Shown here: piece after piece, positions 1 through 39,295 of the stretch | Position numbering within the stretch: the first letter of the stretch is position 1 | Layout of the letters: every line of letters starts with the position of its first letter | From: a virus | Direction: 5' to 3' (one strand) | Length of the DNA stretch: 39,295 nucleotides | Virus record (IMG/VR): IMGVR_UViG_3300044971_001777 | Span: 1-39,295 of that record | Notes under the pieces: generated by a model | The model's database searches: none | Seen by the model: only the letters and a program-made list of their open reading frames with translations | Told to the model about the DNA's origin: nothing | Program-made: the position numbers and the translations under genes

Positions 1-58
1 CATCATCCCAAACCCATGCTTCTTTTGTATTTGTTTTTACGAAAATGTTTTGATACAT
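1..58 (-). CDS. Partial N-terminus, possible family B DNA polymerase (gp43-like)
   Basis: An open frame starts with ATG at 58 and runs off the low-coordinate edge, giving 19 codons that begin MYQNIFVKTNTKEAWVWDD. The ATG lies one base after the methyltransferase stop, so the two genes are tightly coupled, and a purine-rich AAGAGAG precedes it. The opening (M-Y-x-N-I-F-V, then W-D-D near residue 18) resembles, from memory, the first residues of the replicative family B polymerases of marine T4-like phages. Only 19 residues are visible and no exonuclease or polymerase motif is present, so the identity is a tentative inference; the presence of a gene start is much safer than its name. Confidence 0.4.
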   Translation of the reverse strand, partial: MYQNIFVKTNTKEAWVWDD

Positions 59-59
59 A

Positions 60-1286
60 TTAAACTCTCTTGAACATCCATATTGGTTCACAAAACTTTT
101 TATCTTTATTCTTCTCTGCAAATTCTACACTATCGTCAAGGAAATGTCCGTCTCTCGTTGCAGTTCCTGCACCAGCAGAGTTTGGTCTCTTTGACATTTC
201 CATTCCGATACAACCGATATATTCCATTCCATTCTCTACAAGAAAATCACTCATTGGATTTGTTATCTCTAACCATTGACGACCGGTAGACCACGCAGAG
301 TTTGTGTATACATCTGCAATGTTTATTGCCATGATACCACCAACTCTTAATGATGGAATGATGTTACCTAATGTTTTATGTAGAAAGTTTTTATTCCATT
401 CATCAATACCTTTATATCGAACCCAACTTTGTGTGTTTGATTGTGAATACTTCTCAACATTAAAATATGGCGGTGATGTAAACACCAAGTCAAAGTGTTC
501 TGGATATTGTGTGAAATCGAAATCTTCTGCTGGTGATGTATAGAAATTTGTTTTCTTTTTACTTTCAAAGAAACCCAAATTCTTTTCATAGAACTCTTTT
601 TGTTCTTCATATATCGGATGATTTTCTACTCTTGGATCCAATCCAACATAATGTTCGGTACATGATGATGCATAAAAACCAGCAAGTCTATCACCCCATC
701 CCATAGAAAAGTCTAACACATTCTTTGCACCCAACATTTCATAAAGAACTTTAGCAACATTTGGTTTGAATTGTGAACAAATATATTTACGAAGACCTAA
801 CATTGTTCTCAATTCTGATTTACCAAGTGTTTCCATTTTGAGTGAATACATGGAACCCATAAGTGATTTCATAAACTTGTGGTTAGACCATGTTCTAGCA
901 GGACCGGGCGAAACTGATGCATCAACTTCCCAACGATTCTTTTGTTGAAAATAATTTGATGCATCATTGCCGGTATTCAAACGACTGAAATATAACTGTT
1001 TTCCCTCATATGTCAAAGCATATTTTGGTTCGGATGCCTTTCGTGGAAACCACTCACCTTCGGTGAGCAATTCATTCCAACGAATACCTTTGAGTTTTAG
1101 AAACGCTCGTTGTGCATCGTCAATAGTAATTTCAGCATACGGTAAAGGATATGTCATTGCTATTTCAGCAAGACGATCCTTTACGTATTCTTTATCAAAG
1201 TTTTCTTTTATGTATGTTATTTGTTCAGCAGGTATTGTCAGATACGGTTCCATACCGTAAAATTGTTGGAAGTAATCTTGATTCAC
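60..1286 (-). CDS. DNA amino-methyltransferase (TSPPY class)
   Basis: This 408-aa protein is probably a SAM-dependent methyltransferase acting on an exocyclic amino group in DNA. A SAM-binding motif I-like stretch (VLDFSMGWGDR, about residues 190-200) is followed by an acidic strand end (GLDP, about 215) and the catalytic motif IV TSPPYF at about 270-275. The TSPPY form is commoner in N4-cytosine enzymes, whereas N6-adenine enzymes usually have DPPY or NPPY. The motif order I then IV is the reverse of most N4C enzymes, so base specificity is uncertain. No restriction endonuclease is adjacent, which suggests an orphan phage enzyme for self-protection or regulation. It starts 13 bp after the upstream small gene and ends one base before the next ATG, so it is in an operon with nucleotide-metabolism genes and a probable DNA polymerase. 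Confidence 0.8.
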   Translation of the reverse strand: MNQDYFQQFYGMEPYLTIPAEQITYIKENFDKEYVKDRLAEIAMTYPLPYAEITIDDAQRAFLKLKGIRWNELLTEGEWFPRKASEPKYALTYEGKQLYFSRLNTGNDASNYFQQKNRWEVDASVSPGPARTWSNHKFMKSLMGSMYSLKMETLGKSELRTMLGLRKYICSQFKPNVAKVLYEMLGAKNVLDFSMGWGDRLAGFYASSCTEHYVGLDPRVENHPIYEEQKEFYEKNLGFFESKKKTNFYTSPAEDFDFTQYPEHFDLVFTSPPYFNVEKYSQSNTQSWVRYKGIDEWNKNFLHKTLGNIIPSLRVGGIMAINIADVYTNSAWSTGRQWLEITNPMSDFLVENGMEYIGCIGMEMSKRPNSAGAGTATRDGHFLDDSVEFAEKNKDKKFCEPIWMFKRV

Positions 1287-1299
1287 AAAACACCATTAG

Positions 1300-1599
1300 T
1301 TAATCTATTGAGTAAAAATTTCCAACTCTATCTTGCATATTGTAAACTACTCTGAATTTTCTTACAAATTCATCTTGTTTGTATATTTTTGTATTATTAT
1401 TTTCAATTACAATATAATCTCCGGGAAGAACTTCTTCTCCGGACTTAAATATAAATTTGTATAATGAAACGGGTATGTCTTGTGCTAATGAAATAACACC
1501 ATCCCATTTATCAACGGCTTCAAGTGCAGATTCTTTTGTTCCATCGAAGTGATATGCAGAGAATTTAGAGTGTATCGGTTCAACCATCATAAAATTCAT
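1300..1599 (-). CDS. Conserved phage protein with GDYII-type C-terminal module
   Basis: A 99-aa soluble protein without a firm function. Its second half (about residues 52-85) reads SGEEVLPGDYIVIENNN, then YKQDEF and RKFRVV. That is the layout of a small domain common in phage and prophage proteins, in which a GDWI/GDYI strand is followed by a short polar turn and a terminal aromatic-rich strand. I recognise the pattern only, not a biochemical role. The start is supported by GAGGAAA about 8 bases upstream of the ATG. It lies between two small genes with gaps of 5 and 13 bp, so it is co-transcribed with them. Confidence 0.6.
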   Translation of the reverse strand: MNFMMVEPIHSKFSAYHFDGTKESALEAVDKWDGVISLAQDIPVSLYKFIFKSGEEVLPGDYIVIENNNTKIYKQDEFVRKFRVVYNMQDRVGNFYSID

Positions 1600-1604
1600 A
1601 ACAA

Positions 1605-1889
1605 TTATTTCCTCATAAGTTTTTTCTTAAAATCTTTTAACCAATCTGGATCATTTTCAGTATCGTCAATGTCATAATATGTTTTACCATCTTTTGCCAT
1701 TGTCCAGCTATCAGATATTTCATCTTCTTTTGGCATTAAAATCTCCTCTAAAGAATCCAAATCACCATGAGTGGATGTAATGTAATCCTTTATGTGTTTT
1801 CTACTCTTTCGATGAGCATGGACTTTATCATATTTTTCAGAAGAACCGGTATTGCCTATAATAGGATTTTTTCTATAAGAACGGCTCAT
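1605..1889 (-). CDS. Small basic/acidic conserved hypothetical protein (SRSYRKNPI family)
   Basis: A 94-aa protein. The N-terminal third is strongly basic, begins MSRSYRKNPIIG and has H/R/K clusters around residues 24-34. The second half is acidic, with a D/E-rich run around residues 73-82, and the tail ends in lysines. Small proteins opening SRSYKK-P-I occur widely in phage genomes of several host groups, but I know of no assigned function. The basic head suggests nucleic-acid contact, which is inference. It sits 17 bp downstream of the DUF3293-like gene and 5 bp upstream of the next, within the same operon. Confidence 0.6.
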   Translation of the reverse strand: MSRSYRKNPIIGNTGSSEKYDKVHAHRKSRKHIKDYITSTHGDLDSLEEILMPKEDEISDSWTMAKDGKTYYDIDDTENDPDWLKDFKKKLMRK

Positions 1890-1906
1890 AATATAACCTC
1901 ATAAAA

Positions 1907-2554
1907 TTAAAGTTGAATATCTTTCCAATTTCCATTTGCAATAGTTTTTGTTGCCCACTTTCCCATATTGTTTGCAACTTCGTAATAATTGTAAACATCG
2001 GTTTGTTCTAACATTGTATTTTCAAAAGTAAATGGTCTACCTTTTACTTTTGTCATAAACTCTCCACCTTTGCCCATATTTCTATCATTAAAAGTTTGTG
2101 TTTTATGATATCCAGGAAAAGAATTTGGACATTCATTCGTTCCAATTAAAACAGATCCCTTGCCACCTTTTGGTATAAAAAGAATAGAATCTTGCATATA
2201 CTTTTCACCCAATCTCATTAAATCTGATTTCAATGTTCCCTTATCCTTTAAATCGACTACGAAATATACATCCTCCCTCACTTCTTTTGCATCCTGTGTT
2301 CCATAGTTTTCGATGTAAGCACCATCAACTCTTGTTACACCATATCCAAGAACTTCAATATTTGCATACAACTGTCTATTTCTTTTTTTATTATCATCAA
2401 ATGAATACTCGGCATCATCTGGACCACCACATCCTTCTTTTGAACGAAATGCTGTTATTGTTCCACAGTCGTGTTCGTCCATGTGTTTTGTCAAACGAGA
2501 AAGCCCACTCTCATTTATATTTTTCTTTGGTAATAAATCTTTTAACTTTGCCAT
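1907..2554 (-). CDS. DUF3293-like protein with possible capsid-targeting N-terminus
   Basis: This 215-aa protein opens MAKLKDLLPKKNINE|SGL. The LKDLL core resembles the start of six other proteins in this window, and INE followed by S fits a T4-type prohead-protease site (L/I-x-E before a small residue). The body (about residues 30-140) follows the DUF3293 layout: a TAF strand, an R-N-R-Q-L helix (RN-x-x-L), LGYGV, a G-x-Y-x-E strand, then a Y-x-Q-D-S-I-L-F segment. The function of DUF3293 is unknown to me. It has its own upstream ATATTTAT element 31 bp before the ATG, although it lies downstream of dUTPase, so it may be expressed late. The tag interpretation is inference, less clear here than in the other tagged proteins because the E is at residue 15. 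Confidence 0.5.
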   Translation of the reverse strand: MAKLKDLLPKKNINESGLSRLTKHMDEHDCGTITAFRSKEGCGGPDDAEYSFDDNKKRNRQLYANIEVLGYGVTRVDGAYIENYGTQDAKEVREDVYFVVDLKDKGTLKSDLMRLGEKYMQDSILFIPKGGKGSVLIGTNECPNSFPGYHKTQTFNDRNMGKGGEFMTKVKGRPFTFENTMLEQTDVYNYYEVANNMGKWATKTIANGNWKDIQL

Positions 2555-2585
2555 AATTTCTCTCTGTTATGAAAATCATTTTAGT

Positions 2586-2593
2586 ATAAATAT
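2586..2593 (-). promoter_or_regulatory. ATATTTAT element upstream of the DUF3293-like gene
   Basis: Reads TGTATATTTATAC in gene orientation, 31 bp before the ATG at 2554, in the only gap of this operon longer than 20 bp. It is one of 13 intergenic copies of the motif in this window and is interpreted as a phage late -7-like element. Confidence 0.5.
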
Positions 2594-2598
2594 ACAAA

Positions 2599-3102
2599 TC
2601 ATTTTTTATCGGTTGAACCAAATCCACCATCGCCTCTATTAGTATCAGACAACTCTTGAACTTCTTCAAAATATACCTTTGGATATGGAAGAATTATTAA
2701 CTGAGCAACTTTATCACCAACAACAGGAATATTCCGACCATAAGTTTCATGTGTTGGTTTTTCAAATCTAACCAGTATTTCACCACGATAATTTGAATCA
2801 ATAACTCCAACTGAATTTTTTAGAGAAACACCCGATGGTGCCTTTGTAATCGAACTTCTTGGGAAAAGAAGACCAACATGACCAGTTGGAATTTCCACGG
2901 CAATACCTGTTCCGTATTCCATAAATGTATCAGTAAATCTAAATGACGTTGCAGTTAAATCCAAACCTGCATCACCGTTTTGAGCATACTCCGGTGTTAC
3001 TGCCTCTGGTACTAATTTACGAAATTTTACTGACAATCCCAAACTTCTTTCAAAATTTAATTTGTAATTGGGAAACCATCTATCATGCCAACTCATACTC
3101 AT
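2599..3102 (-). CDS. dut: dUTP diphosphatase (trimeric dUTPase)
   Basis: Hydrolyses dUTP to dUMP and pyrophosphate, keeping uracil out of phage DNA and supplying dTMP synthesis. All five motifs of the homotrimeric family are present in order: NGDAGLDLTA (about 42-51), PRSS (81-84), GVIDSNYRGE (99-108, with the catalytic Asp), GDKVAQLII (129-137) and the C-terminal arm RGDGGFGST (156-164). The 167-aa length is about 20 residues longer than typical because of an N-terminal extension (residues 1-24). The start is supported by AGGAGG about 5-7 bases upstream. It abuts the PLP-enzyme stop, placing it in the thioredoxin-PLP-dut operon. Confidence 0.95.
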   Translation of the reverse strand: MSMSWHDRWFPNYKLNFERSLGLSVKFRKLVPEAVTPEYAQNGDAGLDLTATSFRFTDTFMEYGTGIAVEIPTGHVGLLFPRSSITKAPSGVSLKNSVGVIDSNYRGEILVRFEKPTHETYGRNIPVVGDKVAQLIILPYPKVYFEEVQELSDTNRGDGGFGSTDKK

Positions 3103-3103
3103 T

Positions 3104-3853
3104 CTAACCTCCTACATTCCAAAATAATGCATCATCCGATGCGTGTTCTTTAATAAATGACCAAACTTTTGAATCGTAATAATCCGAAGATGGAAACGGT
3201 GGTTTCTCTGCGGTTTTACATTTTTGTGTGAATTTATATTTTGATAAAAATAATTCTGCTCTACCTCTTTCTCTATCGGTAGTGTTGTGACCAACTCTAA
3301 CACCATAAACTTTTGCATCCGGCCATGCCTTCTGCAAACCTCTTGAAAGAACACCTGAACTTATACATGACCAAACTTCTTTTGGTTGTATAGGAAGTGA
3401 ACTTGCAATTCTAGCAACTTCATCTATAACAACAGGATGGTCAAGCCCAAACGGTAGTAATTGTGTACCAGGCGTTTCTACTGCATACGTTTTAGCAACG
3501 TGTTGAATGTGTGTGAGAAATCCCATAGGAACTTCTATAATGTTTGCACCAATAGAAATTGCTTCTTCGGTTAAAGGTAGATGTTTTCCTTTCGGAATGA
3601 TAACTGTTGCCTTCAATCCCAAGTCTCTACAAGCATAAGCAAGTGCAACTTGAGCATAGCCAACTCTCGGTGAAGCATAAACCCATTCTCTAACATGAGA
3701 TTGTGATTGAAGATAACGGTATAAAAATCTTCTTTTTGTTCCACCAGGAAGTAAGTCATCACGAACTACCCAAATGTTTTCATGTCTTTCAATAACAACA
3801 TCTGGCAAAGTTATCGTAACATCTTTCGTTGGATATTGAAAGAAGTCTGACAT
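3104..3853 (-). CDS. Fold-type II PLP-dependent enzyme (ACC deaminase/threonine synthase-like)
   Basis: A 249-aa protein of the tryptophan-synthase-beta (fold II) PLP superfamily. LPGGTKRRFL (about residues 36-45) matches the GGNKxRK segment of ACC deaminase/D-cysteine desulfhydrase and supplies the candidate Schiff-base lysine. Next come an SPRVGYAQVALAYACRDLG helix-strand unit (about 61-79) with ATVIIPKGK, and a Gly/Ser phosphate-loop candidate SSGVLSRGL (about 165-173). It ends WNVGG, where longer relatives continue for another 60-80 residues. Similar-length versions seem common in phages (recollection), so this is probably complete and not truncated. The substrate is unknown. It is flanked by thioredoxin (8 bp) and dUTPase (1 bp), suggesting a role tied to nucleotide or base metabolism, which is inference. 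Confidence 0.75.
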   Translation of the reverse strand: MSDFFQYPTKDVTITLPDVVIERHENIWVVRDDLLPGGTKRRFLYRYLQSQSHVREWVYASPRVGYAQVALAYACRDLGLKATVIIPKGKHLPLTEEAISIGANIIEVPMGFLTHIQHVAKTYAVETPGTQLLPFGLDHPVVIDEVARIASSLPIQPKEVWSCISSGVLSRGLQKAWPDAKVYGVRVGHNTTDRERGRAELFLSKYKFTQKCKTAEKPPFPSSDYYDSKVWSFIKEHASDDALFWNVGG

Positions 3854-3861
3854 AAATCACC

Positions 3862-4119
3862 TTACAGACTATTGATAATTTCTTCGTAGTATTTTAGTCC
3901 ATGTAACCCCATAACTCTTTGAACTTCTTGTCCATTCTTTTCAAAGATTATAGTTGGAACTGCTTTAATACCAAGTGTTGATGCCGCATCTGGATTTTCA
4001 TCAACATCTATTATTTGATAGTTAGTGTTTGAATATTTGTTTACTAAATCTCGCATAATAGGAGATAGTTGTTTACATGGTTGGCACCATGTTGCTGTGA
4101 AGTGTTTGATTGTAGTCAT
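3862..4119 (-). CDS. Thioredoxin
   Basis: A compact 85-aa thioredoxin. The redox motif is WCQPCK (residues 11-16), followed by a cis-proline in AVPTIIF (about residues 53-59) and a terminal amphipathic helix. It lacks the first beta-alpha unit of full-length bacterial thioredoxins (about 105 aa), as is usual for phage versions. A likely role is reduction of the phage ribonucleotide reductase, whose C-terminal Cys pair (C609/C614) needs an external thiol donor. It is the first gene of an operon with the PLP enzyme and dUTPase, driven by an early-type promoter at 4153-4183. Confidence 0.92.
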   Translation of the reverse strand: MTTIKHFTATWCQPCKQLSPIMRDLVNKYSNTNYQIIDVDENPDAASTLGIKAVPTIIFEKNGQEVQRVMGLHGLKYYEEIINSL

Positions 4120-4152
4120 AACTATTATTAATTGTTTGTTAAAAACTTATTT

Positions 4153-4183
4153 CAAATATACACATTTTTTTAATAACTAGCAA
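4153..4183 (-). promoter_or_regulatory. Early-type promoter TTG-N20-TATATTTG (thioredoxin operon)
   Basis: In gene orientation TTG (4181-4183) is followed by exactly 20 bases and then TATATTTG (4153-4160). That is a full match to the Bacteroidota -33/-7 consensus TTG-N19/20-TAnnTTTG. It lies just after the stop of the 923-aa gene and 33 bp before the thioredoxin ATG, and shares GCTTGCT at its upstream end with the SSB promoter. Confidence 0.75.
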
Positions 4184-4186
4184 GCA

Positions 4187-6958
4187 TTAAATATCTAATT
4201 TAACATTTATTAGAAGTTCTTCACCCATAGTTTTTTTGAGGGGTTTACTCAGTTTAGCAACAGCAAGTAGCTCATTCAATTCATTATACAAACCAACATT
4301 CGTTACAAAAGTAACAGGTTCATATTGAAATTGTGGGTGATATAACACTCCATTATTATTCTTATCAGAATATGTTGGATTGTTAGAATAATTTGCCACA
4401 TGAGAAGGAACTCGAACAAAATAATTTGTATTTATCTGTTGAACGGAGCTTCTTGATAAAAATGGATGACCTTCTTTTATTGCATTATTGATACTATTGA
4501 ATAACAATAATTCATTTCTAACATCAATATTTGTAGATAAATCTGTATCTATACCAATTACATTTTTAAGTTTATTGGAATCAAATATTATTATGCCCAT
4601 ACTTGGATAAAAAACTCCGTATGTTGTATATTGTGTATTCGTTTTGGGTGTGCCCATGCCTGATGAATGCATTCCATTCAATAAACTGCCACTAACTATA
4701 TTAAAATATGTATCAGGGGAATCTGAATAAAATCTATTATTTGTTAAATCGGTTGAATCATCAATAAAATGATATATCGATCCGTCTTCTGCTTTTAATG
4801 AGAATTGTAAATTTCCAGGATCTATTCTATCATACATCAAATCTGTATTAAATTTTAAAGCATAAAAATCATCGGATGTTGATTCTAAAGATCCTGTATT
4901 GTAGAATACATAATCTTCTTCAAAATTATCCAATGTCAATAGTTTATATTGGGTATAGTTTGATTTTGATGGTGAATCTTTTTCTCTTTCACCTATTGTT
5001 TTTGAACCATATCCAAACTTATTACCGTATAACAATGAGAAACATACTATTTCTTGATCTGGTGTTATGACAGATTCATCATAACTTGTGTCACCAAACC
5101 TAAACATATATCTTGTCCATGTAGATTGTACAGTGTCCCATTCTTCATATTCTTCTGTAAAAATATTTTCTGATATGCATATATTGGTATAATACATTTT
5201 AGTATTTAAAGATTGTAGTGAACTTGTAAAACAATTATCCAAAGAACCAGTTGCATTAAATGTACCTTTTGTTTTTTGTAAAGGGAATGCATTTAAAAAA
5301 TCTTTTTGTATATTTATCGGATGATATACTCCAACTTCTATCTTAGGACATTTTTTTCTATCAATATGTCTTATTTCCAATCTTGTAGGATATGCATTCG
5401 GTGGAACTATTCTATTATTGTAATAGTATCTACCGTCATCTGGACAAATAGTGTATATTGTGTCTGTGTGTAAAACATTACAATTATTTGGATCATTTGG
5501 ATCCATGTAAGGAGGATTTTGTATAGATAATTCATAACATTCACACGTTTTATCTATTGTGTTTCTTATTATGTTTTCCCACTCTATAACTCTTTCAATC
5601 GAACTAGTTATTTCGTATTCATATTTTATTACACGATTCCCATAAAGATTTCCGTTTGAGTCTATCCTGCCATCAAAACATTCTTTACTTGAAGTATATT
5701 CATAAAAACTAGTAACATCATAGGTTGCTGGTAATCCATGATAACAAGGTTTTCCTGGAATTGGATAAAACTTTGTCATGTCTTTTGATATAAAAGTGTA
5801 AACGTTTAAATCTGGTCTATTTTTTATATCCAACAAAGTAAATGGTATTTTTGTGCAGTCATCGCTTGAGAGTTTGCTGACGCATTTTGTTTTACCTCTA
5901 CATATATTTTCATAACCATCATCATCTAATCTTGTACTAACTCTCAGCCATTTTGCACCACGTGGAATGTAGTAACCGGGAGCAAAGTCTGATTTCAATG
6001 GATGTCCGTCTGCTTCTAATGCAAGAAGTACGCCATCATAATAATCATCGCCGTCATCTAGTCTAGGATTAGTTGGATCAACAGAGACTTCATCATATCT
6101 CCACCCCATCCAAGTTTTCCATATTGTTTGCCAAACTATATTTTGCACTATTGGATTGTGATGCTTTACATATCCACCTTCTGCATCTAGATTTGTTGGT
6201 ATCGTTTCATTCTGATCTATTGTAAATCCGTCCCAAGTTATTATTGTTGATCTTCTTGAATCTACAAATTCTCCACTTTCTGGAACAATCCCTTTGCCCT
6301 TTGGTGTTGCACCTCTCTTTGCAAGCGGAACTAATTTTTTAACTGTATTTTTTCTATCACCTGTTATTCTGGATCTGACTTCTACATCTTTACCTGTTGT
6401 ATTTGATTTTTGTTTTACAGTTATATTGCCCAAAGATTCTATATCATCAATCGAGAACTTATAGTACCAATCAACAATATTCCTATTATTACCACAATCT
6501 TCTATTTTATATTCTAACTCTCCATTTGCCAATAATATATCACTTTGAATGATACCAGATACAACTTCTTTTAAAACCGATTCACCTTGTGATTCAACTA
6601 TAACATCTCTTCGTAAATATAAATAAAGATCCGCAACCAAATCCCATCTTCCTGGTAAAATATTACCAGCAACAATTTCAGTTAATCTATTATTAGTTTC
6701 ATCATATATGGGAACAAGTCTAATATCACGAAATGCATACGATATATTATTTCTTGAAAATTCTCCCTTTTCATCAAAAATATTATATTCGGGCAATATT
6801 CCCCCATCCGATGAATCTTTGAAATATAATCTCCAATCTGTTAATGGTGTTTTAGTTCCATCTTGATTTTTTATAGGACTATATCTTATTTCTTCAGCAG
6901 GTGCAGGTATATTACTTCTAGGTACACCACCTAATGTATTTCCGTAGGTTAGTCTCAT
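4187..6958 (-). CDS. Large virion-type structural protein (923 aa), unassigned
   Basis: A 923-aa protein with no enzyme motif that I can see. It is rich in Asn, Tyr, Thr and short beta-type segments, as phage fibre or baseplate proteins are. About 15 cysteines are concentrated in roughly residues 340-690, including C-x-C (DKTCEC) and several isolated pairs, which is unusual for a phage structural protein and might mark metal sites. The last 40 residues read VTNVGLYNELNELLAVAKLS followed by KPLKK and a final beta strand. From memory, I associate this ending with long structural proteins of marine T4-like phages. It is isolated from the tail module, lying between a small helical gene and the thioredoxin promoter. 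The virion assignment is inference. Confidence 0.5.
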   Translation of the reverse strand: MRLTYGNTLGGVPRSNIPAPAEEIRYSPIKNQDGTKTPLTDWRLYFKDSSDGGILPEYNIFDEKGEFSRNNISYAFRDIRLVPIYDETNNRLTEIVAGNILPGRWDLVADLYLYLRRDVIVESQGESVLKEVVSGIIQSDILLANGELEYKIEDCGNNRNIVDWYYKFSIDDIESLGNITVKQKSNTTGKDVEVRSRITGDRKNTVKKLVPLAKRGATPKGKGIVPESGEFVDSRRSTIITWDGFTIDQNETIPTNLDAEGGYVKHHNPIVQNIVWQTIWKTWMGWRYDEVSVDPTNPRLDDGDDYYDGVLLALEADGHPLKSDFAPGYYIPRGAKWLRVSTRLDDDGYENICRGKTKCVSKLSSDDCTKIPFTLLDIKNRPDLNVYTFISKDMTKFYPIPGKPCYHGLPATYDVTSFYEYTSSKECFDGRIDSNGNLYGNRVIKYEYEITSSIERVIEWENIIRNTIDKTCECYELSIQNPPYMDPNDPNNCNVLHTDTIYTICPDDGRYYYNNRIVPPNAYPTRLEIRHIDRKKCPKIEVGVYHPINIQKDFLNAFPLQKTKGTFNATGSLDNCFTSSLQSLNTKMYYTNICISENIFTEEYEEWDTVQSTWTRYMFRFGDTSYDESVITPDQEIVCFSLLYGNKFGYGSKTIGEREKDSPSKSNYTQYKLLTLDNFEEDYVFYNTGSLESTSDDFYALKFNTDLMYDRIDPGNLQFSLKAEDGSIYHFIDDSTDLTNNRFYSDSPDTYFNIVSGSLLNGMHSSGMGTPKTNTQYTTYGVFYPSMGIIIFDSNKLKNVIGIDTDLSTNIDVRNELLLFNSINNAIKEGHPFLSRSSVQQINTNYFVRVPSHVANYSNNPTYSDKNNNGVLYHPQFQYEPVTFVTNVGLYNELNELLAVAKLSKPLKKTMGEELLINVKLDI

Positions 6959-6972
6959 TTTTTATTTTATTC

Positions 6973-7344
6973 TCAAAAACAACTTGCTATTAAAGCAAAT
7001 TCTTTGTTATTGAATTTTTCTCTTGTTGAATTAAAAAGAAGTGCTTGTATAGAATCTCTGTATAACATCAAGTAATGGGTATCTAACGCAATGCCATCTT
7101 CAAATTTTTCATATGTTTTTTCAACATCTTTTATAGAACCCAATATGGATTTGTAATTATTATCATCCACAAGTTTAGCAAGTTCAATGAGAGCAGATGT
7201 TTTGTCTTGTTTTTCTATACACATCTCTTTCATTTTTTTTACGGCAGTTTCTACTTTTGAATCAACGCCCTCAGTTTCTTCTTTAATAACATTTAACAAT
7301 TTTTCGGCGTCTTTCATTAATTTAGTTCTTGATGATATTTTCAT
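6973..7344 (-). CDS. Small helical protein, unknown function
   Basis: A 123-aa, mostly helical, charged protein (K/E-rich, heptad-like between about residues 5 and 50) with no signal peptide or membrane segment. It opens MKISSRTKLMKDAEKLLNVI and has KEE at residues 21-23, which only weakly resembles the capsid-targeting pattern of other genes here, so I do not count it among them. CGGAGGAAACG immediately before the ATG gives a strong ribosome binding site. It lies 12 bp after the two-TM gene and 14 bp before the 923-aa gene, in an apparent three-gene unit. Function unknown. Confidence 0.6.
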   Translation of the reverse strand: MKISSRTKLMKDAEKLLNVIKEETEGVDSKVETAVKKMKEMCIEKQDKTSALIELAKLVDDNNYKSILGSIKDVEKTYEKFEDGIALDTHYLMLYRDSIQALLFNSTREKFNNKEFALIASCF

Positions 7345-7356
7345 CGTTTCCTCCGA

Positions 7357-7560
7357 TTATTTACGGGATAATAAAAAATAAAGTCCAAAAAATAACAGCG
7401 CTACTGAGTAGAATATAATATCGGTAACGATGTAACTCTTTGTAAGTTTTGTCATTAAAGCAAAAGCCGCATCGAATCCAAGCGGATTGAAAAAAGTCCC
7501 AAGTATTAAACATACTTTTGCCAACACATCTTTGTATTTTTTTGGTTTTCTTTCTGACAT
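7357..7560 (-). CDS. Small two-TM membrane protein (holin-sized, function unproven)
   Basis: A 67-aa protein. A basic N-terminus (MSERKPKKYKD) is followed by a hydrophobic stretch at about 12-36 containing Asn-Pro, a short KLTKS loop, a second strongly hydrophobic segment at about 42-63, and a basic tail SRK. Size and topology would suit a holin or other small inner-membrane protein, but no lysis gene is adjacent, so this is only a possibility. An overlapping 70-codon frame starting at 7573 covers the same DNA but encodes no coherent hydrophobic pattern, so I chose this frame. It is the first gene after a strong terminator (7626-7652) and an ATATTTAT element 48 bp upstream of the ATG. Confidence 0.65.
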   Translation of the reverse strand: MSERKPKKYKDVLAKVCLILGTFFNPLGFDAAFALMTKLTKSYIVTDIIFYSVALLFFGLYFLLSRK

Positions 7561-7608
7561 TACGCCATCCCATGTAATTACCTTTGTGTGAAAAATACTA
7601 TTGTAAAT

Positions 7609-7616
7609 ATAAATAT
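7609..7616 (-). promoter_or_regulatory. ATATTTAT element upstream of the two-TM gene
   Basis: Reads GCCATATTTATATTTAC in gene orientation, about 10 bp after the U-tract of the terminator at 7626-7652 and 48 bp before the ATG at 7560. Confidence 0.5.
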
Positions 7617-7625
7617 GGCATAACT

Positions 7626-7652
7626 AAAAAAGGGGTGGAAATCCACCCCTTT
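7626..7652 (-). terminator. Intrinsic terminator after the Hc1-like gene
   Basis: A perfect 11-bp stem (7629-7639 with 7642-7652, core GGGGTGGA) with a 2-base loop, followed in gene orientation by six T (7631-7626). It lies 7 bp after the stop of the 59-aa gene. Confidence 0.88.
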
Positions 7653-7658
7653 GAATTT

Positions 7659-7838
7659 TTATTGTTTAGCGGATTTTGCTTCGGCAACAGATGCTTGATT
7701 ATACGGTGTAATCAATTTTTTGATTCCACTTGCTGCTTTACGAGCAACTGCCGCATCTTTCTTCTTTGTTGAATTATGTGCAACTGTAAACTCATTAAAT
7801 AAGTTTGTTAGTTGTTCATAAAGTTCTTGCTTAGTCAT
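7659..7838 (-). CDS. Hc1/histone H1-like small basic protein
   Basis: A 59-aa protein read directly from the sequence: ATG at 7838, TAA at 7659-7661. It opens MTKQELYEQLTNLFNEF and continues with a lysine/alanine-rich centre (TKKKDAAVARKAASGIKKL, residues 24-42) and a second helix through residue 57. The layout is an N-terminal amphipathic helix, then K-x-A-A-x-R-K-A, then a second helix with an S-x-x-E-A-K end. It resembles the short Hc1/histone H1-like proteins of Bacteroidota, which bind and compact DNA. A perfect AGGAGG lies 6-7 bases before the ATG and a strong terminator follows, so this is a well-expressed single-gene unit. A DNA-binding role is inference from resemblance and charge. 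Confidence 0.65.
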   Translation of the reverse strand: MTKQELYEQLTNLFNEFTVAHNSTKKKDAAVARKAASGIKKLITPYNQASVAEAKSAKQ

Positions 7839-7857
7839 AGAAACCTCCTATGTAAAA

Positions 7858-8733
7858 TTAAAGTATTTCAGGTATCGGTAGTTTTGCTTTTGTTACATTT
7901 TGTATAAACAATTCACGAATTGTCTGCTTAACATCCGAAACCTTACTTGGTTTATTAAAAACAATATCATATAGCTTTTCAAAAGATGATATATCTTCTA
8001 TTGTATATTCCTCTCCCAAAAAGAAATCGACTAATTCTTCTGGTACTTGTGTTAAAAACGTTTCACTTCCTGCGATAGTTTTTCCGGCTTTTATTATACT
8101 ACCTCCTTTTCCGGCATAACTTTTTGTTAATTGATAAACACCTTTATCATGTCTCAATACATATTTACGAATTTCTATTGGAATACCTGCATCAGATTGC
8201 TTTAGTATTTCATATTTGAATCCAGCAATAACAGAAGACAATAAAAAGTTTCTATATGCAGATTTATATTTTGATTCACCCTTTGAATAATCTGGTGAGG
8301 AATAAATGAATTTTGTCCAATCCATGTTACTTGACAACATAAAATCAACTTGAACTGGTTCATCGGTAACTCTATCTACTATTGGATATGGTATTGACAC
8401 TTGTGAAAATCCACGCAAAGGTTCCACATCATATCCCATTTCTGTTAATTTATTTATCAACCAATCTAAAACATCACTCAACTTTAGTTTATTTGCAGAT
8501 GCAAGTTGATCAATTGAAACACCTATGTCCAAATCACCAGATAATTGTTCTTCACTTTTTTTACCAGCACTTCCCAATAAAAAGCAATCCGTTCCAAGTC
8601 CAATAAGACCGAGTGGTTTCAATACATCTGTCTCAATTTTTGAGACAGTTGCAGAGACTTCACTCTGTTTTATACCAACAACATCTGGAAATAAATTTCC
8701 ACCTTCTAATAATATATCTTTTAATTTAATCAT
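7858..8733 (-). CDS. Nucleotidyltransferase-fold protein with capsid-targeting-like N-terminus
   Basis: A 291-aa protein of the polymerase-beta nucleotidyltransferase fold. GSAGKKS (residues 54-60) and SGDLDIG (65-71, metal-binding D67 and D69) are followed by the third carboxylate in VQVDFML (D130). The active-site triad is therefore complete, and the protein could transfer a nucleotide to a protein, RNA or small molecule. It opens MIKLKDILLE|GGN, matching the shared tag; L-L-E before G fits the T4 gp21 prohead-protease rule. It is separated from RNR by a gap holding an ATATTTAT element and has no Shine-Dalgarno. I infer that it is packaged in the head and acts on the host early in infection. 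CCA-adding or antitoxin-like roles cannot be excluded. Confidence 0.75.
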   Translation of the reverse strand: MIKLKDILLEGGNLFPDVVGIKQSEVSATVSKIETDVLKPLGLIGLGTDCFLLGSAGKKSEEQLSGDLDIGVSIDQLASANKLKLSDVLDWLINKLTEMGYDVEPLRGFSQVSIPYPIVDRVTDEPVQVDFMLSSNMDWTKFIYSSPDYSKGESKYKSAYRNFLLSSVIAGFKYEILKQSDAGIPIEIRKYVLRHDKGVYQLTKSYAGKGGSIIKAGKTIAGSETFLTQVPEELVDFFLGEEYTIEDISSFEKLYDIVFNKPSKVSDVKQTIRELFIQNVTKAKLPIPEIL

Positions 8734-8737
8734 ATCA

Positions 8738-8745
8738 ATAAATAT
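8738..8745 (-). promoter_or_regulatory. ATATTTAT element abutting the nucleotidyltransferase start
   Basis: Reads GTTTATATTTATTGATATG in gene orientation, so the ATG at 8733 begins only 4 bases after the motif. If it is a -7 element, the transcript would start at or next to the ATG (leaderless). Confidence 0.45.
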
Positions 8746-8755
8746 AAACTATTTT

Positions 8756-10609
8756 TTATTTTATCTCACAGGCACCACCTGCACACGCAAGTTCACCTGA
8801 TAAGTCTGTATTATCTTCCAATTCAATTACCTTACTCAAATCAACATCATGTAGAGTTTCCATCAACTGATTATATTTTTCTTCGGTAATGTCTTCAAAA
8901 GGTGCCTGAATATATGTACCACCGTCATAAGGCAATACTGAAAGACCATTGAAGTGTTCTTTATTTTCCCACATCCAGTTACCAACAGCATCCCATTCAT
9001 GTTCACGGATGGAAACTGTTGCAGAAATGTTGTGAGTATTCATACCAGTTCTATGTCCAGGTTTAATCCAATTCTGATTGAACCACTTTACTCTTTCCAA
9101 CAACTGCAATGGTGATTCGGTTCTCATAATAGCACCGTCTGGTGCCTTTTGTGGAACACCAATAACAGCAGTATCATGTGGACGGAAGTATTCATCTTCA
9201 ACTAATTCAGGATGATTGATTGCAAGATAAGAATAAATTGCCTCGTTCTTACCAACACGAACACGGCGTAAATAGAAATCATTATGCCACGCATGAATGC
9301 CGGATGAACAACCTAATGTCAATGATGATGTTCCAGCAGGTTTAATTGTTGTTGTTCTTGCACTACGATTGATACCGATGATACCAGCAACTCTCTCATT
9401 TTCTTCACGAGAAACTTTAGCAGCTGCCTTCAAATCTAATTTTTGAACTTTACCCGATCCTATACCAGTCATACCAACACCGAGTAATGAATCTTTTTCA
9501 GTTGTTCTTTGCCAAATTGGACGAAGATAATGGAAGTCTGTATATCCAGCTTGTAGGGTGCCGATGAACGAAGCTGCACGAACTCTTGAATCCAAATCTT
9601 CTTGATTAACAACATCGGAAACATTCACCTCACAAAGATTACAGAATTGGAATGGACGTAGTGCAATCTCACAACAAGGGTTTGTTCCCCAATCTTTATC
9701 ATTTGAAAGATAAATTCCAGGTTCACCTGCATTAGATAATTCTATTTTCTTCCAAATTGATTTGAAAAATTCTTCCGATACTTTACTACGAAGAATAACT
9801 GCCGAATTATTAGCTCTGCCTCTTTGGGGATTTAGTTCCCACCAATTTCCAAACTTAGATGAAATCATATCGTCATCATCTGCAGAGAAAAGAGAGATAA
9901 GAGCGGCACGGCGAATACCACCCGCAAGAACTGCATCTGCAATATGACAAACAATATCGTGAACTTCGATAGGACTTAATTGTTCACCGTCTTGTTTCAA
10001 ATCAAGTATTGCCCTGATTTTCTCAATACAAATACGAAGTGGTTCTGGACCAGGTGCCTTACCACCACTTGTAATCAAACGAGCACCCTTGTGACGAATA
10101 TCTGAATAATCAAAACGGATAGATGAACCACCTGTAAAATATGACTTCATAAGTGCCTTAATAGAATCTGCCCACCCTTCTATCGAATCTCCAATCAAAA
10201 ATCGTCTTTCCTTATTCTTTGGTCTGTGGATTGGTGGAAGTTTTTCTACGTGATGTTTCTGAACGGAATAACCAACTCCAGTTCCACCAAGAAGTAGAAA
10301 CATAACTTCACCGAATGCACGCCAGTCATCAATCGGCAAATAAGCACAGTTGTAAATTCTGTTTGGAGAAATCTCTATCGGTTTACCACCAAACTGCAAT
10401 GAACGCATTGACGGTAAAACTTTTTTATCATATACAAATTTATAGACATTTTCAATCTCGTCTTTTAATTGTGGATATTTTCTTTGGTGCATTTCTTTGT
10501 TTCTCGTTACCAATTCTTCCCACGTTTCCCTACGATTATTTTCAGGAATAAAACGAGCGTATTTCATATACACAGTAATTTCAGACAAAATTCGATTGCT
10601 AATGTCCAT
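8756..10609 (-). CDS. nrdJ: Adenosylcobalamin-dependent (class II) ribonucleotide reductase
   Basis: Reduces ribonucleotides to deoxyribonucleotides using a B12-derived thiyl radical. The signature NPCCEI (residues 310-315) gives the thiyl Cys C312 with N310 and E314. C88 (YNCAY) and C323 fit the redox pair; the 11-residue C312-C323 distance equals that between C408 and C419 of the Lactobacillus leichmannii enzyme. The C-terminal shuttle pair CAGGAC (C609, C614) has the same spacing as C731/C736 there. At 617 aa it is shorter than the roughly 740-aa prototype but complete, with no intein. No beta subunit or activase gene is present, consistent with the monomeric class II type. GGAG lies 6 bases before the ATG. 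It is a single-gene unit after the terminator at 10653-10690. Confidence 0.92.
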   Translation of the reverse strand: MDISNRILSEITVYMKYARFIPENNRRETWEELVTRNKEMHQRKYPQLKDEIENVYKFVYDKKVLPSMRSLQFGGKPIEISPNRIYNCAYLPIDDWRAFGEVMFLLLGGTGVGYSVQKHHVEKLPPIHRPKNKERRFLIGDSIEGWADSIKALMKSYFTGGSSIRFDYSDIRHKGARLITSGGKAPGPEPLRICIEKIRAILDLKQDGEQLSPIEVHDIVCHIADAVLAGGIRRAALISLFSADDDDMISSKFGNWWELNPQRGRANNSAVILRSKVSEEFFKSIWKKIELSNAGEPGIYLSNDKDWGTNPCCEIALRPFQFCNLCEVNVSDVVNQEDLDSRVRAASFIGTLQAGYTDFHYLRPIWQRTTEKDSLLGVGMTGIGSGKVQKLDLKAAAKVSREENERVAGIIGINRSARTTTIKPAGTSSLTLGCSSGIHAWHNDFYLRRVRVGKNEAIYSYLAINHPELVEDEYFRPHDTAVIGVPQKAPDGAIMRTESPLQLLERVKWFNQNWIKPGHRTGMNTHNISATVSIREHEWDAVGNWMWENKEHFNGLSVLPYDGGTYIQAPFEDITEEKYNQLMETLHDVDLSKVIELEDNTDLSGELACAGGACEIK

Positions 10610-10652
10610 TTATTTCTCCATTGATTTTTTTATTGAAAACGTTGATTTGCTA

Positions 10653-10690
10653 CTATAAAACAAAACGATATAGTAATAACTATACCGTTT
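10653..10690 (-). terminator. Intrinsic terminator between the GNAT-like gene and RNR
   Basis: A 12-bp stem (10663-10674 with 10679-10690, one G-U wobble) with loop TATT, followed by TTGTTTT in gene orientation. It ends the helicase operon. The 116-bp gap to RNR holds no further gene; TATAGTAG at 10650-10657 weakly resembles a -7 box but has no TTG at the right distance. Confidence 0.7.
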
Positions 10691-10725
10691 GAAAGAAAAA
10701 AATTGGGTTTTGCTAAATTATTTTT

Positions 10726-11307
10726 TTAATGATTTCCCACATTCCAAATTTTACCATCCCACCATTCAAAGTTGGGATAATGTGATTTGTAATGGAATTG
10801 TTCATACCATTCACCAATATAAAGATATGGATATGAATGATCTACTAATTCATTTAAGAAAAAATAACAAGTCATTGGTGTTATACCTTCTCTATGCAAC
10901 TTTCCACCTACTACAAGTGAAAAATATGGTATTTCACCGAACCAATTAAGAACACCAAATACACTATTATTAAAATAATATATTTCGTGATCAAACGATA
11001 AAACAGTGTCCAAGTATTCTTCTATCATAGGATCGTAAAGATACTTTGAACTTTCAAAGATTTTTTGATAATCACCGGATTTGCTTATTCTAATCTTAGC
11101 AAGTTGATATTGTCTTCTTGTAGAAATAGGAGCAATATTCAATCTTGATGATCTCGATTGATACCATTCACCGTTTGATGTTGGCAACCAACCCATTTCA
11201 AAAAGATATTGTGGAGTTTCATTCTCCGGAGTACAAAACAGTTCACATAAATCAGAGTGATTTGTCAAATCATACTGACCGTTCAGATGACTGATTCGTA
11301 TTTTCAT
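10726..11307 (-). CDS. GNAT-fold protein resembling arginyl/leucyl-tRNA-protein transferase
   Basis: A 193-aa protein whose order of segments follows the ATE/Bpt family, which moves an amino acid from aminoacyl-tRNA to protein N-termini. MGWLPTSNGEWYQSRSSRLNI (about 38-58) stands where the family has G-F-R-R-S-G...Y. It is followed by an R-rich stretch (about 63-74), a Y-E/D-x-Y-L helix (92-101), and near the C-terminus YPYLYIGEWYEQ (about 159-170) with HYKSHYPNFEWWDGKIW, which corresponds to GYW...YK..F.P.E...G.W of that family. The family's N-terminal CPY-C cluster is not visible; only C21 and C25 remain. The assignment rests on eye comparison alone. The gene overlaps its upstream neighbour by 38 bp and is last in the nuclease-helicase operon. 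Confidence 0.5.
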   Translation of the reverse strand: MKIRISHLNGQYDLTNHSDLCELFCTPENETPQYLFEMGWLPTSNGEWYQSRSSRLNIAPISTRRQYQLAKIRISKSGDYQKIFESSKYLYDPMIEEYLDTVLSFDHEIYYFNNSVFGVLNWFGEIPYFSLVVGGKLHREGITPMTCYFFLNELVDHSYPYLYIGEWYEQFHYKSHYPNFEWWDGKIWNVGNH

Positions 11308-11992
11308 TTAACCTCTCGTTATAGTGCTTTGACCGTTCTTCATTAGATTCACCGGCATCTAAATCTGTATGGTCATAATTCATGTTTTCCGTGTCCGGCG
11401 TAACCCATCGGTGATTCCGTTCAGCTGTCCATAATGTATTATTATACATTCTGTCTACTACAATACGTTGTTTTGTAGTAAATGCTGGATCGTGAAGCAA
11501 AAAACGATTATTGGGTTGTATGGCAAAATTACCATTGTCCATCATTATTACATGGCCACACTTATGTTGTGAGGGGTATTCGGAAAATAAATAATTAGTA
11601 TCTCCCGAATCTGTGCTAGCAGCCCAGTCTAACGTAAATAAATATCTACCTTTGTATTCTTTTCTTCGTCTTGAAATAAATTTTACTACTTTATTTTTGA
11701 AGTAAGGAAATTCTGTTGCAGATACGTGATAAGAAAAAGAATCCCATAAAACCAATTCATCTAATTCTTGTTCCGGAGCATCTTCTTTCCAACAAAAGGC
11801 ATGAATGGGCATTCTCCACCAAATACCACCATCCTCCATAACAAAATGAAACAGTGGTGATTGACCAGGTATTGATGACATTCCTATGATTAGACATGGA
11901 AATTTTTTATCGAACATATCTTTTTGGTCACGAAGAAAATTACCACGAACATATGCATCAATAATTGGTATTGGTGTATTTAGATAAGCCAT
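11270..11992 (-). CDS. Conserved phage protein, unknown function
   Basis: A 240-aa soluble protein rich in aromatic residues (W, Y, F, H). About residues 145-175 form a segment with HKCGHVIMMDNGNFAIQPNN, followed by RFLLHDPAF; I have seen similar wording in T4-like phage hypotheticals but know no function. The C-terminal 40 residues are polar and acidic, and look disordered. No catalytic motif is evident. Its ATG shares a base with the helicase stop (TAATG), so the two are translationally coupled, and its 3' end overlaps the GNAT-like gene by 38 bp. The position implies a role in replication or early takeover. Confidence 0.6.
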   Translation of the reverse strand: MAYLNTPIPIIDAYVRGNFLRDQKDMFDKKFPCLIIGMSSIPGQSPLFHFVMEDGGIWWRMPIHAFCWKEDAPEQELDELVLWDSFSYHVSATEFPYFKNKVVKFISRRRKEYKGRYLFTLDWAASTDSGDTNYLFSEYPSQHKCGHVIMMDNGNFAIQPNNRFLLHDPAFTTKQRIVVDRMYNNTLWTAERNHRWVTPDTENMNYDHTDLDAGESNEERSKHYNERLNENTNQSSERSV

Positions 11993-13344
11993 TAGAAACC
12001 TTCTAATTCTTTGAATTTCTGTGAAAGAGCCTTTTTAACATTTACATCACCCTTCATTGAAACAGTCACACTTTGACCCATATCTGATGATGGTTCGTAT
12101 ATTTCAATATGACCAGTCATTGTATTTATTTTACTTGGAAACGTCATACCGTCTGGACCAAAACGATTTTTAACTATATGCCATCTACCGGTTCCACCAA
12201 CTTTGTCATTGAGCTTTCTTGACAGCGACATGATAAAGTCTGCAATCATAATCTTATTATATGATTCTGAAACCTTACCACCTTCGATAACATCATCTTC
12301 AAGGGCAGAACGATTTGCCTGTGAAGCAGTCCATATAGGGATTTCATAAGTTCCACCGATACCACGTAGGTCTTCGTAAATATCATTTAGTTCCAATCTC
12401 TTATCGGTTGCCTTTGCAGGTCTAATCAAATCTGCATAATCAATAATAACCAAATCAGGTTTTTTACCTTGACTAATACATTTCTCAATGTGTGACGATA
12501 TAGTATTTATACTTGCAGTTTTAGTTGGATAATACTTTACAATCAATTCACCTTTAAGAGTTTCCATTGTGGAACGAATTTTTTCTTGAGCGTGTTCTTC
12601 GGAAAGATTTTGAAATGCAATCTTTGTAAAATAAGCATCAAATCTTCTTGCAACATAAAATTGATTTAATTCTAATGTATAATATATTACTGTCTTTCCT
12701 TCACGAACGGCATTTGCTGCAATACTAACCAATCCCCAAGATTTACCGCCACCGGCAGGAGCAATAATAACACCAAGTTCACCGGCAGCTAATCCACCAT
12801 TTGTAATATCATCTACAACATTCCATCCAGTAGCAACACAAGTTCTTGCACCTTCTTCATATCTTGCAATAATATCAACAAGATATTCGTGACCAATATC
12901 TTTGTCTGTTCCCGCTTTCAATGCAGTATCAATTTTCTTTTTTATCAAATCATATTTACCACTCTTAAGCAAATCAACAGATTCAATGATTGCAACTTTC
13001 ATCTTTTGGTTTTTACAAAATTCTAAAGTTGCATTTTTTACATATTCTGCATCAGAACTGTCTTTATATTTTTTTGTTTCCGTAAGAGAATCAACAATAG
13101 TAGATTTCAAAACTTTATCATCTACTGCAAGTATTTCGGATTTGAAAACCTCTTGTGTTGGTGCACTACGATAACGATTGTAATATGATATTACCTTTTC
13201 AACAATCCAAGAATTTGCTTGTGATTCAAAATAATTTGGTTCTATAATATCGGAGACTTGTTGTAGAAATGATTTATCAGATAACAATGCGGTAATTACT
13301 TTCGTTTGAAAAGTATGACCGAATTGTGATAGATTATCCTGCAT
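11992..13344 (-). CDS. Replicative DNA helicase (DnaB/gp41-like)
   Basis: A 450-aa hexameric SF4 helicase that unwinds DNA at the fork. An N-terminal helical domain (about 1-140) precedes the RecA-like core with Walker A APAGGGKS (195-202), Walker B LVIIDYADLI (298-307) and a sensor-type segment TASQANR (about residues 338-344). Length and layout match T4 gp41 and its phage relatives. A C-terminal tail follows the core, as in gp41, where it contacts the loader or primase. It overlaps the upstream nuclease gene by 11 bp and shares a TAATG junction with the downstream gene. No primase or loader gene is in this window. Confidence 0.92.
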   Translation of the reverse strand: MQDNLSQFGHTFQTKVITALLSDKSFLQQVSDIIEPNYFESQANSWIVEKVISYYNRYRSAPTQEVFKSEILAVDDKVLKSTIVDSLTETKKYKDSSDAEYVKNATLEFCKNQKMKVAIIESVDLLKSGKYDLIKKKIDTALKAGTDKDIGHEYLVDIIARYEEGARTCVATGWNVVDDITNGGLAAGELGVIIAPAGGGKSWGLVSIAANAVREGKTVIYYTLELNQFYVARRFDAYFTKIAFQNLSEEHAQEKIRSTMETLKGELIVKYYPTKTASINTISSHIEKCISQGKKPDLVIIDYADLIRPAKATDKRLELNDIYEDLRGIGGTYEIPIWTASQANRSALEDDVIEGGKVSESYNKIMIADFIMSLSRKLNDKVGGTGRWHIVKNRFGPDGMTFPSKINTMTGHIEIYEPSSDMGQSVTVSMKGDVNVKKALSQKFKELEGF

Positions 13345-14380
13345 TTTTATTCCTAAACTTGTTTAATTGTGTAAAATTCTTTTTCAACCATTCATCCCAA
13401 TCCGCAATTATGGATTGTAACTTGTCTTGTAAATACAATTTACCCAACTCCACTGTATTCATAGAATCAATCTCACCATCAACTAAACCACGAATATTTG
13501 ATTTATGACTCTGTGAAATATCAACATCATGTAATTGCATGATGTCATAATTCGTTTGTAGTTTATTTGTACTATGTTTAAGTGTTTGTAGTGCTTTTAA
13601 TTTACCGTCATATAATTTACAAATTTCTATGAACTTTTCCAAATTTATTTTTTCTTTTTCTGATAATTGTGGGAAATGTTTTTTTATTGTTGTTTCGCCA
13701 ACACCATGAATACCAGCAACATTATCACTTTTATCACCCATTAGTGCCTTGTATATGATATAGTTCTCACACCATATACCAGTTTCTTCAAGTAGATTTT
13801 CCGGATTATACATTTTCTTTTTTGTTGGCAAATACACATTAACCCTATCTGAAACTAATTGTAGGAAGTCTCTGTCATTAGAAAGTATTACCACTTTTTC
13901 TTTTAAATACGAAGAAAGATATGCAATAACATCATCTGCTTCTATATTATCTATCATTATTATAGTTACTGGCAGATTTTGTAGATAAGAGAAAACCCGC
14001 ATCATTTGATGTTTCATTGCCGCCTGTTCATCATCAATACCTTCAAATCCTACAACACGGTTCAACTTTGATTTTATTGCCCTACCTTCTTTGTAGTTTG
14101 AATATATTTTTTTTCTTCGATGTGAACCACCCTTTCCATCAAAGACAACAACAACCCGCGTGGGATTAACCATACGGATTGTTGCTCCAAGCGACTTTAA
14201 GAAACCAGATAGACCACCGACATGAATACCATCTTCGTTCAATGTTGGGATGGCAGAAAAGGTGCGTATAAATAAATTCATCCCATCAACAATCAAAACC
14301 TTACTATCACGATGTAGGTTTCCTTGTTCGGCTTTTTCCGTTTCTATTTCTTGTAAAAGTCTTTGATATTTTTTGTTCAT
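13334..14380 (-). CDS. 5'-3' nuclease (FEN/RNase H, T4 Rnh-like)
   Basis: Removes RNA primers or flaps from lagging-strand fragments. The PIN-like core begins KVLIVDGMNLF with the first metal Asp, followed by VVVVFDGKGG, an EADD cluster (IEADDVIAYL) and a VVILSNDRDFLQL strand. The DNA-binding H3TH element contains GDKSDNVAGIHGVGETT. The open frame extends upstream to an ATG at 14437, but an early-type promoter (14413-14442) lies inside that extension. I therefore place the start at the ATG at 14380 (MNKKYQRLL), giving 348 aa; the ATG at 14395 is the alternative. It overlaps the helicase gene by 11 bp. Confidence 0.9.
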   Translation of the reverse strand: MNKKYQRLLQEIETEKAEQGNLHRDSKVLIVDGMNLFIRTFSAIPTLNEDGIHVGGLSGFLKSLGATIRMVNPTRVVVVFDGKGGSHRRKKIYSNYKEGRAIKSKLNRVVGFEGIDDEQAAMKHQMMRVFSYLQNLPVTIIMIDNIEADDVIAYLSSYLKEKVVILSNDRDFLQLVSDRVNVYLPTKKKMYNPENLLEETGIWCENYIIYKALMGDKSDNVAGIHGVGETTIKKHFPQLSEKEKINLEKFIEICKLYDGKLKALQTLKHSTNKLQTNYDIMQLHDVDISQSHKSNIRGLVDGEIDSMNTVELGKLYLQDKLQSIIADWDEWLKKNFTQLNKFRNKNAG

Positions 14381-14412
14381 TGTAATCAATTCCATATATC
14401 GTTTTATCAATA

Positions 14413-14442
14413 CTAATATACGAAAATAATATGACATTGCAA
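14413..14442 (-). promoter_or_regulatory. Early-type promoter TTG-N19-TATATTAG (nuclease-helicase operon)
   Basis: TTG at 14440-14442, a 19-base spacer, then TATATTAG at 14413-14420. TATATTAGTATTG is identical over 13 bases with the SSB promoter. It is 33 bp before the chosen ATG at 14380 and directly after the terminator at 14445-14473. Confidence 0.72.
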
Positions 14443-14444
14443 AA

Positions 14445-14473
14445 TAAAAAAAGAGAATCGAGTGATTCTCTTT
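14445..14473 (-). terminator. Intrinsic terminator after the 134-aa gene
   Basis: A perfect 10-bp stem (14450-14459 with 14464-14473, core GAGAATC) with a 4-base loop; in gene orientation a run of seven T follows. It lies 39 bp after the stop at 14512. Confidence 0.85.
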
Positions 14474-14511
14474 GTATAGTTCTTAATTGGCTATTAGTTA
14501 ATAATCATTTA

Positions 14512-14916
14512 TTAAATGTAATCATTTGCAGATATGCCTAATTTTGTAGCCAACTCGCGTATTTCTTGTTCTATCTCTCTTGATTGTTGGGGTCCAGCAT
14601 ATTCTTCATTGTAAATAACCAACCTTGATAATTCATGTACCATTTCAAAAAATGCATTACCTTTCATTTTTTTTATTTGTTGCTCTAATGATTTTATTTG
14701 CATTTCAGCTTCTTTTGTGTCTTCCGTATTTCCGCTGTATTCCGCTTCTTTACGGAAAATCACATAATCTTTAATCAATTCTTTTATATCGGTGGATTGA
14801 CCTGAAATTTCAGGAGGTACATTTCCGAAAGGTGCTTCATTCATTTTTTTGTTAAACTTTTCATGTATGGATCTCCCTTCTTGCACTAGATCCTTTAATT
14901 TTATCGTCTTACCCAT
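14512..14916 (-). CDS. Small helical protein with capsid-targeting-like N-terminus
   Basis: A 134-aa protein of unknown function. It opens MGKTIKLKDLVQE|GRS, sharing IKLKD(I/L) with the nucleotidyltransferase start, and has a second possible cleavage site at MNE|APF (about residues 25-27). The rest is charged and helical, with a coiled-coil-like stretch at about 45-85. It is a single-gene unit with its own ATATTTAT element 35 bp upstream of the ATG and its own terminator, sitting between UvsX and the nuclease operon, which both look early. This isolated late-type cassette suggests a packaged internal protein; that is inference. Confidence 0.6.
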   Translation of the reverse strand: MGKTIKLKDLVQEGRSIHEKFNKKMNEAPFGNVPPEISGQSTDIKELIKDYVIFRKEAEYSGNTEDTKEAEMQIKSLEQQIKKMKGNAFFEMVHELSRLVIYNEEYAGPQQSREIEQEIRELATKLGISANDYI

Positions 14917-14951
14917 ATTAAATGCTCCAAAAAAAAATACTCTATTTGAAT

Positions 14952-14959
14952 ATAAATAT
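14952..14959 (-). promoter_or_regulatory. ATATTTAT element upstream of the 134-aa gene
   Basis: Reads CCCCATATTTATATTC in gene orientation: it begins immediately after the last base of the hairpin at 14960-14981 and lies 35 bp before the ATG at 14916. Confidence 0.5.
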
Positions 14960-14981
14960 GGGGATAAACAAATTTATCCCC
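14960..14981 (-). terminator. Hairpin after uvsX
   Basis: A perfect 9-bp stem GGGGATAAA (14960-14968 with 14973-14981) with a 4-base loop, starting 8 bp after the uvsX stop. The following sequence is ATATTTATATT rather than pure T, so it may be a weak terminator or a terminator-promoter junction. Confidence 0.65.
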
Positions 14982-14988
14982 AATAAAA

Positions 14989-16137
14989 TTATACTTCATC
15001 TTGTAATAATGGTTCATTTGAAAGTGTTACATCGTCAATTCTGGCTTCATCCAATTTCTTGTATTTCATAATCACCTTATCAGCAATTTCATCATATACT
15101 ATATCGTATAATTCAGAATTACTCATAATCTTTTCAACAAATTCTTTGGATTGAAATTTGATAACTTCTCCAGAACGCTTGTCTGTCCATGAATACCAAG
15201 CACCCGATTGAGATACAAGGTTGTGTTCTTTCATAACAGTAAGCCAACTACTGTAATCATCAATACCACTATCAAAGTAAACCTCATATTCACACTCTCG
15301 TAATGGAGGACCACAACGATTTTTTACTAACTTTGCCTTAACTCTCGAACCAACTATTTCATCACGACCTTCTCTCTTTGCCTTAATAGCACCGATTGAA
15401 GAAAGACGAAGACGAACAGATGCATGGAAAGGAATACCTTTACCACCCGGTGTTGTCCAAGGATCAGAGAATGCTGGTGCATTGAGTTTCTGACGAAGTT
15501 GGTTTGTAATAATCAAACAAATACGCTCTCTACCGATAAGATTTGTAATCTTTCTCATTGCCTTTGAAATGATAAGTGCCTTTGCCGTAGCATAACCATC
15601 TTTATCAAAATCTGCAGCCATTTCTGTTTTAGTGGATGCACCGGCGATTGAATCAACTACAATAGTTACCAATCTATCTTTATCGGATGAACGAACTTTG
15701 TCAATGATAACATCAACGGTTTCAAAAATATCTTCTACGGTTTCCAATGGAATGTATAACATATCTTTTAAGTTCAAACCGATTGCACTCAAATACTCAG
15801 TAGCAATAGCATTCTCGGTATCAATATAAACAGCAAGACCACCTTTCTTTTGTGTGTTGAGAAGTGCATGGGCTGCCAATAGAGATTTACCAGATTGTTC
15901 GAGACCTGTTATTTCAGATACACGACCAACAGGAAAACCACCATACTTACGATTGGAAATGGCCAAGTCCAACATGGTTGAGCCAGTTCCTACCCATTCT
16001 TTTACTATCGTAGGTGCATCACTATCACCTTCAAGAAAGTAAGCGGTCTTAATGTTTTGAGCTTTGAATTGTTTGTTTATAGTTTCGGCAATGACTCCAC
16101 CGAGTTCATCGGATAAATCACTTTTTGATTTTGCCAT
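14989..16137 (-). CDS. uvsX: RecA/UvsX-like recombinase
   Basis: A 382-aa strand-exchange protein for recombination-dependent replication and repair. The RecA core carries Walker A GLEQSGKS (78-85), VYIDTENA (about 103-110, with the catalytic-Glu position), Walker B LVTIVVDS (156-163) and a TNQLRQK segment resembling RecA's ITNQ(I/L)R L2-adjacent motif. The length suits phage UvsX (about 390 aa). The acidic C-terminus (ending LLQDEV) is typical. It lies 12 bp downstream of the SSB gene and must share its promoter, pairing the recombinase with the single-strand-binding protein as expected functionally. Confidence 0.92.
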   Translation of the reverse strand: MAKSKSDLSDELGGVIAETINKQFKAQNIKTAYFLEGDSDAPTIVKEWVGTGSTMLDLAISNRKYGGFPVGRVSEITGLEQSGKSLLAAHALLNTQKKGGLAVYIDTENAIATEYLSAIGLNLKDMLYIPLETVEDIFETVDVIIDKVRSSDKDRLVTIVVDSIAGASTKTEMAADFDKDGYATAKALIISKAMRKITNLIGRERICLIITNQLRQKLNAPAFSDPWTTPGGKGIPFHASVRLRLSSIGAIKAKREGRDEIVGSRVKAKLVKNRCGPPLRECEYEVYFDSGIDDYSSWLTVMKEHNLVSQSGAWYSWTDKRSGEVIKFQSKEFVEKIMSNSELYDIVYDEIADKVIMKYKKLDEARIDDVTLSNEPLLQDEV

Positions 16138-16149
16138 AAAACACCCTTA

Positions 16150-16905
16150 TTAAAATAGGTCATCAAATGTAACACCAATATCATCAGCAGATGATGTGGG
16201 TTTCTCAGTCTTTTCTTGTTTGTAATTCAAATCAGCAGCAGGTTCTTCTTGTGAAGATGCACCCATCCAAGTTTGTAATTGAATTTTCAAATCATCATAA
16301 GATGGTTCTGGAAACAATTCAGTAATCTGTGGTTGTGTCTTAATCTTTTCAAGAACATCCTGAGATTCGGTAATTGGGGTTTCTTTTGGTTTAACACGAA
16401 TAGTTGTTTCGGCGTAAGTTTTACCAGCTTCTTCTGGTGACTTAACTGTAACAACAATATCACGACCAGATTTAGGATCAGACAAATCACCGTAATCCGG
16501 ATCAACAAAGAAAGCAAGTAGTTCTTCATAAACTTGTTTACCAAATCCCCAAAACTTAACACCTTCATTTTCTTGACCACGAATGATAACAGGTGCATAC
16601 ACTCTCATTTTTGGTTCGAGTTTTCTACCCATTACCCAATCTTCTTTATCGCCAGTTTGTTTCAACTTCTCAGCAAATTCAACGATTGGATCAGGACGAC
16701 CAAATGATACAGGTGAAAGAATAGAACGCTTACCGATATTGTAATGAAAATACAATTCGATGAAAGGGTTTTCTCTATTGTGAATGTAAGGAGCAATACG
16801 AATTTGGGTTTCGCCCGGATCGGGTTTCCAAATGTTTGATGTGCGATTGTTTGTGTTTTTCAAAGAGTTCAAACGGCTCTTGATTGCATCGAGGTTAATA
16901 CTCAT
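16150..16905 (-). CDS. Single-stranded DNA-binding protein (gp32-like)
   Basis: A 251-aa helix-destabilising protein of the T4 gp32 family, coating ssDNA and organising the replisome. A basic N-terminal segment (residues 1-26, the cooperativity region in gp32) precedes the OB-fold core. This includes EPKMRVYAPVIIRG, KFWGFGKQVYEELL and DPDYGDLSDP-x-x-GRDI, all typical of the family. The C-terminus is a low-complexity linker ending in acidic DDIGVTFDDLF, the protein-interaction tail. No Zn-ribbon Cys/His cluster like that of T4 gp32 is visible, as in many distant homologues. GGAG lies 7 bases before the ATG; the early-type promoter is at 16978-17008. Confidence 0.9.
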   Translation of the reverse strand: MSINLDAIKSRLNSLKNTNNRTSNIWKPDPGETQIRIAPYIHNRENPFIELYFHYNIGKRSILSPVSFGRPDPIVEFAEKLKQTGDKEDWVMGRKLEPKMRVYAPVIIRGQENEGVKFWGFGKQVYEELLAFFVDPDYGDLSDPKSGRDIVVTVKSPEEAGKTYAETTIRVKPKETPITESQDVLEKIKTQPQITELFPEPSYDDLKIQLQTWMGASSQEEPAADLNYKQEKTEKPTSSADDIGVTFDDLF

Positions 16906-16977
16906 GCTGTTTCTCCAAATGTGTAATGAATAATGATTAACTGTTACTAAAAGAATGTTAGTTCTAATAGGACAATA

Positions 16978-17008
16978 CTAATATAATGATTTAATGTTTA
17001 ATAAGCAA
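16978..17008 (-). promoter_or_regulatory. Early-type promoter TTG-N20-TATATTAG (ssb-uvsX operon)
   Basis: TTG at 17006-17008, exactly 20 bases, then TATATTAG at 16978-16985, 72 bp before the ATG at 16905. The leader of about 65 nt contains no reading frame I would call. Confidence 0.75.
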
Positions 17009-17024
17009 GCAATTTTTTCTATAA

Positions 17025-17032
17025 ATAAATAT
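17025..17032 (-). promoter_or_regulatory. ATATTTAT element after the packaged-protein operon
   Basis: Reads CCCATATTTATTTATAG in gene orientation and overlaps the end of the hairpin at 17031-17054. It lies 120 bp upstream of ssb, which also has an early-type promoter, so ssb may have both early and late transcription. Confidence 0.4.
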
Positions 17033-17054
17033 GGGAAATCCGAAGATTTCCCAT
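17031..17054 (-). terminator. Hairpin with UUCG tetraloop after the ParB-like gene
   Basis: A perfect 10-bp stem ATGGGAAATC (17031-17040 with 17045-17054). On the transcribed strand the loop is the extra-stable UUCG. It lies 30 bp after the ParB-like stop and is followed by ATTTATTTATAG and not by a pure T-run. Confidence 0.7.
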
Positions 17055-17084
17055 TTTATCATTTTTTTAGTTGGCGATATATTA

Positions 17085-17924
17085 TCACTTCTTGTTGTAT
17101 TTCATAAGTTCTTTCAATCTACGGACAACTGCCTCTGGCAATTTCTCAACATTGAAAGTATTATCTACCCATTGAGGAGCATCGTCAGTTTGAGGCATAA
17201 CATCACGCTTTGGTGCACCAGCAACTGGAGGACTTTGTTTCTTCAATGTTTGGACATTACCCCAAATATAATCAGCAATCGCTTCTGGTGTATCGCCTTT
17301 ACCATATTTCTTAAATACTTCCACAACTGGTTCTTGTATGTTATCTATAACATATTTCTTCAATTCTGATTCACCAACAGTAAACAAATTAACACCACCA
17401 CCAGCTGCTGTAGGAACTGCACCAGTTTGAGCTGCAATACCGATTTGTGTTGCCTTCAATGCTTCTATTGGTTTTTTAATATCGGATAAATCCATTGCCT
17501 TAATTTTTGCTTCTGGATTTATACAAAATACTTGTGACCATCTATGGTGTCCGTCTATAACATACTTACCACCACCAGCAGTTACTATTGATTTACCAGC
17601 AACAGCAACCACACCACCTTTCAAAAATGTTTCTGCACTTGTAGCATCTTTAAGTGGATAACTCAAAGACTTATCCATAACAACTTCATTTTGAGTTGGT
17701 TGTAAGTCTGTACACACTGGACTAATTCCTGTTACTTTAACCGGTGAAGCACTATTAAGAGACTTTATAGCATCAACGAATTTTGGATCCTTTATGTTGT
17801 CACCTAATTCTTTTACAAACGATGCATAATCTTTTTTAAGAATTGATTTCAATTCGTCTTGTGCCTCATCTTCGTTAAGTTTTACCCTAACTTCTTTGAC
17901 CAAATTTTTTAAAGAATTTTTCAT
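17085..17924 (-). CDS. ParB/sulfiredoxin-fold protein with capsid-targeting-like N-terminus
   Basis: A 279-aa protein. The centre has the ParB/Srx layout: LQPTQNEVVMDKSL (about 74-87, the segment after the first strand), then GGGKYVIDGHHRW (about 117-129) followed by SQVFCINPEAKI. DGHHR corresponds to the nucleotide/phosphate-binding box of ParB-like NTPase/nuclease domains. The N-terminus opens MKNSLKNLVKE|VRVKLNE|DEA, sharing LK(D/N)(I/L)(L/V)xE with the other tagged proteins; LNE is the better protease-type site. It is last in the four-gene 19538-17085 operon and followed by a UUCG hairpin. The activity (CTP/ATP binding, nuclease or kinase-like) cannot be told from sequence. Confidence 0.65.
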   Translation of the reverse strand: MKNSLKNLVKEVRVKLNEDEAQDELKSILKKDYASFVKELGDNIKDPKFVDAIKSLNSASPVKVTGISPVCTDLQPTQNEVVMDKSLSYPLKDATSAETFLKGGVVAVAGKSIVTAGGGKYVIDGHHRWSQVFCINPEAKIKAMDLSDIKKPIEALKATQIGIAAQTGAVPTAAGGGVNLFTVGESELKKYVIDNIQEPVVEVFKKYGKGDTPEAIADYIWGNVQTLKKQSPPVAGAPKRDVMPQTDDAPQWVDNTFNVEKLPEAVVRRLKELMKYNKK

Positions 17925-17936
17925 AAATTTCTCTCT

Positions 17937-18581
17937 CTATATTGTATTAACATATTCCTCTTGCACTTTTAACTCTTCATCAGTAGCTTTACCGGTTGGT
18001 CCCCAATCCGGAAGAACTGCCATAACATGAAATGCCTTTGCACTGGTAACATCCCTTACCTGTTTGCCAGAGGTTGGATTATCCTTATTTTTTAGTATAC
18101 TAACATGATTCAATGATGGAAAAACATACAATGGCATACCACTTGCTTTTGCCAACATAACAGAATGTTTCAAAGGAACTATATTATCACTACCACCATG
18201 AATTATAGCACCATTCCCACTAATTTCGGATCCAGTCAATGATACAGTTGGCCATTGTCTGTTCCAAGCTGGTGCAACCAAATAAACCGTATCTGGCTTT
18301 TTTGCACCCATAGATAATGCTTGAAGAAGTATTGCACCACCGCGAGAATAAGCAATTAAAGTTTTCGGTGATTCTTCATTCAAATATAGTATTGCCTTCT
18401 GAATATCTTCATCTGTTATTTTAGATGAATCCGAAAATGCTGGACATCCTGTATCTTGGTCTGGATTTGTCCATTCAACATTACAAGTATCAACTCTCAT
18501 GTCTTGTGGTTTCATTCCAAATCCATGAAATGCGCCTTTATCTATACCAATTTCTTTTAATATGTCAGATAATTTTATCAT
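17937..18581 (-). CDS. Alpha/beta hydrolase with capsid-targeting-like N-terminus
   Basis: A 214-aa alpha/beta-hydrolase. The nucleophile elbow is AYSRGG (77-82, Ser79), the acid is in HGGSDNIVPL (Asp132) and the catalytic His in SLNHVSIL (His159). The triad order and spacing are right for small serine esterases. It opens MIKLSDILKE|IGI, nearly the same as the nucleotidyltransferase start, with LKE as a possible prohead-protease site. There is no signal peptide or lid domain. The ATG overlaps the previous stop (ATGA). A head-packaged serine hydrolase could act on host lipid, on a signalling molecule, or on a thioester- or ester-linked modification; that is inference. A lysis esterase is less likely, because it clusters with internal-protein-like genes. 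Confidence 0.75.
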   Translation of the reverse strand: MIKLSDILKEIGIDKGAFHGFGMKPQDMRVDTCNVEWTNPDQDTGCPAFSDSSKITDEDIQKAILYLNEESPKTLIAYSRGGAILLQALSMGAKKPDTVYLVAPAWNRQWPTVSLTGSEISGNGAIIHGGSDNIVPLKHSVMLAKASGMPLYVFPSLNHVSILKNKDNPTSGKQVRDVTSAKAFHVMAVLPDWGPTGKATDEELKVQEEYVNTI

Positions 18582-19204
18582 CTGTATTTTGAAGTGATAA
18601 GATGTGTTCTAATTATTTCTTTTATTTTTTTACGAAGTTTACTTTTAATTCTTTCATTTACCTTAATTTCAGTCTTCGGCTTTTCTTCGTCTTCTTTTGG
18701 TTTTGGTGCAGGTTCTTCTACTGTCATTACACTTGAAATATCATCATCTAATTTCTGAGTTATTTTTTCTGAAACATGATTTATTTCCGATGTCAATGAT
18801 TCAAGAACTTGTATGTCTTCATCTGTTAATCTTCTTTTTATGAAAAGACTTATCTTTTCTATCAATCTCTGTATATCCTTTTCATGTTGTTCCCTTTCTG
18901 CCTCTAAAAATGGCATGGACTTTATTTTATCTAATGTAATGAAAAGACCTTTTAACTGTGGGTGTCCTGCAAATCTTGATGATATTGCCTGTAATTTTTC
19001 TTCGTTTGCCTTATATGCATCTGATGAAAACAACTTCTTAAACCAAGATTTTAACATTTCTAAATCAACTGATGCAAATATGGTTTTAATATAACCACGA
19101 TTCTTAGATATACAATTTATTGCATCAATAAGAACTATGTAACTAAAAGGACTTGATGCTGATGCTGATATTGCTTCGTTTACTCTTTTCTTTTGTTTAT
19201 TCAT
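18578..19204 (-). CDS. Helical protein with possible capsid-targeting N-terminus, unknown
   Basis: A 208-aa protein of unknown function. It opens MNKQKKRVNE|AIS, where VNE before A resembles the T4-type cleavage site although the LKD core is missing. Residues 20-60 include a hydrophobic stretch (FSYIVLIDAINCI), and the centre (about 105-165) is charged coiled-coil-like helix. A Pro/Glu/Lys-rich linker (about 168-185) leads to a very basic C-terminal helix (residues 187-208), suitable for DNA contact. It overlaps the hydrolase gene by 4 bp (ATGA) and follows the 108-aa gene by 7 bp, so it is tightly embedded in the operon. Confidence 0.6.
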   Translation of the reverse strand: MNKQKKRVNEAISASASSPFSYIVLIDAINCISKNRGYIKTIFASVDLEMLKSWFKKLFSSDAYKANEEKLQAISSRFAGHPQLKGLFITLDKIKSMPFLEAEREQHEKDIQRLIEKISLFIKRRLTDEDIQVLESLTSEINHVSEKITQKLDDDISSVMTVEEPAPKPKEDEEKPKTEIKVNERIKSKLRKKIKEIIRTHLITSKYR

Positions 19205-19211
19205 TTTATTC

Positions 19212-19538
19212 TCACGGCATTAAACTTATTTTTTTAGCACTTTGTATTAGATACAAACTTATGCTTGATTTTTTATTGAAGAAATGTAATTTTCCAGAAA
19301 TTGGTTTTTTATATTCATACCCAATAGATTTCAAAGCATCTATTATCTCGTGTTCTTTATATTGATCAACATTTATCATGTTATCAGGTAGAATAGAAAT
19401 GTTGGGTAATTTTGCTTTCATTTCGGTAAAAATAGAATCAAAACCAGAACCTTCTTGAATATCAATCCCCTCGAATATCGTATTTATTATACGATTCGTT
19501 ACTTCATTTACTATACTTTGTATTTTTATCTTTTTCAT
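19212..19538 (-). CDS. Small protein with capsid-targeting-like N-terminus, unknown
   Basis: A 108-aa protein opening MKKIKIQSIVNE|VTN: a basic amphipathic start with VNE at 10-12, the same position as E in the other tagged proteins. The remainder has a GFDSIFTEMKAKLP segment and a predicted beta-rich C-terminal half (GYEYKKPISGKLHFFNKKSS). I do not recognise it. It is the first gene of the four-gene operon ending at 17085 and has an ATATTTAT element 26 bp upstream of its ATG. Confidence 0.55.
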   Translation of the reverse strand: MKKIKIQSIVNEVTNRIINTIFEGIDIQEGSGFDSIFTEMKAKLPNISILPDNMINVDQYKEHEIIDALKSIGYEYKKPISGKLHFFNKKSSISLYLIQSAKKISLMP

Positions 19539-19564
19539 TTAATATTACCGTAAAAATGATATAA

Positions 19565-19572
19565 ATAAATAT
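19565..19572 (-). promoter_or_regulatory. ATATTTAT element heading the packaged-protein-like operon
   Basis: Reads TGATATTTATTTATATCA in gene orientation, itself an imperfect inverted repeat, 26 bp before the ATG at 19538. Confidence 0.5.
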
Positions 19573-19589
19573 CACAATTAAAATTATTA

Positions 19590-19979
19590 CTACCAACTAT
19601 ACACTCTAACCAAAAATATCTTTACAACTCTGAACCCATCTCTGTTTTTAAGAAGTGCACAGTTTCTATATCTTTCCCATTCAATAGGATATTTTTTATC
19701 TAAAACACCGTTGTTCAAATTCATTATGAGTTCATTAAGAGCATTTATTGTGTATATTGTATTTGTTTCACGCTTTTGGTGAACCATTATTGAATTTGGT
19801 AAAAACTTTTTGTAATCATCCATCACTATATTGTACGAAAGTATAGAATCCTCTTTCGTTTCAAATGATTTAAAATGAAATACTTTATTATTTAATATAG
19901 AAAAATTTTCTTTTATATCTGATAAGGTTTCATCTACTTGATGTTTGCGAGTAAATGTACATACTAATTGTGTTTTCAA
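19590..19979 (-). CDS. Conserved phage protein (MKTQLVCTFT family), unknown function
   Basis: A 129-aa protein that opens MKTQLVCTFT and contains NTIYTINALNELI followed by NNGVLDKKYPIEWERY (about 84-114). From memory, similar small proteins with this exact layout (a TQLVC start and an IYTINALNEL helix) occur in other T4-like phages, with no known function. It is a single-gene unit with an ATATTTAT element 37 bp upstream of the ATG and a purine-rich GAGAGAGAGG about 8 bases before it. It has no capsid-targeting-like N-terminus. Confidence 0.65.
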   Translation of the reverse strand: MKTQLVCTFTRKHQVDETLSDIKENFSILNNKVFHFKSFETKEDSILSYNIVMDDYKKFLPNSIMVHQKRETNTIYTINALNELIMNLNNGVLDKKYPIEWERYRNCALLKNRDGFRVVKIFLVRVYSW

Positions 19980-20016
19980 TACCTCTCTCTCGATTATGAT
20001 ACTATTTATACTTCAT

Positions 20017-20024
20017 ATAAATAT
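20017..20024 (-). promoter_or_regulatory. ATATTTAT element upstream of the 129-aa gene
   Basis: Reads AACATATTTATATGAAG in gene orientation, 37 bp before the ATG at 19979. TATAAATAGTATC follows 5 bp downstream (20003-20010), the only place where the T4-late octamer TATAAATA occurs in the sense orientation in a gap I examined. Confidence 0.5.
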
Positions 20025-20028
20025 GTTT

Positions 20029-21240
20029 CTAAATTTGTTTAATAGCACCAAATGTATCACCAGCGTAAATTTTTACTGACATATTATCTGTCTCAAAGGC
20101 ACGATGAAGAACATCTATCAAATCCACTTCATCCGGATGAATGTCAAAAATAAAAGCATCATATAGATACATCATAAAGACAGACTTTTTATCCTTTAAG
20201 TGAGGTAGAATCGTTTTTATCTTACGGACATTATATTCTGTTTCCAATGATTGCAATACATAGTTGAATACTTTATTTGGTGTTGCATCTTGTATATCAC
20301 GGAATAGTTTTTCATAAAACCAAGATTTAACTATACCTTCCGATTGATATTGTTCATACATCGTATCAATCATTGCTTGAACAGTTTGGAAGAAAGGATG
20401 TCCCATAAATTCAGGAGTTATCGTTCCATAAATGTTTTGAAACACTTTACCTTTGAATTGATCATAATCCATATCAATTCCTAATTCATTCCGTATCTGT
20501 TCGTATGGATGATAGTCAAATTGATAATCCAATATCTTTGCCAATAACTTTATGTGAAAGGCATCATAATCAAATTGAACAATTTTACCACCTTCAAACC
20601 GTGAACGAATTTTATCACGAGTTCCGTCCTTCTTATTCATAGCAGAAAAATTAAATCCACCCCAAGCATTACTTGGTCTGCCAGTTGCAGTATACCACAT
20701 ATAGTTTTGTTTTTTTATTTCATCACCAACAAGGATGTCATTTTTTTCTATCTCGTGGAATACTTCTATGAAATCATTACAATAATTTACACATTTTTCT
20801 TTTTTGAACTCGAATGGTTTTAATCTCAATACATATTTTGCAATACCTCTTGCCCATTCTAATTGATTTACAAGTGGAATAACATGACCTAAATCTTCTA
20901 TCTTGTAAAACTTATTAGCAAGATACTCCATTCCCTTTGGATAAAATTCTTGTGCATTGATAGTTGTTGTTGCATAATAATGTAGGTATGAGTTTATATC
21001 AAAACCATCATTAAAATCATTATTCATCAATACTTTTTTGTTGAACACAAGAGATTTCGGGTGTAGTTTTATTTCTTGTAGAGTTATATCGGTATCAATT
21101 TCATCTGGATGTGTAAAATTGATATATCGTTCTTCACCATTATCAAATGATAAGTGAAGACCTACGATAGCAACTTCTGATTGGTGTTTGTTAGCATTAC
21201 TTGTTATTGGAACACAAATGCATGGTTTGTCTTGGAACAT
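20029..21240 (-). CDS. Compact divergent family A DNA polymerase
   Basis: A 403-aa protein that keeps the landmarks of the PolA palm and fingers. TATGRPSN (184-191) corresponds to TGRLSS. Motif A is QFDYDAFHIK with catalytic Asp at D224. The O-helix FKGKVFQNIYG (262-272) carries equivalents of E. coli Pol I K758 (K263), F762 (F267), Y766 (Y271) and G767; the R754 position is not Arg. Motif C is YLYDAFIFD with D361, where the family usually has HDE. The N-terminal 110 residues have an exonuclease-like beta pattern (VGLHLSFDNG...) but no DxE motif, so proofreading is probably absent. It is much shorter than Pol I or T7 polymerase. It follows baseplate genes but has its own early-type promoter (21293-21323). 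It may be a repair or auxiliary polymerase if the window-edge gene is the replicase. Confidence 0.72.
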   Translation of the reverse strand: MFQDKPCICVPITSNANKHQSEVAIVGLHLSFDNGEERYINFTHPDEIDTDITLQEIKLHPKSLVFNKKVLMNNDFNDGFDINSYLHYYATTTINAQEFYPKGMEYLANKFYKIEDLGHVIPLVNQLEWARGIAKYVLRLKPFEFKKEKCVNYCNDFIEVFHEIEKNDILVGDEIKKQNYMWYTATGRPSNAWGGFNFSAMNKKDGTRDKIRSRFEGGKIVQFDYDAFHIKLLAKILDYQFDYHPYEQIRNELGIDMDYDQFKGKVFQNIYGTITPEFMGHPFFQTVQAMIDTMYEQYQSEGIVKSWFYEKLFRDIQDATPNKVFNYVLQSLETEYNVRKIKTILPHLKDKKSVFMMYLYDAFIFDIHPDEVDLIDVLHRAFETDNMSVKIYAGDTFGAIKQI

Positions 21241-21245
21241 AATGG

Positions 21246-21902
21246 TTATACATCGTAAACTGAAAATTCTCTTGGATTTCGCAATATCTTTGCTAATATA
21301 GGGAATTTTTTTGAATTGCGCAAGATAATTCTTCTATTCGTATCAACAACTCCAGGTGTTACTAATGTACTACCGTTGTAAACATCGTATTCAGGTCCAC
21401 TTAATTTCCAAGGCATAGTAACAAGACCATATAGAAAATGATTGATACCCTCGTTTAAAGAATTAAAATTTTCAGTTTGTTGTTCGTCTATTTCAAAAAA
21501 TACTCTCTCGGGTTCATTTCTTTTGTAAACAAAGTATCTATTCATTGCACCGTTGTTTATCTCACTTTGTGTTGGTGTTCTCTTCACAACACTTGGGGCA
21601 ACATATCTATAATACTGAGTGGTTGAACCCAATAATTTTCTTTTTTCTCCATTACTGAAAACAGTATACTGTTTCAAATCCAAATACTTAAAATAAGTTT
21701 CAGTTTGTTCTTTGTATCGGATTAACCTCATTGATTTTACAGGATCCCATTCTTTTTCCGTATAGACTTCACCCGTAGTGTAACTATGGTAATACCCTGC
21801 ATATTCTTTCCAATCATCAAGAGTCATCCACTCTTTTCCTTTTGTAAAAAGATTTTTTGTTATCTGATAATCGGGATAAAATATTTTTCTTCTTTTTGCC
21901 AT
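21246..21902 (-). CDS. Probable baseplate/tail-associated protein, unknown
   Basis: A 218-aa protein, rich in Tyr, Arg and Lys, with no enzymatic motif. The N-terminal region reads FYPDYQITKNLFTKGKEWM, and a YYHSYTTGEVYTEKEWDP segment (about 37-54) recalls T4-like phage proteins found beside tail genes. The central stretch (about 115-145) is beta-rich. It begins 9 bp after the baseplate hub-like stop, so it is co-transcribed with the LysM and hub genes; that is the main support for a structural or assembly role. Its 3' end contains the early-type promoter of the next gene. Confidence 0.5.
   Translation of the reverse strand: MAKRRKIFYPDYQITKNLFTKGKEWMTLDDWKEYAGYYHSYTTGEVYTEKEWDPVKSMRLIRYKEQTETYFKYLDLKQYTVFSNGEKRKLLGSTTQYYRYVAPSVVKRTPTQSEINNGAMNRYFVYKRNEPERVFFEIDEQQTENFNSLNEGINHFLYGLVTMPWKLSGPEYDVYNGSTLVTPGVVDTNRRIILRNSKKFPILAKILRNPREFSVYDV
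21293..21323 (-). promoter_or_regulatory. Early-type promoter TTG-N20-TATATTAG for the PolA-like gene
   Basis: TTG at 21321-21323, exactly 20 bases, TATATTAG at 21293-21300, 52 bp before the ATG at 21240. It lies inside the coding region of the preceding tail-type gene, so the polymerase can be transcribed separately from the late operon. Confidence 0.7.
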
Positions 21903-21911
21903 AAATACCTA

Positions 21912-23924
21912 TTAAATGTCAGCATCTGGTTTTATTCTACACGCAGTATTTAAAGTGGTTTCCCATGCAGCTGATGTTATTTTGTGATCTATTTTTGTAA
22001 CAACAAAGGCAACCTTACCAACATATCTCGATGGAACAAGTGATGTATCTATAACATCACCGAATCTCCATCCACTTATTCCATCTATCGTTATACTAAG
22101 ATTTATGGGGTATAATGCCTGATTTAACCAGTGTGCCTTTTCACCACCGGCGCCACCTGATTTTTTATATTTCTGCAAATTACCTCTAAATGCCTCACAC
22201 CAAGCATTATTGAATCCAGTTGCTGAAAAGTTCTCCGTTGCCGTAGTCATGTCTTTAAGTGCTTCCTCCGCCTTACCGCCAGCAGGTGCTCCTGCCTGAA
22301 CTTCAACATTGGCAACACCTTTTCCTCTTTGTTGAACATAAGCTGCGGTTGCCATTGCAGAAGGTGGCTTACAAGTTATAGATACATTACGAATAAGTGG
22401 TCTAAATATACTCGCATCAAATCTAACAGGTTTAACATTATCAGTATACTTTTTTGATAAATTACTATCTTCTATGGATAAAATGGCTTTATCAATCTTA
22501 CCACCAACAGATGCATCAAAACTATTTGGATTTTCACATAAAACCGCAGTTATTTGATATATGTCACCTGTTGCATAATTTATTCTTTTAGTCATTGTTT
22601 CAAAAAACTTTGTTATATTTTTGAATGGTATATTTGCAGTCTGTTCATCTGTGAATTGTTTGTATGTTTCTTTTAGATAATTTGTTCCAAGTAATATTCT
22701 ACTTATATTTACACCATCTTCATTTAGTTTTTTTCCAGCAATTTGTGAATATTCTGGAGCCAAATCACCATATACACCCATTGTTTCATCTGGAAATATA
22801 ACATCAACTGGATATGCAGATTTTACATCTGCATTATATGCAGTCTGATTACCGTCCACTTGCATTTTATATGCAGCGCTCAAAGCTGTGGTTCCGGAGT
22901 TCTTTTCGTACTTTTGAATAACTGTATTACCGTATTCAACCAATCTTTCCACAGATGTATACCAAAATGTTTGAACCGGAGCACCGGATCCTCCACTTGC
23001 TCCACCGCCACCACTTCCACCTGATCCACCAGCTTCATCTTCGGTTGGTGATGTTTCTTGAAATGGCAATCCAATAGCAACATAATCAAAAAGTTTACTG
23101 ACTGTGTTATCCTTTGGGAAATATTTTAATTCACCAGCTTTTGTTGCTTGCCAATCTAATTTCTTACCACCACCACTACCTCCACTTTCTCCTCCGCCAC
23201 CAGTTGCACCTGATCCACCCGATGTTGCGGCTGCAATATCTGCATCAAAAACAGATGCAAGGTTTGTGCCTTTTATCGGAACTTCTGTTGGATCAGTTAC
23301 TGGTGGTGCCTCACCGTCTGGCTCTGTGGATTGATCACCAGATGCACCAAGTGCTATTGTTGCAGCGGACACAATCGAACAATCTGCACTTAATGATAAG
23401 TCAGAATTGAATGACCAATTAAAATCATAAACAATTCCTTTGAATCCTTGTCTATTAGCAGCTGTTGATCCCGCACTCCAACCCCAAGCAACACTAACTT
23501 CAGCTCCAGGATTAAAAAATGCAGTCTCTACTCCACCAACGCTAAACCCACCTGCAGATAATGACGGATAACAAACAAAACTAAATTTTCCTTTTAATAA
23601 AGATCCAAGTGTCCCTTCATTGCTTATATCAATAGATTGCAATAATGGTTTTTTTGGAACATTTCTCGCGGCACTATAAAGAGTCAAATCACCTTTTGCA
23701 TTTGACATTATTTTTGTTCCTGGTAAACCTAAACTAGCACCTTTACCAGAAACTCTACCCCAAGGAACCTTTGCATAGGACCAAACAACATTTTTAGGAA
23801 ATGGTTTACCAACGCCTCGTACTTTTGCACCGTGATACTGTGCTCTACGAGATAATTCTCCTGTAATAATTCCATCTGCATTGTGATAAAACGGATTTTC
23901 ATAACCACTACCAAAATCAGGCAT
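21912..23924 (-). CDS. Baseplate hub-like tail protein
   Basis: A 670-aa structural protein. NPGAEVSVAWGWS (about 139-151) matches the PGxEVxVxxGW strand of the gp27/gpD-type hub barrel, and the region around it is beta-rich. Two Gly/Ser-rich linkers (about 236-254 and 300-318) separate the N-terminal barrel from a C-terminal domain. Near the C-terminus GWRFGDVIDTSLVPSRYVG and the following VAFVVTKIDHKI form a second beta unit of the kind seen in hub barrels. It overlaps the LysM gene stop (TAATG at 23924) and precedes the 218-aa gene by 9 bp. Together with the LysM protein it probably forms the central baseplate hub; the exact T4 counterpart is uncertain. Confidence 0.65.
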   Translation of the reverse strand: MPDFGSGYENPFYHNADGIITGELSRRAQYHGAKVRGVGKPFPKNVVWSYAKVPWGRVSGKGASLGLPGTKIMSNAKGDLTLYSAARNVPKKPLLQSIDISNEGTLGSLLKGKFSFVCYPSLSAGGFSVGGVETAFFNPGAEVSVAWGWSAGSTAANRQGFKGIVYDFNWSFNSDLSLSADCSIVSAATIALGASGDQSTEPDGEAPPVTDPTEVPIKGTNLASVFDADIAAATSGGSGATGGGGESGGSGGGKKLDWQATKAGELKYFPKDNTVSKLFDYVAIGLPFQETSPTEDEAGGSGGSGGGGASGGSGAPVQTFWYTSVERLVEYGNTVIQKYEKNSGTTALSAAYKMQVDGNQTAYNADVKSAYPVDVIFPDETMGVYGDLAPEYSQIAGKKLNEDGVNISRILLGTNYLKETYKQFTDEQTANIPFKNITKFFETMTKRINYATGDIYQITAVLCENPNSFDASVGGKIDKAILSIEDSNLSKKYTDNVKPVRFDASIFRPLIRNVSITCKPPSAMATAAYVQQRGKGVANVEVQAGAPAGGKAEEALKDMTTATENFSATGFNNAWCEAFRGNLQKYKKSGGAGGEKAHWLNQALYPINLSITIDGISGWRFGDVIDTSLVPSRYVGKVAFVVTKIDHKITSAAWETTLNTACRIKPDADI

Positions 23925-24262
23925 TAACGATACTCCTTATTATAGTCATATAACAATGAATCTATTCCCGTATAGTCAGTATAGTATGGTATTCTAACTA
24001 TTGTTCCTGGAGGAATTACCATAGTACCCTTTCCCAAATTATTTGATCTAGCAATAACAAACCAAAATGTTTCATCACCATAGTATTCTTTTGCTAATAA
24101 ATCCAATCTATCACCCTCTTGTGATATTATTCGAGTGTCTTCTACTGTATCAAAATTTGGGTATAATATAGACGATAATCTTCTAACTTGTTTTACATTA
24201 CCATCCGATTCTACCTTTCTTGAATTTGGTATAATGTTAGATGTTTCATACCTTGATGGCAT
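23924..24262 (-). CDS. LysM-domain baseplate protein (gpX/gp53-like)
   Basis: A 112-aa protein. A LysM-like module spans about residues 46-95: ISQEGDRLDLLAKEYYGDET (the D-x-L-D-x-L-A-x-x-Y-Y-G-D start), then WFVIARSNNL and a Pro-Gly turn (VIPPGTIVRIP). The same arrangement is found in tail protein X and in the C-terminal part of T4 gp53, where LysM links baseplate parts near the hub. The N-terminal 40 residues are polar and link it to neighbours. It is the first gene of the LysM-hub-218aa unit; its stop and the hub start share TAATG. Confidence 0.8.
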   Translation of the reverse strand: MPSRYETSNIIPNSRKVESDGNVKQVRRLSSILYPNFDTVEDTRIISQEGDRLDLLAKEYYGDETFWFVIARSNNLGKGTMVIPPGTIVRIPYYTDYTGIDSLLYDYNKEYR

Positions 24263-24291
24263 AATTGTCTCCTAATAGACTTTACAAAACA

Positions 24292-24326
24292 ATATGGAGT
24301 GAGAAAAAATTAGTCTCACTCCATAT
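24292..24326 (-). terminator. Hairpin after the giant repeat-protein gene
   Basis: A perfect 13-bp stem (24292-24304 with 24314-24326, core ATGGAGTGAGA) and a 9-base loop, followed in gene orientation by TGTTTTG. It lies 23 bp after the stop at 24349; its upstream arm overlaps an ATATTTAT element. Confidence 0.65.
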
Positions 24327-24332
24327 AAATAT
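24325..24332 (-). promoter_or_regulatory. ATATTTAT element upstream of the LysM-hub operon
   Basis: Reads AAGTATATTTATATGGAG in gene orientation, 62 bp before the ATG at 24262. It overlaps the first arm of the hairpin at 24292-24326, so the hairpin would lie in the 5' leader of any RNA started here. Confidence 0.45.
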
Positions 24333-24348
24333 ACTTTAACTCAAATTA

Positions 24349-27300
24349 TTAACTTCCTCCGCCAGTTCCCCCACCACCTCCGGTTGAACCACCTGTTCCA
24401 CCACTTGATGCTGGTTTAATGATCTCACCATCAATATCTCTTGGTTGGGTTGGATCATCAGCAATAGATTCTAAGTTAGATCCAGCTACACCAGGAACAG
24501 TATTTTCTGGCAAGTATTTAACATTTGAATCATCATCCATACCTGCGTCATCATATGTTCTAAAATAGTTCACCTTACCCTTATCCTTTGGAACAAGACC
24601 ATTTTCAGGACTTCCGCCGGTATCATCATAAAGTGAATACATAATACCTCTAAACTCTGGACGATATACACCAACAGGAGTAAATCCAACACTAACTTGA
24701 ACAGTTTTTGGTAACTGCAATACACCAGGTGAATTTGTATTTAAGTCTGGTTTTCTATCCTCTGGTAGATGTGCAGTTTCCCATGTAGAACCCGCGTTAT
24801 CAAATGTATATGTCAAACTGCTCATAAATCCTGGCATTTTTCTATACAAATGACCAATGTTCAATCGTATCATTGGTCCACGAATATAACCACCCTTTGT
24901 ATATTCAGGAGCAGTCCACGATGCCAAGTAATTTAACTTACGCCAAGTTGCCTTCATTTCATCTCTCGAACCAATATGAACGGTGAAACCAAAGTTTATA
25001 CTTCTTTCATATCCGTCATAAACATATAATGGATCAGCTCTACCCATATATTTTACAGGATTCCACTTAGGACTGTGAGTATCTTGTATACTGTCAAATG
25101 TTGCACGGAAAACTATAATTTCCGCAGGACAATAACCATGACCAGCTAATACAAGACTACTGAAATAAAATTCTATTAAGTCTTCTGTACCAGGAATTGA
25201 TTTATTGAATGCATTTTTCTCATACACTAAATCATGTGTTATATTAAAATTAGCTCTCTTGTAATCAATTATGTTAATTCTATCGCCTCTAAATTCAATA
25301 TTTTTGTCTTTTAATTCTCCAACCGGATAATTTTGGAACTCAGCTGGACCAGTTTTATCATCCACGGGTAAACCAACATTGTTTTGTCTTGATCCGGTAT
25401 AGTTCTTTGTATAAGTTACCGTGTTTAAAAATGGAATATTTCTTTGAGCGCCAACCTTTCCCTGTTTACCAAGACCAAAATAGTCTTCCATATTAAGCGT
25501 ATGGAATCTCATTATTCTTGGATCAGAAACGAATGCCTCTGCACCATTTTGGGTACTACCACTACTTTTCCATTGAACATCGTGTCTAAAATCATTAAAT
25601 GTTCTACTTCTTCCTTGAAGCGATTGACCTAATTTCGGCTTTCCTAATCTCGAATAAGCAACTGTTCTATATTTCTTAATTTTATCAAAATCATCATGTT
25701 GTGGTAAATTTCTTTCAAGTGGAGTACCAGCTCTTATTGAATTAAATTCATTTTTTGCTTCAAGTCTATCGTATAAATTTTCTCTTTTAAATTCAAAAGG
25801 ATTAGACGAAACTAATCTATTTAGATCACCTTGATTTATTGGAATAACACTTGGTGTTATTGGATCAGGATTTCCTGTTTCAGTTACTACTATATTTTCT
25901 CCAGGAACTACTGATAATAAGGTTCTGATTATACCGTATATTGCATTCTGTGTTGTTGTGTAATCTTTTTTTATTTTGTCAGAGTATTTACTTCCAGATA
26001 CATAATTTGCATCATACGGTGCAAAAAATGTTTCTCTCTTAGCAGTATCGAGGTATGCAGGATTTCTATATCTACCAGATAATATAGGACTTGTTGTATA
26101 CATCGTTAAGTATGGGTGTCTTGCTCTTCGTATTTTAGTTCCACCAATACCAAGTGGTGCATTTGGACCACCAAACCAAGTTGATATTCTTGCTATCTTT
26201 GATCGATTGCTAATATCTATACTTGTTGCATTTATGGGTGTAAAAGAATTTGGAAGTAATTCTTTCATCAATCCAATCATTCTACTATAATTGAAAGTAT
26301 TTCCGTCATTTTCTGGTTTTTCCAATGACTTAAAATAGTTTGATGCAGGATCCGGTCTTCTTTCCAATTCACGAGCAATGGTTGTATCACCGTATCTATT
26401 AAGTAATGATGAATCTATTGCACCAAATAAACTATGTCTTGGTATTCTTAATCCAGCAGGAGAACCACCAACATTAACTAACATAGCCAATGGATTGTAT
26501 ATTTGAGTTGGTGATGCACCAAATGATGATGCAGCAGACAAGAAACCGGTAATACCGTTTGCGGGAGCAGTATCTACATTTGGATTCATTAACTGCAGTC
26601 CCACTTGTTTTGCAACAAATAATAAACCTTTTGCAGATAATAAAAATTTACCTATACGGAAAACATCTTGAACTATTCTTTCAGCAGCGGTAACCGCACC
26701 ACCACGAACAAGTCCTTCGTCAAATCCAATACCAAATCCCCATCGTTGTCCTATATCCCTCAAAACATAAGGTTGATCAAAACCAAAATCTTTATTGTAA
26801 GCATCATCTCTTAGATTAAATTTAGTATATTGTAAATCCAAAGGTGATGGTGAATTTCTTGTAATTGCCCATTTTGCCAAATAACCTTTATTTTCGGTTA
26901 CATCATTCATCGTTTTGGCATACGGGTTTCCATAGTAACTTGATTCTGCCTTTACTTTTGAAACAGGAACTTGATTAGTTAATGATGCAAAAACACCACC
27001 AGTTGTCCATGCCTTTTTAACCATAGTTACTGGTGTATATTTTTCTCTATCAGATATAATAATACCACCAGAGTTTCTTGCAGATTCTATGGTATTTCTT
27101 GAAGCAATATCTGTATCGTATGGCAACTCTTGTTTAATTATTGGATAAAGTGTTTCACCAAAAGAGTTCATTTTAACCATGAATCCACGATTTTGTATTG
27201 GTGTATATCCAAAGAAGTTCGTTGCCGGTATATCGTTTATCGGAGATTTATTTTTACCGGATTCAGTTGATAGTGATGAATATCCAGATGATAATTGGGT

Positions 27301-30300
27301 ATTTGCCTTATTATCAAAGAATGTTGTGAATCCACTATCCACCATTGTACTACGCTGAACCGAATCACCATTTGGTATTTGATTTCTTACGATAGGACTT
27401 ATACCAAAATATTTTACATTTGGTGCATCAGACCTACTACCTTTCCAATTATACTTACCAAAATCAGGTGTATAAAAAGATTGATATGGTGACAATAATG
27501 TTGTAAATCCAGAACCAGCTTCATCTGTGATATAGTTTACTTGTGGTGCCTCAGACCTTCCACCATTCCATGCAAAAATACTTGTTTCAGTTTTGTATTT
27601 AGTTTCTAACAATGCTGGGAATAAGTTAAATCCAGCTGCACTTGTATTCACCAAATAATCAACTGATGGAGCATTACTCCTTGCACCTTGAAATGTAAAT
27701 TGTGATATATCAGTTACATATTCTGTGTTTAACGGAGCAGCAAAAGTTGTAAACCCTCCACCTTTTTCATTTGTTAAGAAATTAACAGATGCCGCGGCAT
27801 CTCTGCCACCTTTCCATGTAAATTCACTTTTATCTTCAATATATTCACTTTCAAGTTTTGCCGCCTTTAATGTAAACCCTTTATTGAAACTATCTGGAAA
27901 ATAATTTATAGGAGTAGGTTGATTTCCTTTAAATGTAAATTTTGAAATATCTTTTTTATATTCCGACTCTAATGCCTTTGGAAATTTTGTAAATCCAGGA
28001 GCATTCTCATTTCCAAAGAAATCAACAGTTTTAGCGGCAGCTCTACCACCGTCCCAATCAAATTCAGAAGAATCTTTTATGTATTTAGTATCGTATTTTT
28101 CTGCAAGTCTATGGAATCCTTTTTTACTAAACTTACCTGACAAGTCAAAGTAGTTCACTTCCGGTGCCGCACTTCTTCCACCATCCCAATCAAATTCGGA
28201 TGATTCTTTTATGTACTTCGTATCGTATTTTTCAGCAAGTCTATGGAATCCCTTTTTAGTGAACTTACCACCTATATCAAAGTAATTAACTTCGGGTGCA
28301 CTTGTTCTAAAACCATCCCAATCAAAAACAGAAGACTCGTGAACATACTTGGTATCATATATTTGAGCAAATGTATGGAAACCGATTGTAGTATTTTTAC
28401 CAGTTAAATCGAAATAATTAACTCTTGGTGCATCACTTCTTGAACCGTCCCAATCGAAAATGGAAGATTCGTGTACATATTTGGTATCATATATTTGAGC
28501 AAATGTATGGAATCCAGCATTTGTATTCTTACCAGTAATGTCAAAATAATTTACAAATGGCGCATCTACTCTAAATCCATCCCAATCAAAAATGGAAGAT
28601 TCATGTACATATTTGGTATCGTATAGTTGTGCGAATGTATGGAATCCAGCATTTGTATTCTTACCTGTTATGTCAAAGTAATTTACAAATGGTGCATCAC
28701 TTCTTGAACCGTCCCAATCAAAAATAGAAGATTCTGGAACATACTTTGTATCATATAACTGTGCGAATGTATGGAAACCTATCGTTGTATTTTTACCAGT
28801 AAGGTCAAAGTAATTAACTCTTGGTGCATCCGTTCTAGCACCGTCCCAATCAAAAATGGAAGATTCTGCAATGTACTTTGTATCGTACAATGCAGCAAAT
28901 GAATGGAATCCAACGGTTGTATTTTTTCCAGTAAGGTCAAAGTAATTGACAACTGGTGCAGAAGACCTAGCACCGTCCCAATCAAAAATAGATGCCTCTG
29001 GAATATACTTTGTATCATATAAAGCAGCAAATGAATGGAATCCAACAGTTGTGCTTATAGAAGTCAAATCAAAGTAATTGACAACTGGTGCATCCGTTCT
29101 AGCACCGTCCCAATCAAACACCGATGATTCAGCGATATATTTTGTGTCATATAATTGTGCAAAGGAATGGAAACCAGCAGTTGAATGTAATCCTGATATA
29201 TCAAAATAATTGACAACTGGTGCACTATTTTTATCACCATCCCAATCGAAGATAGATACTTCTGGAATATATTTGGTATCATAGATTTGAGCAAACTTAT
29301 GAAAACCAGCAGTTACATATTGTCCAGATATATCGAAATAATTCGTTTGTGGAGAACCTTCTCTCGAACCATCCCAATCAAATTGTGAAGATTCAGGAAT
29401 ATATTTTGTATCATATATTTGAGCAAACTTATGAAAACCAGCAGTTGTGTACTGACCGGTTATATCAAAGTAATTTGATTCTGGTGAAGATTCTCTTCCA
29501 CCATCCCAATCGAATTGTGAAGAATCTACTATGTATTTTGTATCATATAGTTGTGCAAGTTTATGAAAACCAGAAGTTGTATTTGTATTATTTACATCAA
29601 AGTAATTTACTTCTAAGGCAGCATCGGATTTTCCTGTCCAAGTAAATGCTGAAGAATCTGTTTTATATGCAGTTTCAAATTGTCTTGTGAATGATTTAAA
29701 ACCAACAGTTGCATATTTTTTTCCACCATCAAAGAAATCAACCTCTGGTGTTTTAATGAAACCAAACTTTGAACTGTTTACAACATAACCGCTACTTAAC
29801 GGAGCAGTAAATGTTTTGAAACCAACAGAATTTATATCAGAGATATAATTTACAGATGGTGCTTGAGCGGTTTTTCCAGACCATCCAAATTTTGAATCAG
29901 ATATAAATTTACTATCACCTATTGATTGATTTGCAGTGAAACCATCTGCATTTATATTTGGGAAAAAGTTTACTTCTTGTGTTCCAACTATTGAAAATAA
30001 TGATTTACTCGGATCATCATTTCTGCCAGAAGGATTTGTTCTAACTATATTATCAGCATTATACAAACTCGTATCAACCAACATAGAAGATTGTTGATCA
30101 TATTTTGTTAAATCTGGTTTAATTAAAGGTTCTGTATTTGATAATATAGATACTTGATTGTATGGTTTTGGTTTTGAATCTATGTTAAATAGGGATTCAT
30201 CTTTCAAATGAACACTTGACAAATCACTTAGTAGTGGATTTATTTCAGGTATTGTTATGTAACCATACGGTAAGTTTTCTTTGAAAATATCAGCAGATTG

Positions 30301-31143
30301 TTTTGTTCTGTCTTCACTTAAAACCGTTCTTTGTAATGCAATATCTGGATTTACAATATTGTTTATAGGTGAAAGTAAATCTTTACTTATTATCACAGAT
30401 TCTTTTTGACGGTCAATCGATAATGGCTTTCTATTTATTACAATTTTTGGATTCTGAATGTTATCAGTTGCCTCATTTGTATTCTTAGAAATATTTGGTG
30501 ATTGTTCTTCTCTATCTAATGATAACGGTTGTCTGTTTATATTTACATCTGGATTAGTAATATTATCGGTTGCATCTGAAACATTCTTGTTTATATCAGG
30601 AGTAGTTGATGCCCTTTCAAATGTCTGATTAGGTCTGTTTATTGATATAGAAGATTCATTATTATTAGTACCGGCAATACTCTTATTTATTTCTATTTCC
30701 GATGATGTTAGTCTACTTGTAAATCCAGTTTTTCTAATTTCATTGAATTTTTTAGCAACATCACTTGTTGAAACTGAAACTAAACTTGGTGTGTCAAATT
30801 CAAAATTTGTTGGTGAAAATTCAGACACCGAGTTAATAAGAAGATTCTCTGCTGTCTTTTTTACAATATCATCAAGATTTGTTGAATTTAGTTTACTTTC
30901 TATTGGAGATGTCTTTAATGGTTTTATATCATCCAAATTTGTTTTTTGAAACATATCTGCAAGACTTGTTTGATTAGGTCTTGAAATTTGGGGAGACATT
31001 TGTGCAAGTTTATCTGTGATAGGTTGTAGCGTTGCAAAGTTTTTACTATCAGTTGCCTTAGATGCTTCTGGAGTATTCTTTTCTTTTCCAGAAACTTCGG
31101 AACGATATTTTGATAAATCCGATTTTAAATCTACTAATGACAT
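24349..31143 (-). CDS. Giant repeat-containing tail/baseplate protein (2264 aa)
   Basis: A structural protein of about 250 kDa, downstream of the tape measure. Three regions are visible. (1) A Ser/Asn-rich N-terminus (1-370) with four 34-residue repeats built on INR-x-x-x-x-x-R (about 165-305). (2) About residues 430-1241 hold 19 units, of which twelve (residues 511-1038) are 44-aa copies built on VNYFD, GFH-x-FAQ-x-YDTKYI and FDWDG. (3) A large C-terminal part containing SPKWNPVKYMGRADPLYVYD and GYIRGPMIRLNIG (about 2030-2110), which I associate with baseplate proteins of marine T4-like phages. It ends in a Gly-rich tail. It stands alone between an ATATTTAT element (23 bp upstream of the ATG) and a hairpin. 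A fibre, a whisker or a second length-setting protein are all possible. Confidence 0.7.
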   Translation of the reverse strand: MSLVDLKSDLSKYRSEVSGKEKNTPEASKATDSKNFATLQPITDKLAQMSPQISRPNQTSLADMFQKTNLDDIKPLKTSPIESKLNSTNLDDIVKKTAENLLINSVSEFSPTNFEFDTPSLVSVSTSDVAKKFNEIRKTGFTSRLTSSEIEINKSIAGTNNNESSISINRPNQTFERASTTPDINKNVSDATDNITNPDVNINRQPLSLDREEQSPNISKNTNEATDNIQNPKIVINRKPLSIDRQKESVIISKDLLSPINNIVNPDIALQRTVLSEDRTKQSADIFKENLPYGYITIPEINPLLSDLSSVHLKDESLFNIDSKPKPYNQVSILSNTEPLIKPDLTKYDQQSSMLVDTSLYNADNIVRTNPSGRNDDPSKSLFSIVGTQEVNFFPNINADGFTANQSIGDSKFISDSKFGWSGKTAQAPSVNYISDINSVGFKTFTAPLSSGYVVNSSKFGFIKTPEVDFFDGGKKYATVGFKSFTRQFETAYKTDSSAFTWTGKSDAALEVNYFDVNNTNTTSGFHKLAQLYDTKYIVDSSQFDWDGGRESSPESNYFDITGQYTTAGFHKFAQIYDTKYIPESSQFDWDGSREGSPQTNYFDISGQYVTAGFHKFAQIYDTKYIPEVSIFDWDGDKNSAPVVNYFDISGLHSTAGFHSFAQLYDTKYIAESSVFDWDGARTDAPVVNYFDLTSISTTVGFHSFAALYDTKYIPEASIFDWDGARSSAPVVNYFDLTGKNTTVGFHSFAALYDTKYIAESSIFDWDGARTDAPRVNYFDLTGKNTTIGFHTFAQLYDTKYVPESSIFDWDGSRSDAPFVNYFDITGKNTNAGFHTFAQLYDTKYVHESSIFDWDGFRVDAPFVNYFDITGKNTNAGFHTFAQIYDTKYVHESSIFDWDGSRSDAPRVNYFDLTGKNTTIGFHTFAQIYDTKYVHESSVFDWDGFRTSAPEVNYFDIGGKFTKKGFHRLAEKYDTKYIKESSEFDWDGGRSAAPEVNYFDLSGKFSKKGFHRLAEKYDTKYIKDSSEFDWDGGRAAAKTVDFFGNENAPGFTKFPKALESEYKKDISKFTFKGNQPTPINYFPDSFNKGFTLKAAKLESEYIEDKSEFTWKGGRDAAASVNFLTNEKGGGFTTFAAPLNTEYVTDISQFTFQGARSNAPSVDYLVNTSAAGFNLFPALLETKYKTETSIFAWNGGRSEAPQVNYITDEAGSGFTTLLSPYQSFYTPDFGKYNWKGSRSDAPNVKYFGISPIVRNQIPNGDSVQRSTMVDSGFTTFFDNKANTQLSSGYSSLSTESGKNKSPINDIPATNFFGYTPIQNRGFMVKMNSFGETLYPIIKQELPYDTDIASRNTIESARNSGGIIISDREKYTPVTMVKKAWTTGGVFASLTNQVPVSKVKAESSYYGNPYAKTMNDVTENKGYLAKWAITRNSPSPLDLQYTKFNLRDDAYNKDFGFDQPYVLRDIGQRWGFGIGFDEGLVRGGAVTAAERIVQDVFRIGKFLLSAKGLLFVAKQVGLQLMNPNVDTAPANGITGFLSAASSFGASPTQIYNPLAMLVNVGGSPAGLRIPRHSLFGAIDSSLLNRYGDTTIARELERRPDPASNYFKSLEKPENDGNTFNYSRMIGLMKELLPNSFTPINATSIDISNRSKIARISTWFGGPNAPLGIGGTKIRRARHPYLTMYTTSPILSGRYRNPAYLDTAKRETFFAPYDANYVSGSKYSDKIKKDYTTTQNAIYGIIRTLLSVVPGENIVVTETGNPDPITPSVIPINQGDLNRLVSSNPFEFKRENLYDRLEAKNEFNSIRAGTPLERNLPQHDDFDKIKKYRTVAYSRLGKPKLGQSLQGRSRTFNDFRHDVQWKSSGSTQNGAEAFVSDPRIMRFHTLNMEDYFGLGKQGKVGAQRNIPFLNTVTYTKNYTGSRQNNVGLPVDDKTGPAEFQNYPVGELKDKNIEFRGDRINIIDYKRANFNITHDLVYEKNAFNKSIPGTEDLIEFYFSSLVLAGHGYCPAEIIVFRATFDSIQDTHSPKWNPVKYMGRADPLYVYDGYERSINFGFTVHIGSRDEMKATWRKLNYLASWTAPEYTKGGYIRGPMIRLNIGHLYRKMPGFMSSLTYTFDNAGSTWETAHLPEDRKPDLNTNSPGVLQLPKTVQVSVGFTPVGVYRPEFRGIMYSLYDDTGGSPENGLVPKDKGKVNYFRTYDDAGMDDDSNVKYLPENTVPGVAGSNLESIADDPTQPRDIDGEIIKPASSGGTGGSTGGGGGTGGGS
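27421..29856 (-). repeat. Tandem repeat block encoding 19 units of the giant protein
   Basis: Units are anchored by a G-F pair and a following Y-F or F-W strand. The twelve central units (28030-29613) are exactly 132 bp (44 codons) each. Flanking units at both ends are more diverged and 37-44 codons long. Codon-level differences between the central units indicate old duplication with purifying selection on the protein, plus one recent pair (units 10 and 11). Confidence 0.9.
30240..30650 (-). repeat. N-terminal 34-aa repeats of the giant protein
   Basis: Four tandem copies of a unit of about 34 residues with the pattern INR-x-x-x-x-x-R then I-x-K then I-x-NP-D/K. They are distinct in sequence from the 44-aa repeats. 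Boundaries are approximate. Confidence 0.7.
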
Positions 31144-31166
31144 CTATGACTTTCCTAATTTTACAT

Positions 31167-31174
31167 ATAAATAT
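31167..31174 (-). promoter_or_regulatory. ATATTTAT element upstream of the giant repeat protein
   Basis: Reads GTGTATATTTATATG in gene orientation, 23 bp before the ATG at 31143. Confidence 0.5.
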
Positions 31175-31190
31175 ACACTCTAACGGATTA

Positions 31191-34100
31191 TTAAAGTTTA
31201 CGACCATAACTATTATCAACACCAATGTTATATGCCTTTTTGAAATCTATTTGAGTTTTTAACTCTTCAACTGTTCTGTCACCAATCTTAATAACAGTAG
31301 GTTGTGTAGACATTGCACCCAATATAGAAATAAGTTTATCTAATTTTTCAGCAACAACATTTGAATTATCTTTTGCAGGTGCACTACCACCCATAGTTTT
31401 CGATGCAGGTGATGATGTAGTTTGTCCACTCATACTTGCAGTTGATGTTGCTGTTACTGCAACAGGTGATACTGCCTGTGCCTTTGGTTTACTTTCTCCT
31501 CCTCCACCGAATAAAGAAGTTATCCCACCCATAATAGAACCAACTGCCTTTGTTATCGATGAACCCATTCCGGTTCCACCAACTTTATCCATTACTTGTG
31601 TTAGTTTATCAACATCCATTTTACTTATAGTTTCTGCAAGGGTTTTTAATGAATTTGAAACTTCTATTAAACTCTTTGATACAGCAGATAATTTTTGTGG
31701 ATCTAATGATGTTATCAATTTCTGTACTTGTGCAAGTGGACTTTCACCACCCAACATTTTGCCAACGCCCTCCATTAGTGCTCCACCACCAATTCCTTTC
31801 ATCAGTCCACTTAATGAGTTCCCAAATTCTTCTAACTTACTTCCATCTATGTTACCCAAATTATCAGCCATGACTTTCATGGCAGTTCCAATTCCAGCAA
31901 TACCTGCAACAACTGCACCTATTGTTTTTGGATCAACCTTATCCATTATTTTTAATAATTGGTCTATCGGACTATCGCCACCGACTAAACTACCAAGACC
32001 TTCCGCAATAGAACCAATTCCACTACCGCCACCGAATGCAAGTAATGCACCACCCAATACACCTATACCAGCGGCGATTGCAACTAATTTTCCAGGATCC
32101 AAATTAGCAACTGATAAGAGTTTATCTACAACCTTTACGATATTGTTTCCGATTGAATCTATAACCTTTACTATTTGATCACCAATAGAATTTATTACAG
32201 TTGCAATACCTTCAAATACTGATTTTATTATCGGTGCAATCTGTTGTATTGCTGCAATAAATACACCACCTAAAACTTCAGCAACTTTCATCAATACGGG
32301 CATAAATGCAATCAAAACTTTACCAACAGTTTCAATTACCTTTTGTATGATTGGTCCTGCAACCTCTAACGCCTTCACCAATACAGTTCCCAAAACTTCA
32401 GCAAATTTCATCAATACAGGTGCTATTGCTTTAATTGCAGGTGAAGCCATTAAGAGAGATGCTCCTAATGCAAGAAAGAACAAACCAACCGCAACGGCAA
32501 CTGGTCCGATTGGAGTCATTGTTGCTAATGATTTACCCAATGCTTCCAAACCTTTTCCTAATCCAGTCAATATTCCTTCAAATGCAGAACCAATTCCTTT
32601 ACCGACTGATTTCAAAGCACTACCCAATCCCTTTCCAAAATCTGCAATCTTTTTACCCATAGATGATGCCTTATCCCCCATTTTATCGGCTTTACCTAAT
32701 GTATCTTTTTGTTTGTCTAATAATGCACCAGCACCATCATCACCGAGTTTACCGGGTGTTTTTATTTTACTAAGCATTCCGCCGGCCTTCCCTAACATTC
32801 CACTTGCCTTTTCACCAACCTTACCAAATGCCCCACCTAATTTTCCAGTTATTCCACCTGCAAGTTTACCAATACCTTCTGTCAATGGACCCTTAACAAC
32901 ACCAAATAATCCCATTGCACCCGTACCAGCGAGTTTGAAACCGGCCGCAATACCACCTGGACCAGCAACTTTTAATGCCATAGCACCAAAACCTGCAACT
33001 GACGGATTTATGAATGATAATAGACCAGCTCCACCTGAAGCAATACCTGCAAACTTATCTACTATTTTTGTAACAAATTTAATAATATCTGGTAAGTTCT
33101 GAATTAACTTTTTTACCGCTTCCATTATTTTTGGTAAAGCATCTTTTAATCCGGCAACTATTGCATCAACATCGATACCATCAATTATCTTTTCAAATGA
33201 TGATGCCCCTTTTGCACCATCAAAAAGACCATGAACCATTGTCATTATTTTTTCAACAATCGGTGCCATCTTTGCCTTAATCTTTTCAAGAATATCTGCC
33301 ATCTTTTCTTTTATACTTGCAGACCTTTTTTCAGCAGCAAGTTGCATGATATAGTCTTTTTGTTCTTTTGACCTTGCCTTTCCAGCTTCCTTTTCCAAAT
33401 CAGCTGCAGTTTCCATATCATCCAATCTTTTTGCATAGTCTGCATCTATATTCATATTCTTCATTTTTTCTGCGTTGGTAAGCATCTTTGTCATATCTTC
33501 AACAGACATACCCATTGCCTTCGCCATAGATTCTTGTTGAAGTGCATTCATCTTTTGGAAGTCTTTTAATGAACCGGCTTGATTCAACAATTCCTCTTGA
33601 AGATTGTAGATGTCACCATTTAATGCATATTGTCTTGCCGCATCTAAATTCAAGTCTTTTCCAGTTATTACTCTTGCTTCCATTTCTGATGCAAGTGATT
33701 GGTCTATGTCTAACATACCTCGACCAATCTGTTGAACTTGACTCAATTCCATACCCAACATTTTTGCCTTTTGAGCAGCAGCAATAAGTTCTTTTGTTGA
33801 ACCCTTAAACGCTACTGTAACTTGTGGTGGGATTGCAGCGAGAGTTTTCATCGTTTGTTTTGCACTAAAAGTGCTACCACCCAACTTAACCGTTTCTTTT
33901 ACAAGGTCATCCATTGATTTGCCGGTCATAACAGAAAGGTCTTTAATCTTTCCAACTTCGTCTGCACTCAATCCAAACTGTTTGGTTAATACGGTTGTTT
34001 GTTTTGCGAAGTTTTCTGCTTCTTTATTACCTGCATTTATTTGAGCTGCAATATCAATACCACCCATTGCCTCACTGGCTGCTTCTATACCCTCTGCAAT

Positions 34101-35333
34101 TTCTTTTGAGTTTATACCAGTGATTTTCATTTCCGTTGCCATTCGGTTTGTATTTTTATACAACTTAGCGGCACCCTCATAAGACATAGAAAATTGTTTA
34201 CCCATATCGGCAATTTGTTGATCAAGAGCGGTGAATCCCTTTACCAACATACCAATTCCACCGACCAATCCACCTATACCGATAGCAAGTGGTAATTTAG
34301 CAGCAATTTTTACCATAGAACCGAGACCGGCCGCTCCACTGGTAAATGCCTTTTTAAAGTTACCTTCTAATCCACTCTTAATTGCCTCTGTGAATCTTTT
34401 GTTCATATCATCGGAATTTCCTTTGATATTCATTATTTTATTTATCTTATCACCGGCAGGTAATTTGCTAACCAATCCGGCTGCATTTAAGTTTAATTCA
34501 CCAAATGCATCTTTTACAATTCCAGTTTGTGCAGCTTGTTTTTCAAGTTGTTTATTACTTTGTTCCAATACTTTGACACGATTTTGCATCATACCGACCA
34601 AAGAATTTTCGCCGGACATCAATTCATCGTATTGTGAACTTGTTATTTTCCCTTCATCGTATGCAATTTGAACTCTTGCCTTTGTTAAATCGATAGCTTT
34701 TAATAGGGGTGATAAATCAACCGACTCACCCTTTGCTTTTGCCTCAACAATTTGTTGTTCATAACCAACCATATCTTGTGTTGTTTCAGCTGCCTTTTCC
34801 AATATACCGGTATACTTTGCAGTTTGTTCTGAACTAGCAAATGCTGATTCAGAACCTACTTTCATTTTTTCTGCAATTCCACCATACACAGTTTCTATAT
34901 TTGAAATGAATCCAAGTTGTTTTTTAGAGTTTTCGTTTACCGCGGCATTTAAAACTTTTGTTTCGTGGGTTTCTTCTTTTATTCTTTCTGTTCGATATAA
35001 TATGTTTCCCTTTAATGTATTTAACTTGGATGACAAATCGTATGAATATTTTACACCATCGTTTGTTGTCTTTTGTTCTGTATTTATTGATGTAGTTGTT
35101 TCAAGTGTTTCACTTTGAATATCACTTATCCTTTTACGGACAGCTTCCTCTTTCTCCACATTATTCAAACGCAGAGATTCCAACTTTATCATCTGTTCTA
35201 TATTTGCAACGGATTTTTTATCTTCCGATTGCATTTGTATTTTTAGACCAAGAATTTCTTGATCTAATTTTTTTCTTTCAGAAAGAAGATCGTTTATCTG
35301 TTGTTCAATTTTTTTATCGTTATCAGAAGCCAT
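31191..35333 (-). CDS. Tail tape measure protein
   Basis: A 1380-aa protein that sets tail length and occupies the tube lumen. The N-terminal 300 residues are charged coiled coil (DDKKIEQQINDLL onward). Hydrophobic Gly/Ala-rich segments follow (for example LPLAIGIGGLVGGIGMLV, about 360, and several around 770-990), then long helical stretches and repeats rich in G-K-x-x-G, K-I-x-D-x-I-G and V-L-x-x-V. A Ser/Thr/Ala-rich linker precedes a conserved-looking C-terminus. Length, composition and position (after gp26/gp51-like assembly genes, before baseplate genes) are typical. It is preceded by a terminator with an ATATTTAT element in its loop. No peptidase or lysozyme domain is visible. Confidence 0.9.
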   Translation of the reverse strand: MASDNDKKIEQQINDLLSERKKLDQEILGLKIQMQSEDKKSVANIEQMIKLESLRLNNVEKEEAVRKRISDIQSETLETTTSINTEQKTTNDGVKYSYDLSSKLNTLKGNILYRTERIKEETHETKVLNAAVNENSKKQLGFISNIETVYGGIAEKMKVGSESAFASSEQTAKYTGILEKAAETTQDMVGYEQQIVEAKAKGESVDLSPLLKAIDLTKARVQIAYDEGKITSSQYDELMSGENSLVGMMQNRVKVLEQSNKQLEKQAAQTGIVKDAFGELNLNAAGLVSKLPAGDKINKIMNIKGNSDDMNKRFTEAIKSGLEGNFKKAFTSGAAGLGSMVKIAAKLPLAIGIGGLVGGIGMLVKGFTALDQQIADMGKQFSMSYEGAAKLYKNTNRMATEMKITGINSKEIAEGIEAASEAMGGIDIAAQINAGNKEAENFAKQTTVLTKQFGLSADEVGKIKDLSVMTGKSMDDLVKETVKLGGSTFSAKQTMKTLAAIPPQVTVAFKGSTKELIAAAQKAKMLGMELSQVQQIGRGMLDIDQSLASEMEARVITGKDLNLDAARQYALNGDIYNLQEELLNQAGSLKDFQKMNALQQESMAKAMGMSVEDMTKMLTNAEKMKNMNIDADYAKRLDDMETAADLEKEAGKARSKEQKDYIMQLAAEKRSASIKEKMADILEKIKAKMAPIVEKIMTMVHGLFDGAKGASSFEKIIDGIDVDAIVAGLKDALPKIMEAVKKLIQNLPDIIKFVTKIVDKFAGIASGGAGLLSFINPSVAGFGAMALKVAGPGGIAAGFKLAGTGAMGLFGVVKGPLTEGIGKLAGGITGKLGGAFGKVGEKASGMLGKAGGMLSKIKTPGKLGDDGAGALLDKQKDTLGKADKMGDKASSMGKKIADFGKGLGSALKSVGKGIGSAFEGILTGLGKGLEALGKSLATMTPIGPVAVAVGLFFLALGASLLMASPAIKAIAPVLMKFAEVLGTVLVKALEVAGPIIQKVIETVGKVLIAFMPVLMKVAEVLGGVFIAAIQQIAPIIKSVFEGIATVINSIGDQIVKVIDSIGNNIVKVVDKLLSVANLDPGKLVAIAAGIGVLGGALLAFGGGSGIGSIAEGLGSLVGGDSPIDQLLKIMDKVDPKTIGAVVAGIAGIGTAMKVMADNLGNIDGSKLEEFGNSLSGLMKGIGGGALMEGVGKMLGGESPLAQVQKLITSLDPQKLSAVSKSLIEVSNSLKTLAETISKMDVDKLTQVMDKVGGTGMGSSITKAVGSIMGGITSLFGGGGESKPKAQAVSPVAVTATSTASMSGQTTSSPASKTMGGSAPAKDNSNVVAEKLDKLISILGAMSTQPTVIKIGDRTVEELKTQIDFKKAYNIGVDNSYGRKL

Positions 35334-35354
35334 TCATTCTACCAATATGGGTAA

Positions 35355-35391
35355 AAACAAAAAAGTTTACATATTCTATAAATATGTAAAC
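35355..35391 (-). terminator. Terminator before the tape measure gene, with ATATTTAT in its loop
   Basis: A perfect 11-bp stem GTTTACATATT (35365-35375 with 35381-35391) with a 5-base loop, followed by TTTTTTGTTTTT in gene orientation. It lies 11 bp after the gp51-like stop. Confidence 0.85.
35378..35385 (-). promoter_or_regulatory. ATATTTAT element upstream of the tape measure gene
   Basis: Reads ACATATTTATAGAATA in gene orientation, 44 bp before the ATG at 35333 and inside the terminator hairpin at 35355-35391. Confidence 0.45.
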
Positions 35392-35401
35392 CTTTAATTT
35401 A

Positions 35402-35650
35402 TCATTTTTGAGGAGCCTTTCCGAAACTTGGCGGTAAAGGTTTTTTTGTCTTTACCACTTCTTCTTCTTGTTTATTTCTTTCATCTACCGCTTTTTTCAC
35501 TTGATTGATATAAAATCTTCTCAAATATATTGGCAATTCATATACATCTGACCAAGTGAATCCTCCTTTTCCATAGTAACACAAAGAAAAAATTTCTTCA
35601 TGTAAACTTAGTTTATAGTTAGTTGGTAGGCCAAAAAAACGATACCTCAA
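35402..35650 (-). CDS. gp51-like baseplate hub assembly/tail chaperone protein
   Basis: An 82-aa protein with SLHEEIFSLCYYGKGGFTWSD (about 15-35), then VYELPIYLRRFYINQ and a charged Lys/Pro-rich tail. The EEI-x-x-L-x-YYGKGGFT...Y-x-x-P-x-YLRRFY layout resembles the small hub assembly proteins of T4-like phages, and gene 51 directly follows gene 26 in T4 as here. There is no ATG in the frame: the only start candidate is TTG at 35650, with GGAG 7 bases upstream, inside the last 32 bp of the gp26-like gene. A run of seven T in the overlap would also allow a +1 (or -2) frameshift from that gene, producing a fusion. Position just before the tape measure is that of tail assembly chaperones generally. 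Confidence 0.65.
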   Translation of the reverse strand: MRYRFFGLPTNYKLSLHEEIFSLCYYGKGGFTWSDVYELPIYLRRFYINQVKKAVDERNKQEEEVVKTKKPLPPSFGKAPQK

Positions 35651-36485
35651 TCGGTATCTCCATCTCCTTTACTTCACCAGTTACTTCTGAAATAAATGTG
35701 AAGGTCATATCTACATCAGGTGAAATTTCTTTCATAAATGACCTCAATGCTCTCGAATCTGCAGCAAAAAGTTCGTTATCTACAAAATTATTTATAGTGG
35801 CTCTACCAGTCTCACCATCAACTGCAACAATAAGATGTTTGAGTCTTGTTGTTAATTCCCTATCTATTCCGGATTTAATCAAGGTCTTATTCATAGATTT
35901 TATTTCACTTTGAATTTCTTTTTCAATTCCGTGTGTCATTAGTCTAAATGTTACGGTTCTTCCAGAAATAGGTAATGTATAATCAATCTGATTGTTTCTG
36001 TTCTCAAACGGCGTGTAATCGACCTCCTTGTGCTCTATTTGAGTTAAATCTATTGTAACATTTTGTTTATTACCAGCAGAAAATGGGTCATCTACTTCTA
36101 CTGTATATTCTTTACCATAACCTAAAATTCTGGCTGCAATCATAATTGCATTTTTATCACCTACAAATAAATCATTGTAATTGATTGGGGTAATAATTAA
36201 AGACTCAAACAACTTATCTAACACAACACCTTGTTTAATAAGGTTTTGTGATGTTAATATATCCTCTTCTTTTGCAGTCATATATTTCATTTCAATCGTT
36301 CCATTTGATAATGGATGTCCTTCTGGATACAACAAACCCTTTGAAGGCAATGGAACTATTTCCGTTGGGAATTTTGATTTTTTCACTTCCGTTTGTTTGT
36401 GCTCAGATAAAAGTTGGGCTTTAATATCTGCATCGGAAACTGATTGATCGTTGGCCACATTGTAGCCAGTTGGAATTTTTGTCAT
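35619..36485 (-). CDS. gp26-like baseplate/tail assembly protein
   Basis: A 288-aa protein of the T4 baseplate (gp26-type) family. LPSKGLLYPEGHPLSNGTIE (about 47-66) is followed by MKYMTAKEEDILTSQNLIKQ, a stretch strongly typical of the family in marine T4-like phages. Next come a helical part (LFVGDKNAIMIAARILGYG) and a beta-rich C-terminal domain. The protein probably recognises tail components during assembly and may not be in the mature virion. Its last 32 bp overlap the gp51-like gene. It forms a two-gene unit between the ATATTTAT element at 36528-36535 and the terminator at 35355-35391. Confidence 0.8.
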   Translation of the reverse strand: MTKIPTGYNVANDQSVSDADIKAQLLSEHKQTEVKKSKFPTEIVPLPSKGLLYPEGHPLSNGTIEMKYMTAKEEDILTSQNLIKQGVVLDKLFESLIITPINYNDLFVGDKNAIMIAARILGYGKEYTVEVDDPFSAGNKQNVTIDLTQIEHKEVDYTPFENRNNQIDYTLPISGRTVTFRLMTHGIEKEIQSEIKSMNKTLIKSGIDRELTTRLKHLIVAVDGETGRATINNFVDNELFAADSRALRSFMKEISPDVDMTFTFISEVTGEVKEMEIPIEVSFFWPTN

Positions 36486-36527
36486 AACTAATCCTATAAC
36501 ATTTTAAAATAACACATTTTATTACTA

Positions 36528-36535
36528 ATAAATAT
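36528..36535 (-). promoter_or_regulatory. ATATTTAT element upstream of the gp26-like gene
   Basis: Reads AATTATATTTATTAGTAA in gene orientation, 42 bp before the ATG at 36485 and directly after the rmlB stop. Confidence 0.5.
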
Positions 36536-36538
36536 AAT

Positions 36539-37507
36539 TTAGTTGGAAATATACCAATCTATTGTTGATTTTATACCATCTTCAAAATTTATCAAAGGTT
36601 TCCAATTCAATTCTTCCTTTGCTTTTGTAGAATCGATGGCATATCTTCTATCATGGCCTAATCTATCTTCAACATAGATTATTTCTGATTCCGGCTTACC
36701 CATGATGGATAGTATTTCTTTTACCAATTCACCATTAGACCACTCATTATCCGAACCTATGTTGTAAACTTCTCCATTTTTTCCTCTCTCGTATGCAAGC
36801 CATACCGCTCTACAATGGTCATCTACATGAATCCAATCACGAACATTCAATCCATCACCATATATTGGCAGTTTTTTACTATTTAATACATTTGTAATCA
36901 TTAGTGGTATCAATTTTTCAGTATGTTGGCGTGGACCGTAGTTGTTGGAACAACGAGTTATCACAGTAGGAACACCGTGTGTATGATAATAAGCACGGAC
37001 AAATCCATCTGCAGCTGATTTTGCTGCTGAATAAGATGAATTTGGTTTAATTTGTGATTGTTCGGTAAATTTTTCGTGTGAATATAACTCTAAACTGCCA
37101 TAGACTTCATCGGTAGATACTTGAACAAACTTTTTTAAGTTCAAATCCTTAGCAACCGTCAATAAAGATACAGTTCCAATAATATTAGTATCTATGAATG
37201 GTTTTTCATCCGTAATTGACCTATCTACATGAGATTCTGCAGCAAAATTTATTATACCTTCTATATTGTAAAATGAACAAATACTTTTTACAAATTCTGT
37301 ATCACAGATGTCACCATGTACGAATATATGTCTATCGTCATTTTCAATAAATTTTTTAACATTTTGTAAATTACCAGCGTAGGTGAGTAAATCCAAATTT
37401 ATTATTCTAATATCAGACTGAATATCATCTAACATCATGTGAATAAAGTTACTACCTATAAAACCACAACCACCTGTTACAAGAACAGTTCTTTTTTGAA
37501 GTGACAT
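36539..37507 (-). CDS. rmlB: dTDP-glucose 4,6-dehydratase
   Basis: Converts dTDP-glucose to dTDP-4-keto-6-deoxyglucose, the entry step to rhamnose and other deoxysugars. The extended short-chain dehydrogenase fold is clear. GGCGFIGS (12-19) binds NAD, FAAESHVDRS (about 88-97) is family-typical, STDEVYG (about 131-137) carries the Asp-Glu dehydratase pair, and YSAAK holds the catalytic Tyr and Lys. NNYGPRQ and GDGLNVRDWIHVDDH are diagnostic for RmlB. At 322 aa it is full length. No rmlA, C or D lies nearby. It sits alone between the tail tube and gp26-like genes with its own ATATTTAT element and bounding terminator. It looks like an acquired cassette for modifying host surface glycans or phage structures. 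Confidence 0.93.
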   Translation of the reverse strand: MSLQKRTVLVTGGCGFIGSNFIHMMLDDIQSDIRIINLDLLTYAGNLQNVKKFIENDDRHIFVHGDICDTEFVKSICSFYNIEGIINFAAESHVDRSITDEKPFIDTNIIGTVSLLTVAKDLNLKKFVQVSTDEVYGSLELYSHEKFTEQSQIKPNSSYSAAKSAADGFVRAYYHTHGVPTVITRCSNNYGPRQHTEKLIPLMITNVLNSKKLPIYGDGLNVRDWIHVDDHCRAVWLAYERGKNGEVYNIGSDNEWSNGELVKEILSIMGKPESEIIYVEDRLGHDRRYAIDSTKAKEELNWKPLINFEDGIKSTIDWYISN

Positions 37508-37510
37508 AAC

Positions 37511-37559
37511 AAAAAATAAAACCCTATATTCATTAACATTACTGCTAATAAATATAGGG
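37511..37559 (-). terminator. Terminator upstream of rmlB, containing an ATATTTAT element
   Basis: A 14-bp stem (37522-37535 with 37546-37559; CCCTATATT plus five further pairs, one wobble) with a 10-base loop, followed by TTTTATTTTTTG in gene orientation. It lies 62 bp after the tail tube stop; the 113-bp gap holds no gene. Confidence 0.8.
37548..37555 (-). promoter_or_regulatory. ATATTTAT element upstream of rmlB
   Basis: Reads CCCTATATTTATTAGC in gene orientation, in the first arm of the hairpin at 37522-37559 and 40 bp before the ATG at 37507. Confidence 0.45.
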
Positions 37560-37620
37560 CAATTTTTTTAAATCCGATGATTATTACTATTTTAGTCTAA
37601 AAATAAAAATATAATCTAAA

Positions 37621-38109
37621 TTAGTATTGTAAGATAGCATAATCATAAGCGAGTGTGAGAGAAATCTCAACAAACGCATCGTTTGCCCAATCCATTTCAC
37701 CAAATGTAGTTGCAGTAATAAATGCACCTTTCAATGTCCATTCTTCAACTTTATCACCAACGGGTCCAAGAACATGGAGTGTAATGTCTTTCTTATAGAA
37801 GTCAGAATAACCATCACGGCCTGTTACTGATTCGTGTGATAAACGAACCCATTCCATAACTGCCTGAGCAGCTGAAGGAACGATTGGATCATAAAGTTTT
37901 ATACTAACATCTTGCCATTCACCTTTACCCTTTACCTTGCGTTTGATGTTAATATGATCAAGCGTGATTGGGTTAAAGTTTATGTTTGGACGACCTGCAC
38001 CTTTTACCAAATAGGCAGGAACACCCTCGATATACATGATAAAACGGTTTTGTAATTTTGGCTCAAACGGGGTAAAAAACACTTCCGTGGGATCGAGTAA
38101 TTCAGCCAT
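37621..38109 (-). CDS. Tail tube protein (gp19-like)
   Basis: A 162-aa inner tail tube subunit, polymerising into the tube through which DNA passes. It has the gp19-type layout: an N-terminal LQNRFIMYIEGVPAYLVKGA strand pair, PNINFNPI, a K-x-K-G-K-G-E-W-x-D strand, then LYDPIVPSAAQAVMEWV with its helix. A C-terminal GAFITATTFGEMDWANDAFV strand precedes LTLAYDYAIL, matching ...V-x-I-S-L-T-L-x-Y-D-Y. Length equals T4 gp19 (163 aa). It follows the sheath gene and a terminator; GGAG lies 6 bases before the ATG. ATATTTAT is 32 bp upstream. Confidence 0.9.
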   Translation of the reverse strand: MAELLDPTEVFFTPFEPKLQNRFIMYIEGVPAYLVKGAGRPNINFNPITLDHINIKRKVKGKGEWQDVSIKLYDPIVPSAAQAVMEWVRLSHESVTGRDGYSDFYKKDITLHVLGPVGDKVEEWTLKGAFITATTFGEMDWANDAFVEISLTLAYDYAILQY

Positions 38110-38141
38110 TTATTTCTCCAAATTTTAAATATCCTTTAAGT

Positions 38142-38149
38142 ATAAATAT
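38142..38149 (-). promoter_or_regulatory. ATATTTAT element upstream of the tail tube gene
   Basis: Reads AATATATTTATACTTAA in gene orientation, 32 bp before the ATG at 38109 and about 10 bp after the T-run of the terminator at 38159-38189. Confidence 0.55.
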
Positions 38150-38158
38150 ATTCTTTTC

Positions 38159-38189
38159 AAAAAAAGTGGGGAGAGTATTTCATCTCCCC
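38159..38189 (-). terminator. Intrinsic terminator after the tail sheath gene
   Basis: A 7-bp GC-rich stem GGGGAGA (38168-38174 with 38183-38189) with an 8-base loop, followed by ACTTTTTTT in gene orientation. It lies 11 bp after the sheath stop. Confidence 0.85.
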
Positions 38190-38199
38190 TTTATTTTAA

Positions 38200-39295
38200 T
38201 TAAGCACCTGGAAATGCCGCACCTGTTGATTGAATGTTGAAGTCAAGAATAATAAATTCAGCAGTCTTTGCAGGTTGTAGATACAACTGTCCGTAAAGAA
38301 TGTTACGGTCAATAATATCCGGCGTATTATTACTTTCATCCATGATAACACGGAAAGCATACAAACCTTGGCGTTGTTGGATTGATTCAAGATATGGGTT
38401 CACAATATTCAAGAAGCGAGTTCTTGTTTGTGATGTGTTTTGTTCAAACACAAGGTATCTTGTAGAAGAAGCAATAAACTTCTTAGCAGCAATCAACAAT
38501 CTACGAACATTGATACGGTCAAGAGCAGATGGACGACCTTGAAGTGTCTTTTGACCCCATACACATACTCCAGTTGATGGGAATACTGCGATAGGATTGA
38601 TTCTTGCCTCATACAATGTATCTCTTTCTGTTTGTGTTAATCGTGTTTTAACTTCAACGACCTCTGTAAGACCACCACGATTCAAACCAGCAGGAGCGAA
38701 CCATTCAGCAGAAACACGGTCATTGAATGCAATCACACCAGGAAGAACAACAGATGGTGGAACCCAAATTGGTTTGTTTCTATCGAAATCAAGAATCTTA
38801 ACCCAAGGATAATATGTAGCCGCATAGTTTGTATCTAAACCTTCGGTTGTAGAAACTGCAGTTGCAATATTATCAGAGATTCCAGTTGAATCCATTACAT
38901 AGAAAGCATCACCACGATTTTCACACATATCAGCGGCATAAGTTGTTACTGATGAATGTAATTGGTGTAATACACCAGGTGTTGCAATCATGTTAATATC
39001 AAATTCATCTGCATTTGAAATTGTATCGATGGCCTTCTTGTAAGCAGTATATCCATCAGCAGAAGTAGTTGATATATCAAATCCTTGTGTATTTCCAGCT
39101 ACGATATGTACGCCTGTTTTCTTTTGTAGATTTGGCTTGTGACCGTCAAATCCACCTTGGAATGGCAGCATAAATTTACGAGTGTCAAGAGCAGTATTAG
39201 TTGTCAAATCGATTGAAGAACTATATGCAGTTGCACTTGATGGGAAATTTGCACCAGGATTTTGTTCGTAATCACCCAAGTAGAAGTCTATGTTA
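38200..39295 (-). CDS. Tail sheath protein (gp18-like), C-terminal part
   Basis: The frame is open to the window edge, so the true start lies outside; about 365 codons are visible. It carries typical sheath features. YAATYYPWVKILD followed by PIWVPPSVVLPGVIAFND is the conserved sheath core before domain I, and RVSAEWFAPAGLNRG is highly conserved. INPIAVFPSTGVCVWGQKTL, then RINVRRLLIAAKKFI and the C-terminal LYLQPAKTAEFIILDF, complete the contraction-competent C-terminal domain. The last strand is the arm that links neighbouring subunits in contractile tails. It identifies the phage as a myovirus. Transcription ends at the terminator 11 bp downstream. Confidence 0.92.
   Translation of the reverse strand, partial: NIDFYLGDYEQNPGANFPSSATAYSSSIDLTTNTALDTRKFMLPFQGGFDGHKPNLQKKTGVHIVAGNTQGFDISTTSADGYTAYKKAIDTISNADEFDINMIATPGVLHQLHSSVTTYAADMCENRGDAFYVMDSTGISDNIATAVSTTEGLDTNYAATYYPWVKILDFDRNKPIWVPPSVVLPGVIAFNDRVSAEWFAPAGLNRGGLTEVVEVKTRLTQTERDTLYEARINPIAVFPSTGVCVWGQKTLQGRPSALDRINVRRLLIAAKKFIASSTRYLVFEQNTSQTRTRFLNIVNPYLESIQQRQGLYAFRVIMDESNNTPDIIDRNILYGQLYLQPAKTAEFIILDFNIQSTGAAFPGA

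Follow-up and report, generated by a model that had tools for sequence, protein, structure and literature searches.

The window analysed here is a virus record of 39,295 bases, AT-rich and with essentially all of its long genes on the minus strand. At 20029-21240 the minus strand carries an open reading frame that opens with an ATG at 21240 and runs to 20029, encoding 403 amino acids without interruption; translation of the plus strand over the same interval is full of stops. A preliminary description had placed the frame at exactly these positions and had left out the strand. As judged from an AlphaFold model, fold matches and alignment, the product is a mini family A DNA polymerase consisting of a degenerate 3'-5' exonuclease-like head (approximately residues 1-120), a shortened thumb (approximately 121-180) and the palm and fingers (approximately 180-403).

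The gene lies between tail genes (gp53-like and hub) and a replication/recombination block, all on one strand, in window-type, immuto-type and marine-type contigs as well as in a 484-kb uncultured phage. A 218-aa gene of no known family (21246-21902, minus strand) sits directly upstream of the polymerase and separates it from the tail genes. Beyond the mini-polymerase follow, also on the minus strand, a conserved 129-aa gene of no known family (19590-19979), a gp32-like single-strand DNA-binding protein, or SSB (16150-16905; PF08804, E 8e-11; phrog_1192), a UvsX/RecA recombinase (14989-16137; PF00154, phrog_97), a PolI-type 5'-3' (flap) exonuclease encoded as a separate gene (13334-14437; PF02739, E 3e-34) and a DnaB-like replicative helicase (11992-13344; PF03796, phrog_19).

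Taken alone, the window protein yielded no match in single-sequence searches of Pfam and PHROGs, and phmmer against the PDB returned chance matches only. Identification thus required relatives and profiles. Three clade members exceed the curated Pfam cut-off for PF00476 (34.3 bits), namely the protein of Flavobacterium phage immuto (42.7 bits) and those of the marine relatives L223 (42.5) and L217 (40.8), with the window protein itself falling below it. A marine member retrieves the PolA of Roseobacter phage CRP-3 by plain tblastn (E 4e-15), and the whole family (69 rows) aligns with six reference PolAs in hhalign with a probability of 98.4 and an E value of 6e-15. An AlphaFold2 model, for which the input was the window protein and its IMG/VR relatives only, has a mean pLDDT of 93.6 and a pTM of 0.90. 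The best 50 PDB matches of this model in Foldseek are family A polymerases throughout (1kfd at E 3e-15). In VIA-align, residues 1-402 superimpose on residues ~300-832 or 310-876 of KlenTaq and the Bst large fragment with Z scores of 26-27.4. The comparison with Klenow-type enzymes that had been proposed as a check therefore found the PolA palm and no other fold. The two motif aspartates could have lain apart in the model. Its secondary structure has D224 close to where the motif A strand (219-226) ends and D361 in the turn between the two arms of the motif C hairpin (354-359/362-367), the placement known from Klenow. Selection on the gene is purifying (dN/dS 0.09-0.13 between the window gene and its relatives). 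The model confidence, the uniform PDB matches and the dN/dS values together rule out a chance reading frame. With a palm of Klenow topology, the Asp residues of motifs A and C and a motif B of the form KxxxFxxxYG on the O-helix, the window protein is, by fold and homology, a genuine if reduced family A DNA polymerase, whose activity is predicted. In contig L060 (3133-4379) the gene of a 94%-identical relative is interrupted, giving overlapping frames of 302 and 126 aa; a frameshift error in the contig is the probable cause.

The catalytic motifs could be assigned by alignment. Motif A (codons D224 to H229, corresponding to Klenow D705 to E710) lies at 20554-20571 on the minus strand, codon n being counted from 21240-3*(n-1). 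Motif B on the O-helix, with Y259, K263, F267, Y271 and G272, occupies 20425-20466 and motif C, Y360-D361-A362 (Klenow H881-D882-E883), is at 20155-20163, both on the minus strand. Residues R188, D224, K263, F267, Y271, N326, Q330 and D361 are invariant in all 69 aligned rows; the 484-kb phage has Ser at the N845 position. In the same order, their Klenow equivalents are R668, D705, K758, F762, Y766, N845, Q849 and D882, a set held in common with Klenow, Bst and KlenTaq. The six residues named previously (D224, K263, F267, Y271, G272 and D361) were thus correctly read, and each is present in 69/69 relatives.

Against this background, the nucleotide pocket differs at four positions, each with the same replacement in 69/69 rows: D226 at S707, H229 at E710, Y259 at R754 and Y360 at H881. 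Loss of the R754 equivalent and conversion of HDE to YDA had been recognized in the preliminary description, which missed the D226 and H229 exchanges. The YDA in place of HDE is confirmed; its missing Glu, however, is not distinctive, since phage PolAs commonly lack it. In a reference set of 12 PolAs (T7, Salmonella Pol I, Twort, Muddy, CRP-1, CRP-3, immuto gp199, CM1, BM15, LIS04, LP65 and MaInes), motif C reads HDA or HDS in nine cases (HDA in Muddy and MaInes; HDS in Twort, CRP, CM1, LP65 and LIS04) and HDQ in one. All 12 keep E710 and H881; R754 is kept with one Lys, and position 707 is S, A, T or N. None carries any of the four changes. The window protein thus departs from the canonical Pol I/T7-type PolA subgroup in having E710, R754 and H881 replaced, and D226 in place of a small or neutral residue at 707. 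In Klenow and T7, dNTP binding or selection is aided by R754, E710 and H881. With all three replaced, the enzyme could polymerize weakly, differently or not at all, and the retained residues could alternatively be kept for DNA binding without synthesis.

The reduction in size is unevenly distributed. From the exonuclease head to the TGR there are 179 residues, compared to 311-514 in the references; 39 residues separate motif A from K758 (47-72 in the references) and 62 separate K758 from N845 (78-114), and the spacing from N845 to motif C is near normal. Hence the head, the thumb and the fingers are reduced and the palm is not. The head, as previously stated, lacks the DxE motif; instead of the 3'-5' exonuclease active-site residues it conserves H19, H44, K69 and D81. 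Loss of the thumb lowers processivity in Klenow. A vestigial exonuclease head is also found in Bst and Taq; compared to Klenow, Bst and KlenTaq, the window protein is shorter (403 versus ~540-605 aa), with shortened thumb and fingers and the S707D, E710H, R754Y and H881Y changes. It has no 5'-3' exonuclease domain, this activity being assigned to the separate gene.

In a tree of polymerase domains the mini-polymerases form one clade with support of 1.0 and a stem of 1.29 substitutions per site. Together with the fixed four-residue signature, these values bear out the earlier suggestion of a new polymerase subfamily, and at the sequence level the clade is a distinct subfamily of family A polymerases. 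With the alignment as query, at least 590 IMG/VR stretches encode a relative. Among phage genomes, tblastn identified relatives in Microcystis phage Mel-JY01 (46% identity), phage immuto (27%) and the 484-kb phage; altogether, only six of 50,697 named phage records contain a mini-polymerase, these three included. A search of 84,980 bacterial and archaeal genomes found one relative, and a search of plasmids found none. A cellular or plasmid origin is rejected on these counts, and the clade is virus-restricted. The one relative in a cellular genome (L287, CALMEO010000055.1) is on a 104.6-kb contig of a metagenome-assembled genome and perhaps belongs to a co-binned phage. Single members have been annotated as polymerases before: in GenBank, immuto gp001 is already a family A polymerase. 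The open-access papers searched describe neither the clade nor its signature nor its status as a second polymerase. Since most copies lack an annotation or are listed as hypothetical, virus surveys relying on PolA as a marker may overlook or misplace them.

Among named phage records, the 129-aa gene occurs in the six that have the mini-polymerase and in no others, which makes its product a candidate partner. It adjoins the mini-polymerase in all three subfamilies, and its protein contains a very conserved HRKKxTNTLYTINALN motif. Its model is confident (pLDDT 94.4) and finds no convincing match in the PDB, the best Foldseek E value being 0.11 and VIA Z scores reaching at most 6.4 over 60-odd residues, in the range of common arrangements. 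The protein may be a partner of the polymerase; both could simply be core genes of one clade.

The mini-polymerase co-occurs with a full-size one. Full-size family B polymerase (PolB) was found in 8 of the 18 records first searched, all eight of the window type and Mel-JY01 among them. PolB is present in every searched record of at least 110 kb except immuto, whose large polymerase belongs to family A; the records lacking a second polymerase are mostly below 110 kb and are probably fragments. Seven immuto-type records each combine the mini-polymerase with a PolA of ~780 aa, and five marine-type records and the 484-kb phage (LR756508) have PolB. In the window itself, bases 58 to 2 of the minus strand read MYQNIFVKTNTKEAWVWDD, the first 19 codons of a PolB gene cut by the window edge (2-58, minus strand), whose translation matches the PolB start of relative G001. 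This start adjoins a methyltransferase gene (60-1286), and the same methyltransferase-PolB arrangement recurs in G001. Many large T4-like viruses of water bacteria thus carry a half-size Pol I relative besides their normal replicative enzyme. The co-occurrence with full-size PolB or PolA supports the term auxiliary used in the preliminary description. As to the PolB genes themselves, that of G001, the closest long relative (L092/L093, 53,555-55,532), is broken into frames of 610 and 306 aa around a 215-aa glycosyltransferase-like gene, the first part ending in a stretch of intein-like appearance (VKASELLETDDIV); the PolB of LR756508 also seems interrupted (frames of 1022 and 625 aa).

Immuto and Mel-JY01 offer the nearest known parallels. 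Immuto gp001 (YP_010114413, 441 aa, "DNA polymerase family A") belongs to the same clade and shares the signature, the gene block (SSB, RecA, 5'-3' exonuclease, DnaB) and the status of second polymerase; it differs from the window protein in being only 27% identical, in a slightly longer thumb region and in accompanying a large polymerase of family A (gp199, 777 aa) rather than B. Mel-JY01 is closer in sequence: its 408-aa protein (WWT39333), annotated as hypothetical and not as a polymerase, is 46% identical and sits in the same gene order, with PolB and a DnaG-type primase elsewhere in the genome. T7 gp5 and the replicative PolAs of phages such as Twort, Muddy and CRP-3 have the family A palm and motifs in common with the mini-polymerase, but they are main polymerases of 683-1257 aa that keep E710, R754 (one Lys) and H881. 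The group 2.2 jumbo phages have a minimal, split Pol III alpha beside PolB (PMC7824862). These large phages too pair a family B replicase with a second, reduced polymerase, but one of an unrelated family and made of two proteins. Rhodothermus phage RM378, cited earlier as an example of a split family A polymerase, proved to be a mistaken precedent. Its genome lacks a PF00476 match, its polymerase frame is family B (PF00136, E 1e-34) and the mini-polymerase family profile finds no match in it. RM378 is thus rejected as a relative; what it shares is being a Far-T4 phage.

We favour the reading, with a probability of about 0.6, that the window protein would be a reduced, catalytically competent family A polymerase serving as a second, accessory polymerase of T4-like (Far-T4-type) phages, where it would fill gaps or extend recombination joints. 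PolB, or the large PolA, would meanwhile copy the genome. The mini-polymerase would make short DNA patches with low processivity and with no proofreading of its own, filling the gaps that the nearby PolI-type 5'-3' exonuclease leaves during Okazaki-primer removal and nick repair; alternatively, it would extend recombination joints made by UvsX. In either case the functions of bacterial Pol I would be carried by two separate genes, one for the 5'-3' exonuclease and one for the mini-polymerase. The choice of repair over other accessory roles is our inference, and gap filling, recombination-primed synthesis and lesion bypass cannot be told apart by gene neighbourhood alone.

Lesion bypass is, in our estimate, unlikely. 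Here the short fingers and altered pocket would loosen geometric selection and allow the enzyme to copy damaged template at a stalled PolB. The missing DxE motif, the shortened fingers and thumb, the replacement of R754, E710 and H881 and the location with UvsX and SSB are all consistent with this, and the bypass-capable family A enzymes Pol theta and Pol nu are among the best fold matches, as are all family A enzymes. However, the block includes no gene specific to the damage response, and the changes are uniform rather than relaxed, with F762 and Y766 kept. A changed substrate appears less likely still. E710 is the position of the sugar steric gate, and in Bst the equivalent residue, E658, has this role, the E658A mutant admitting ribonucleotides (PMC7200780). 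With E710 changed to His and R754 and H881 to Tyr, exchanges fixed along with D226 in 69/69 rows, the enzyme might accept ribonucleotides, modified dNTPs or an RNA primer end, as in extending primers before hand-off to PolB. But a bulky His may itself act as a gate, and its partner Y766 is kept. Moreover, a DnaG-type primase is found in immuto (by annotation), Mel-JY01 and G012, though not in some fragmentary records, so that a primer-making role is unneeded and a replacement for a missing primase is rejected.

That the protein is catalytically dead and serves the recombination or replication block as a scaffold bound to DNA is improbable. All members have four nucleotide-pocket positions replaced, and the degenerate exonuclease head shows the lineage to be capable of losing a catalytic site; yet the metal-binding Asp pair and the equivalents of K758, F762, Y766, R668 and Q849 are invariant at 23-25% identity, a pattern that decay would not give. 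Least of all do we expect the mini-polymerase to be the main replicase. The 39-kb window contains no other whole polymerase gene, but it ends inside the start of PolB and the relatives have a complete PolB or PolA, on which grounds this candidate is rejected.

A single polymerase suffices for T4 itself. The conservation of a second, half-size one in many T4-like phages of aquatic habitats suggests that a replicase and a dedicated gap-filler share DNA synthesis there and that Pol I functions exist as two genes. The fixed E710H, R754Y and H881Y changes break three positions held in the compared PolAs, which makes the enzyme a natural experiment on the contacts that family A polymerases require. 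With 403 aa and no proofreading motif, it may also be of use as a tool. It is doubtful, though conceivable, that the case extends to a previously undescribed, widespread subfamily in which the pocket was exchanged as a set (S707D, E710H, R754Y and H881Y) for a different nucleotide-handling chemistry or substrate, with the 129-aa protein as partner, and which would be the obligate second polymerase of Far-T4-type phages.

Two other genes of the window, both on the minus strand, merit mention. The gene at 3104-3853 encodes a threonine dehydratase-type pyridoxal-phosphate enzyme (PF00291, phrog_7093), an unusual cargo for a T4-like phage. Within the tail block, at 36539-37507 and adjoining the tail tube gene, lies a gene for a 322-aa protein that by eye resembles nucleotide-sugar dehydratases/epimerases.
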